From Sipunculus nudus (taxonomy: Eukaryota > Annelida > Sipuncula > Golfingiida > Sipunculidae): a DNA stretch of 64,000 bases. Under the pieces are notes generated by a model, which searched no databases, was not told where the DNA came from, and saw only the letters and a program-made list of their open reading frames with translations. Of the stretch, positions 1 to 64,000 are shown piece after piece. Position numbers and translations under genes: made by a program. The number at the start of each line of letters is the position of its first letter. Position 1 is the stretch's first letter. The DNA lies in contig CM049316.1 of the NCBI GenBank assembly GCA_026874595.1, positions 25,691,839-25,755,838 on the forward strand. The letters run 5' to 3'.

Positions 1-199
1 CCTTTATCGATAAACTAGAACGGTAGCAAATTAAAAAAAATAATATGTGAAATCATACCTTTAAAAGGAATAATTCAATCCAAAATTAACCGTATATTTT
101 AGCATGATGCCAAGGTATATTCTGTATCTTCGACAGATATACTGAACCATATTTATATACATCTCAAGACGGTCCTTAAATTTAAATTAAGTCCCTTTT

Positions 200-1000
200 T
201 TTTACGAAATCTAATTTAAACAGATCACGTGTGATGAACATAAATTCTGTAACGGAGATAAAAAAATCAGATTCTGTAACAATAGGCAGCGTGAAATGTC
301 TAGGGGAATGAATAAAGAAGTCAGTGTTTTTTGTTAAAAAAAAAACTATAATTTATTCTTAAAACAGCCCTTACATTACAATACACTAAATCAATACAAT
401 TATACAGTAAAACAGCGGTATAACAACAAATCAATACAATCACACAGAAAAATAAACAATGTGCACAGTACCTGGTTACCAACACCGTTACAACGATAAG
501 TTCTTTAAATGTATACTCTCGGAGAATGATAGTCAAGTGTAAAGCTCTTGTAACAATCCAGAAAGTAAACTGAAGTCCAAATGCACAAAATCTAGGAGAA
601 AAAAATAATCCAGAATAAAAACTATAATTGCCGCACACGTCGGATAAGGTCCCAGAAACTGACACACGCTTCTAAGTCCGCTGGAAATCTTCTCTGCTCT
701 CTGCCCCCCCCCCCCCCCCGCTCTAAAACACAGCCCCATTATATACTCTTCACCCCAAGCCGAGAATTTTCCACCTCTAGAGCATTCGAAGAATTATACA
801 TTATACACGGTAAGCACGCGTCACAGGAATCTTCTAGAAAAACATCGCTGTGTGTATCTCTACATCACGTGACCTACGACCAGGCGTGAAAACCCCTAGC
901 TAGCATGACAACGATAGTTCAACCAGTACGGATTAAACATAAAGTGCGACAACAACACGATTTACGCCCGAGTTACACAATAAAAGGAGCACCTGTAACA
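200..1000. repeat. LTR-like dispersed repeat, copy 1 (probable solo LTR)
   Basis: This ~800-bp segment is clearly homologous over its whole length to 57446-58291. Shared landmarks include the block CAGATCACGT near the left end, the run GTGCACAGTACCTGG at about 456, and the right end CACCTGTAACA. The better preserved copy starts TGTTAC and ends GTAACA, as LTRs do. Here the left end has decayed to TTTTAC, and TTTT lies on both sides (196-199 and 1001-1004), consistent with a 4-bp target duplication but weak because it is low complexity. No gag or pol lies beside it, so a solo LTR is the simplest reading. It contains a C-run at about 704-719 and a heat-shock-element-like motif at 827-839. Confidence 0.6.
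827..839. promoter_or_regulatory. Heat-shock-element-like triplet inside the LTR-like repeat
   Basis: The sequence GAATCTTCTAGAA has three alternating GAA/TTC units at 2-nt spacing, matching the canonical three-unit heat shock element. The matching part of the second LTR-like copy (about 58044-58051) keeps only a two-unit GAACATTC, so function is uncertain. Confidence 0.35.
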
Positions 1001-2030
1001 TTTTAAACATTTTGTTTTTTTTTAGTTGCATTCATGTTTTCACTTTATTATACACACACATTTTTTTTTTCTGCGAATAGACAGTTTGATAATTTTTGTG
1101 GATAGGCTGCGTTTTAAATGATTTTATCGTTTATTATGTCTACTTTCCGCCCCTAGTTGTGGGTTCAGCGTACCATCAGAGGAGTAATAATATCTCTTCC
1201 ATCAGAACTATTTGATCAAAACTGTCCAGTGTTAGATGGTGAATCGTCAGCATAGCAATCTCGTAGCCATGACAACACGACTCAGTAGGCACTTAGATTA
1301 TTGGGCTGGTAGGCGTAAATTGAGTCGCGATATTGGCCATGTCGATGAATGCATCGTAGTGGTTCTCCTTCATGTTGCATTCATATTCTGATAAACATCC
1401 CATAATCTTAACATTAGACTAACACTGATTAATTAACACAAGAGAACATATGTGAACTCACAACCCAAACTAAAACTCCGTCTCTATAATAACGAGTCAC
1501 TTCCTGTACCGCGAGCTAGTTGGCTGTGTCCAGTACCCATGCTTATATTCATGCGGTAAGATATTCATTAAATATGCGGAGATGTGTTCCTGCTGAAGGA
1601 TGTAACGGCACTCTGACAGCCACTATGCTGGTTGTAGACTCTCGGACGTCACAGGCCCGAAATGGCGCTACAATCATAGCAGGCATGACGATACATCAAA
1701 CTGTTCGAAAGCATAGGAGGTTTTTGTCTCAGAGAAGACGTTTAAATTTACAAAATGTTTAACATTGTTAAAATTAATGTCTGAAGTACTCAGATCCTTG
1801 ATGAATTATCTGTAGCAACTGAACCATATTATCAAATGTTTTTCCTGTTGATTTCTTGGATTGATTTCATCTTTCGGTTAATGTCAATTGTGAGCTTTGG
1901 GTTCTTGGGCCCTTGTGAACTTATTGGTGTTTAAATGTCAATTTGCATACACAACATTTGCATCTGAATGGAGCTTTATCAGTATAACTGATGATTTCAG
2001 ATTTCAGGACATCTGTGTATATGATCATAT
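1001..2030. other. Intergenic DNA, no supported gene
   Basis: AT-rich sequence between the LTR-like repeat and the 5' flank of the class A receptor gene. The longest frame here (1520-1762, plus, 80 residues) has no recognisable domain and no splice or promoter support. I see no repeat family with a second copy in the window. Confidence 0.5.
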
Positions 2031-2343
2031 ATAGAAAATATAAATGTGATAATCCACGTGGTAAGGACAGTTGGAGTGTAGCATCACAAAGATAAGGGTC
2101 GATAGGACGAATTTGTCTGTGTGAATGCTGACTGGTTGATACAGTTGCGTGTACCAGGATAGATAAACCATATGATACACATTCATGTTAAGCGAGAAAT
2201 TGGGGATTACGATGTGATAAACCCGCACAAATATGAAATTTTGTAAGGCCGCTAAATAGATCCTGTGAATATTAAGGAATCCACACTTCGTCTGTTTCAA
2301 TGAGTATCGCGCCAGACAAGGAAGGTCGACTTGTGTTGCCAAG

Positions 2344-3360
2344 ATGAATTTGAGTGGAGACACGTTGTATCGCCCATTCACTATGAGCGTAGAAGTACTA
2401 TCTCCATGGAAAAGGTATCAGACATTTTTTTACATATATCACACCTTTCAGCGCGCTAATTACATTGGCTGGATTGTAATAGCTGTGCTTGGTTCTATCG
2501 GAAACTGTGCTGCATTAACCATTCTGTTCTCGTCTAAGAAAACCAGAACCAGTGTGACAGGGTTCCTTTTGATATATTTGACAATATCAGATACGTTGTT
2601 TTTAGTCTGTGGAGTCACAATAAAACACGAAACATCTCGACTATTATGCAAAATACTCTTGGTGATAATTATCTGGGCTGCAATAATGTCTAACATTTTA
2701 ACTATATTCATCGCTTTAGCTCGCTACCTTTCAGTATCCCGGCCGCTCAAAAGGTTCTGGGTTTTGAAATACCGAAATTTAGCCTTAACGGTCGGTGTGA
2801 CGTCATTGGTTATGCTGGCAGTTGTAGCTCCAATCGGCTTTTCTGGATACCCATGTCGGAATACGGAGGAAAGCATAGAAATGGCTATTTTTTTTGTGTT
2901 TAAAACATTGGTGATTAACAGCATCATACTTCGTCTGTCCTTCTTGCTTATTCGACATCTGCGGCGATCCACGGTGATTCCGGGCAACAGCAGTTTAACT
3001 GCTGCGGAAGCTGGAAGAAGTAATAACAACAGAAAAGCAATCAGATTTGTTTTGTTAATTGCACTGACTGCGGTAATTTTAAGTTCTCCACAGACTTTGG
3101 CCTTTTTTCTAGCAATATTCACAGAGTCAGAAAATGCTTTTGCGCTATATAAAATAACCGAAAAGGTGATGATAACTAATTTTGCAATAAACATACTCTT
3201 ATACTGTGTCGGGAGCACATCTTTCCGCGAGGACGCTCGTGCGTTCATAGGCCACGTGTCAAAAATTGCATATTGGATATGTATAAAGAATGCAGAGCAG
3301 AATAACTGCGGCGTGGAAGATGCAACACCAGGCAGCCCTGATCAGGAAACAAGTATATAG
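2344..3360 (+). CDS. Class A (rhodopsin-like) G-protein-coupled receptor, intronless
   Basis: A 338-residue seven-helix receptor in one exon, expected in the plasma membrane coupling an extracellular ligand to G proteins. Helix 1 (about 40-62) has the conserved Gly-Asn at 53-54. Helix 2 contains LTISD with Asp83 (position 2.50). Helix 3 has Cys102, which should pair with Cys171 in extracellular loop 2. The DRY box reads ARY (126-128). Helix 6 carries Pro249. Helix 7 ends NILLY (283-287) in place of NPxxY. The third intracellular loop is short and basic, and residues 291-338 form a cytoplasmic tail. The layout resembles invertebrate neuropeptide or orphan receptors, but the ligand cannot be told. 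Losses in both DRY and NPxxY suggest a divergent or lineage-expanded receptor. The ATG at 2344 gives a plausible N terminus with one N-glycosylation sequon; a second Met at residue 14 is possible. A truncated duplicate lies at 10780-11252. Confidence 0.9.
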   Translation: MNLSGDTLYRPFTMSVEVLSPWKRYQTFFYIYHTFQRANYIGWIVIAVLGSIGNCAALTILFSSKKTRTSVTGFLLIYLTISDTLFLVCGVTIKHETSRLLCKILLVIIIWAAIMSNILTIFIALARYLSVSRPLKRFWVLKYRNLALTVGVTSLVMLAVVAPIGFSGYPCRNTEESIEMAIFFVFKTLVINSIILRLSFLLIRHLRRSTVIPGNSSLTAAEAGRSNNNRKAIRFVLLIALTAVILSSPQTLAFFLAIFTESENAFALYKITEKVMITNFAINILLYCVGSTSFREDARAFIGHVSKIAYWICIKNAEQNNCGVEDATPGSPDQETSI

Positions 3361-3389
3361 TATCACTACGATATCAGTCACAGAGATAG

Positions 3390-3885
3390 ACCCAGCCGTG
3401 ATAAAATGACATTTGTGATACAATAATTATTGATGATCACCATAATCACAAGATACCTGTGTGTGATAAAATATAAATGATGACCGCCATCATCACATGA
3501 TACATGTGTGACAATAATTAAGTGATGACCATCGTCATCACATGATACCTGTGTGTGACAATAATTAAATGATGACCGTTAACATCACACGATACCTGTG
3601 TGTAACAATAAATTTAGTGCTGACCAACATCATCAAATGATACCTGTTTGTGACAATAATTAAGTGATGGAAGTCATCATCACACGATACCTGTGTGACA
3701 ATGATTAAGTGATTGCAGCCATCATCACATGATACCTGTATGACAATAATTAAGTTATGAAAGCCATCATCACATGATACCTGTGTGTGACAATAATTAA
3801 GTTATAACAACTATCATCACATTATATCTGTGTGTGACAATGATTAAGTGATGACAGCTATCATTACATGATACAGGTTTATCAG
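3390..3885 (+). repeat. Minisatellite, ~45-47-bp unit
   Basis: About ten imperfect tandem units, each with a GATACCTGTGTG block, a ACAATAATTAA block and a CATCATCAC block. Measured unit starts such as 3496, 3541 and 3588 give a 45-47 bp period. The array starts about 30 bp after the receptor stop codon. Degenerate units (GATACCTG, ACAATGATTAA) continue to about 4220. Confidence 0.85.
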
Positions 3886-4249
3886 CGAACCAATACGCCT
3901 GCTTGAAAAATATTTAAAGAAGGAAATTTTTATATGTTAAAAATTTATAAATATATCTTTCAAGCAGTGTACAGGAAAGGAGCAGGGGTTCTTCTTTCAT
4001 TCATTCGCACTTGTCATTTGATCATAGCATGACTAAGAAGGTATAAACATCTGTATTTTATTAGATCAATAGATTCTCGTGCGGGACAATAATTATGAGA
4101 TGACTTCCATTTTTGGAAGATACCTGTTGGTTAGGGTTAATAAATGGTGAACGACATTAACACACGACTTTTTTTGAATGACAATGATTAAATGGTAATC
4201 ACTATCATATGATGAAGATGCCATGTGTGACCTGGGTGTGAACAGTATT

Positions 4250-4593
4250 TATAACAGTGATAACCCTTTTAATGTCATAAGTTTGCATATAGGTCGTATT
4301 TTGCACATATTTTGTATATGAAATTTAAAAACGACTCAATTATGTATCCTTTCTTTTTATAAAATAAATATGTTTACCTTGATAATAAATTTCCATTTCT
4401 ACATCGAAGTGTAAGAGTTTACCGTCATACTTAAATGAAGTGGTTTGTATTAATATTATTATCAAAATTGCTATTTTAGTCAGCAAGTACATGGCAAAAG
4501 TCATTCATGAGTATTCATCATGAAGGAGAGACTGAGTTCAGGAATATAAGGTTAAAATATAATAATACATTACAGATATTGAATATATGTATA

Positions 4594-4643
<50 letters not shown>

Positions 4644-6200
4644 ACATTTTTATTTTTATGATATCAAGTTATAAATGTATTATATATAATATGGTAGATA
4701 CAATAAATATAATATAAGTGATACCTTAGTTATACGTACACAGACTTTTCTTGCTTAACTACGATATATCAGGCGTTTGTTTAGGCTTGAAGGACTCTGA
4801 CGCTGTCTGTCTTATCATGTATCGAGGAAGACCAGGTTTAGAGTTAAAAAAAATATCTGTATGTGGCATAAAAGCCTTAATAACCTTTATTATTTTAATG
4901 ATGTACATTGTAATGCAGATATTATTTTATCTTGATAAATCTTAGCATATGCTATACTTTCCTTGTAAATATACTCCAGTGAATAAAACAAGGTTGGTCA
5001 ACGTTGAGTCAACGTTTAAGTGTGATGCTGTGGCTTGTTTTGGAAACGTTTGCATTCTACATGTATTTTGAATTAAAAAAAGGGGTTCTTGCCATGTAAT
5101 GGGGATATTTGGGCATCACTGATGCCACGCTTTAATAGTTTCAAAGGACGGGGAACAACTTTTGCTTCTAGGAGCATTTACAGTTGAACACTGATAGGGC
5201 GATGTAAGTTACCAGTTGAAAAGACGCCAGACTAAGTCTGGAAAACTCCCATGATACCAGTCATATGTATAAAATGTTCATTCCAACTTGCTTCGATGGC
5301 TGTAAACATATTTCTCATTAGCAAAAACAGTAAAATACAGATATCCCGAATTCCATGGCATTTACTTATACCCTGTATACACACAGCGATTTATCTGCAA
5401 ATCCTGCCATACTAGAGTGAGATTACTCAGTCACGTACAGATTAATGTGCTTATAATAGACTTTCAATGGTGCTTCTATGGTCTGTCGAGACTGAAATGT
5501 GCATGCCATTTTGTCTGCCCTGAGTGTGTCTAAGTGGCAGGTTTATTTTCAGTTTTGTTTCCTCAGTTTGGCCACAAGAGGGCAAAACGAAACGTTGGTC
5601 CAAAAAGATTGCTCACGATACAAATGTCTACTTTCGGTACATGCTGTGTCCGGGAAATATGCTCTCCATGCAGCCCGAACCGGGTGGTCATATGTTGCTA
5701 ACTTTGCGGTATATCTGCGAACACCTTACGCTCTCTAGCATCGCATTGTAAACATGCGAAACCCTCTCTCTTTTGGTCTGATTCTTGGCCCTTTGCCAGC
5801 ACCGGTGTAGTTAGATCAACCATAGCGGGTGTAACAAGTTAAACTTCGGAGCTGGATGCACTGTGCGATGCCACGCACTCATCGGTCTGATTACAATACT
5901 TTGCTCTGTGCTCCCCTGGTGCTGTGACCCTAAGAAGCTTGTCATAATAAGCAACAGTTGAAAACAAAAGGACATGTGGGACGACTCCGTGAATAACCGC
6001 TGCAGTGAATAACCGCTGCAGTGAATAACCGCTGCGTCATGAGCGCACGATCACCAGTCCCTCTATACACGTAACGCAGACATAGTTTCTTGTGTACACT
6101 ACATATTACTCTACGTGCGCGTTTAAACAACGTGTTGGTAAACCTTTTGCCTTTTACATTTATCGTACGTTTATCCCGTGTTCTGTCTCAGCAGCATTAA
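4250..6200. other. Non-genic AT-rich sequence with small repeats
   Basis: No coding region is supported. The stretch contains a (TA)n microsatellite at about 4580-4640. It also contains three perfect tandem copies of a 16-mer beginning GTGAATAACCGCTGCA around 5988-6035. Overlapping short frames near 5500-5750 have no recognisable protein and lie in sequence with a CTCF-like word, CCACAAGAGGGCA, near 5571. Confidence 0.5.
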
Positions 6201-6229
6201 AATGGCGGACATAAAGCCATCACTGGATT

Positions 6230-6600
6230 TCTTCCCTTCACGCCCGTAACTGAGCGATAATAGGGAAGAAGCTACAGAGAGTTCAACCTTGGGAATAAAT
6301 TAAAGGTCAAAAATAAATATCAGGTGGATATCTTTGGTCTAGGATTAATATTATATTAATATTGAGATCTAACCCACTCAGAAAATGGCAAAAGATTGAA
6401 AAGAAAAAGATAAAAAATTAAATCGATGGTATTTGCACTCGGGGGCTGATTAGGGCCTTTATTGTCTTTACCCAAAAATATATTGATTATATAAAATATA
6501 GAAATAATCTCATCAACCCCTATATTAGGCTCCCCTTTCTCCGGGGAGGTTTAATATTACTGCAAGATTAAATTAATTGGGGCCAGACCCTCTCTCAAAG
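6230..6600. repeat. Dispersed repeat family D, copy 1
   Basis: Shares an ordered set of blocks with 28270-28615: GTAACTGAGCGATAAT (6247 onward), AAGGTCAAAAAT, a purine-rich GAAAAAGA tract, TTGCACT followed by a G-rich word, and a terminal TCCCC/CCTCCC segment. It is a diverged, non-coding interspersed repeat of unknown class. Confidence 0.45.
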
Positions 6601-6880
6601 TTCACTTTTGTTTCCAGGTAATTCTTTAATGCACCCAATGCATTATTGTACTTTCTTACTATAAAAACCCTCCAATTAGTTCCTAACCCTTCAAATTATA
6701 TGCGAGTGCACACGACATGGTGGAAGCGGGGCCTTTCGAGAATTTACGTCATGAAAACGGATACCCTTCATGTTTCCGGATCCGGTGAACGCAACATATA
6801 AAGGTTTTCAGAGTTTTGTGTGCAGCTTAACTGATACCATAATGTTAACATGAACACCAAAAAGGGAGCCGTATTTCCTG

Positions 6881-6893
6881 TGACCTCTGACCT
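6881..6893 (-). promoter_or_regulatory. DR1 nuclear-receptor-type site in repeat family E
   Basis: On the minus strand this reads AGGTCAGAGGTCA, two perfect AGGTCA half-sites with 1-nt spacing, the classic RXR/HNF4/COUP-TF-type DR1. The same 13-mer recurs at 7346-7358. It lies in a dispersed repeat, so regulatory use is only a possibility. Confidence 0.4.
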
Positions 6894-7345
6894 TTTAAAA
6901 TCTGAGTAGGTTTTGCCTAACTTTTAATTCAGGTGAGAAAGCTGTATTGCTTAATATTTATAGTGCGTTTCATGAATACCCATCACATCTGGTGACTTCT
7001 TACCTTATAAATATGAATGGCTTTGTCGGGGATCGGAATCAAGCGAAATAATATATTGGTTGATATTTCTGTTGAGTCCATTAAATCCATTACATTCCAG
7101 GAAAGGTATCTCTGTGACACTACATTGTAGCCTGGTGAGATCTGACCTCATTAAATATGCCTGGGATTAGCCCATAATCGACCTCGGGCGTGTAGTCTAC
7201 TGATATGTAGTAATGGTGAGTTTCGTGAAAATTCAACAAAGTTATCACTGCGACACTGAGTTATTGGACGAAGGGTAAATATTTATAGTCAGTTTTATGA
7301 AAATCTATGAGATTTTTGTGAAGTCGCGATACCACCGAAGTCGGA

Positions 7346-7358
7346 TGACCTCTGACCT
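7346..7358 (-). promoter_or_regulatory. Second DR1 nuclear-receptor-type site in repeat family E
   Basis: Identical 13-mer AGGTCAGAGGTCA on the minus strand, in the next unit of the same repeat. A one-mismatch copy lies at 62674-62686. Confidence 0.4.
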
Positions 7359-8479
7359 GATCAAATATCTATGGGTATCTGTCTGGGATCGAAATTGGTA
7401 GGAACTGTTCAGTCGAGAAATAAAGAGATGAACATTTCAAGGAACTTTTTAATGCGATCAGCAAAACATTGACGTGCTGTGAAACTCCCCAACATTACAC
7501 ACTAACATTATTCTACCGTTTCACACTATTACAATTTTATTTTGCTTTTTGCTTGTGTTACACAGTACAAAATGCAAGATATGTGAGAATGAAAATAAAA
7601 GTAAATCATGTAAACATAAAATGTGAAAGTCACCAGCTGGTCTATCAGGAGATAATGTACCAGAGACAAGCGTTCATTATTAATGTGGACGGCCTAATCA
7701 GTGCAGATTTTGTCATGCACAGCGCCCTGCAACCAAGAGACCCGATATGATCTGTATGTCATTGGGCGTAACATGCTTTCTTCAAAACACACTTCCACTT
7801 TTCAATCATTTATGAAAACAATATGCATCTGTGTTTAAGCCGTTTTTTCTATATTTTATGAACATATTATGCAAAATTCGTGAGTTTGTGTATAAAATTT
7901 TATGTTTGTAAATTAAGTGACAGTCGAGTTTGAAATCCAAGAACAGTTTAGATTCTGTGAAGAGGCAGCTTAGAATTCCAATATTCTTGTAACATGTCAA
8001 ATATTAAAAAAAATAAGAATTCATGAAAGATGTCTGTTATTTTAATCAACTTATTAATCATTAGTTTTGGATGCACGTGTTCCTTATCTTCAGACAGAAT
8101 CAGAAATAACGTCCCTGGAACAGATCTTTCTCTGTTTACAAAGTGCTGCAGATGAAAGTGTACAGTTATGGAACATGGCTGATGTTTTCATGCTCTCAAA
8201 TTATTATGAATATTATATGAATATTCAAATATCATGAACAACATGTCAATTTATCAGATGTCTTCACAAACACAGCGATAAGGAGGTTAATGTTTAAAGG
8301 TGCCCCAATGATCAAATTACTTTATATTGTAAGCAGTGGCGTCAATTTTTCTTCCAGGGTGGGGGGGGGGGGGACAACATATATATATATTTATATATAT
8401 ATATATATATAATGTATTTATATAGCGCTTTTTATAATGAATACATAACATATCAGAAGCGCTTTACACATTTAATATT

Positions 8480-9640
8480 ATTATAATATTTAATAATCAC
8501 AGCTGTGCAGCAGTAAAACATAGTATGAATAACATTATAAATTGAACTAACAACCTATCAACTATAATCAATATGATATGATTTGCGGAATAAAAATGTT
8601 TTAAGTCTGGATTTAAAAACATAAAGAGATTGACTATTCTACACAAATATTGGTAATTCATTCCACAGGCGGGGACCTGGTTGTGCAAAAGATGATAGTC
8701 TATCTTTCTCCCATTTAGCTTTTGGAACCGGCAGTTTGTTATTACTCTGCGATCTTAAGGCTCTTCTATGTTCATATATTCAAGAAATGATTGCAAATAT
8801 ACTGCAGCTGACCTACTGACACACTGTTAAACTAGCACAAGAACTTTTTAACTGATTCTTTCTCTAATTTTAAGCCAGTGAAGATCTTGAAGCACTGGAG
8901 AGATTCTCTCATACTTTCTAAGGCCACGCACTGTACGAGCTGCCGTATTCTGAATCAACTGTAGTTTTGATATAAAACATTCATGTGCACCAAGCAAAAG
9001 GCTGTTGCAGTAATCCAGGCGGCTAACAACCAACCCTTGAATTAAAATTTGAATAGTTTCTGTTGTTAATGACTGTTTTACCCTATTAATATTCTTCAGT
9101 GTCAGGTAAGAAGAACAACAAAGTTTGCTAATATGTTCTTTGCGTTTCATTTGTCTGTCCATATAGTATCCTAAATTTCTCACGACAGGTTTTGCGGTGA
9201 TGTTATCTTTACCTATCAGAACTGCAAATTCACCAATTTGATTTAACTGCTATTGTGTACCAAAAACAATACATTCTGTTTTTTTTTCATCATTAAGTTT
9301 TAACAAATTTTTCTTCATCCAGAGTCTGATGTCCCTAACACAGTTTTCTAATTTCCTACTAACTTGTGATCCTGATTTAAATGACATATATAACTGTGTG
9401 TCTTCAGCATAACACCTAACAGCATAACAATATGTGCCCTACATTTATATCCTATAGGGGCTGTGTACAAATTATATAGTACCGGTCGCAGTATAGACCC
9501 CTGACGAACACCACAGCTCAAGACTGCCTTGAGTGACTGATGTGACATCCCCTACTAAAACTGACTGAGTTCTACCTTTCATGTATGATTGTAGCCAAGA
9601 CAGCACATTCCGATTGATACCGTATCTAAATCTTTACCTG
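8480..9640 (-). mobile_element. LINE (CR1/L2/Jockey-like) 3' fragment, broken reverse transcriptase
   Basis: The minus strand encodes, in order, an LYNLYTAPIG-like stretch (about 9480), a GLVVSRLDYCNSLLLG thumb-domain motif (about 9000-9050), LQLIQNTAARTV (about 8940), LQDLHWLKIRERI (about 8860-8880), and then PRLWNELP with a following FKSRLKTFLF (about 8590-8670). This order is typical of the C-terminal part of CR1/L2/Jockey-clade reverse transcriptases. The frame is interrupted by stops and shifts, and the 5' part is missing, so it is a dead 5'-truncated copy. It lies inside the hAT element at 8334-9938. A word TATAGCGCTTT follows its 3' side at about 8420. Confidence 0.8.
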
Positions 9641-9659
9641 TTTATCAACAAATAGTGAT

Positions 9660-9671
9660 TAATTTATATAT

Positions 9672-9754
<83 letters not shown>

Positions 9755-9760
9755 CATGTA
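9660..9760. repeat. Compound (CA)n(TA)n microsatellite
   Basis: Alternating CA then TA dinucleotides inside the hAT element, next to the truncated 5' side of the LINE fragment. Confidence 0.95.
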
Positions 9761-10117
9761 TATACCTTTTTCCTAGTAAATAGATCCAAAGTATTTAATT
9801 CTATTTATTAATATATTTCATTTGCAATATTTTAATATTTTTCTCTGAAAAGTTGGGGGGATGATTACATTGACCATCCCCTCTTTCCAAAATGTGAGGG
9901 GTATATATACCCCCATCCCCCCTATATTGACGCCCCTGATTGTAAGCTATACCCACAAACCACTGCATATTCACTTTATTCCAACATTTTTCGTTAATTT
10001 CATGTGAAATAGAGCAAATATACTTTAATGTAGTAACCCACATGCAGCGCATTTCAACCCAATAAAGAATGAAAAGAGCAAAAGCTGACTTCGATGTGTC
10101 TGGCATAGCCAAATTTC

Positions 10118-10192
10118 CTCGAGTCCTTGCCTCGGAGTCCAAGTACGAGTCCCTAAAAATAGTGGACTCGAGTCCTATATCAGTGCTACAAG
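10118..10192. repeat. hAT-like terminal fragment with GACTCGAGTCC repeats
   Basis: The segment carries repeated GAGTCC/GGACTC words (CTCGAGTCC, GGAGTCC, ACGAGTCCC, GGACTCGAGTCC) and ends CTATATCAGTG, which could be a CACTG-type terminus. The same words are dense at 29455-29595, where the other polarity starts AGTGATGTAGTCGAGTCC. The two look like opposite ends of one transposon family, not one insertion. Confidence 0.4.
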
Positions 10193-10627
10193 GTACAACA
10201 TACAGACTCGAATGTCGTGGCTTTACCGTATTTTTCCTCTACTATACAAGAGACAGCTTTACTCGTTCCAGCGTAAACTTATGGAAATAATCAGGGCATG
10301 GAACCAGCCTAGTCAAGATTTTTATGCTAGAAAGTAGTCCCAGTTAGGGACCATCATTAAAAAATACAAACTGACTTCTGCTGGTTTACCCACTCTCTGT
10401 CATTGCACACTGGCGTAGTTTTCATAAGTCTTAATGGTCATAACTTAGTGACAGTTTTTCCCATAGTTATCTATATAAAATAAGATTATGTCATAAACAG
10501 ACTTTTTGTGGCTTTATCCTGGATACACAAAGTTGGAACAAACCCTTATTTCTTTCTTATTAAAGCCATTGTGTTACATCAAATCTGATTATATAGGCTC
10601 GTTTTTTATATTTATGTACAAGGTTCG

Positions 10628-10630
10628 CAA

Positions 10631-10683
<53 letters not shown>
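10628..10683. repeat. (TA)n microsatellite
   Basis: Uninterrupted TA dinucleotide run of about 55 bp. Confidence 0.95.
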
Positions 10684-10686
<3 letters not shown>

Positions 10687-10779
10687 TCAATAGTCTAGTC
10701 AATTTTCAATACAATTATGGATTTCTGTGTGAAGCCGGTACGAATAAACAGGACTTCTGTGTCACACGATTATAAACAG

Positions 10780-11252
10780 ATAATATAAATGTGAAAAATG
10801 TTTGTGACAAGGACAAGTTTGAAGCTGGACTGTCGTGTCACAAAGACATGGATCGGTTGAACTAATTCTTCTGTGTAAATGCTGACTGGTTGATACAGCT
10901 GCATGCACAAGAATGAGAATCCTTAATACACATTCATGTCCAGCGAGAGATGGAGGGATAACGAGAAGTGATATACCAGCACAAAACTGAAATTTGTACA
11001 GCCCCTCAATAGATTTTCAAAAGAATATAATAACGAATCCACACTTCGTTCCTTTCCTATAATCAATGAGCATCGCGCCAGATGAGGAAGACCGACTTGG
11101 TTGACGAAGATATGACAAAATGACATAATGCCACGGCAAGACTACACAAGTGAAATGTTGCACACATGCCTCCAGGCATTATATTGCCTGAAATGTATTA
11201 GCTGTGCTTGGTTCTATCGGAAACACCATTCTGTATCGTCCAAGAAAACCAG
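10780..11252 (+). pseudogene. Truncated duplicate of the class A GPCR (5' flank plus helix 1 fragment)
   Basis: This segment aligns with 2035-2560. Shared upstream blocks include AATGCTGACTGGTTGATACAG, ACACATTCATGT, AATCCACACTTCGT and GAGCATCGCGCCAGA. The shared coding block is AGCTGTGCTTGGTTCTATCGG (11197 onward), which encodes AVLGSIG of helix 1, followed by CCATTCTGT and AAGAAAACCAGA. Compared with the intact gene, the ATG region is disrupted, the segment between is shortened, about 13 bp are lost after GGAAAC, and similarity ends at 11252. Only the first ~70 codons are represented, so it cannot encode a receptor. It shows a DNA-level duplication that included the promoter side. Confidence 0.8.
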
Positions 11253-11262
11253 AGGGTAAGCT

Positions 11263-11760
11263 TCCATATTTGAAAGAATTGTGCAGTAAATTAAAGAAGC
11301 TTGGAAGTTTGTTAAAGTGTACTTAGGAGAAAAATGGTGAAGTTCGGATGTGTGGCCAAGCTAAAAATAAATTATCTTGGTCAAAATCCAAAATGGGGGC
11401 AAATATTGCCGCCAGGTTAAAAATTGTCAATAACTCGAGTTATGATGTCATGAGAAAGCATTTCAAGTACTCTGTTCCTATTTTTTGGCTAAAAAGTTCA
11501 ATTTTTGAGGGTGATAACCTAGTCATTTACTCATTAGCGGTTTTTTTATCAAAATTTCGGTACTAGTCCCATAGGTTCAGCGGTTAAGCTGCATATTTGA
11601 AAGAATTGTGTAAAAGATGAAAGAATAATGAATTTGGCATCAAAGTTGTCCAGACCATGCTCAATAGTTTCAGATATGGGACCAAGCGGATTTCACCCTA
11701 TCTTGATCAAAATCTAAGATGGCGGCCAAGATGGCCGCCCGGTTATGGATTTTCAATTAA
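11263..11760. repeat. Tandem pair of ~330-bp diverged units
   Basis: Both units contain CATATTTGAAAGAATTGTG (11268 and 11600 onward), then a CTTGGTCAAAATCC / CTTGATCAAAATCT block followed by ATGG and GCCGCC runs. The first unit has an open 72-residue frame, but it looks like repeat sequence, not a gene. Confidence 0.6.
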
Positions 11761-12800
11761 GTTGGTAATATTTGTCGTATTTGTGGCTGTTCTGTTCAGT
11801 AACAATAATATTCAGTAATAATATCCAAAAATAGCCTATTTTCATTAATATATGTTCACTTGATAAAGCAAGTAGTATGAAATACAATTTTCCAAGGCTT
11901 TCTGCAATGGGGCACAAAGCTGGCATAAAGAGAAAACTTAACTGTGAGATAACTGTTGCCTCTTTTCTATTATTATGATATTGCACATTTAAGTGAGGAT
12001 AATATAACCAGATGATTGCTTCTTTATTATGTTGTACATGTTTGTATCATTATCGATATATCGATGAGAACATAGGTATAAGGAATTCAGGTGTTTCATT
12101 TGATGTTAGTTTCATTACAGTCGTAATTCCGTTCTTGCCGGACTCAGTCTAGAGGGTGTCCTGTCATAACATTGTTTTCTGTAGACCTGAAATTAAACAC
12201 ACCTGCATACTTTCTTTTTTCACAATTTTGTCTTTAAAGGCTTGTCTATTTTAGTATTCATTATGGATTAATAACGTTAGGGCGATAGGCCAAGAGCGGT
12301 CTGGGTGTGTGACGTAAGCATTAATATATAGACTGAAGACAGGAGAGTAAAGGCACAGCCTCCTAGGATCCAAGCACTAGAGGAGGGTCCGTGATTGGCA
12401 GTGTCTGATCAACTGAAGAACGATTTTTCGGTTTATTGTGTGTCAGAGTCTGCGGGCGACCAACGTTATCTCACTAACGAACTTGTGATTTGTGTTAACA
12501 GCAGGATTTGTGAACAGTCGGCGTGCATCTGCCGTGGTGGAGCCCGGGAACAGGCAAGGACTATTGATACGCTGATCTATGTGTACGGTTTAGAATATTA
12601 TCATGTGCGGTGGCTAATTCGTGTCCTGAGGCTGGATATATCCAGGTTGAGTATCTCAAGGGTAGTGGCTGTCAAACCAGGAAAACGCTTGACGGCCAGA
12701 AGCGTTTGTGTGTCGGTTGTACAGTAATAACCACCAGGTCTTGAGGAGTTTATACCTAAGTCCAATGCGCAACGACCGGCGGCCGTGATGCCATACGAAC
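11761..12800. other. Non-genic stretch upstream of the Gypsy remnant
   Basis: No supported gene. A 110-residue open frame at 12395-12727 is GC-richer than its surroundings but has no motif I recognise and no splice sites. It may be non-autonomous retroelement sequence given its position just before the first LTR-like block. Confidence 0.4.
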
Positions 12801-12826
12801 TTTCTGTTAATTGTGCTGACGGGAAG

Positions 12827-13022
12827 TGTCAGAATTAATCAGGACTCTGTGAATTTGTGTATTTATGTGGACTCTTTGGATTATTGTACCATGTGCGTGG
12901 AACGATTCTCCAGAAGTTTTTTTTATGATACTTTTATTGATTATCAATACATACGTCTTTGCAATATTTTGGGTGTTTGCGCCGGCTTTAGCCAGTTAAA
13001 TCCACCGTTTAAAATAACCTGG
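12827..13022 (+). repeat. 5' LTR of the Gypsy remnant (partial)
   Basis: Direct repeat of 15569-15781, starting TGTCAG. Homology fades near 13022; a 35-bp perfect tandem duplication (13097-13166) and a (TA)n run at about 13168-13220 follow, which may have disrupted the LTR end. Confidence 0.6.
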
Positions 13023-13167
13023 AAAGGCCGTCCCTTAGGGCTGAGACAGTGAATGGCGAGCATGCTATCAAGATTGACGTTTTAGAGCTAATAACCTTTC
13101 AGGAATTTTATTTCATGTTTATATAGTAAACCTTTCAGGAATTTTATTTCATGTTTATATAGTAAAT

Positions 13168-13223
<56 letters not shown>

Positions 13224-13414
13224 TAGACGATATTTATATAGACAATTATATCAAATACTTGGTTACTAACCGTACGTGTTTAAGATCGGTGAAACCCATG
13301 TGTCATCGTTAGGATACCACCGGTTCGCTTTATCAGCGCTTACTGTTTACGTTTGCGGATCATCTGTGTATGTTTCGATTGTCATGTGTATAGTCAGTCG
13401 GATAAGCCGTAACC

Positions 13415-14095
13415 ATGGAGTCCTTGAAGTCCAATTTCGAGTGTGGACAATCGTTAGGGTTCAATGGCGTAGCACTGCAAGAGCTTGTTAACAAGCGGCT
13501 TTCGAAGCCATTGCAAGCAGCGAGAAGACGCATACACAGGGAGAGATAGAGCATGAACACGAGGCAGCAGCGCATGAACGTGATGCTCAGTAAGCTCACG
13601 AGATAAAAGTCTTGAAATTGAATGCAGCACTCAGTTATGAGACTAGTTTTATGGGCAATGAGGGTGATAGTGAACAGATGAGTAGTAGGGAATCGGTCCC
13701 GAAACTGAGGCTTACCCTGTTGGACGAGCGGCACGATAGGCTGGATGCGTCTCTGGAGCCATTTGAACGCTTAACGTTGTGTCAAAACTACAACTGGGAT
13801 AGTTGGGCGTTATACTTAAGTCCAGTGTTGTGTGGTCAGGCACATGGTACCTACGCAGAGTCAGCCGTAAGAGATGCCATAATCTACGATAAGCTAAATT
13901 TAGCGCTTTTAAAGCGTTACCCAATGACCGTGGAAGGATATCGTATCAAGTTTCGTACTTGCAGGGTATGGAAAACCTTCCAGTCAGTACGTGGTACGAC
14001 TAAGCGAGTACTTTGATCATTGGATCGAGATGGCAGGAGAATGCGATGCTTTCAATTTGTTAGTCGACATTCTGATGCGGGAACAGAATTTTAAC
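13415..14095 (+). pseudogene. gag-like region of the Gypsy remnant
   Basis: A possible start codon at 13415 in a good context (ACCATGG) opens a frame that stops after about 44 codons. The following frame (from about 13612) contains KLRLTLLDERHDRLDASLE and RFERL-like text followed by WALYLSPVLCG and an ALLKRYPMTVEGYRIKFR stretch. These match the order seen in Gypsy-clade capsid proteins of invertebrates. Frameshift after about 13985 and a stop near 14096. Capsid function is certainly lost. Confidence 0.7.
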
Positions 14096-14249
14096 TGAAT
14101 CCCCTTTGGTCGGAGAGCTAAAACCTCGAGGGAGTAGACGGAAACCTTCCACGTGGCGTTACCGTTGACGGTGCGTAGCCAAACTGAACGTGACGTTCAG
14201 ATCAATGTAGAGATATGTAAGCGACAACAGCAACCAATATGGGGAAGTA

Positions 14250-15545
14250 TTTACAGATGTCCCCAAACTCACTGATGTCATCGAGTATTATATTCGACTC
14301 ACTTCCGATACACCAGTGAAGTCGGAACCGTATCGTGTTCCGTTTGATTTGAGAGGGACTATGCGATCAGAAACCAACGAGATGCTAGGGTTAGGCATGG
14401 TCGAGAAACCAGAGTCGAGTTTTGCGTCACCATGCATTATGCTGCGTAAACTGGATGAAATGATCTGATTCGCGATCAATTTCTGTAAAATGAGTCAGTC
14501 GTTAGTATTTACTGTGCAGCCGATACCAGAGCCAAAAACAACGTTCACAGAGGTAGCCAAAAGCAGATCCTTTACCAAGATAGCTCTGATGAAAGGCTAC
14601 TGGCAGATTCCGATGTCAAAGGAATCTGTGGACAAAACGGCATTTGTAACGCCTGACGGACATTCCCAGTTCAGGGTAATCCCGTTTGGTTTAGTGACGG
14701 CAGGCGCATTGTTTACCCGCATGATACGATATGATAAACGTGGCATGCTATATAAACGACGTGCTAGTACACGCGGAAACATGGGACGAACACGTAAGAA
14801 CTCTCAGGGAAGTGCTGGCTAGACTCGAGCGAGCAAACTTTGCGGTTTAACCAGCTAAGACATCCGTAGGATATCGCAGCACAGAATTTTTGCAATGGGC
14901 CATCTTGTAGGTACCGAATATTTGAAACCAACCCTTCTCTGGAAAGAAAATCAAGAGCGTAGAAAGACCGAAAACCAAGAAAGGCTGGAAAGCCTTTCTA
15001 GGCCTAACCGTTTATTACCGGAAGTTCGTGCCTAACTATACCGAGATAGCAGTTTCGTTGACTGACCTTACAACGAAAGGGAGGCCTTAAAATTTGGATT
15101 GGAAAGAGCTCCATGAGAATGCGCACGGCACACTAAAAGCTAAACTGTCCTGATCCCCCATACTTAGACTACTCGATTCCAGTAAGCGGTTCTACTTGAA
15201 ATGCGCCAGGTCGGATGTCGGAGTCGGGGGTATCCTTATGCAGGTCCACGATGGGATGATGCATCCGATAGCTTATCTTAGCAGAAATTTGCAGGCTAGA
15301 GGGAGATACTACTCTACCATCGAGTGAAAGTAATTGGCAATTGTTTAGACTGTTAGAAAATTTGAGATGTACTTGTCATGTAGACCATTCACGATACAGA
15401 CAGAGCACAAGCCACTCAACTGTATTAGCAAGGCCAAGTGTGCTTACAAGAGGGTAATGAGATGGATTTTAGTGTTAAAAGAGTTCAGGTTTGATATACA
15501 GGCTGTTTCTGGCAAGCCACATCACGGGCCAGACTTCTAAATTAG
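14250..15545 (+). pseudogene. pol-like region (reverse transcriptase and RNase H) of the Gypsy remnant
   Basis: Recognisable blocks are the RT fingers/palm segment with KGYWQIPMSKES (about 14593-14630) and KTAFVTPDG then FRVIPFGL (14632-14695). The catalytic YxDD box reads YIND at about 14750, so one of the paired aspartates is replaced. The first palm aspartate (expected in FTKIDL) is also replaced, reading FTKIAL. RNase H follows, with FYLKCARSDVGVGGIL (about 15190-15240) and IAYLSRNLQARGRYYSTIE (15270-15325). Numerous stops and shifts are present. The region ends in GKPHHGPDF and a stop at about 15540. The element cannot be active. Confidence 0.75.
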
Positions 15546-15568
15546 GTTACCAAGAGAGTTGCGGCAAG

Positions 15569-15781
15569 TGTCAGGGTTAATCTAGACTCTGTGAATTTGT
15601 GTATTTATATGGACTCTATGGATTATTGTACCATGTGCGTGGAACGCCTCTCCAAAGAATTGTAATTTTATTTTTATTGTACTTGTATTGTTTATGATAC
15701 ATACGTCATTCTCATTTTTTTTTTTTTGGTATATGTGAGAGCTTCAGCCAGTTTAATCTACCGTGTTAAAGAACCTAAACC
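15569..15781 (+). repeat. 3' LTR of the Gypsy remnant
   Basis: Direct repeat of the block at 12827; diverged by point changes and an expanded T-run at about 15718-15728. The right boundary is approximate. Confidence 0.6.
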
Positions 15782-18700
15782 CACCTCAATTGTTTTATCA
15801 TGTGCTGCCATGCTGATGACCTAGTAACTGTTGATGTGCTAGATTTCACATATTTTTCTCCCTAGAAATTCGTATAATGTACGGGAAAAATACGATACGA
15901 TTAGTGAATATTTACGATACGAATTAAGATAGGATATGTCGAAATCCTATCGTATTAGATCGTACCTAAATTTCGTAACGTGTGCGCTGGGCTTAAATAA
16001 TAACTCTACGTAATATCAGTTTTGCGTTTGATGTCCACAGTTCTGTGTATTAAACGCGAGCTTGATCAGGTGGCAATTATTTAATACCCATCTTGATAAT
16101 CTGTAACACCTCAGTCCCCTGAGTAAAACGAAAGACAACGATACACACATTGTGACTAGGTCTTACTTACTACGTCCTTCTACGGCATCTCACGGTAAAG
16201 CCACGACAGGGCAGAACGTGGCATTGTCAGGGAAATAATGTGATATAATTGCAGCCCCTTTTCTCGTGACGTTCGCGGCACGTTCTCCCAATGATGTTTC
16301 ACGTTCGCCAGCGGTACTGCTGGTGTTATTATTTACGTTCACCTAAGCAGGGTCACGTTTTCCTACGGTATTCTAACGGCAATCGGCCACGTTCTGGGGC
16401 GACAAGAGGATTTACTGTGGCTAAGCTCAAATTGTTTGACACCAAAATCACTTCCATCTAGGGTGCCAAGAGGTACACATGTACCAGAGGCCACGTTATA
16501 TTTCGTTCGTTTTGAACATTTCGAAGATAGCGACGTTCATTCAGATTCTCCTATGGTGTCCTACGAGAGAGGCCACGCCCTACCAACTACTCCAATGATC
16601 TTCAAGGATGTGGTGAACAGTATACAAAACATGGCACGTGATCATTGCAGATAAAACAATCTTCTTGATGAAAATCATTTTTTTTTCAAAATCATTCATG
16701 AGATATAGATTTAGCATAAACCCTGTTTTTATGTACTAAATAAAGCGACATCCCTATTTTATACCCACAACAAGACAGAGGACTCTAGGCGGTGTTTCAA
16801 TGCAAGAAAGAGCCAAAACTAAATTACTGAAACAATAAGAGCTGATATAGCAAACAATCTGTCTGGGTCAGGGGTATCACGGAAACATTCAAAATGTATG
16901 TTGTTTTTTTATGCAAATAATTAAACTTTTTCTTTTAACACCCTATAAATCGCGTGCGCCGATGGCCTGGTGGTTATCGTAATCCCTGCCACATAAAGGT
17001 GCATTGAAGCGCGCGAGCTTATCGTATCTGACTACTACTGCTCATGAGCGCATTGCGCGGTCGCTATGAAGAACGGTGAAGTGCGCGTGATATGACCGGT
17101 GGTCATTTGCTTCGAGCAGAACACTCTCGCTGCGGCAGTTCGAAGGTTATGAAATTCCGCGCGATACGGCCCTGATGACATGACAATGAATAAGCCGATT
17201 GAAAGTCCGACGATGCTACTTCGAATCAGACATGAAGCATTACGTATCTATTACGATTTCGTCAGAATAAATCTACTGTTTGTGTCGGAAGAGCTACTTG
17301 TTACTACGAATTACAAGGAACACGACCTTTTGATACGAACAAAACAGGCATTTACCGAACACATACGACTAGCTACGCATCAGTAAGCATTCTTGCGATT
17401 CTCCAGAACTAAGCTGCTACGCTTCATAACGCTTTAGGCAACGCTATATGTTGGTGAAAAACTATTAAATGTGGAGTGAAAGAGGTTTGCATCACTCGGA
17501 GTCAAACTTTGTATTCTTCACGTTATTTCACTCGCAAAATATGGACGAGCTTATACAAGAGCGTATTGGATATTAACTGATCATTGGATATTAACACACT
17601 GCTCATATGACGTCTACATAGGACATTCACATTTTGCCCATTAACAATAATATTCGAATATGAAAATTCGACATATACTGAGCGTGTGTCCTGTGATAAG
17701 CGTGCGAGTGTCGCATAATGAATGTGTGAATGCCCGATGAGCTCATGAATGTTTTCGTGGATGTACATGAGATCAAGGTAGTGTTAAAACAGTGTATTTT
17801 TATCTTTTTTTTCCAAGTTTCTGTACCAGTACAGATCTATATAACATGTTCCTGTCCTATCTTTGTCCAAATTGTATGGGAAATTTAGATGCAGGCATGT
17901 GAGACATTGTAAAACATATACCGAGTGTGCGAGTGAAAGTCGGGAGTGATTGTGTGTGAATGCCCTATGAGATATGTGTGTGTTATATGTAAAGGCCGTC
18001 GGTATACTGCGCAGGTAGTCAAGGGCCCCACAGATTTAAGGGGCCATATGCACGTAAACTTACATTTATTTTTTGTTTAAACGCGAAAGAAAATATTGAT
18101 AACTATATAGATTGAGAGCCCCCTTATTATTACAAATAATTCTATTTTATCCATTAAATGTCAGTGTTATGCAATTTTTATGTGCAAATAACATGTTCAA
18201 AAAGAATGTTCAACCCGCATATTAGTCATTTTGTTTCGAAGGAGCTCGTGATCACTATGAAACAGCAAATCATTCCTGACGTCAGGAAGATCAGTTTATT
18301 GCACTGATAAATAACTTATGATGATTAAATGGGCTCATTTACTGTCATTTGGCAGTGGTAACTGCGGATCATTATATCGATGTTAAGCAAATTTTGTCAT
18401 TATACAGCTGATATTCTTTGTGAACCTGCAAATATATGAGGGTGTACATGAGTATTGAATGAGTATACGGGTTTGTTTATCAAGCAGTTACTCTTTAATC
18501 ATCAGGGGATGGGTTGGTTTATTATATGTTATTTATGTGGTCATCATTCTATATAAAAATGTCTGAATTTATAAACGCTTCAGTAAAGTGTTAATTACTA
18601 CAAGAATATATTATGTGTACCCCTGTAAGGACTGCGGAATCACGGTGTCACCGCGTACGTTGTATTTATACCAGCAATCAAAATTATACTACTAACTAAT

Positions 18701-18930
18701 TATTCCATTTGTGTCGCAAATTTAATGTGTTTGAAGAACTATGAGGTACTGTGTTGTCTGAACTGGTCATTTTTTAAACAGTCGCACAAAAGAGCTTTGA
18801 GAAATTCAAAAGGGTATGGTGGGTGGGGAGAGGGTTATTTTCATGAGTTTACTCTGTGGAGTTTCCGATTAGGTGTGTAGGGGGCCCCAGCCTATTGTTT
18901 CGCCAGGGGGCCCCGTAATGGTGCTTAAGA
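15782..18930. other. Repeat-like CpG-containing tracts, no supported gene
   Basis: Around 15870-15990 the words TACGATACGAATT and ATCGTATTAGATCGTAC recur in both orientations. Around 16200-16400 CACGTTC-type words recur. At 16960-17400 sequence unusually CpG-rich for this window includes an A-box-like GGCCTGGTGGTTATCG near 16972 and a 68-residue open frame (17180-17386) without recognisable domains. Two partly matching blocks (GTGCGAGTG, then GTGTGAATGCCC and GATGAG) lie at about 17695-17745 and 17925-17975. GGGGCCCC words cluster at 18025-18050 and 18880-18920. These look like old transposon sequence. Confidence 0.4.
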
Positions 18931-18944
18931 GTTTGTTTGAGTGT

Positions 18945-19440
18945 GTTTGTGTGTGTTTGTGCGGACGGGTTTGTGAACGCAATCATGAACGGTATCTCAT
19001 GAAATTTCCACGGCATTTCGAGATTGGACATTTTAGAGTGTGCATCTAGCAAATTCTCCCGATTCAGAAGCTTTATCCGGAATATTCGCAAATGGTCGAA
19101 TGAACATGTAGGCCAAAAATAAGTGAATGTCAACAAGTTCCAGCTTCAAGCTCCGCGCAGTGTGGCCAACTGTTCAGGTCACGGTCGAGCGCCGAGCACC
19201 TCTTAGACGACGATGTCCAGTGGTTATCTGTAATATGGTTTGTGCACATCAGCAATGTCAAATTATAAACTAAAAGCACAGGGAATTCAAAGTTCCATAA
19301 GCTTATTTTTTTAACTGTGTGTTCTTAGTTTTGAGGTGAGTGGACGCAAACGCAGTTTAGGGAGTATCCCACAATATTGGGACCCCCACATAGCGGAGGC
19401 ATGCATCGATTGGGATGTACATTTCCAGTGTATACATGAA
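18945..19440. repeat. Dispersed repeat family F, copy 1 (interrupted)
   Basis: Shares with the copies at 24560, 39265 and 62200 the ordered blocks TCATGAACGG, GGCATTTCG, GGAATATTC, GAATGAAC, AAGTGAA, ACGCAAA, GTATCCCACA and CACATAGCGGAGGC. Here the family text breaks after about 19133 and resumes near 19334, so roughly 200 bp appear to be inserted in this copy. Confidence 0.5.
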
Positions 19441-19519
19441 GACAACGTTATAAACGTTTTTGTTTCGTCACGCTTGGTAGAAGCTTTGTAGATGTAAGGT
19501 AGCCCCTTATAGTAATACG

Positions 19520-20060
19520 TCATAATTGAATCGTAAGTACTTCTTGCTGTTGCGTTAGTACTTCGGATTAAATGGTAGTACGTCTTAATGAGCTGTTTCG
19601 AAATTAGTTTTAGGTACTGGTTGGGTACTTATTAGCTGGATAATAGCCAGATCTTAAGGATTCGTAGTACTTCGTAGCGTTTACATAGTAATATACGTGC
19701 TGGTAAATTACCCAATCAGTGTCGCGACTTGTCCCAACGTATACCGAATAGTTTACGTAAAGCTTACGATCTACCACGAAGTATCAACCACGGGCTATAC
19801 GAAGCGCTTCTAAGGGTTACATATGACCTATACAATTTGACAATTCGTAGCGGCTGCCAAAATGTTTTGAGTCGACTCAAAACTAAAATCGAGGCATACG
19901 CTCATTCACGCTACGCCAATATTCGGCACGTAAGTGGTACGAATTACGCAGACGCGCTTCATGAACTCCGACGAAGAGCCTTAAAGCCAAAACATGTCCA
20001 GTTCGTAGCGTATTGGGAGCCCCATTCGTGGAAGTGGGAACGCCTTATATAGCCAAAATT
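19520..20060 (+). other. CpG-rich tract with an unassigned 107-residue open frame
   Basis: GTACTTCG/CGTAGTAC words recur in 19530-19690, and an open frame at 19729-20052 follows. Its product is basic and has no motif I recognise, and no promoter or splice site ties it to a gene. I treat it as probably repeat-derived. Confidence 0.25.
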
Positions 20061-23000
20061 AAGTCTGTTCTACATGGATGTGCTTACTGAAATTTGATAA
20101 TTTCTTTTAATAAAGCTTGAAATAGTAAGCTGAGTTAAGTAATGTAAGCTTAATAACTAAAACTAACATAAGCATTTCCGAAAAAAAAGGAAAATATTTG
20201 ATTAGAATACAGTATACATTTTAAAAAAATTTCATCCGCCTGGTGACAGACAAGGCCATTGATCACATGCACATTAAGATGATAATCAGTTGCTTAGTAT
20301 CATAAATACATGCATTCTTTAAACAACTTTATCCGATGGGCGAAGCCATGTGACCTTGTCACATGACCAAGAAGACTGTATGTTTGTAAAATATAAATAG
20401 ATGTCGGTTCTTGTCTTGAAAGTTGTCATGTCAGTTCCTTAATCCGTCAACGGTCAACCTGTGATATAATGATTAAGTCCGAGAGAACAATCGTAAAATT
20501 TCACTGCATGGGTGGAATAAACTGACCATATTACGAAGATAAGCCTGGCTAACTCCCTACAGAAGTAGCGAAACAAAACAGTTTATAAGATCGAATCCCC
20601 AAAAACTGCAATTGATGCATTGCAAGAAAGTAGAATTGGATTTAGCTAAATTATCTGCAACCTTAAAGAATTAAACTGAATTAAATCCTCAAACAATCAA
20701 AAATTTGTTTTCGGTTAACATTGGCTTGTTTACAATGTCTCAGTAGTACACTTTTGTAAGTCCCGTCTTGTGAATATGATAATATGAAATTATTCACGAT
20801 TTTTACGATATAATGGAATCCAGTCATTAAAAACAAACTAAATATTTCGAGCCGTTTTCATTGAATCAAATTTGAACTTCTGTTTTTCATTTAATGTGAC
20901 TTTTTTATTGACAAAACATGATGGTTCGAGTAAAATACGGTAACAACTCCCTTTTGGAAGTTTTATCCAAAGCAACTCATGACGATTTCCATTGTCAAAT
21001 TTATTGTTAAACCATGAATGCCTGCTGTAAGAAATGTCCGTTCTTTGAGTGTAGACATATAACGTATACATATATAGGTATATATATATATATATATATA
21101 AAGTAGTCTTCATCTATTATTTCCGGTTTCTCAGTAAAACTCCATATATAAACTTTCAGATTACAATCATTTACTGGGATTTCATTGGTGTTTATTATCA
21201 AGTATGCTTGGAATTAATAGCTCATCATCAATGCAAAATCTTGAACCTAAATTTTAAAAGAATGGGAGGGGGAGCTTGCACAGCTTGCACAGCTTACCCG
21301 AAGAGCCTGTCCAATCTCAAAATGCTTCCGCCGGGCCGGGAGGTATCAACAGACAAAATTACGCGTTTTTCAATCTAAATTGAATTTGTGATACGGTCTG
21401 TGCTGCCCTCTAGACGGTTTCATGAGAACAATAATGAAACAGTGGCATTGAATTATGAACGGAATACTGTGGTTGTTCACCCTGCAGAACGATTCACTGA
21501 AGTACGCGTTTGTGTCGTATGTTCGTTTTATATAAAATCCCTGAAATCGTGGATAATTCGAAACAACTCATGGGGCTCCGATTTTGCGTCCATATTAAAG
21601 AGACCTAGTTACCTACAAGGTATGTTACATACATATGATATATAATCGCTTTTTCTAAGATATCATAACATCTGCCAATATTTCGTTCTGAAACCGTTTG
21701 CTTATCCGTTTGCACAGATGAAAATGCTTGCATTAGGCATAAAACATAAACATAGCCCCTACGCCACCTGGTGGTCGTACCGCGCAACTTCACAAATCAA
21801 GATTTTCAAGCTTCCAACCGGTGTTTCTTCTGTTTTTCCTTGTTTAGGAGTAGCAGGAGATGGAACCTATGGTGACGAGGTACTGTTTGGTTTGTGTTTA
21901 CTCACACTCAGAACCGTAGCAACGTATCGAGCTGGTGAACTGCATGGACATAGTAAGTACGTATGCCTGGACGGTTTCCTGGGAACCTTTGTATTCAGAT
22001 AAACTGAACTAAAAGCGTGAGCAAATACACAAATGTACATTAAAAAGGGGATTTCGCAAGTCGCATACAGGAAGTAATGATATACCGCTAGTCAAAGGCA
22101 TAAAGAGAGCCTCTGATAGTAACAGTTACATAAATTTCATATCTTGTTTAAGTTGCATGTTTCAGGCAAATTCACTGCAGCTAGCCTAAGACAAGGCTTA
22201 TATAAAACTATCATATGGACTTGATATTATTTTATGTATTGCCGTCGTTGTTTTGAATTAGTCAACCAAGTCTTATGGTTTTATTATACCTCTCCAAGGT
22301 GGCGAGATGTATTCTGTTCGATCCTAGGTAATTATGTTTATAACTGTAAGAAATTTACATATTTTGTTTAAAAATTGTTCATGGAGGGTAAGAAAAATAC
22401 ACAAGTTCAAATCCATTAAATTATGGAGGTAATTTGAAAAACTTAAAGTAACCAGACCTAAAGTAACCTCATTATTACAGACACCATCATTGTCAAAATC
22501 GGAGAGGCTTTGCTCTGGAGGTGATCTGTGACGGAGTTGTTGTACACTGACAAACATTGCCTGTGCTGCTGTGAAGCTTATTAGGATCCTGGCGGAGACT
22601 GCAGTCACCGTCCACTTTCTAGTTAGAAATGTTTCCAGGAAGGACCGTGGTATATTAAACGTCCTTTTACAACATTCCGAATTCACAGATATTTTTACGT
22701 ATCGAATGCAGTGAAATCGTGATTGTGGTCACTTCGCTGTGTTGCTTGCTCTCTAAAGTGGGTATGGTGTCATCTCTTTGCATCAACGGAGTCCAATAAT
22801 GAGGTTCCACTATGAATTTACATATATCGTGTCTGGTTGTCTGTGTGTCCGTCTGTGGTTCGGTTTATATTAAAACCCTAGAAAGAAGTATTAGGCGATA
22901 TTCAGGTAAACCAAATTCCAGTAAAGCTGAGCGTGCAGCATCCAAGGTCCAAGGGTACTAACTCTTAAGTTAAAAATTGGCTTTCATTTGATTTCATTTG

Positions 23001-23505
23001 AAACATTAAATGAAAGCTGATATAACCCATGATTTCAATATCAAGGTTCTTTTGTACAGTAACGTTTCAGGTATAACTACATGTTTACGGCAGGCACAGC
23101 GTAAATTAAATACAACAGCACTCTTTTTTATAAATACTTAACATTCACTTTCATTGAGCAGATAAAAAAGACAATTAGGCTTTGCTTTCCACCCTGATTT
23201 AATTTATTTTAAGTTTAAATCATTTTCTTTTAAAATTCGTAAATTTGAATTATTGAATTAGGCTTACTAATTTTGAACAGCCCAGGACCTTCAGTTTCTT
23301 TAATCAGGAAATGTGGATATCTTTTGTCAGTGAAAATTATTTATGAACTGTTCCACTATATTTTAGAGTATTTATGAACTGTTCTACTATATGTTAGAGT
23401 ATTTATAGATTGGTAGAGACATCTTTAATCGAATGTGTCCCCCTAGGTCGATATAAATACAAATATATGATATATATATACATACATATATGCATATATA
23501 GTATA

Positions 23506-23557
<52 letters not shown>

Positions 23558-24540
23558 TCGATGGAATGCGGGCAGTAGATTATAAAAAAAGGATATTTTT
23601 CAAATATCAGATAATATGTGTGCCAAATTGAAGCATATGTACGCATATGTCAACAATTTCAGATTTGTTCACAAAAACTATGAAATTTTATCGCTGTATC
23701 TCTTCTAGTAAACCTTGCTTAACCCATCTTTTAAAAAAAAATTATATGGCTTCTGATTTTTTTTAAGGAAGTTCCTTGCTTTGTCTTCTATAGGGATAAA
23801 ATCCTATTTCCACTTATCCCATGAGCTTTGGTCGTGCAAACGTCAAGCTTAGTGGATGCAAGAACGGACAATAATTTTGTCAGGAAGTCCACAGGGAAAT
23901 CAATGGATAACAAAGAAAAACTTTTTTGGAGGTTATAAACCTAGCTTTTAGCAGTACTCTCATCCAGGTTATCGGCACTTTTTAGCTTTGACCTAAACGC
24001 CGGCTTTTTACTCGAGTAGTTTAATGGCTCCAAAAACTTAGGCCTCTTTATAGCCTTGTTTGAAAAGAAGAAAACTAATGACCCGCATTTGTAGCTCTTT
24101 TATTTGAAAAGTTTAATAAAAAGTAAAAGTAATGTTTTAGGTTTCAAATCCCCTTGCTGGCTGGGAAGATTATACCATTTATTTCCCTTATGTAGTTCCC
24201 TGTTGACGCTACACAAAACATTGCCGCACGGCTCTTCGGCCGCCTAGACCAGCCAAACGCATATGACACTTAATCCGGTACCCATTTGCGCTGTTTGGTA
24301 GACATAAGAACATTTGTGGCTGAGAACCTGCTAAATGGTCTTAGCGCAAAAATCATAGGCCACGGAATTCGGATCTCTAACAGCTTGATCACAAACCAAG
24401 CACCTTCGCCATTATACTGCCAGTTTACCACAGTGCATGGTAGCAGAAGGCCCTGGCCATAAACAAGCCACTTGCCTCTCTGATTAACTAAATTTCGAAT
24501 ACTCCAATAATTTTCTTCAGCCTGACTTGTACTCCCTTGA
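20061..24540. other. Non-genic stretch with microsatellites and a CTCF-like site
   Basis: No supported gene. Contains TA-type microsatellites (21070-21102 and 23465-23555), a short tandem duplication at 23330-23410 (units sharing GAACTGTTCYACTATAT), and a CTCF-like word at 21762-21774. Open frames of up to 120 residues (22324-22686, minus) show no recognisable domain. Confidence 0.45.
21762..21774 (-). promoter_or_regulatory. CTCF-like core motif
   Basis: Minus strand reads CCACCAGGTGGCG, a full match to the core CCASYAGRKGGCR. Near matches occur at 5571 (CCACAAGAGGGCA) and 56514 (ACACCAGATGGCG). No occupancy can be inferred. Confidence 0.3.
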
Positions 24541-24559
24541 ATGTTGAATAATTGTCTTG

Positions 24560-24900
24560 CGTTAATTCTTGTTCGTGTGTGTGCTTGTTCACATAGCTCG
24601 CGAAGTCATGAACGGAATCGGATGATTTTTTTAGGAAGAATCAATAAAATTTTGGTGTGGCTCCTGGTCATGATCCGGATCCAGGAAGGACATCAAGATA
24701 TATTCACAAACATGCAGTCACATATGCACAATTGAACATTAGAATATGGGCCGTAAAAGTGAATGCAAACATTTTGAGCAATTTATGCATCAATGAACCT
24801 GTTAAAATGGGGTCAATAAGTGAATGAAGACACGGGTTGCGGAGTATCCCATGTACGCAGAGGCCTGCATTCGGGATAATGCATATTTCTAGTTTTTTTT
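24560..24900. repeat. Dispersed repeat family F, copy 2
   Basis: Carries TCATGAACGGAAT, ATTTTGGTGTGG, ATGATCCGGATCCAGGA, ATATTCACAAA, GAATATGGGCCG, AAGTGAATG and GAGGCCTGC in the same order as copy 3. Such blocks resemble a repeat text I have seen across many marine animal genomes, though I cannot name the class. Confidence 0.55.
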
Positions 24901-25007
24901 TAATCTGAAAAAACTGCTTTCGCACATAGATTTATTACAAATACAATGAAAAATCTGTTGCATTCATAATGTTTAAAGTCATCACAAGTTTAAATGTTAC
25001 GGCGTGA

Positions 25008-25535
25008 TTACATATGCAAACAATGTAGGTGTTGGTCCATGGTCCCAGGTTTGCTTTCACTTAAGCTGTGCGTGTCACCATCCCCAAACTCCGACGTCCT
25101 CAGGTTCTTCAGCAGCCTATCCAGCTTCTCTCCATCACTGAGCAAGTAATCACCTTTGTATAGGAGCATCTCCTCCCCTCCATGACCTTCACCTTCGTCC
25201 AGAATAAAATCTGAACTATCACTCACCAGGTAATTAAAATCACTATCACATTTATTCAGGCAACTCGCTTGGTACGATTTTAGTTTTTGCATGTGCGCAC
25301 TAGGTCCACATAAATCATACTGTATATCACGCATGCGCAGTGCAGCCATTCTTGCTGGTTCCGCCTTTGCCGCCAACACGGCCTCGATCTCCTGTATTAG
25401 TTTGTTACTTTTTCCGTTTTCTTTCTGACCTGATCCAGTTTTGAGAATAACAAGCAGTCTCTGCAGACAGACGGTGAAGGCGTTCAGTTCTGATTTCAGT
25501 CGTGCAACCAGCTCTATCAGCGAATCCACCTCCTC
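25008..25535 (-). CDS. GPR158-like gene last exon: helical segment and acidic C-terminus
   Basis: The acceptor is TTATTTGAAG. The exon opens [20 protein letters not shown], a likely amphipathic or coiled helix at the place where GPR158 has one, then a Ser/Asp/Gly-rich tail ending HLHCLHM and a stop. The T-poor acceptor is the weakest splice site of the model. Confidence 0.75.
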   Translation of the reverse strand, partial: EEVDSLIELVARLKSELNAFTVCLQRLLVILKTGSGQKENGKSNKLIQEIEAVLAAKAEPARMAALRMRDIQYDLCGPSAHMQKLKSYQASCLNKCDSDFNYLVSDSSDFILDEGEGHGGEEMLLYKGDYLLSDGEKLDRLLKNLRTSEFGDGDTHSLSESKPGTMDQHLHCLHM

Positions 25536-28500
25536 CTTCAAATAAACAAATCAAAAGAAGATATATGGTAAATATTAATATCACTAACTTAGTTTTATCT
25601 TAAATTTAAACAGGATGATTTACTTATTACGCATTACGAACATGATGTAGACAACAGCTGTGGCTCGTTTACATGATATTACTGGACGCTACTTCTGAAA
25701 CTTATTTTATGTTTAACTCCTATATGCCATAATGTCATAGCCTTTTCTCTTATCTATAAATACGGCGGCTCCTATTTATTTCAAGTCCGGTTTTATCTCC
25801 TTGTTCTTTTTGTAGCAATTGTACTCTATATTTGACGGCAGAACAGAGCATGGGTTTATTGAAGCCTTAATACTACTGTAAAACTGTGAAATTGCGCATG
25901 GGTATCTTGATTCGCGTAAGCTACATGCCTGCGAAATTACATCATATTAGAATATATACAAAAAGGTTTGACACACAAAAGGATGGACAAAGAGGTTCAT
26001 TCAGACAATTTTCTTCAAATTTACAAACAAGCCAGCAAACATAAATACCCTGAAGACCCTTTACAATTTACCACCCGTTTTTTTCTAACTCTGTTTAAAA
26101 TAAATAACTAGCTTGTTCAAATCACGGTTGTCTCTCCTGATGCAATAATTTTTTTTTTTTTAAATTTGACTTTATAGAATTTTAAAACCCGTAAGCAATT
26201 CACGAAAATAACATACTCGCGAATGGTCGGTCCACGGCAATCCGCGAAATGGATTTTGCAAAAATAACATGTTCTACAGTATACAGATATATTCATGATA
26301 ATTTACCTTTGTGTATTGGTTTTCTATTTGCCGGTTCCCATCTGGTGGCTCACTAGTTACATCGTCATCACCCACTACGATCCCTAAAGGCCCACAAGGT
26401 TTGCAGTATAACGTCTTTACGCGGCCATGTTTATTTACCCGGAGCGTAATCCTGTGTAACCGAGACGGACCGTAAACTTCCGTAATGCAACCTCGGCATT
26501 TCCGCTTCCGCTGTCTCAGTAGTAAGAACTGAAAAACATGAGCAAATTGTATTTTACAAGTTATGTTTTAATGTATATAAACACTTAGGCTTTACGTCAC
26601 ACTACTCCCATGCATATTGCTCAAAGCTGGAAGATCGTGAGTTCAAATGTAAGCCGAGGAGCGTTGAGATTCTTAACGGTCAACCCCCCCCCCCCCCAAG
26701 TGTGTGTCATTCACAAACGAGTGCCCAGGACCCGCACGGAGCCTGGTTTACATGTTTTTTATGTTTTCCGTTCTATCACAAATTCCGACACCGGAATAAA
26801 ATTTTACAATTGTAATGGATATGTTTACTTCCACCAAAAATACATAAAATATTCCTATTAGACATAAAACGGTTTTAACTAATACCGTCCAATTATAGTT
26901 TTTATATCAGGCCAAAATGCTTAAACTTTTGAAAGAAAATATGAATGGAATAATGGTAAATGTACCTGTCTGGGTTAGGATTAGACAAAGAAAATTCAAA
27001 GAGCATTTAGTTCGTGACCAATAGAAAGTTACACATTTCTGCTTCCATAGATAAAAGAGATATTCACAAAGCACATTTATGTCTCTACTGCTTAGGAAGA
27101 CTAAACTCCGAGACGTGCCTGTGCGTCCACACTCAAGTATCAGTATATTACAAATCACCAACGTAATAAAGTTTCAGGACCAAATATGAAACAATGAATA
27201 ACTTTTATTTCTTCTGTGTTCGAAATTCAAAACTGTGGAGGTAAGATCCTAAATCGTCGATTAGGATCCTAATTTCTGTGATGTGAACAAGATTTTTACA
27301 TTTCCCTCCTCATGAGCGTTGCAAATTAGTCATGCTCTAATTTTAAAATAATTGCACCTGAGACAGATGCTAACCTGATGACGTCCTAATCCGCCAATTA
27401 CAATTAGTAATGTGCAAAATGATGTATAGACTGACGTTTTAATTACCAATAATTACTCTGCACGCCGCTTATTATCAGTCTATCATAACTCTCCCGAGAG
27501 TAATACATTAAGTCGTGCTATTCAGCCTTAATCACTTGTTCCATTGAGACATAACTTCGCCAGCCAGCAATAACTGTTTTAGTACATGATTCTGTTCAGA
27601 ATAAGGTTTGCCTTGGTGATGAAGCAAACATCTCCAAACGAACCTACATTCAGGACACTTGGCTTATACGAACAAAAGACCACCTATATTCAGAACACTG
27701 TCCTGGATAAAAGACAAAGGATGAATCAAGTTATATTACTTTGCCCTGCGATCAAAGTGCAGTTGAAATTATAATTTGTATTGCAATAGTTTTGTTTTCA
27801 AATTATGGACTAAACATAAGGCCTCTCCATCACCTGTCATTTATGTTGTCATGGGAACAGCATCTAATTACCGGATTGTTTGGTACCACTGCATTAACAA
27901 ATATTGTAAAAAAAAAATGTTTACTTTCCTTGGTGTACACAAATAGTGCTTTATTTGGTATATATATTATATATGATGTTACGTACAGTATTTTTAATAC
28001 TGGTGATTAAGTAGATCTTGTAGATCATGAATCCCTGACGTACATAATTACTCCTGAATATTCATTACCTACCTTTGGTATAAATATCACAATCAGAAGA
28101 CACGTGACCGTCGCATGAATCCTCAGATGAAGAAGCAGCAGGGACGCAAGGGCACCGCAGGATAAACCAAAAAATCTGAAAAAATCAGCGAAGGGCAATA
28201 ATATATTTATGCCATATGGTCAATTTACATTACAAATAAGAGGTTTGCAGTCGCCGAGGATCACTGGAAGGCACCACCGACGGCCATAACTGGGCGATAA
28301 TTGGAAATCAGGAATGGAGTGTATGACCTTGGTAATATGGTCAAGGTCAAAAATGTATATAATTTGAAAATCTGTCACCGATAACTGATATTGTGCTCAA
28401 AGGTAATTATTTAAAAATCAGCAGTATTGGAGATCTAGCTTGCGTAAACGCGGACAGAAAACAAAGAAGAAAAAGAAGAAGAAGAAGAATAATTAAAAAG

Positions 28501-31500
28501 AAATCGTTGGTTTTGCACTTTGGGAGACCTAAGAAAGTCTACCCAGAAAATGTTTTACCAAAATATTTATACAGAAATAAATTCATCAAATCCTTAAAAG
28601 CCTCCCATACGTAGGAAAAAGGGCTTAATAAAACGTTTTAAATAAGGAAAAACGTCATGCTGCCTAGCGTCACGTAGTTCTGAAATACTTTACCGTGGAC
28701 AGTTAAAAATAGTCGTCTTATCCAAGCCATACCATGGTTATCATTTTAAGCTTGACTTTATAATCTAATAGCATTAATTTGGCTCGTCCTTTCTGTTTTT
28801 GTTACTAATGCCACTTTTAGGTCTTCGCAAGTAAAATTCCTGACTTCGATTATTTTTCAAATAAAAATAGAAATTGTGGGGTGTCATAACTTATTGTGTA
28901 TGTGAGTATTCGGTGTTTTTCTATTTCTCTATTAATAATTTTATCAAACCTATTCCCTGCCGCATACCTGTGAATATAAAGGATAGTACTCCACAAGAGA
29001 TAGTTCCATAAGCTCAACGCCACCTGGTAGGAATCATTGTAACTATCCGGTGCGTGGCGTGAACAGTAACACAAATGTAATCCCCAAGCGACAAGCGCTC
29101 CCTCACCTGAAAAAAAAGATAATCGACCTTTATGTATATATTTAGCCATTGGATGTATTAATATTGACCAAAATGTAATGATAAAATGTAATAATAAAAG
29201 CATCTAAGGATAAAAAAATCGAATATAAACATATATATCAATTTTTGTAACTGATCCAAACTCATTGACCCTAGATAAAAGCTACAGAAAGTATGTAGGA
29301 TAAAATGATTGAACAAAATAAGACTTCACATAAAATGTTCAAAGGAACCGTCATTCCCTAGCTTCAGATCTCTACTTGGTTTCTATGCCTCCGTAAGACA
29401 ACCAATTAACAATGGACTGAACAAAACATACTTAACGATATTTAATGAAGACAAGTGATGTAGTCGAGTCCAAATCATCCGAGTCCGAGTGCAAGTCCGA
29501 GTCCTGGTTACTCGAGTCCGAGTCCTTGAGATTTGAGTCCAAGTCCACCTTCTATGAGTCATTTGGAACCCGAGTCCAAGTCCGAGTCCAATACAAATTT
29601 TCTTATTGAAAGAAATTTATAATGAAAATATGAGAATGCCATGTTTATTTTACGTTCGTTTACATCTGCTTTTCACTTTTTCACTTTTCATCTAATTTTC
29701 TTATTGAAAGAAATTTATAATGAAAATATGAGAATGCCATGTGTATTTTACGTTCGTTTACATCTGCTTTTCACTTAAATTTATGTTAAATAATTGGTTT
29801 ATATTGTAGCATATCGCACGTACATAAAAGTCTTGTACCACGATCTATCAGCTCCAAAAGATTGAAATTTTCACTGATGTGATTTCGGAACATGCTGGAT
29901 AATTTTTGGCATCCATGTTCATTTCGCTCTTCGTCCACGATTTTTCTATTTTCTTTATCGCTGTCAAATTACGAATATATAAATAAATGTCGACGACCCA
30001 TAGACGGTGCCTTGTATTCCAAAAAGCCAAAAAAGAATCCAAGCGGTATCATAGCAGCGGAACATGGCAGCGTCCGATTGTGAAATTGTTCATCTCATAT
30101 CATGCTATTTTTCTCACTTAAAGTGAAGCGCTTAAAAAAAAAAGATGCGTGTGAGACTATCATATGAGGGCAAAACGACAAAAGCAGTCATTATGGACAG
30201 AAAATCTAAACATCAAAATGACTATTGGATCACCTGGACGGCTCACAAAAGAAATTATTTTATATGCCCATAATACGGTTTATGAGGCAAAGCCGCCTGG
30301 ACACATATTGGACCCGGGAGGCTATTCTCAATCAGCCTCGACGCTCACGACTGACGCCATATTAACTCCCAATGTGGCAGCTCGGCCGGTATCATTGGTC
30401 TGAATACCCGTTAGGAACAATCCGGCACACCAACAATCTGATATACAACGGAGTTGACTGACACAGAGGTCCAACGGGTCCGCATTGAATGACAGGACTG
30501 TCGCAACACTTTTAGGACTGTGACAATAATCTTATTATACAATACGTATCACGGTGTTTCACGCTGATCCCGGCGATTCTCAAAGCCCTTAACATTATCA
30601 GAGTCATGTCATTAGATGTCAACATTGTCAAAGCTTTACAGTGGACACGGTTAAGTCAACAATTCTCGGCGAGGTAACAACATATAGGAAAAACGCACTG
30701 AGTTGTTTATATATAGACCAACTCATCACGTGATATTAGTAAGATGGTAATGAGACTTCATTTGAAATTATTTAACTTTCCATTATAACTTATTTGAGTC
30801 TATCCTCACATAAGGAGTGTTAAGATGAAAATCTAAAATTTAAAATCAACTGATGGATAATCAAACTGACATATTTTGACAGCAAACTTGTTTATTATAA
30901 ATCAATCAGAACTGAATACTTACACAGGCTTGCTGCAAAGAACCACCATTTCCCACTACAACCAGCGGAAGTGACGTCACCAACAATAGACCTGTGCCCA
31001 TCCACTACCTGCCATATTGTAAGGTATGCCAGACTACAACCCAGCAGAACCAGCATTACCTTATAAAGGTCACCGTCTTTGGTCCAACCTTTCAAAGTTT
31101 TGGGCATGCGCATAATTGTAGAAATCCTGAAAGAATGTGAAATAGATATGTTAATCAATGTAATAATACAAACGACCAATAATAGAATAACATACTCTAT
31201 AGGGAATTTTTAAGTTATATGAAAACAGTACAACAAAAAAATGACGCATGCGCAGAGACTATGTACATATGCATGTGTTTGGACAACGTGAGGAACACGG
31301 TACATTCCGGCATAGATACGCTTTAATTACGTGAAGCTGTTGGAAGAGCGGTTTCGTATCCTAATTGTACGGTGCAGATTCGCCAATTAATTCCCTCGAT
31401 ACACCTGAAGAGATCAGGTTTCTTTTCGGACGGTAAATAAACGTCAAGGCGGAGATTGTATCAAACTGATCACTCACATAATCCATTTCTACGAACGATT

Positions 31501-34088
31501 CCTAGAAATTATTGATTGGATGCAGTTGGTGAAGACGGAACGTTCACAAATGCTCAAATAAACAGATAACTAATATTTTACTTTAAAATATAAATCCAAA
31601 ATGGAACATAATGGCCAAGGTGGATGATAAGCAATTACATTTAATATACCAATGTGTATCATAACTATATACACATGACAGACTGACCTCCATGTTTTAA
31701 GTAACAACGGGACGTAAACGAGGCAAAAACCAATATGACGAAACCAGGACGAGGCTGCACATGTGAATGACGTCACCGGGAAGGAAAGCACCAACGCCTG
31801 TCAAAGTACAATATTGTTGACAAGATAAGTGATCATGTTGCATTTACTCGCGAATCCAGGAAAATAGCTTATGTTTCTGGCAAAGTGGAAAATCAGTCAA
31901 TTTGTAAACTGCCTGAAAATTTCAGTCAATTTGCAAATTGCTTGGTCTACTCTATTTAAGAATGTTCTAGCTTAACTAAAAATTCCAGGCACTTTATAAA
32001 TAGGCTAAATAATCAGTCAATTTATTTGATAGAGTTAGTGAAATTAAGAAAAAAAAAGAAAATATATGGAAAAAATATTGTATCTTTTGCAGCAATGAGA
32101 AACATTAAAATAACATTTCAATATAACAATATTTTATATATCTTAGTGTCACAATATATCCATATACTTTACATCACTAACTGCAATGTTTTATGTTTCA
32201 TATCATCAAAAGCGTTAATTTGGCTTGAAATATATAGGAATCTGTAATGGGAATTATCATAATTACTTATTTAAAGTAAATGCTCAACCCTACCAGCTTT
32301 CACTTTTTGTCTTTAATATGAAATGTCCACGGCAGTCTCATAAAAATATCAAACAGTCGGTAATTGTGATTAAAGCTTACCCTTTGAAACTTACTCGAGC
32401 ATAACTCCATCATGTGATTGGTGTTAAGAACTATATGATTGTGGTTAACCACCAACAGCCCTTTTTATTGTTATCAACTGATCGGAAATTGTATAATTAC
32501 GTGATTATTTTTTTGTAAATTAGTATTTTTTCCGGGTGGCTGGAATATTTAGTCAATTTATAAATTATCTAAGTAAATCAGGGAAATGCGCAAATTAACT
32601 TCTGGTAATTTACAAATTGACTGATTTTACACACGGACTGTAACATGTATACAAACAATATGCTTAGTTTCTTGTAATGCTTCTTGTAAAGACAATTATT
32701 TAAAGCAGAAGATACACTTTGCAATGGTGCGAGGCAAGAGAGAATATGAATCGTTCCCGGAACTGAACGAAGAAATATAATTATGAATTATAGGCTCTTT
32801 GTCAGACTATATCTTAGAAAAAATCGGCCAAAATGGACGCGATCTGGTCCAGCAAATATGAACATGTAATGGAAAGTTATAAAATATCAGTCGTAGCTAT
32901 GATAAAAAAAGATGAAGATACGGTATGTATTATGATACATATATGATACATAGATGAACACAAAGGGAATTAAGCGAGTCCAGGAGTATCAATAAAAAAA
33001 TTACCATCCTGTTTTTATCAGCTGTTAATACCATGGTCATGCTGATTTACATGGCCCTGCTACATAAAATATTGCCGTTGGATGTCTCTGGAAACGTAAA
33101 GAGAAATTGGAAAGTAAGATTATGGGATTTTTTTAGTATCTGTGCTCCTGTTTACGGAGAACATCTCAGGGCCGTCACCAGAATTGTTATATCCGGCAGG
33201 AATGATGCAAAGACTACGTTGGAAGTGCAGTTGGGTCGCACGTCAGGCATTATCTGACAGCTGTATAATACTCGGATTGCGGATCGGTTTTGTGATAGCA
33301 ATCCATGTCACAAATTCAAGATGTTCAGGTAATCTATCCTCAGAACAGAAAACAGACATGTCAAGCCTGTCCAATGTAGATATCTCCCGCGATATTGCCA
33401 AGGGCCAGAATTCAGACAAATTGTTCTTTGAAACGCTGTAGATCAGTTTCGTCATGATATATTTATCGATACATAGATGATACGGGTCGATTGCTTTGAC
33501 ATGATTTGATACCGTGAATAAGTACGAGTTTCATGAAATTTTGGAAAAGACGGGATATCGTTTTTGTTTATTGAAACGTAAATTGGAAATAATACATAGA
33601 GAAGATATACAAGAGTTTAAACAAGAATTGAAAACATTAAGGCGCTCTGTTTGTTCTATTTAAACTGTATATATTGTGCATGTATTAAAGATATACAAGA
33701 GTTTAAACAAGAATAGAAAACATTAAGGCGCTCTGTTTGTTCTATTTAAACTGTATATGTTGTGCACGTATTTTTATAATAACTAGTTATTATAATTAAC
33801 ACGAGGCACTCTCATGGCTCAGATGGTGGCGCTCTGTAGTCTGTGCATAGGACTGGAGAACATAGAGTAAACCAACAACTTTGGACAAGCCACTATAAAC
33901 CCATTGTAGTAGCTACGCCGGGGATCGAACCCGGGTGGTCAGGGGGGAGGTCCAGTATTTTATTACTCGACTATCCGGGCCCCTTCTCTATTTTTTTTCC
34001 CAATCGTTAATGACATAAACGTGTTTAACAATAATTAGTGTAAACATAATATTAATAATAATTTTATCAATCTTTACATATATATATA

Positions 34089-34157
<69 letters not shown>

Positions 34158-37100
34158 TTTGGCATATACGGATATATTAAACAATATAAAGGTAAAACAT
34201 ACAACATTTACAGATTTTCCTGTCTTTCAATTATCGGTTATTAATTTGAGGTAGTACGTCATACAGACATTTCTCCAGGCCTTTACTGATCACATTCACC
34301 TAAAACACATGTTCCAAAAACACAAATAAAAGCTGTGCACAGTTATGAAACGCCCGTTGTAATGCTTTATCTGTTTAATTCACATCAAAGAAAGGAATGC
34401 GATTATCATGACGGAAGTATGCAAAAAATTGGATTTCATAAAATGTATGAGAATATAGCTATTGTCATGAACATGTATAATCCTTTGATGATGTAAACGA
34501 TTAATAACTGTATTCAATATAAAAACGAGTTGAAATGGGTCATTTCTCGTGAATATCATAACAAACTGATTATAATGAATTTTCATTGCAGAGAAGCAGC
34601 TGCTCGAATGATGTCATGTTATAATGTTATTCCCATTCGTTTCATTCATGTATATTTTTCATTCATTTATTTCATTTATTTGTCAATTCTAAGATGTCAT
34701 CAAAGAGAGCGGTGGTGCATCATAATTTAACAAAGCTTCATCTTTACACCTGCAGGATATATCTAAGTAAAGTCAGTAATTATTTTTTTACTAATTTATC
34801 TTGCACCATCCCACATCTAAATGACAGCAGGTGGTGCATAAAATATTTATGGTAATTCTTGCTCCGTCATTATTGTGTAATCCACAATCTCTAATCCAAC
34901 GATATACGGAACAGTACTTATCCCCACAGCAGACCAACGGTACATTTGCTCAAGTCATAAAAGCCCGACGTATGCAAGTGTCATATATGAAAGCGGCCAC
35001 AGATATTTAATGTAATTAATCCTATCACTGTTGTCTGTCTGTAAACTCACGTGACACTAATCAATCAGTTATTTGCATAGCAAATGGATGTGAGCAGGTA
35101 CATCAGTCAATCTTTAGCGTATGATATTTCACTCAAGTATTAACAATGATTGCATTTACGATTGGCGAACGTTTGTAATTCATCAAACAATTTTTGTGTT
35201 ATACCAAAAAGCTGGTAAGGGGGTACCATAACGTGCCATACATTACAGATTGATTTAATTGTTTTAAATTGACCTGCATGGAAGATATAGCAGAGTGTAC
35301 AGGGTTGAATTAACGTGGACATACTTGTGGATTATAGCCCCATGTTCTTTACCTATCGGCGCATCGTTGAAAGCAACACCGCTTACGAGTTGGAAGAAGG
35401 GATGAACTAATAAAAAATATCAATACTGGCCGACAGGGAGACCCCAGCAAGAGAAGGTTGCCCAATTACCCGTAGAATAAAGTTTCCCCTTGAGCTGGGG
35501 GGCTTATTTAATACATTCTTGGCGCACAAAATTTAGGATTTCATAACAACAGGGGAGAAATTTGGGCAGCATTAGCCAAATCCCGATTTGGTGCCGGTTG
35601 AGCAAGCCCTGGGGCCTGAGCCCTCGCTCGCTCTACTAGTATTAGGTTGTAAATACGCTTTACTCTTGACGAACCACTAACAGGCAATGGTTAAAATGAT
35701 CTCAGACCCCGGCTCGCCATGTCCCTGTTCGGGGGAATAATTTCCCTAAGGACACGTGCTACTCTGGGTTAGGCGGGGCAGATTCATGAAGCTTCTACGA
35801 GGAAATTAGACGTAAATGCGACGGCGGGCGAAAAAGAAACTGCGGAGTGAGCTGCTAGTTTTGTCGCATGGCGTCATTTTCCGAACCCATGTGCCAGTAT
35901 GATGCCGGTCAGATAGTCCGTAAAGGGCCTCGGTGATAGATTTTAGTTAACGCTGATCGGTGATATCATAAGGACCCTGGTACGGCACCGTGAATATAAT
36001 TTATTTCCACATGTAAAGGGACAGACTGTATTACCTCTACATGATGCGCGACCCTTACAAATTTGTTAGAGACAAAATAGAAAAAAGTACATAAAAAACA
36101 AATCTATGGGGATGAACCATTTTTTAAGATACTTTCAACACTTACTACTAACTTCCGGCATGTTATAGGATTAGGATTGTCGATGGGTTATTTCAGAATA
36201 TAAACAAAAATGGCAAAAATAGTCCATAAGAAATGTTATAAGAAAACAAGATATTCGCATTGCTAGTTTTTGCACGCGACACGAGAGAGACCGGTGAAAG
36301 CTATGATTTCGCTTTTTAAACGTATTTGCAACTGATCAAAAGCAATCACTAAGTAATAAAATAATTTTGTGGGTTTTTTAGTGGACATTTTTTAGAGGAA
36401 GTGATATTATTAAAGGTTTACTCTGCATACCTGTTGATAAATTTTAGGTAAAACATGGACAAGAAATGTTCTTACAATGCCCCTGTAATTGATGTATTAC
36501 TATATTTATCTACGAGCTTTCAGTAAACAAGGTACACGTGCCAGAACTGACAAACAGAAAAAAAACATGTAACTAAAGGTGAGTGAACTCAAATGTTTGG
36601 ATCTTGGTGAAGAGTTGTTTTGGTATGAGCATATGAATCAACACAACGGTTTTTTTTTATATCTGCAAAACTGTTGCTCATCTTAAATGATACCACATGT
36701 CCCTGTTCAGCGCCTTTGGATTAATCGCGGCGGCTCAGATATCGAAAAATAACCCTTTAACATCTTTAACAACCTGGCGACATCGATGATATAACATTAT
36801 AAACAGTTTTAATACTATAGTGAAAACAATGTTTAGTTTTCATAACAAAAATCAGCACATCAAGTGAATTCACATCATAGCTGACATCATACAGGTAATT
36901 TAATCATGCTACTTGCTTTCTCGCCCGAAGTTCAAATTTAAAGCAGACCAGGGGAAGAGAAGATAGAAATCTGCGAAAGACAATATTAAAACCGATTTCA
37001 TAAACAATATTTGCTTGCTCACGGAGATGGAGCTTGAACGGACAGGAAATTAGGAAAAACAGGAAAAGGTTTAGATATATAAAACTGGTCGTGTCAGACC

Positions 37101-40100
37101 ATTAGCTAAATATTCTGGTTTTCCCATTCAGGCACAATATGTATTACAGTACACTCTAAGTGATGCGCAGTACATGTTGGTTATGTCGTAGTTTTTTAAA
37201 ATGCCCGATTGATCACTAGAGATTACGTAATCTTGAACATTGATAATTATATCCCATAATATATTACGTTTTATACAACAAGTAAACAGTCACAGCATTT
37301 TATATATGTACAAAGAGATTAATATACTCTAAAACATTTCTTGCTGTCATAACCATATTTTTATCATCAAAACTGTTTTAATATTTATGGGCCCGCCGAG
37401 ACATTGCTGGACGAGGAGGGTGTCAGCAATATTTATGGCGACCTCAAAGTATGAAAAATATTTATATTTTAGTTGTCTTTATGTTTTGATGGTATGAAAA
37501 AGATACATCAAGCAGAGCAAATCTCACCAGCTCATACACTGAGTATGTAATAGCCGAGAGAGAGACAGAGAGAGAGGTACAGAGAATGATTAATTAAGTC
37601 ATATGTAAATAATATATACATAACTATTGAAGGATGGATGGATATATGAATGGATGAATTCAGAGAGAAGTATACTTATAAACCTAGCAAATATCAAACT
37701 ATACGATACAAATTTGCAGCAACTTTGATTCGTCGTGGGCGGGCCTAGCATGTCATGCAATTTCCTAACGTAAAACAGCCCAGACGAAGAGAAATCCGAT
37801 TTGGCAGAATTTTAAGTCGACATGCGAAACCGTTTCACCGCCGACATGACCGTTTTTGAAGTAAAATTAAAGTTAGATGCAGCTCAGGTGCACACCGAAT
37901 TGAAATGACAGAGGGAGAAAGATCACACGTATCCGAGCCTGGAAGCGATCCCTTTGGACAGCTGTTTAGGATGTTATCCACTCCCGAGTGGTTCCACTCA
38001 ACACAGAGCACTGTTTCTATAGCGACACTTGGGAACTGGTATCAGTCTGATATCGAACGCTCGTCACGTGGAGTCCGTAAGTGGTGCGAACATCTGGGGC
38101 CAAGGTAGGGTTAAATAAAATGTGCTGGGCCTAGCAATGGTCGAAAACTGTGTATCTGGCCAAGACAAGTAATTAACAGCAATTTGTAAATCCCAGTTAG
38201 TCTTGCATACTTATGTAAAACAGAAAAAAATAGGTGTGCCCTAACATGTAACAGATCAAAACATGCCACAGATATGCCCTGTGAAAAAAAAACTTCAGAT
38301 CACCCCTCATTTAACCCCCCCCCCCCCCCGTTCTCTACAATCGACTTCGGATTACCTCCGGGGGGTAGTCTTAACTTAATGTCAGGTTACCTTTGCTGGT
38401 TTAAAAAATACTTACGCCTTTAAGTAATGAGAGATAATTTTAATAATTCACAATAAGGAAAGGAGATTTTAAAAAATTGAATCCCTCCATGAAAAATAAA
38501 TATTATCCTAAAATTTTAATTATATTGTTAATTTTATGTATATTGAATCATTCATTTCACATTTCAGAAAAAAACCTGACACATTACACACAAACATACG
38601 ATATACAGAGATTTAACCTAATTTGTGAAGAAAGAAATTATAAGAACTTTAAGCAAATAGATATATAGAAACAGTTGTTTTAGGGGGTAAACTGAAACCG
38701 TAAGGGGTAATCTGTAATCGATTTAATTTTACCGGGGGATCATCTGAAATAGATTTCGGATGAACCCCCGGGGGAAATCTAAAGCGGGGGTAGTCTTAAA
38801 TCGCTACACCGGTGTTTTTACTATACGTGATAGATTGGGCCCTGTGATTTGCATGACTCAATGAAAACAGGTGATAAATCGTTCGTTTTATGTTGTATCC
38901 ACAAAGCAGGACTTTGTTTTAGAGGACTAGTCCGGGGATGGGTCCATGCCACAAATCTACTGTTTAAGCAGCTGACGCCCTTATTTGTATCTCCGGTAAG
39001 GCCGGAAAGGCGTTGTGGGGGCTGTTTTTCCTAAGCTCAAGGTTTTACCTATTGTATATATTGAACCAGCGAGATCTCAAGCGAGCCATAAAATGCCAGT
39101 CCAAGATATAGATTGAAAAAAGAGTTCACTAAACAGATGCATCAATTGAATTTTCCAATATAAATCTGTCTTTTTGTTTATCTCTGTCTGCAGCCTCTCT
39201 CTATGTCTTGAACGTCTTGTACGTCTGCCTTTCTGTTTGTCTTATATCTTATTGTCTCCGGCAAGAAGGTATGTGAAGGTGTGTTTGTCTCACAAAATAA
39301 CTCGCTAAATCATGAACGGAATTTCATGACATTTTCAGGGCAATTCTGGAATGGCTCAATGAAGAATCGAATATATTTTTGTGTGGACACGACACATGAT
39401 CTGCATTTAGGAACGTCATCAAGGAATATTCACAAATGTATACAGTCACTTATGCACAGATGAACCTGAGAATATGGGCCGAAAAAGTGAACGCAAATAC
39501 GGGTACCCGACATGAAAGATTGCCCACATGGCGGAGGCCTGCGTTCCTTTTTACAATGTTTTGCATCTCCTTCAGTCAAGAAGCTAACAAGAATATCAAT
39601 CCATGTAACCGACATTATATTATCACTTGGCAAAAAAACTATACTAGCTATGTAAGCATGATTATGTTAGCGAATTATACGATAAAGTAAGCCTTGAAGA
39701 TGCAAAGTTCAAACGCAAATCATCTAAAAAATAGAAGTAGTCTTTTAATATATCAGGGTATATATATCTTCTATATAATTAATATGGAGCTGGTTTTTTC
39801 TAGACCACGGTTTACCTGCTTCTGTTCTGATTTGACTCTCCATATTCGGCAGACGTTTCGGTGTTAATAATTTTAATATTTCCCAATTAGGTGCTACTAT
39901 TTCTTTTGTGCTGCAAGGTCCTGAACGCCTGTGACGCTTTTTCAGGAGGCGCCTCGGGAATTTTCACTGGCCTGTTAAGACGGTGGCCAGAGCGTATATC
40001 CTGCCCAAAAGGCATTTCCATGCAATACGCGGCCACGCGGGTCCACTATAATCCCCATTTATCCATCTTATCCATTGTTACGGCTTGAAAGGTATTTTCT

Positions 40101-42641
40101 CTCTCAAAAGGAAGTAAAAGTTTTTTTTATCCAAAGACAACGTGACTCCGCTTTCAATGCAAGGGCTTTTCAGTTTGGTCAACACTGGGCACTGAGTCCA
40201 GTGATGTGACTACCGTTTGACATTTTCTTATGGCTTACAGATTTTTATAGATTCAAAAATGTCTTTCCATGTTAAGCATGGTTTTAAAAAATTCGGCCAA
40301 GTCATGTATATATGAATTTTTTTTTTTCAACAACTTAATTATCATTGGGGTTGGGGGGGGGTGGGGGGGGGGGTGGGGGGGGGGGGTCACATATATTTGT
40401 TCAGATTCGTTGTCTGTAGGAACGATGAAACATAAAAAAAGATCACCAGTACATCTTTAAATTGATATCAAACTACAATCTGTAGTCAGGGCGTACATAC
40501 CTCCACCAGAATCCCCTTTTATTATCAGTCATATATCCACGTGTATGCGTGTCATGTGTGAACACTTTCATGCTTCAGTAACACGAGTTCACCTTGCAAG
40601 TGGCAAAACAAATATATACGAATGGGTGGCTTCCACACGGAGACAAAGGAATGGTTCTTTGTCATAATGGTTTATAAGAAAATATATATCGTGGTGATTC
40701 TTATTATCCCAAAATTGAAATGGACTATTGATATTTCATTACCCTAACCTTCTACAAATAATTAGCAAACTATTTTGCGCCAGTCACGCTTTTTCAGGAG
40801 GCGACCTGTAATACCCACTGAACCCCGTTTCAATTATATCGCATGTTAAGGAATTTTACTCTGTCAAAAGGAAGTAAAGATTTTAAATTCAAGCGCGGAA
40901 CACATGTCCACATGGATCTTTTTAAAGGGAACACTTTTCCGTTGAGCGGACACTAATAGATGAGACCCTTCATATGATCAACGTTTTATAGGTTTATAGG
41001 TATGTTGATTTTTATACATTCAGAAGTATCTATCATGTAACCATTATTTTTATAGTTCTGCCGATTTATGGGTTGTTTGAAAAAAAGTTTTTTTTTTTTC
41101 AAAATGAAGCCCGGGGGGGGGGGGGGGTGCACACACTTCAAATGGTCCTCAATATTTTGGGGACTTTGAAACTCCCGCCAATCTACTAATCAGTCGTTCG
41201 TTCATACGTGCACGTTTCATGTAAACTTTGTCATAGTTCAGAAACAACGGTTCGCCAGGCAAGTGGCGGAACAACTGCATACGAATGGGCGGCTTCTACT
41301 CGGGGACAAAGGAAAAGCCCCTTATAATTATTCTTTTGTGGAATTGTGATTATGGCACTCAAGAAAAAAATATATTATTGTGATTCCGGTAACCTGGATA
41401 AATGTAATGGATTAAGGATGAAGTTTTTACTCTAACCCTCTACAATGTTTCAGCAAAATCTGTATATAAGGTTTGGCGTTAGTTTGCTGAAAGACAATGC
41501 AACGAACCAAGGCTGAAGTTGTTTCTTTGCTAAATGCTTTCATCGAAATATATCAACCTGCTTTCTTTTTATCTGGGATAGTTGTCAATTTTGCATCAGA
41601 CATACTTATTCCATGACAATTTACAGTACTTAAACCAAAAATTTAATACTGTTGGAATATATTTGTTTTGGCCCATCTTTTTCACATTGGCAGCTTTACG
41701 TTTCGCGTACAAGAAAATTCAACCACGTGCATGTGTATAAAAATAATGCATGCGTCTGTTAACAGGCCTTAGACTATACCCCAAACTGACTACACTGAAT
41801 AAACATCGTGTTTCACGATGTCGCCTGAGTCTCAACTAATACAAAGCTTCCTCATATAATTTCCCGGTAGAATGCTTCTGTATACAATCGTTATATTTAC
41901 GAGATTTACCAGGCAATGAAGCTGTCGGACCTATGTTGTTTATCGGAAAAAAAAACTTCTCACTTAACAATTCGTACACCTTGTATATGCCTCACGTTTC
42001 TTTGCAAAATTAATTTTTTGGTGTGATTTCTGGAATAGAATAATTTTTCTTTCTATTTTGAATTTTTTGGGGGAGGGTGTTCCTGGAGAATTCTAGCAGA
42101 AGTAATATTTATATCATATAAGTGAAACACATGACAAAAGTTCCTGCAAAAACCTAGGATTAAAATATGCGTCGTTTAGTTTCTATCAACTCATTACAAA
42201 AATGTGCAACAGATAGAGCCGTGGATTTTTCACGGGTGCAGCTAGTTCTAATTGGTTAAGAACCCGTTGTAACCGTTATTAGACTCACTCACATAGGCAC
42301 ATATATGCCAGGATTTCCACTGACTCTTATCTTCCGTATGTTTTCCTAAGAATATTGTCTCCTATATTTTCCCTATACCAAATACATTAAGTATGTCTGA
42401 TATAAATGTTATTACCCATACTGAATAGTAATTTAACATAGACTGATGTAATGGAAAACATTAAGCTAGCGTTGTCAAGCTGTACGTGTGTTTTAGCCAT
42501 ACAAATGCAACCATTAAACTATTAAGCAGACCGTTAAATGCTGCTTTCAGTACTGATTTTGGTCTAGTTAACCAAGGAATACTTGTTTTTGCAATGTAAA
42601 CTGTTATATTTTCCTATATTTCGGGAGTTCCTATGAACACT

Positions 42642-42694
<53 letters not shown>

Positions 42695-43679
42695 AAATAT
42701 ATATAATAAATAATTGTTTTATATCATCATGGGCTTGGTGAGAGCCACGCTTTGCTACTGAGTACGGTTTTAGTGTATATGGTCATTACTTACCTCCGAA
42801 TAAAGGAAAAGACTTCCAACCAAAGTTATCTGCAGGATCCCTGCACTTGCTGCTTTTACAGGCTGAAACACAAAGAATTTAAATTGTCACAAGAAGATCG
42901 AAACGATGTTGGGTAAACTGTGAGGGTTTCCTGTCGCGCTGATTATGACAATATTATACAAGGCTGAATGTCGAATCATCAGTGATCTCGGTTACATTGT
43001 TTGTGAACTAGGAGATAACAGTCTGAGTTGAAATCTTGTTTCGTAATGGAGCGGGCCCATCTTCACTGTACGCAAATTGTTTCGACATTTAAAGGAGTAT
43101 TTACAGTTTAAATGCCAAGAACATATGTAACTCTAAAATTATCATTGCAAATCATACATATATATTAACAGCCTATCAGTAAGTTTCTAAATAACCCCTG
43201 AATTACTCAGGGTTCTGAATATGTGTCACTGGATTTACCCTATATGACAATCCATAATGAGCTATATCTGTTTGTATCAACTATAATTTACTGGTACTTA
43301 TATAATTATATATACACACATACATATACATATTTACACACATAGGGAGTTATGGCCAACCTACCTTCCGGTCTCTAAATACATGGACAAGGATAATGAA
43401 GATGACTGGCATTGCCATGGCAACGCACGTGATAGACAACAAGAGGAAGCGGACGTATACGATAGCGTTTGTTTCCGGTGCATGTAACAGTTCCTGTGCG
43501 AGAACACGACCGTCGTGAGCCTGGGAGCCGGTCAGATTCCCGCTGCAGTTGTGTGACGGTTGGGTGACGTTAAAGGTCGAATGCAGCGTCATGTTAAACC
43601 TTGCTTGTTGCGTCACATCCTGCTTACAGCACCAGCACACCTCACTTCCGGTCGTGTTAGTTTCCACCATGTTGCTGAT
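25008..43679 (-). CDS. Class C GPCR, GPR158/GPR179-like (mGlyR family), eight exons
   Basis: Eight minus-strand exons (43679-43365, 42862-42794, 31797-31688, 31126-30924, 29106-28968, 28175-28073, 26528-26307, 25535-25008) have AG/GT borders and phases that join without a stop, giving about 560 residues. The product has a short N-terminal segment with five N-glycosylation sequons, seven membrane helices, and a cytoplasmic tail with a heptad-like helix. Diagnostic class C features are [19 protein letters not shown] (helix 2), a Cys before helix 3, GFCLVY...LLLKTWR at the end of helix 3, a partner Cys in loop 2, [19 protein letters not shown] (helix 5 and loop 3), and [16 protein letters not shown] (helix 7). 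This pattern fits the orphan GPR158/GPR179 group better than mGluR or GABA-B receptors. Vertebrate members have a large extracellular Cache domain; no such exon is visible up to 45.5 kb. The ATG at 43670 sits in a strong context (AACATGG), so a short receptor is possible; otherwise upstream exons lie beyond. Confidence 0.82.
26307..26528 (-). CDS. GPR158-like gene exon: end of helix 7 and proximal C-tail
   Basis: Acceptor GTTTTTCAG and donor GTAAAT. Encodes [14 protein letters not shown] (juxtamembrane basic stretch with cysteines) and a hydrophilic tail. 74 codons, phase 0 at both ends. Confidence 0.8.
28073..28175 (-). CDS. GPR158-like gene exon: helices 6-7
   Basis: Acceptor GATTTTTTCAG and donor GTAGGT. 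Encodes [20 protein letters not shown] followed by [14 protein letters not shown]. It restores phase 0. Confidence 0.8.
28270..28615. repeat. Dispersed repeat family D, copy 2
   Basis: Diverged match to 6230-6600 in the same orientation (ATAACTGGGCGATAAT, CAAGGTCAAAAAT, AAGAAGAAGA tract, TTGCACTTTGGGAG). It lies in an intron of the GPR158-like gene. The 73-residue open frame 28393-28614 arises from this repeat. Confidence 0.45.
28968..29106 (-). CDS. GPR158-like gene exon: helix 5, intracellular loop 3, start of helix 6
   Basis: Acceptor with a long T-run and TTCAG; donor GTATGC. Encodes [20 protein letters not shown], then [20 protein letters not shown]. Ends within an Arg codon (AG/A). Confidence 0.83.
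29455..29777. repeat. hAT-like fragment with GAGTCCGAGTCC repeats and a 98-bp tandem duplication
   Basis: Begins AGTGATGTAGTCGAGTCC and carries at least ten GAGTCC words to about 29590. Then a ~98-bp unit is duplicated nearly perfectly (first copy from 29596, second from 29694, sharing CTTATTGAAAGAAATTTATA). Subterminal repeats with a CAGTG-type start suggest a non-autonomous hAT element; I could not find its other end or target duplication. Confidence 0.5.
30924..31126 (-). CDS. GPR158-like gene exon: intracellular loop 2, helix 4, extracellular loop 2
   Basis: Acceptor ATTCTTTCAG and donor GTAAGT. It encodes the basic loop ([14 protein letters not shown]), helix 4 ([20 protein letters not shown]) and loop 2 with the conserved Cys in [10 protein letters not shown]. 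The last base starts a Cys codon completed in the next exon. Confidence 0.85.
31688..31797 (-). CDS. GPR158-like gene exon: loop 1 and helix 3
   Basis: Acceptor TTTGACAG and donor GTCAGT. It encodes [18 protein letters not shown] and the helix-3 end with [14 protein letters not shown], splitting the following Arg codon (AG/G). Confidence 0.85.
33602..33773. repeat. 86-bp near-perfect tandem duplication
   Basis: Two copies of a unit starting AAGATATACAAGAGTTTAAA (33602 and 33688), differing at only a few positions. It lies just left of the SINE at 33803. Confidence 0.9.
33803..33983 (-). mobile_element. tRNA-derived SINE, copy 1
   Basis: Read on the minus strand, it starts GGGGCCCGGATAGTCGAG (A-box-like TAGTCGAGTAAT). 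It then has a perfect B-box, GGTTCGATCCC, at 33931-33921 followed by CCGGC, and a unique body ending GCCATGAGAGTGCCTC. Two further copies share this order (55119-55306 and 60951-61105). The A/B-box spacing fits a tRNA-derived polymerase III promoter. Confidence 0.75.
34078..34155. repeat. (TA)n microsatellite
   Basis: About 75 bp of nearly pure TA. Confidence 0.95.
39265..39575. repeat. Dispersed repeat family F, copy 3
   Basis: The best-preserved copy: TCATGAACGGAATTTCATGA, ATTTTCAGGGCAATTCTGGA, GGAATATTCACAAATGTATA, GAATATGGGCCGAAAAAGTG and CACATGGCGGAGGCCTGCG. Lies in the 11-kb intron of the GPR158-like gene. Confidence 0.6.
39930..41460. repeat. ~850-bp tandem duplication with poly-G tracts
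   Basis: Unit 1 starts near 39931 and unit 2 near 40783. Shared ordered blocks are ACGCTTTTTCAGGAGGCG, CAAAAGGAAGTAAA, TTTTTATA(G/C)ATTCA, a T-run then a poly-G tract (40349-40386 and 41111-41127), then GGCAAGTGGC-like, TACGAATGGG(T/C)GGCTTC and GGGACAAAGGAA. The second unit is shorter and both have diverged. Confidence 0.75.
40349..40386 (+). other. Strong G-quadruplex candidate
   Basis: Thirty-eight bases containing only G with a few T spacers, including four runs of four or more G. It lies in the template of an intron of the minus-strand receptor gene, so the transcript would carry the C-rich strand. Confidence 0.7.
42640..42691. repeat. (TA)n microsatellite
   Basis: TA run next to the helix-2 exon of the GPR158-like gene. 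Confidence 0.95.
42794..42862 (-). CDS. GPR158-like gene exon: helix 2
   Basis: Acceptor TGTTTCAG and donor GTAAGT. 23 codons, phase 0 at both ends, encoding [20 protein letters not shown] and YSE. An 11-kb intron follows. Confidence 0.85.
43365..43679 (-). CDS. GPR158-like gene exon: N-terminal segment and helix 1
   Basis: Preceded by TAATTTTCAG and followed by GTAGGT. It encodes a Cys-containing extracellular part (CWCCKQ) with sequons NTT, NMT, NVT, NCS and NLT, then helix 1 ([18 protein letters not shown] and onward) ending FRDRK. Phase 0 at both ends. Internal ATG at 43670-43668. Confidence 0.8.
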
Positions 43680-45500
43680 CTGAAAATTAGGAATATATTC
43701 ATGGTTCTTAATATAATCATGAATATTTAGAAAAAATATATTAATTAAAAGTCCTTTTATTTTTTATTAAAAGCCTACAGTGAGCAAAGGTATTATTCCG
43801 CTTAACAAAGTTTTCTTTTCTTTTAAGGTTCGTCATGTTTATTTCCATTCATGTTATTGTACACAAAGAAGAGTACACCCCAATGATAATCAACAAGATG
43901 ACAATACTAAACGGCCATGGGGAATATGTCCTAATGCCCTAATTCTCTTGTCACCCTGACGGAAATGACAACAAGCAAATTCGTGGAATTTATGTCCTCC
44001 GCATCCGCCCCTTTTTGTCCCCCTTCATGCTTGCCTTCTGAATATGTTTTAGTTTTAATTTTTCCTTTAAGATGTCTCTATATGTCATAAATTGTTATGT
44101 GAATTGGGTACAAAAAAAGAAATTTTTTTGTTGTTGTGGACCTGTGATAATAAATTTTCAGACAGGCACGCAAAAACCAATCCCAACCAAGGTATGCATG
44201 AGGGCAATCACTGGCCCAAACTTGAATGAAATCGGATAATATTTAGGAATGTTATCAAACGGAAACTAAAACCTGAAGGACGGACAGACAGAGGGACAGA
44301 CAGACAAACCCGAATCAATGCCCCCGTTCAGCGGAAGCGGAGACAAATATGTTATAAGAAGGAAGAACCCATTCATAATTTGACCACGCATATCAAATAT
44401 GTCCTTGCTTATCGAAGTAAGTTATGTAAATTTGCTCTTTCTAGAATTTTTTATTATATTTAAACTTAACAAATGCGGGGCTGTCTGATAAAAAGAATTT
44501 GAAAAATCCACATCAATTTTGCTGAGCCGCTAATGCTGACCAAGGGTTTATAAAATAAAAAGTATCTTAAATATATGGCAAGAAGCCAAAGATGAATACA
44601 CACTCAAGAACATCCGATTTGTCAAATAAATTGAAAATAGTTCAAACCGTTGTGAAATATAAACTAGATAATCAGTTCAAGCTCTTGATTGAAATATTAG
44701 ACCGCCACATCCAAATGCAACGTTCTGGGAAATGACTGAAAATAAAATCTTTCAGACAACTGTCTCTAAAAAGGAATTGGATTGAATATATTTATGGTTT
44801 CTAATATTTTTTTTAAAGAAAATAACTAGAATGTCTTTATTTTTAGTTGCAAGCCTACAGTGAAGCAAAGGAATAACTGAAAAATTTAATATTTCAGAAA
44901 ATTGTCTCTAAAACGCAGTTGGACACAGGTTAGTGAAACAAAGTATACATAATGATACAAAGCAAACTAAATAATTAACTAGTAAAAATAATATTCAAAA
45001 TGTTATAGTGTGTCCTTTCAATGTAACAAATATAATGTCTACATAAATAATATAACCGGTACTGATCCGTATTCTTCCCATGCTCAGCAGATGGTAAATG
45101 TCAGGCTGCAAAAGGTCATTCAAGGTTATGAAATCACAGATCCTATACCATTTGGTTATGTTGATGAATTTTCATTTTCTTTATAAGCTTGTCCTATATC
45201 TAGATGATTTTATTGTATGACATTTCATCAAAGGTCAGCAATATTCTCTCGAAATGTACGTTTATAATCTATTCATCTGTGTTATACATATTCCGCTATC
45301 TTTATGTCTGTGTCCCCTAGGAACCTATATGTTTTACGTAGCCAATGACTGACGGTTTTAAATGCATGATACTTTCACTTTACACAGGATTTTTTTTGTG
45401 ATTCATTACATTAGATGTATAACGGTGGGAATGAAAAGCACCGAAAGTTTCGTATACATCGTCGGGAATCTAGCTCAAGTCATTTCGATTTTGCGTTGGA
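43680..45500. other. Upstream of the first visible GPR158-like exon; no exon found
   Basis: AT-rich, with no minus-strand frame of useful length. At about 44140-44350 it holds repeat-like text with a GGACGGACAGACAG run followed by ATGCCCCCGTTCAGCGGAAG. I see no signal-peptide or Cache-domain exon. Confidence 0.5.
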
Positions 45501-45502
45501 TA

Positions 45503-45965
45503 CACTCTAAAAACTGAGGACATGTTTTATGTTTCAACATGAAACATCATTTTGTCCCGTTTTTTGAAACATGTGTTGGTGTTGTAAGATGTTTCAAGGA
45601 AGGGTCAAGTTTCAAATATTCATAAAACATGTTTCAAACCAAACCATGTCTCAAGAGCTTGATTTCAATTTATGAGACATGTTTTGGATACACATGTTTA
45701 GACTTGAAACATGCTTAATTTAAAACATGTCATAAGATATGTTTCAAATTAGGTGGAACATGTTATGATATTTAAACATGTTTGAGGCAACATGTTTTGA
45801 ATGACGTTTCAACTTGAAATATCAAAATTTTGAAACATCTTCTGAGACATCATTTGTCCCGTTTTTTGAAACACGTCAACCGCACATGATGTTTCAACGT
45901 ATGTACGTTTTATAACGCAAAAGACATGTCCTCATATGAAACATGCATCCAGAAGATTTGTAGAC
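45503..45965. repeat. Left subterminal repeat block (CATGTTTC/GAAACATG)
   Basis: More than a dozen variants of AAACATGTTTCAA, ATGTTTCAA and GAAACAT in both orientations within 460 bp. TTTTGTCCCGTTTTTTGAAA occurs almost identically twice (about 45551 and 45852), and GAGGACATG near the left edge is mirrored by CATGTCCTC at about 45927, so this block alone could fold as a palindromic unit. Confidence 0.75.
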
Positions 45966-47292
45966 ACCTTTTTTAAGTAACAGAACTTAAATTGGGTTCA
46001 GTGATGGGAATATTCCACATTTCAATCTTACTGAAAATAGAAAAAAAAATATGCACACTTTTTCCATGAAAAATATACTTTTTAATACATGTATTCAAAA
46101 TTAAAACTATAATAATTACAAATCATATTCATTTTTATAGTGCACAAACTTGTGCTTAGATTAGGTATGGAATAGTTCAATTATATGAATACCAGAAATA
46201 ATCAGAAGGCATCAATCAGATGCCGAGACAGTTATGAACAGTTTGAAATAAGCAAAGAACACTCTGAATGGTCCATACTGAACAATTACTGGTACATCCA
46301 ATTTAAATGAAACAAACTGTTATGTTTTCTTTTATTTCAGTTTTATTTGGGAATTATAAACATCCGGTAATTACGTAACTAAGGTTATAAATAAACACCT
46401 CTTGAAACCTAACATGGCTGTTATTTTTGTTTTACTGAAAAGGACAAAAATATGAATAAAATTTAAAAATGAATGACAGCATACCATTGTCATCTTAATT
46501 TTAAACGTATAATCTTTTCAAAATAAAAGTGTATTTTTTTTTTAATGAAAAAGCATTCTACTCCTCATTCTGAGAGCTATACAAATGATCAACATGAAAT
46601 ACTGGTAATTTGACCTAAACCTGAATCTATGAATTCTAAATGCCCCTTCTTGTGATAATGTAATGCTAAATCTTAGGCTATGTTTACCCAGTCCTGCTGA
46701 AACATAGTAAGACATCCGCTTCTAGCTTAAATGTAAAAATAATATTAGCTGGTTAACAATCATCTCAAACGAACAGAAGCAACCAACCAATATAAGTTCC
46801 CTAATGTAACAACATCACAACTGTTTCATACACTCCACTCTGATACAGCAAAGTATTCATTGTTACATTCAACTAGCGGCCCATGGGCCATGACACTCAG
46901 CTTAATTCATATATATATAAACAACAAAAGACAAAATTTAGTATCAGGGATACTCACATAGAATGACTGGCAAAAAAAAACTGGCTTGTATTATCAAATC
47001 ATTCCGTCTTTCTACAAATGAATAAGGTTAAAATTTACTAGTTTAGTTCTAAAGAGGTTTGGTTTATGATAGGGGTAGTGGCTTACTGAATTAACAAACA
47101 CTTATTAAGTATTACCAGATTACATGCCCGCTTGTAGCCACCATTGAAAGAAACAGAGCAAAAGTAAACACCAACGTTTGTAGCTTTTCAATGTGCCAGC
47201 AGGTCTGATCCTGTTAACAAACCCATAAAATCCAATGTCTAGTGTGAGCAGCAAAAGTCTTGAACAGTAATAAAGTCTTTCTGAGTAATTTT
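45966..47292. other. Interior of the element downstream of the last SAM-gene exon found
   Basis: AT-rich sequence with no minus- or plus-strand frame resembling a transposase. It may be 3' UTR or remaining introns of the SAM gene. Confidence 0.4.
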
Positions 47293-47436
47293 CTACAGAA
47301 TAAACCTTATTTGTAAAGAGCCCCTATAAACTGCTTGAATGATGGATGTGCTCTTGTCTTTCTCTGGAACCTTCACAAAAACAGCGAATGGTTCAGCCTC
47401 CTCTGATGTCTTGAAGGAAGAATCTGTGATATCTTC
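47293..47436 (-). CDS. Possible last exon of the SAM-domain gene
   Basis: The acceptor is CACTTCTTTTCAG. The 47-codon frame has PFAVFVKVPEKDKSTSIIQA and ends FIL-stop; an alternative donor AAG/GTTTAT lies 12 bases before the stop. No family recognised. Its phase does not fit exon 2, so the link is by position and strand only. Confidence 0.4.
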   Translation of the reverse strand, partial: EDITDSSFKTSEEAEPFAVFVKVPEKDKSTSIIQAVYRGSLQIRFIL

Positions 47437-50215
47437 CTGAAAAGAAGTGATCATGTTATAAATTATGCATGAGTCAAAATTATTATACCTCACAATTAAA
47501 TATGCAGTATAATCATATATTAAAAACTAGTGCACCGGAAATATTGAACAAATCAAAGAAAAACTAGAAAATTTGGATTTGCAACCCAATTCATTAAGCT
47601 CCCCGTGAAGCACAAAAATAATTTCTGCAAATATAGGTCAAGGTAAACCAAAAAGTACTCACTTCGGGTGAGTCATAAGTCAATGCCTTTCACAAAATTA
47701 GAATAAACTCATATTAAACCCTTGGTGCTATTGTGCTGACAAACAAATAATGCCCACTGCCTACTGTGACTTAAATCAACTGATTAATAATGCATGGTTT
47801 GATATAATTCTGATGAATAATAAATGATTTCAGAAAAATGAAATTAGTATGATGCAATATTGATATACAAGAATATTTGACAGTATGCCTAAAATCATTT
47901 TTCCATGATATTGAGTAATTGGGAGAGTAGTTAGTGCCTTCCACTAAGAAATCAGATCAAAACCCTTGGTGCTATCTTGCTAACATCCAACTGATGCCCA
48001 AAGTCTATGCTGACTAAAGTATAGATGGGACTTATGTTTATTTATTTTATGCTTTGACAGTGTCTGGTCTGACATAAACTTGTGTGGGCATAATGGACAT
48101 GTAAACAGGGGCTCAATCTCAAAGCTTGCTGAATACCTGCCAACCTTCTTCCTTGAGAACTCGTTACCAATTTCTGAAGCCCAATCTCTGGAAATATCTT
48201 GTGAACTTCCTCCGCAGTCAAACTTGCAAGGGCTTCTCCATCAATGTAGTTTTCTGAAATGCAGAGCACACATTCACATTTGTATCACTGTCTAACACTG
48301 TCCGAATTGTTGTACATACACAGGCGTGGGGGGGGGGGGGAATCGAGACCCCCCTGCTCTCAACCACCAAACTTTTTTAGACAAATTTTATGCATGACAT
48401 GTAAATAAGCACCCAATGACACCAGTTGACCCCCCCCCCCCTCCCCAAAAAAAAAATCCTGAATATGTGCCTGATACATGTCCTTGGACCATAAACCTCA
48501 AGCTGGAATGAACTATAAGAGTAACTGTGGATTTTAATAAGCATGCCTTTACTACCATGAAACCTATTCCTTAAAACTTTTTCAGTAATTGTTAAAGCTT
48601 ACAGGAATTCCTTGTAAATATATAAATTTCCTACACAAGTATTTATTCACTCACAAACTGGGAATGTGCAGCAGCACCAATCTCACTGTTTACCTTTATA
48701 CCAGTAATGATGTCAGTGTAGACCAAAATATCCCTTAATAGATCCACATAATGAAAACTGTCACTTCCAAAAAAGAACATTTATATGCGAGGAGTGAACA
48801 ATTTGACATCTGCTAAAAAATCTGACACTGTGTGAAAATTTGGGTTACCAGTAGATCATATCAATCACTCATATTGGAAAATAATATAAAATTCAATAAA
48901 TGATTATTTGTTCGCTTCAATGGTGATAAGGGTTTGCAGATTTTACTCGTCATCTGGGTACAACCTGGGTTTAACCCAGGTTGGGTAAAATAGGTTTTAC
49001 CCAGGTTTTTTCCGGGTTTTACACAGGCTTTCTTTTCAGTCCCACATTTTCTCTAGTTTTAAACATAAAGTTTATGTAAAAATTTCACAATTTTAACATT
49101 TTTATTCTATACAATTGAATATAGTAATAATTCAGTGCATCATGCTTGCAGTACCTTAAGAGTGATCAGATATCAGCTGTCGCTTTGAAAGAGTCATACA
49201 AACCATATGAAGGCAAAATGACTTGTTTATATATTAGTGCTGTGCCCTGCATTGCCCAACATAAGATCATGTGTGAGTAGTTAATGGCATCTTAATTCCT
49301 TGTTATGTCAATTAGTGATGTGCTCAGCACATTGTGTGTGTATATCCTAATATGAGTTCAATTCTGAGAGGTACATGACTCTGAGCGAGCCTGTTGATTA
49401 GCCAGGTGCACTGTATAGCCAAATATGACTTTCAGTGTGACTGAAAAAAGGCTGCTTCTTGCTGGGGTGGTTTCTATGGATCATGACTGCTTACCAACCA
49501 GATAGTAACTAAGGTGTGATCCTCATGTATGATTAAAGCGAATAAATGTGAAAAACCTGGATAATTCACTGGGTAAAACCTGGGTAAAATACCTTTTACT
49601 TGGGGTTTACCTGCTTGGTTAGTTAAAATAGGTTCAAACCCTGATGGTGACGCTAACCTGGTAAAGATCCTGGGCTTACGTTTTCATTTGTAATATTTGC
49701 AAAGCTCTGGTTTATTGGACTTGCTGTCATATGCCCATATTGAATTTGTTTTATTTTTGCAGGACACCACATATTATAAACATGTTAATATAAACAAAAC
49801 AAGCAGCCCGTGTGTGGTGATATCCGGCATATCTTCTGGCATTTTCTTATATAAGCTTCATAGGATGACCTTTAGCTTATACAGGACAGATGGGACTGAG
49901 CAAACTGTAAAGGGGTTTCCAGACCACAAAGTGATACAAATGGGAATACAGTTAGGGGGAGGGCACTCATTGATAATCATGCAGACTTCTCAAAGCATTA
50001 AGACTTTTAGTTTTCATTTTGGGTTAGTAAGTCACACAAATCTCTTTCTGCAGAAGAGATTCAGAAATAATACAAAGTTTCAAACTTAAAATAAGTAAGA
50101 TCATTTCATAACCTTCAATAATGGTTTATGATAATGAATGTTTATATAACAACTTTCACCTGAGGATCAGGTCTCATCCGGTCTGTAGCGAATGTAATGT
50201 TATTTTTCTTCATTG

Positions 50216-50263
<48 letters not shown>

Positions 50264-50932
50264 ATACATATATATAAAACAATAAAGAAAACAACACCTT
50301 AAATTCACTACAGACTGTTTCATTGGATGAGACCTGATCCTCAGGTGAATATATATATATATATATATACTGTTAACTATAGATACAATCAGTTTCTTAT
50401 TACTTTTAATTTTAATATATGAAAGCTAAATTTATTATTTATTACAATTTCTACATCATAGACGGTAAATGACCAAACTTCGGATAAAACGGGATGACTT
50501 AAAATCTGTTTTATCCGATCTGGATTAAACCTCTGGATTAAACTGGCTGTGGATTAAACTACTAACCCTGGACATCACTTTAGCTCAGATGACTTATAGT
50601 CAGCTGAGCTAAAAGTAAAAGGCGGGGGGGGGGGGGTTCACATTTAAATAATAAATTAAAAAATATAAATTATATTTAATTTATATGAAAACTGTTTTAT
50701 TTACTAGGACAGTGACGCCAAATAAAACTAAATTTATTTGTTTATTGAGGTTGAGCTCTTTAATTATGCTGAAATCTAGTCAGCTCGTTTAACAATTTAA
50801 TTGAAACTTACCAGCAAAGCGCTTGGCCACAACTTCATGAGGAAATTTCTCTCTCGCATGTGCCTGAACATCTTCCAGGGAGGAGTTTTTGTTTACTGCC
50901 CGAGGATGTCCTGTTTCTGGTGGCTCGGACAT
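47293..50932 (-). CDS. SAM-domain protein gene (partial model, at least three exons)
   Basis: Exon 1 starts at ATG 50932 and ends at 50812 before GTAAGT. Exon 2 (48253-48137) follows ATTTCAG and precedes GTATTC. Joined in phase they encode about 79 residues: MSEPPETGHPRAV, then SSLEDVQAHAREKFPHEVV and ENYIDGEALASLTAEEVHKI with FPEIGL. This is a sterile alpha motif signature (VxxWL-like start, FxxxxIDGxALxxLTxEExxxxFPxIG), most like the short SAM proteins of the SAMD3-like type abundant in aquatic animals. SAM domains mediate protein or RNA contacts. A further exon (47436-47293: EDITDSSFKTSEEAEPF...) is preceded by TTCTTTTCAG and ends in a stop, but its frame does not follow exon 2 directly, so at least one exon between is missing from the model. 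The gene lies between transposon-like termini. Confidence 0.6.
48137..48253 (-). CDS. SAM-domain gene exon 2
   Basis: Acceptor CTGCATTTCAG, donor GTATTCAGC. Encodes ENYIDGEALASLTAEEVHKI, FPEIGLQKLV and SSQGRRLA, the second half of the SAM fold. The phase matches exon 1 exactly. Confidence 0.7.
48928..49643. mobile_element. hAT-type MITE (716 bp) in intron 1 of the SAM gene
   Basis: The ends AAGGGTTTG (48928) and CAAACCCTG (ending 49643) are inverted repeats, flanked by the 8-bp duplication ATGGTGAT (48920-48927) / ATGGTGAC (49644-49651), one mismatch. Subterminal blocks contain repeated CTGGGT/ACCCAGG/TTTTACC words at both ends. No protein-coding frame. It is nested inside the 45503-51287 element. 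Confidence 0.8.
50155..50200 (+). ncRNA. Hammerhead-ribozyme-like motif, broken copy
   Basis: Plus-strand CACCTGAGGATCAGGTCTC matches the 5' half of the motif at 50303-50350 read on the other strand, but about 9 nt including the GAAAC core are deleted, leaving GGTCTGTAGCGAAT. It forms an inverted pair with that motif around a (TA)n tract and cannot be active. Confidence 0.5.
50215..50278. repeat. (TA)n-rich microsatellite between inverted hammerhead motifs
   Basis: TA and TATACA repeats forming the loop of an inverted repeat about 200 bp long. Confidence 0.9.
50303..50350 (-). ncRNA. Hammerhead-ribozyme-like motif
   Basis: Minus strand, 48 nt: stem I ATTCAC, core CTGAGGA (CUGANGA), a degraded stem II, core GAA, stem III ACA/TGT, then the GUA cleavage triplet followed by GTGAAT, which pairs perfectly with the 5' ATTCAC. 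All invariant core bases are present in the right order. Stem II has only two good pairs, so activity is doubtful. Such motifs occur in Penelope-like elements and retrozymes of animals. Confidence 0.6.
50481..50517. repeat. Hairpin with 12-bp arms
   Basis: CGGATAAAACGG and CTGTTTTATCCG are inverted with one mismatch around a 13-nt loop. GGATTAAAC words follow three times to about 50560. Confidence 0.6.
50812..50932 (-). CDS. SAM-domain gene exon 1
   Basis: ATG at 50932 with 40 codons plus one base, ending TTTGCTG before GTAAGT. Encodes the start of the SAM domain. The upstream 150 bp run straight into the right subterminal repeats. Confidence 0.65.
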
Positions 50933-51094
50933 ACTTGTACCGTCGTATGTCTTCTTTAATTTCACGTTTTCAGGTCCCTAAACTTATTGACCGGGGACGC
51001 TCCCGCGCGTTCCGTTAGCTATTTCCGGTGTATAAAACAACGGAATATTTCGCCTGCTTTATCATAATTGTTTACCAGTTATTCCATACCAGCT

Positions 51095-51287
51095 GCTTCG
51101 TGAAACATGAGACATGACTCAAACATGCATATTAAACATGTATCGAAAAGAAGGATGTTTCAAACTAGAAAGTCTGTCAGATATTTAATATTACATGTTT
51201 CAAAACATGTTTAATTTGAATACATGTTTTCTAATGAAACATGTACCATCATTTTGAAACATCATGTGAAACGTCATTTTTACAGTG
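51095..51287. repeat. Right subterminal repeat block (CATGTTTC/GAAACATG)
   Basis: Repeated GAAACATG, AAACATG and ATGTTTC words in both orientations, ending TTTTTACAGTG at 51287. It mirrors the block at 45503-45965. Confidence 0.7.
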
Positions 51288-51289
51288 TA

Positions 51290-51435
51290 CTCGACTTCTG
51301 AGCTACCGATCATCCCTAAACTTCTACTCGTATTTAATTTGTAACATTTTATATGAAACCAGCAAATAAAGTCACCTAATATGTTATTACCATGTGTATT
51401 CATTAGTAGTCATTTCTCATATATAGATATAGACA

Positions 51436-51489
<54 letters not shown>

Positions 51490-54340
51490 AGTGTTTTTAG
51501 TGAACTATGAATTGTTAATTTAATTTAATTCAAAGAATCGAAAATCACTTTAACTGAATATAGAGCTCATTCAATCTTTTAATATTTCGTTTATTACTAT
51601 AAGATTTAAATATTATCTATTCATATCACAAGAATTCTGCTGTAATATTATATGTTAGTAAAATAAATATAAATATATCCAGAAAACCACTGTGGACTAA
51701 ATAGAATTGGACAAAAAAAGGCGAAACACCTTCTTTGTGCAATCAATTTAGATATCTAACCTTTCCAGAAAAGTTTATCAAACGGATTAAAAACTTTACC
51801 GACATTACTTTCATTAAATAACAATTTCTTTAAATTCAGTTTTACTCAAAGAAGGTTTTATAAATAGTCTACAACATCATAAATGGAAAAAGTGTATGGT
51901 ATGTCTTTTACTTAGTTAAAAAAAGTAATTTAGTTTCCAAATAAAATATGCTCAGTATCTATATGCATCAGACTGCCTTATATCTCCGCCAGTTAGGTAT
52001 TGTTTTCATCCGTGACTGTTTTTCTGTTTGCGTATTAACAGGATTTCTAAACAATTACAGAACCGATTCTTTGACATTTTAAAGTTTTTTTGGTTGAGGT
52101 AATCGCCTACATTTTTAACATTTGCTCAAAATAAGCACTATGCACATTTGCACAATCCCATTCAGGTTTCTGACTGTGTGACGGGGGCGTACACGTGGTA
52201 ATCCTGGCGTCAACCTGGAGACATCCCCATTACTAAGTCATGACACCGAGGAACCCCCGAAAGGGGGTTAGTGAAACGCGAATGTCGAGCACAGTCCGCT
52301 CACGGTGGGTGAGGACCGACCGTGAAAAATCCCATCGCTCCTCGGCTGCTAGTTTACTCATGTTCTTCGGGTTTGGAAACCTGTGCTCTACAACTAGACC
52401 ACAGAAGCCGGTGATTTCCTTGAATATTTGAAAGAGTGGAATATAACCAGAGAAGACCATATTAAACTCTAGAACAGATCCTGATTAGGGGTGGATGGAT
52501 GAATCATTCTTCATTGGCTGAGGTGTGCCAACTAGTCAGCGTAAGTGCTATGATACGAAAACGTAAAAGTAAAATGTATAAAAAGTTTTGGCACCTTAAT
52601 TGGCACGCCAGTTAGTCGCATGTGATGTCTTGTTAGAGTCAATCTGTCTTTCTTGACGGTTTTATTGCTCATCCTGGACATATTAATGACAGTTACCTGG
52701 GCAACCAACAGCACACCTGTGTTTCTTTTCAAAATTCCCTGCACATCAGGTGTTTCCACTGATTACATCGCCACAAAGAGGTCTCTGACATTTAACGAAG
52801 CACTCATGTTTCATGACTTTCCGAGTTGTCGCCATTGTGTACAATTTAGAAGCTTAATGGTGACATGTCTAATACATATTTGATATACGTACATATACAG
52901 CACGCGAGTCTTTTGGCATTTAAACACAGAAATTTCATCAGAGGTATGCAATTGAGTAAAAGTATCTTAACATGCAAAGGTGTATATTATTAATTATAGA
53001 AATGTTGAAACCTTTAATAACCTATTATTTTCCGTTACTTTCGGTTTTCAGTTGTTTTCTCTTCCTTAAATTAATCCTGTTCTCGTAAATAAATCACAGA
53101 AAAGTCAGCGTACCAATGATCTGATCATCATAACCTCTTATATACGAAGAATTATCCTTGAAGAATTCTGTTAGACGTTTTTTGCGTGTTAGTTTGTTTA
53201 GACTATTGTGATACACGGTGTCCATATAAATTTTTGTCTAAACGAGAGCTCTTCTTTTTCATCACAGATCTCACTCTTACAAACATACATCTTAAGGGGC
53301 ATTTAGAGCTTTTTCTGTCAGCCATATTTACAGCCATATTTATTCCATATTGGACAATATTCGGGTATTAAGCGAATTTTAAAGCACTGAAAACGATCTT
53401 ATCTTAATACGTACGAGCCTCCGCGATGATTTTTCTTGTTCTACCTGTAACAATAGACACTCTAAATACCGGTGCATGTTTATTGATTCATTTTGCAAAG
53501 CTATATTTTTCTAGAGCAATTTACATTCACGAAGTAACAATCATATTTTTGCAGCTTTGTATGAAAAGGGTATACATATTTGTTGAAAAAAGGTAAACAG
53601 ATTTACTTAAATCTTTTAACATAAGCATTAATCCATCTAGCACAATTTCATGTTCCGCAGGAATACTGTGTTTTAATCTTCCGCACGTTACTTATACCTT
53701 TTAAGGGATATCTACTATTCTGACGTCAATAAATATTCAAAATTACAAAGACTACTCTTTATATGACATATGTCTCCGAGTGAAAAAAAAGCCTCGAAAG
53801 TGCTAGCGATAGTATATATAAATTATTTTTTTTTAAGTGAACAATATATTTTGCTCTTTGGATTCAATAGAGAAACGAAAATGGTTACAAAAGCATTCCA
53901 TTTCGTATATAACTTTAAGGATATACTAAAAAGAAAAACAGAAAAGAATGTGACCAGTGACATCATAGTAGAAATGCACTCATACGTATAGGTATACTGT
54001 TTCCGGTTATATTGATGCCTCACGTCGCCCCAGCGACCGTCAGAGTTGTTGATTTATAGTTAACTTGGTCATAAGAGATCTTCGTCATCTATATTAGTTT
54101 CGTTGGACTTGGTCAGGCTGATCTCTGAAAGCTGGAAACTTTTGATAGCTCTAATGAACGATGCACATGGTGGTTGATGATGGCTACAGTGTGCTCTCTC
54201 AAGACGAACTTTGTATGTATCATTCATATCGTATTCATTTAATGCCAAGGCTGCTTGGCAATCCTAAAGCTGCGTTTAGGGGCGCGCGGAATACGGTAGC
54301 GGTTTGTGAAAATAAAAATCTTTTCGCTCTAGTTATTTTA
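51290..54340. other. Non-genic stretch
   Basis: AT-rich sequence with a (TA)n run at 51437-51484. On the minus strand at 52400-52350 there is a tRNA-like start (GGCTTCTGTGGTCTAGTTG), possibly a SINE head. A hammerhead-like relic lies at 52238-52292. No gene is supported; short frames such as 53770-53991 lack recognisable domains. Confidence 0.45.
52238..52292 (+). other. Possible degenerate hammerhead-like hairpin
   Basis: CCGAGGA (one change from CUGAGGA) is followed by a strong stem ACCCCC/GGGGGT with a GAAA loop, then TAGTGAAACGCG and TGTCG. GACA before and TGTC after could pair. Extra bases between the stem and GAAAC depart from the consensus, so this is only a relic or a chance likeness. 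Confidence 0.3.
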
Positions 54341-54351
54341 TCATAAAGCGT

Positions 54352-54620
54352 TTACCGGGCCCGCGGTATGCGGCATGCGGCATGAGACACGCGGGTAGAA
54401 TGGAATTCTCAGGGGAGAAATGGATACGCATACCGCGCGCGCTGTACCGCCCATTGGCTCTGGTTACCATATGCATGAACTACAGATGCAGGGCGACCTG
54501 GCGGGATTTGACATTATAGGGCCCATATCGCAGTGTTTTACCGCCCGCCCGCCATTTTACATCGCATTCCGCATACCGCGTCCTGCTACAGCACTCCCGC
54601 ATATCGCATACTGCGCGTCT
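54352..54620. repeat. Repeat rich in GCGGTATGCGG words
   Basis: CGCGGTATGCGGCATGCGG near the left end (54361 onward) is mirrored by CGCATTCCGCATACCGCG at about 54562-54580 and by GCATATCGCATACTGCGCG beyond. The inverted words suggest subterminal repeats of a non-autonomous DNA transposon. The 117-residue frame 54420-54773 runs through this and looks spurious. Confidence 0.45.
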
Positions 54621-54769
54621 GGTACTCGCAGCTTACGTTTGCATTTCTCAAGGATATATGTCCGTGGTCAGTTGGTGCTGTTGTCTTTTGACTGCTGGCG
54701 AAAGTGTCCTAACGATATGAATGGCTCGTCATTATTAAACCCTCTGTCATTATTGATCGGTGCACGAAC

Positions 54770-55012
54770 TTAAAATTGGGGGCGCTAAGAAAAGGGGAGT
54801 CTCGAAAAATCGTTGCTCAACATCCTTTTACAATCGAACAAATGTTCAAGGGAATGTTAGTAGGCTTATACATAACTCTGGCTGAAGTATACAAAAAACT
54901 ACAAAATTTGGCGCTGCATTTGGAAACAAAGCGAAAAAAAATAAATTTTCCAAACTTTTTGGTCGAAAAAGTTGGGCGAGCACCTCATGCGCCCCCTTTA
55001 AATCCGCCCCTG
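54770..55012. mobile_element. Fragment of a CCGCCCCTG-ended DNA transposon
   Basis: Ends AATCCGCCCCTG at 55012, resembling the ATTGACGCCCCTG terminus of the hAT element at 9938. The left side begins near AAAATTGGGGGCGC without a matching terminal repeat or target duplication, so it is truncated. Confidence 0.4.
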
Positions 55013-55118
55013 CCGTGGTCTTAGGTTGTTTTAAGATATTAGACCGAATTTCTGAGATTTTGTTATAATTTAAAACTATTTATTTCGCATGAATTATACA
55101 TGTACTTATTAATTGCTC

Positions 55119-55306
55119 GAGGCACTCTCCATGGCTCAGATGACGGCGTTCAGTAGTCTGTAGAAATGGAGGAAATCGGCGAGCCCGAAGAAAACCATCG
55201 GTCTGGGATCGGCAAATACAACCCACTCTCATAGCCAGGCCGGGCATCGAAACCGGTCCCCAGCAAAGAGAACCGAGCGTTTTATCACTCGACTGTGCAG
55301 GCCCCT
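55119..55306 (-). mobile_element. tRNA-derived SINE, copy 2
   Basis: On the minus strand begins GGGGCCTGCACAGTCGAGTG (A-box-like AGTCGAGTGATAA) with a diverged B-box GGTTTCGATGCCC, then the shared body ending GCCATGGAGAGTGCC. Body and ends match the copy at 33803-33983. Confidence 0.7.
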
Positions 55307-56110
55307 GAGATTTGTTAATTTTTTCCCTTTGAGGCTCTGGATCCTTCGGTTTCGTAGTCCTTTAATACTAGGCTTCTTCCTACACTTGCTTTACAACAGT
55401 TTTATGGGCAGCTTTCAATTCTAATTCATTGGAACAACTATTGTTATGTCACCACAAAGTCATAGCCGTGATTCTGTCTGCTAATTAAAAAAGCATCTAA
55501 TTAAGCTTCAACTAGTTAATCTAGCATCTAATTCAAATTCCATAATTACAATGTTCTTCCACAGATGTTTTATGTTCTAGCGCTTTAGACACAGGCAAAA
55601 TCGTGGTAAAGAAGAAATTAATATTATTATTATTATCATAATTAATCAGAGACTTTGACAAGAAAAATTGAAAGATAAAAATGAATATAAAGGTTAGACC
55701 ATCCTAGCTGGATGGTTGATAGCGGAGACATTTAATCAATCTATGTTTTGTAAAGGCAATTTAATCAGAGGCCGGTTTTATTTATATACTTTGGTTCGCG
55801 AGTTTGATTAAACCATTCTTTTCTTCAAGTATATAACAAAGGAGGCTGTTCTTATACAGTGTACCGCCAAAACATGTCCAACCTCGGTATTTATAACAAC
55901 AAATAAGCGTTCATCATAACAGTAATTTACCCTACTGGACCCGTTGAAAATAACAAAGACAAAATGCGTAGGTTATATATGAACATCAAACAATGGAGAT
56001 AAACAACGCACAAATACTTTTTTTTCGCTGTCGTAAGTTACATTGGAACCTGATTCAGCAAACTTCAGAAGTTCGTGTGTGATTAATTTGACATTTTTTA
56101 TGCTGGATTT
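55307..56110. other. Non-genic AT-rich stretch
   Basis: No gene, RNA or repeat family with another copy in the window was recognised. Confidence 0.5.
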
Positions 56111-56149
56111 GTAGACTTGCCTGGTTTAAGGGACCTGCCTACACACTCC

Positions 56150-56309
56150 CTCCTTCAGAAGCCGCATCCTTTTTTGCGGGGTTTCAGACCAAATTTTGCG
56201 GTCTGGACCCCCTTTTCCGGACCTGGGGATCTATTTTTTAAGGTTTATGTAATAATCTCCGGGGTTGAACCCCCCCCCCCCCCATCTTTAAATTTTGTAT
56301 CCGCCCCTG
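56150..56309. mobile_element. Second fragment of a CCGCCCCTG-ended DNA transposon
   Basis: Contains a C-run at 56270-56283 and ends GTATCCGCCCCTG at 56309, the same C-rich subterminal layout as the hAT right end at 9910-9938. The left end was not found. Confidence 0.4.
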
Positions 56310-57440
56310 ACTACTGTGCACACGTATGAACAAACTTGCAGCAGGTATTATAAAATTATTAAGGCATGAACCATGAATATTGTGCGACGCTCAAAAATAC
56401 TTGCATATCAACAGGAGCGGGGTTCGATTACGCTCCCGAGGCAGCGGAAATCTTGCGCTTCTAAAGAAGCAACTGATTTTCCCGCTGCCAGCCTTGACCG
56501 TTTATGATATATTTAGACACCAGATGGCGGTTCGTTGTCCGCTGAAAACACGTGCGTATGATGTGACAAGCAGCCAACCAGATGCCAATAAACAAACACT
56601 CGACAGGCATCCTGGCTCCGCCCATAGCTGCGCTTCAAGCGCCGTTTGAAGACAGTTAACGGTCGAATTTTAATTGCTCCCTCTTCATTCTCGCATCATC
56701 GACTGATTCGATTCTGACAGTATGACTGTGTTAGCGTAGCTATGTATCTGTTGTCTGCAGAACTGAAACCAGCCAGCGAGGTGTGCACGCAGCCTTTGTT
56801 GTTACGTTTCGTTTGAATTACAGCTCACCGGCCGGGCATCCTATGTGCCAAAGGCTCTAAGCAAACCACGTCTGCGGCAATTCTCTCCAAACCTGTGGCC
56901 TGTTCAGACGGTTACCGGGACGATGAGCTGTCACTCAAAACGAAATGAAAATGATTGGCTCCGTGTATTCCTCGCTTGGCCGTGTCTTATAGCACAAGGT
57001 CTCATCTGATTGGACAAAAATACAGTGCTCCCTCTGGTGTAGCAATACAGGATACGAGGTCATAACAAACTGCGCTTACCATACAGGAAGTAGGCCTATA
57101 GTTAAAGCGCTGTGTAAAGAGCGTAGGGTTCGATCTGTTCGACAATTCAGGTCTGATTGTCTTGAAGTCGTGCACGTGTGTGGCGCGATGGAGCAATGTT
57201 TGGGAACTGGAGTTGTGACTGGGTTCGTGTCCCGGTCAGACCGCCTAAAAATGGGGCTTAATCGTATGATATAACCGATGTCTGTGTCATCAGACTTTTA
57301 CTTTTTGCCATCTTTGTCTTTCGGGCCTGTTCTTTCCTGCAGCTTTCGACGGCCCCATTGGAAGCATACAACCTGAGCATCCACAATAGGCGCTAAAAGG
57401 TTATTCGTTCTATGTTATATTTCGCCTGATGCCCATGACC
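56310..57440. other. GC-richer non-coding stretch with B-box-like words
   Basis: GGGTTCGTGTCCCGG at about 57220 and GGGGTTCGATTACGC at about 56420 look like tRNA T-arms on the plus strand and may be SINE relics. CTCF-like ACACCAGATGGCG lies at about 56514. No protein gene is supported. Confidence 0.35.
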
Positions 57441-57445
57441 AATAC

Positions 57446-58291
57446 TGTTACGGTACCTAATACCAACAGATCACGTATGCGTTATGAACATAAACTTTGT
57501 CATGGAGATGAAAAAGTCAGATTCTGTAACGCTAGGCAGCGTGAAATGTCCAGGGAAATGAATAAAGAATGTCAGTGGTTTTTTTTGTAAACAAATAACT
57601 ACAATTTATTCTTAAAACAACCCTAACATTACAATACACCAAATCAGTATAACCACACAGTATAACAGCAGTATAACAACAATTCTATACAATCACACAA
57701 TAAAATAAACAAAGTGCACAGTACCTGGATACCACTGTCACAGCGATAAGTCCTTTAAAATGTATAAGCCGGATGAAAAGTTCACACAAATTCTTTCGGA
57801 GAATAACAGTCCAATGTGAAGCTCTTGTAACAATCCCGAAAGTACACTTGAGACAGGCAGCACTAAAAAGTTAAGTGTTAATAATAGTAGAATCCCTGAA
57901 ATTACTGGATAATCAGATAGGTCCCACACACTGACTAACATGCTTCCGTATCCGCTGGAATATTCTTTCACCTCTCTCTCGGCTCTAAAACACCGCCCCC
58001 TATTTTATAACTTTTCACCTCCAGCCGAGAACCTTCCATTGCTCGAACATTCTAAAGAATCTAACACAGTGCACACGTTCAAAGAACATACCACAACAAA
58101 TAGCTTTGTGTATAAAGGGTTCAACCAATACGGATTAAACCGAGCCTGCAACATCCGGCCAGTCGGAGCCGCTACAACACGAGCTACGCGTGGCACACAT
58201 ACAAAATGCCAACAACACATGGAACATCCATGTGCACAATTAAACAATCATCTGTAAGACCGCTGCACACAATAAAAGGGCACCTGTAACA
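57446..58291. mobile_element. Solo LTR (family shared with 200-1000)
   Basis: Begins TGTTAC and ends GTAACA, perfect 6-bp inverted ends of LTR type. It is flanked by the 4-bp duplication ATAC (57442-57445 and 58292-58295). Homologous to 200-1000 across its whole length. No internal retroelement sequence is attached. Recombination between two LTRs is the usual origin of such solo copies. Confidence 0.75.
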
Positions 58292-58295
58292 ATAC

Positions 58296-59633
58296 CCATT
58301 CACTACTAGTGATGAGAGTGCATTCCAGTGGTAGCGGTCAGAACGGGACCCACAATAACCATTACATCATCGCCCTCCACAAAGGTACAGACAGAGAGGA
58401 TTATTTTTCTCACAAATAAAGGTTTTAGAATCCATAGGAAGACAGGTATGATATAATATTGTGGCATACTCTTGTAACTAAAGAGCACCAAATAAATACT
58501 CAAAATAGGGTTTGAGAACATAATGTTTTCGACGATTATATATGATCAGGGAATTTTCATTTACTAACCTTTTTTGAAACTAAAAAACAAGAAAAATGAT
58601 ATGTTCCTCTTAGACAGAATGTGGTATTGACGTAAAACACAATCGGATTTATTAGACCTGGGGACATAAATACTAGCAGACAGGGCCACTTAATCCAAAC
58701 ATTACCTTTAACTTTACCCGCACGACCTTAAACAGCAAAGTATTGGTGAAATATAGCCGGGGGAAAAAGCAGTGCCGATATCCCTATGTAGATGTCACCT
58801 GCCTCTTACGTTTACTGTCTCCGGGCAACACAGGTTACACCGGACGGGACGTTTCCCAGCATAGTTCTAGAATCCCCATTCTCACGTTTTCCAATCCCTA
58901 TCTGATCGAAGTAATGTACCGTGTAGGAAACCGGGCTACGCGCCGGAAGAGTGAGAGCCAGTAAGATAAGTCTGGCCTGTATATCTGGACACAGATGCTA
59001 CGCGTCACAGACGTGAGTTATGAGCCATCTAGCCCATGACAGCAGAAATATATCATTCCCTGCAGCCGCTCACTTAATATACTGGAACAGCATCCGCAAG
59101 CTCCGAGACAATGTTTCAGACCCCGCGTACATCTGTCATGCAGTGACGGGCTTGATGCTTCAATTTGTTTTCCATTGATTTAAACAAACTGTTGTAAGAT
59201 ATCTGGCGTATGCCGGTACATTCTTTTACTGCCCTCCTGTGTAGATATATCTGATTTGGCTCGTATTACGACCCATATGTTTATGATTTGAATATTATAT
59301 CGAATGAAATATCACAGACCTCCATATGTACGGCGCCACTGTCTTGACCTGTGTTCATGATTACTTCTTACTGCGTTTTTCCCTGTGGTAACATATATTG
59401 ATTTGACCATGAAACAAGTACAGCGATATCGAAAGTGAGCCTGTACTAAGCTACAGACATGGGTTATATTTGATCAAGTTTATGTATTTTCTAACTGTCT
59501 CGACGGTCTCCAAGGCTTTCTCAAGCAAGTGACAAAATAACGACCGCTATTCTAAATGTTTGGTACTTCTTAAGCTTGAATTATCTAGAGTCAGTTGTGT
59601 AAAATATCATCGCATGGTTCCATAAACACTAAG

Positions 59634-59635
<2 letters not shown>
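58296..59635. other. Non-genic stretch
   Basis: No supported gene or repeat; short frames (58743-58964 plus, 58306-58521 minus) have no recognisable domains. Confidence 0.45.

Positions 59636-59636
<1 letters not shown>

Positions 59637-59682
<46 letters not shown>
59637..59682. repeat. (TA)n microsatellite
   Basis: TA run of about 45 bp next to the hammerhead-bearing repeat, as for the copy at 50215-50278. Confidence 0.95.
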
Positions 59683-59685
<3 letters not shown>

Positions 59686-59771
59686 GATAGTGTTACCCTC
59701 CGATGTAAAGTGCTCTATGGCCTACAGACTAGGCCAGAGCGGTATAACTCTGAAGAAAAACAACACTGTTA

Positions 59772-59819
59772 ATTCACAATAGTCTGTTTCACGGGATGCG
59801 ACCCGATCATCAGGTGAAT
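59772..59819 (-). ncRNA. Hammerhead-ribozyme-like motif, best stem II
   Basis: Minus strand, 48 nt: ATTCAC stem I, CTGATGA core, stem II CGGG/CCCG with a TCGCAT loop, GAAAC core, weak stem III, then GTGAAT closing stem I with 6 perfect pairs. The 3' flank (59771 down to about 59700) carries a second hairpin with GCTCTGGCC and GGCCATAGAGC arms. It is the homologue of 50303-50350; each copy preserves a different stem, so the ancestor probably had all three. Confidence 0.65.
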
Positions 59820-59829
59820 GTGGTTAGAA

Positions 59830-60945
59830 TGAAGCTAACGGCGTGGTTTGAAAAGCCGAAACTTTACGAGATTACGAGATTATGCTTTGTGCGATTCGGG
59901 GCCGGGGGGGGGGCATGTGAAAGACTGACACTGATCCTCTTGTCCTCGGGTGCACAATAGGATTGGTCGGGGCACACGTGCGATACTTGAACATAACAGG
60001 GCAGGGCAAAGAGGTTATTTATTGTTGTAAATTTTATATAAAATACAAAGATATATACCAGGATGCTCAATTAGCATATTGAACTGATTTCTAATAGGGT
60101 CTTGGAAGCAGTGAACATATCAGTAGTATACATATGATAAAAATTCACATATACTATGAAAATACACAATATACAAGGCAAATATACAATATAAAAGGCA
60201 AATATACTATACTATACTCATACCAAATGCAATCCACTCGGTAAACTCACCATGATGTAGTGGTAACGCATGACAAAGCTTTAGCGAAAAGCGGGTTCTC
60301 AGAAAGCTTAAAATATGTTGAACCCACAGTGAAAAGCAAAAGAAACAGGAAAAGGAAAATAATATGGTGTCACAAAAGTGTCACCTTTCATTTTATATAG
60401 CCGCCTGTCTTTCTATTATAGTCTACTCTTCATTATCTATAACGTCAGACAGAAACAGTATATAAATGTCCCTCGATTGTGTTGCTAACGGCATTGCCTG
60501 GAGGTGATCTAAATTAACAAGGGATCCTTTGAAATTTGTTTTAATTAAACAGCAATTGAATTAGAGTCCACTTCGACCTATCGCTTTCCTGCAAGATTAA
60601 GAGGATGGAATATGAAACCAGCAGGACATCAGACGCCGGCAAAGATGAAAGAGAAACTTGAGTAGTGAATTTCTGTGAAGTGTCCCTCAAGACAAATTGG
60701 CAGCCGTGGCATATCGATTAAAGAAGCAATCTGAAATGTTTGTCTCCTGTTTCTTAAAGCTGTTGGACCGATTGCTGGTGAATGTAACGTTACAAGGTAA
60801 CGAGATGTACGGAATATGTTGTAATATATGGTTATAGGACCCATTGCTGACTAATCATCATTGGTCTGGATATATGTTTAATTCTGTCAGATTATATATA
60901 AACTTATTTTATTTATATAGATTATACCAATACTTATTATAACTA
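59830..60945. other. Non-genic stretch
   Basis: Includes a G-run at about 59903 and short direct repeats (ATATACAATATA, AAGGCAAATATAC) at about 60165-60215. No gene recognised. Confidence 0.45.
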
Positions 60946-60950
60946 ATCCT

Positions 60951-61105
60951 GGCACTCTCTGTGACTAAGGTGGTTGAAACCGGAAAAACCCACCTCCTTG
61001 GACGGGCCACTATACGACCCACTCTCATAGCCACGCCGGGGAACAAATCCGGGTCGCCAGCGGAGAGAGCCAAGCGTTTTGCCCCTACATTGACCGTGTC
61101 CAGAT
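60951..61105 (-). mobile_element. tRNA-derived SINE, copy 3
   Basis: Shares GGCACTCTC at the plus-strand left end, GGGCCACTATACGACCCACT, CATAGCCACGCCGGGGA and the diverged box-B region with the copies at 33803 and 55119. The A-box region at the right end is decayed. Confidence 0.65.
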
Positions 61106-62195
61106 AATTATGAACAAAACCTGATAAATGAAAAACTATATATATAAATAATATATATATATATATATATATATTTAAAATATCGTATATATATATGTGT
61201 ATATATGTAATATATATACATATATATATACATGTATACATATATATATAATTTAGATATATACATTTAGATATACATCATCCAACCTGTCAAATCCGTA
61301 CGCTCAACCTTGGCCCGCCGGCAGACACTCGACTGATAAAGCCCGCGTTAGTCAGGTTTATTTACACAGGTTTCATTAAGAGGTTAAGTTAACAAAAAGT
61401 TGAAAATCAGGAGGACTTACATTAACCAAGTCTCCGCCTTGAACAGACGACCGCAAGAGTAGATTACATGAGCTGCATGTGTGTGTCTTTGGTTCATGAA
61501 TAGATGTCCTGAATGTGTACGACTGTAGGTGTGTGTTTGCGAGAGAGAGATACAGACAGATTCACAGAGAGAGAGAGAGAGACACACACACACAGACGAA
61601 CAGCTAGATAGACAGACTGACAGAGATCGAACGAGTTTACATACAAATCAGGGGATAGGGAAAACCATTTCTTTGAACTTATGAAAGAAAATGGAGAAAA
61701 TACGTTAATATATCTGTTACTTGTGTAGTTTCCAAGCTATGTGGTTAAGATCTCCTAAATGTCAAATCCCAAAGGAACATCGTTTATTAAGTATTTATAT
61801 CCCAGGCTGATGGTATAAATCTAATTGCAGATGAAAGCTTACAAGACCGATCCTCTGGGAATTACGTGGGAAGTAAATTCCGGCCGTTATCTTATCAAAA
61901 CATATGTCACATGGATAGATAAGGCTTCGCATATGTCAACACAGTAAAATAACAGATGACCGTAAAATGCCGAGTCTCCTCCATATGACGGGTACATAAA
62001 CCTTTAATGTACCAATCAAGTGGCTGGGAAAAAGCCAATGAACGAAAGAAATATCCTGAAAACTGTGAAATGCCTGATGAACAGATGTTTAGATTTCCGT
62101 ACAAGTGCCACCCTAACGTAAAGTACCACTTGGATTCCTTATAGCACAACTCTATCTTTTCAGATTCAAAATCGTCCTTTCATTGCATCTTGTAG
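61106..62195. other. Non-genic stretch with TA and GA/CA tracts
   Basis: TA-rich at 61138-61260 and a GAGA/CACA tract at 61538-61595. An 80-residue minus-strand frame (62149-61907) has no recognised domain. Confidence 0.45.
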
Positions 62196-62199
62196 GAGG

Positions 62200-62520
62200 T
62201 TGTGTGTTCATCCCAGTTTGTTGGTAAGTTTGTGTGGTTGTTCACAATATTACTCACGCAATCTTAAATGGAATTTTATGCTTTTCAGGGCATTTCGGAA
62301 ATTGGCCAATGATATTTGTTGTGCCGGATTCAGGGACATTATCAAGGAATATTCACTACCATAAATTTACTTATCTACGAATGAACCTGGGAATATGAAC
62401 CGAACAGGTAAATGAAAACACGGTTTTATGAGCATCCCACAATATGGACCCCTCCCACATGGTGGATCTTTGCAATCCTTACAATGCAATTTACTAGCTG
62501 GCATTGGACTGAGTGGGAAA
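62200..62520. repeat. Dispersed repeat family F, copy 4
   Basis: Carries TTTTCAGGGCATTTCGGAA, TCAAGGAATATTCAC, GAATGAACCTGGGAATATG, CATCCCACAATATGGACCC and CCACATGGTGGA in the family order. It is followed directly by family E. Confidence 0.5.
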
Positions 62521-62649
62521 CTAACTATATCGGAATCAATACCTGTATCGGAAGTATATCTTCGAATATCTTCAATGTTCGAAGTTCATCAGTTTGGTGA
62601 AAGTGTAAAAACTACAAAAGTGTACATTACAAAAACACCGCAAAAGTGA

Positions 62650-63060
62650 ATGGTACGTCCATCGGATGTCTTGCGACCTCTGACCTCATTAAATATGCAA
62701 AAAAATGTTATAGAAAAATAAAGTCATTCGGGGTACTTTAATTACTGGTTAAAATTCATGGCGGGTTTCATTAAACTCCACCAGTTCCCAACTATTACTA
62801 CAGAAAATACTATAGAGAAGTCAAGTGATCTCGGACTTTGCATGCGTTAAATGTTCGTAATTTATTACGAGAATCGAGGTACTTTATTGCAATTGATTAT
62901 TGTTTATTTTATTCCATAACATTCCTAGAAGGTTACCGACACCAAAATCCGATGACATCTGACCCCATTAAATATTTGCAGAATATGACGAAAATCGAAA
63001 ATATATAGTAACTATATTGGTTAATATTCACAGTGAGTGTCAGCAAAACCCATCAAATTC
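62650..63060. repeat. Dispersed repeat family E, copy 2
   Basis: Two units around GCGACCTCTGACCTCATTAA (62673) and GATGACATCTGACCCCATTA (62951), as in the copy at 6860-7440. The first unit keeps a near-DR1 site at 62674-62686. Confidence 0.5.
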
Positions 63061-63765
63061 CTGGTATAAATAGACGGACGGGACCAACGCTGAACATACC
63101 AGAATCCACCCCGTCTTAGAAGATATATGAATATACAAATATATCAAACTTTAGGGAATGATTTTAAAGAATGTTATTAACTTAAATGTAACTTAAATCA
63201 AAAATATATATAGGACATGATAAATTCTTTCAAGATGGATGATCATGACCTCATATCTGGGAAAACATGTGAATATATATTCACATAAATCGACTCTGAA
63301 TCTCACCGATAAATCAAATACGTCAATGTATAAGCTCTTTAATTTATGATAAGTTAGATTATAATTTAAGTGTTCCCTTTTGAAGTCAAATATTTTTAAA
63401 ATGCCATATTAAGCACCCACCCCTGATGAGCATTTGCTAAATTAATTTTTTATTTCAACCTAATTAACCGAGGAGGTTTTCTGTGTTCGCAGGGTGAATT
63501 GCAGAATTTTACTTTGGTTCAAATTGACTGGCTGTCATGAAATGGATCGTGTCATTTTATTTTCATAGTTGTGGTGCTTGCCGTTGGGTTTAGCGTATTT
63601 TTGTTCTCAGACTATTTAGTATTCAGTGTGCTCATGAATATAGATGGACCCTAGTAGAAAAGGCAGGCAAGGCTTTGTATAATTCTTGTCAATATAAAGG
63701 AGCTTCCAGGGTAGAAGGGTATTTAAAGAAGTGCATACGCAATATTGAGACACACAATCTGTGGA
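63061..63765. other. Non-genic AT-rich stretch
   Basis: No feature recognised. Confidence 0.5.
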
Positions 63766-64000
63766 GCCCGCAGAGTCCAGAAGTTCCGACCGCCAGTGTC
63801 CAGAGAGGTGCCGCTACCCAGTGACCCGAGAGGTGCTGCCGACCAGCATCCAGAGAGGTAATACGAGAAGTGCTGTCGCCCAGTCTCCATAGAGGTGCTG
63901 CGAGAGGGGCTGCCGCCCAGTGTATACACAAATGCTGCGGGAGTTGCTGCCGCCCAGTGTCTAGAGAGGTGCTGCGGGGGTTGTTGCCGCCCAATGTCTA
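63766..64000. repeat. Minisatellite of CCGCCCAGTGTC / AGAGAGGTGCTGC units, cut by the window edge
   Basis: About six imperfect units of roughly 30-40 bp with CAGTGTCCAGAGAGGTGC-type text. The minus strand is open throughout (LDTGRQ...-type repeats), but no start, splice or domain supports a gene. Confidence 0.7.

Follow-up and report, generated by a model that had tools for sequence, protein, structure and literature searches.

The window analysed here, a 64,000-nucleotide stretch of Sipunculus nudus DNA, contains a real transposon at positions 45503-51287. Very probably, the unit is an internally deleted, non-autonomous copy from a cut-and-paste family of CACTA-like (CMC, En/Spm-type) animal transposons, and the SAM-like gene within it belongs to the element itself. 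Judged by sequence, that gene is the remnant of the second gene of full-length relatives and not a captured host gene, because the relatives hold it whole, carry a transposase nested within it, and share it with a sibling family in which it is conserved. The element and its terminal features are as follows.

45503..51287, genes on the minus strand: whole non-autonomous element, 5785 bp, with the same ends elsewhere and junctions common to 7 loci
45501..45502, no strand: left target duplication TA, 2 bp, from borders compared across copies
51288..51289, no strand: right target duplication TA, 2 bp, from borders compared across copies
45503..45513, plus strand: left terminal inverted repeat CACTCTAAAAA, shared by copies
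51277..51287, minus strand: right terminal inverted repeat CACTGTAAAAA, shared by copies
45503..45960, no strand: left subterminal block, with 12 AAACATG on both strands
51100..51287, no strand: right subterminal block, upstream of exon 1

The ends read TA/CACTCTAAAAACTG at 45501 and, on the opposite strand, TA/CACTGTAAAAATG at 51289. Because the window holds 90 comparable TA-flanked inverted 13-mer pairs (complexity-filtered, spaced 0.3-10 kb, with no more than 1 mismatch), the end match alone is weak, and it was set aside as proof of a transposon until other copies turned up. The borders TA/CACTC...CAGTG/TA are found in the window copy and in L010-L014. The more diverged copy L018 is bordered by TG on both sides where the others have TA, and the target duplication is therefore 2 bp long. 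L017 has TA on both sides, but inside an AT run, and the first base of the element is changed. The nine copies read at both ends thus comprise six with TA, one with TG, one with TA in an AT run and one with none; the last is a 15.1-kb copy flanked by CG on the left and AC on the right, with no matching target duplication. End-to-end identity is 98.6-99.9% for the window copy, L010, L011 and L012, 97% for L013 and 95% for L014. Only L010 yielded a candidate empty site, and a weak one: its joined flanks align over the junction to a nearby repeat unit (75% over 143 columns, with several gaps, including 6 bp at the junction). Apparent empty-site matches of L014 and L017 were dropped, since they reflect AT runs and an end of the element itself. 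One close pair of copies lies at C3:57.34 and 57.36 Mb.

Tandem or segmental duplication of one locus, in place of transposition, would fit such close pairing, but the copies lie on separate contigs with identical exact borders, and their 150-bp flanks are mutually unrelated in the 8 compared (window, L010-L014, L017 and L018; simple repeats masked); we give duplication almost no weight. The initial annotation had described a 5.8-kb transposon-like unit with TA on both sides and dense subterminal repeats. The same ends in unrelated flanks, together with deletion junctions shared by 7 loci, bear out the transposon, and other loci carry the same borders, both blocks and the same SAM exon 1.

AAACATG (both strands) occurs 47 times in the 64 kb, of which 12 fall in 45501-45960 and 8 in 51090-51290, with a single one in the intervening 5.1 kb, and the top 13 of the 200-bp windows ranked by AAACAT density all lie within or overlap the two blocks. 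GAAACATG occurs 11 times in the window, 7 of them within the blocks, where chance predicts a mean of 3.75 for the window and 0 of 100 shuffles reach 11. From this clustering, density and shuffle test we conclude that the motif blocks are not due to chance. GAAACAT is balanced between strands (5 plus and 5 minus on the left, 3 plus and 2 minus on the right). Clustered two-orientation subterminal repeats are a property of the CMC/CACTA (En/Spm) superfamily, as are a 2-3 bp target duplication and CACT ends, which here start CACTC/CACTG and not strict CACTA.

Exon 1 of the SAM-like gene adjoins 14 of 14 near-full right blocks among the copies listed, so the blocks are not independent MITEs. Among the left blocks scored, 10 of 11 have a downstream right block on the same contig (9 within ~15 kb, 1 at 60 kb); L019 is an orphan left block. 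A chance placement of two independent short MITEs on either side of a resident host gene, the outcome the initial annotation had named as fatal to its proposal, could draw on CACTATAAAAATGA at 46142-46129(-), read as the left block's inner end. Equally good matches (at least 11/13) turn up in 18 of 315 background windows (400 bp each), and the pairing of the blocks, as well as the single end-to-end alignments of the window element at L010-L013, make this explanation extremely improbable. Solo blocks complete with two ends and duplications, which would favour it, are absent among the copies listed.

The content of the element is best read from its full-length relatives. Lying on another contig, the 15.1-kb copy shares the ends and exons 1 and 2, contains an 814-aa open frame and three further coding segments, and encodes an intact 489-aa SAM-like multi-exon protein (protein A, the product of gene A) and an intact 798-aa CACTA-type transposase, which the initial annotation had suggested seeking in longer copies. 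The transposase is one single frame with N-terminal C2H2 fingers and lies wholly inside intron 2 of gene A, beginning 19-29 nt past the exon 2 donor in the full-length relatives. There, the five exons of gene A (121/119/283/635/312 bp) make up one continuous frame encoding a SAM-like protein of ~490 residues, on the same strand as the transposase. A sibling family retains the gene order and splice phases, with protein A 48% and the transposase 58.5% identical; its exons 2-5 measure 119/283/626/309 bp with equal phases, and its exon 1 (C11; phase-1 donor), chosen by eye among 18 mechanical candidates, aligns. By sequence, both families place the transposase within an intron of the element's other gene, the two-protein layout of En/Spm. 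Between C2 and the sibling, synonymous sites are saturated (pS 0.78-0.84) and pN is 0.25 for the transposase and 0.28-0.40 for exons 2-5 of protein A; on these values, both genes read as being under purifying selection.

These relatives bear on the two origins first offered for the gene, namely an element mobilising a SAM gene and a family whose own gene encodes SAM. Pack-type capture, by which a CACTA-like element took up a host SAM gene and then spread it, fits the window alone, with its ends, its lack of a transposase and its spliced gene fragment. We nevertheless consider it very unlikely, since gene A and the transposase are collinear in both families at the above identities with matching splice phases. 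In a protein search with the middle exon, moreover, 7 of 7 full-length stop-free matches lie 3-5 kb from a same-strand transposase match. With this query, no full-length stop-free copy, and hence no candidate parental host locus, was found away from a transposase; the exclusion of a host locus bearing just the SAM exons covers exon 1, searched as DNA, and the middle exon, searched as protein. Capture may conceivably have preceded the split of both families, in which case the gene would by now be the element's own. The second origin, a gene of the family itself, is the one supported: the gene is whole in the 15.1-kb copy, with its nested transposase, and conserved in the sibling family.

Relative to the 15-kb copy, at least 2 internal stretches are missing from the window element, which retains the following parts.

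50812..50932, minus strand: exon 1 of protein A, with its ATG at 50932, from splice signals and comparison with copies
48137..48253, minus strand: exon 2 of protein A, covering the latter half of the SAM-like region; a 2-bp deletion breaks its frame
48015..48117, minus strand: transposase-frame remnant, start codon ATT, 34 codons including the first C2H2 finger
48015..48016, no strand: deletion junction J2, at which ~8.65 kb of the 15-kb copy is absent (two middle exons and the greater part of the transposase)
47307..47436, minus strand: what remains of the last exon of protein A, 130 bp, after a loss of ~186 bp at junction J1 (47375/47376)

J1 and J2 are both continuous in 7 loci (the window, L010-L014 and L016, a 60-kb copy read over 10 kb at its left end), and the deleted form has therefore itself multiplied. 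Compared in this way, the window copy is evidently an internal-deletion derivative without its own transposase, and presumably moved in trans. Its minus-strand exons (50932-50812, 48253-48137 and 47436-47307) are all present with splice signals, in line with the spliced SAM gene of the initial annotation. Exon 2 has, however, lost 2 bp relative to older copies, and the frame, spliced as in the relatives, runs into an early stop, so gene A is predicted to be broken in the window copy if the relatives' splicing applies. An alternative earlier donor within exon 2 would give a 116-aa open frame, which scores 15.1 bits with SAM_1 (cut-off 23). The SAM assignment is likewise sub-threshold throughout: no Pfam SAM model exceeds its cut-off, the scores being 15.1/23 bits for SAM_1, 13.8/22.6 for SAM_3 and, in the sibling, 17.7/21 for SAM_Ste50p. 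Protein A of the 15-kb copy, searched over all 489 aa, has no profile match, and PDB searches gave no SAM match. On these profiles, the domain may be called SAM-like only.

The CACTA-like class proposed by the initial annotation is supported by the CACTC/CACTG ends and by the transposase of the full-length relative. A 6-member transposase alignment was compared using hhalign with Transposase_21-positive proteins of the same genome, taken from 3 of the 7 same-genome loci over the PF02992 cut-off, and matched at 99.4% (E 4.6e-21, 406 columns; reversed control, 0.4%). PF02992 was matched by 2 of the 6 members (E 1.4e-5 and 5.3e-5), both under the curated cut-off (22.9 and 24.9 vs 28.6). The transposase of the 15-kb copy gave no direct PF02992 match with hmmscan against Pfam, just DUF4218 (E 0.026-0.029), and a PDB search with the transposase profile returned C2H2 fingers only of note. 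Homology to Transposase_21 (tnp2), as expected of CMC/CACTA, is thus found in the full-length relative via the bridge alignment, and not in the window copy. Elements of the Mirage group have a TA duplication and a CACTG-like end, and the TA target in most copies and the CACTG right end would suit such an element in place of CACTA/EnSpm proper; we regard this as unlikely, because the transposase, compared with Transposase_21 proteins, links to that CACTA model. Tc1/mariner was set aside, given the TG duplication in L018 and a transposase of another type. No relatives turned up in IMG/VR, scanned with the SAM exons, the transposase and its alignment, and Rfam gave no match across the window.

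A distant family with an 823-aa transposase has a second gene downstream, a stretch of which resembles the middle of protein A (hhalign against the two-family protein A profile, 77%, E 2e-5, 53 columns; reversed control, 0.1%). By blastp, the sibling protein matches at E 8e-6, but protein A of the 15-kb copy at no better than E 3.7; a SAM exon was looked for in this family and not found.

In the mechanism we envisage, transcription would start near the right block. Splicing out intron 2 would give protein A, and a transcript retaining intron 2, or using another acceptor, would give the transposase, as in maize En/Spm (tnpA/tnpD) and SmTRC1. The element would be moved by transposase supplied from elsewhere, acting at its CACT ends and at the GAAACATG repeats of the subterminal blocks. 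Protein A, possibly self-assembling by its SAM-like domain, would be a TnpA-like partner that gathers the ends, and by analogy may bind the GAAACATG repeats as TnpA does. We offer only tentatively the broader proposal that animal CACTA-like elements possess En/Spm-like control, in which a conserved SAM-like protein self-assembles on the GAAACATG subterminal repeats and regulates or assembles transposition, and an intron-held transposase is freed by alternative splicing.

If true, transposon genes would include many of the multicopy genes that animal genome annotations call 'SAM / SAMD3-like', which we take protein A to resemble. Because this animal CACTA-like family comprises deleted as well as intact copies and has a defined subterminal motif and a conserved second protein, an old question from plants, the division of work between TnpA and TnpD, becomes testable in an animal. 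A second lesson is that inverted ends on either side of a SAM-like gene should not be taken as evidence of gene capture. A literature search found no relevant report by title of a SAM domain with CACTA. As far as searched, it is new for an animal CACTA-like element to have a second protein that is SAM-like and conserved; a described relative may exist in Repbase.

Among known systems, maize En/Spm has dSpm deletion derivatives that move in trans and repeats that are bound by TnpA. It resembles the present family in its two-protein unit, deletion derivatives and subterminal repeats, the parallel drawn between protein A and TnpA being one of layout. Plant CACTA elements have CACTA ends and a 3-bp duplication, whereas the ends here are CACTC/CACTG and the duplication is 2 bp. 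En/Spm forms one transcription unit with several spliced transcripts, and TNPA and TNPD are essential (PMC1636069).

Two other comparable systems are animal elements. Spongebob_HMa (EnSpm-4N1_HM) of Hydra is, like the window element, an animal CACTA element of similar length (5,836 bp vs 5785 bp) with a 2-bp duplication; its ends are CCC, unlike CACTC/CACTG here, its exact transposase could not be determined owing to stops and frameshifts, and the parts of its description consulted include no SAM-like gene (PMC4298943). SmTRC1 of Schistosoma mansoni, an animal CACTA/TRC element, shares with the present family a Transposase_21-type transposase, a 2-bp duplication (in 7 of 14 SmTRC1 copies), a second protein and truncated copies, which in SmTRC1 are transcribed (PMC1636069). 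Its ends begin CCC, in contrast to CACTC/CACTG, and the second protein here, unlike PrA as described in the sections consulted, is SAM-like and conserved between two families (PMC1636069). SmTRC1 is alternatively spliced, with PrA transcripts that do not overlap the transposase frame (PMC1636069), and by analogy the two-gene layout described here may work like those of maize En/Spm and SmTRC1.

The element at window 45503-51287 has the inverted ends CACTC and CACTG, and on re-reading the window, the ends, the flanking TA, and the terminal motif blocks were all present as the initial annotation had described them. Because the window contains 90 TA-flanked, near-matching inverted 13-mer pairs, the end match is unconvincing by itself. 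The two motif blocks are exceptional within the window, holding 20 of the 47 occurrences of AAACATG in the 64 kb. An AT-cored inverted repeat lies within intron 1 of the element (window 50155-50349) and is also found in copies L010-L014, L017, and L018. Other features in the window are as follows:

window 2269-3357, + strand: 7tm receptor, rhodopsin family; open 363-codon frame, match E 3.2e-11
window 3420-3874: 47-bp tandem repeat, about 10 copies
window 14469-14819, + strand: reverse transcriptase fragment; RVT_1, E 1.6e-9

Both blocks and exon 1 served as queries against the genome, which has 153 contigs totaling 1.43 Gb. The left block has at least 11 full or near-full copies (403 to 498 of 498 bases, 90 to 100% identity), from a list of 43 matches for which 40 out of 154 candidates had been scored; the right block has at least 14 near-full copies, from a list of 40 matches with 40 out of 107 candidates scored. 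Exon 1 has 14 copies, one partial (14 of 14 candidates scored), and the last base of all 14 near-full right blocks listed directly adjoins the start of an exon 1 match. A right block lies downstream of 10 of the 11 left blocks, at 5.8 kb (five), 6.3 to 15 kb (four), or 60 kb (one); the other, L019, is an orphan. Copies L010 through L013 align to the window element in one piece, from TA to TA. Both ends were read in nine copies: clean TA borders flank six (the window element and L010-L014), L017 sits in an AT run with its first base altered, L018 is bordered by TG on both sides, and a 15-kb copy is without a matching dinucleotide pair. The paired TG of L018 therefore identifies the dinucleotide as a target duplication, not an element end. 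In eight copies (the 15-kb copy left out), the 150-bp flanks showed no mutual similarity once simple repeats were masked; the one exception is the pair flanking L010, both within a local repeat. Joined, these two flanks match a neighboring repeat unit at 75% through the insertion point, with a 6-bp gap there, and make a weak empty site. The window element is a real transposon.

Other arrangements were also seen. The ends of L016 (C17:29.38-29.44 Mb) are 60 kb apart, with a long tandem array in the 10 kb read. Two copies of exon 1 plus right block lie in opposite orientation, 17 kb apart (G000:C3:57.339 and 57.356 Mb), and four sibling left tips at 11- to 12-kb spacing (G000:C3:38.126-38.162 Mb) are perhaps a tandem duplication. 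L023, a 9-kb sibling element with TA at both sides, contains a long tandem-repeat array whose unit is about 50 bp, from the spacing of matches.

The 15-kb copy, at C2:35.70 Mb, has the same ends as the window element and measures 15.1 kb. Its gene A comprises five exons (121, 119, 283, 635, and 312 bp) that join in frame to encode the 489-residue protein A. The whole transposase frame lies inside intron 2 of this gene, both in C2 and in a sibling family pieced together from two loci (exon 2 and transposase from C12 and C11, exons 3 to 5 from C12, exon 1 from C11). The frame starts with ATGGAGCC; the distance from the donor of exon 2 to this start is 19 nt in C2 and 29 nt in the sibling, and the C terminus is ISAPYVEP in both. 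The C11 transposase is open, and that of C12 is frame-shifted, with a stop. Exon order and phases match those of C2. Across all five segments compared, pS is 0.78 to 0.84, with synonymous differences saturated, and pN is 0.25 to 0.40; therefore, selection kept both genes. Of the two readings first proposed, that of a family whose own gene encodes the SAM(-like) protein is borne out by protein A and the transposase, kept in the same order and phases in the sibling.

The other reading, a SAM gene captured as cargo (Pack-type), was weighed by searching the genome with protein A's middle exon; all 32 candidates were scored, and the list holds 18 matches. Seven of them are full-length and stop-free, and each has a same-strand transposase match 3 to 5 kb away, which speaks against cargo; judged from these sequence matches, gene capture is rejected for the window element. 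Among long matches with stops, the transposase match is about 3 kb away at C8:51.69 Mb and about 20 kb away at C10:46.24 Mb; near C12:17.57 Mb and C7:44.41 Mb, the transposase list (56 of 205 candidates scored) shows none.

Matches to SAM_1, SAM_3, and SAM_Ste50p each scored under their cut-offs, full 489-aa protein A matched no domain profile, and a PDB search gave no SAM chain among its matches; protein A thus appears SAM-like only. For the sibling protein, a match to the NFRKB winged helix fell below threshold (E 0.076) and is only a lead toward possible DNA binding. A TnpA-like function of protein A would be the most likely reading.

An alignment of six transposases of this genome covers most of each protein; it contains invariant acidic residues, and the N-terminal finger retains most of its cysteines and histidines. 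The C2 transposase matches C2H2 models and DUF4218 (E 0.026 to 0.029), all under curated cut-offs, and those of L029 and L030 match Transposase_21 under its cut-off (E 5.3e-5 and 1.4e-5, respectively). Transposase_21 scores above the cut-off occur at seven loci in the genome; aligned proteins from three of these loci matched the six transposases with 99.4% probability (E 4.6e-21, 406 columns), compared with 0.4% for a reversed profile-profile control. Through this bridge of Transposase_21-positive proteins from the same genome, the transposase is classified, by profile similarity, as a CMC supergroup member. Another, more distant transposase family, with 823-aa frames, occurs at L029 and L034 (C8:30.05-30.06 Mb); 7 of 11 listed are stop-free across the matched part. 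Its neighboring second gene has a DUF5537 match, under cut-off, and a short stretch resembling the middle of protein A, weaker by blastp, hinting that the second gene may be older still.

Two stretches of the 15.1-kb copy are missing from the window element: about 186 bp of the last exon, at junction J1, and about 8.65 kb, at junction J2. The window element, L010-L014, and L016 all read continuously across both junctions, and none of three others (C2, L017, and L018) does. Their presence at seven loci therefore indicates that a single deletion derivative spread. Identity among four copies (98.6 to 99.9%) would speak for recent movement. The window element keeps exons 1 and 2 (exon 2 with a 2-bp loss), a shortened last exon of protein A, and a transposase remnant of 34 codons that includes the first finger and has ATT as its start codon. 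Among other young copies, which carry further damage, L010 has a stop in exon 2 and L013 a 4-bp insertion in exon 1. If spliced like its relatives', the window gene would be debris, and movement of the element would depend on protein supplied from elsewhere.

According to PMC1636069, the animal CACTA element SmTRC1 has a 2-bp duplication and produces second-protein transcripts that exclude the transposase frame. The likeness is that here the transposase, from sequence, is nested in intron 2; given the SmTRC1 transcripts, this nested logic is already known. New here, in the literature searched (Repbase lying outside the search), is a SAM-like second protein, conserved between families, in elements ended by CACTC/CACTG.
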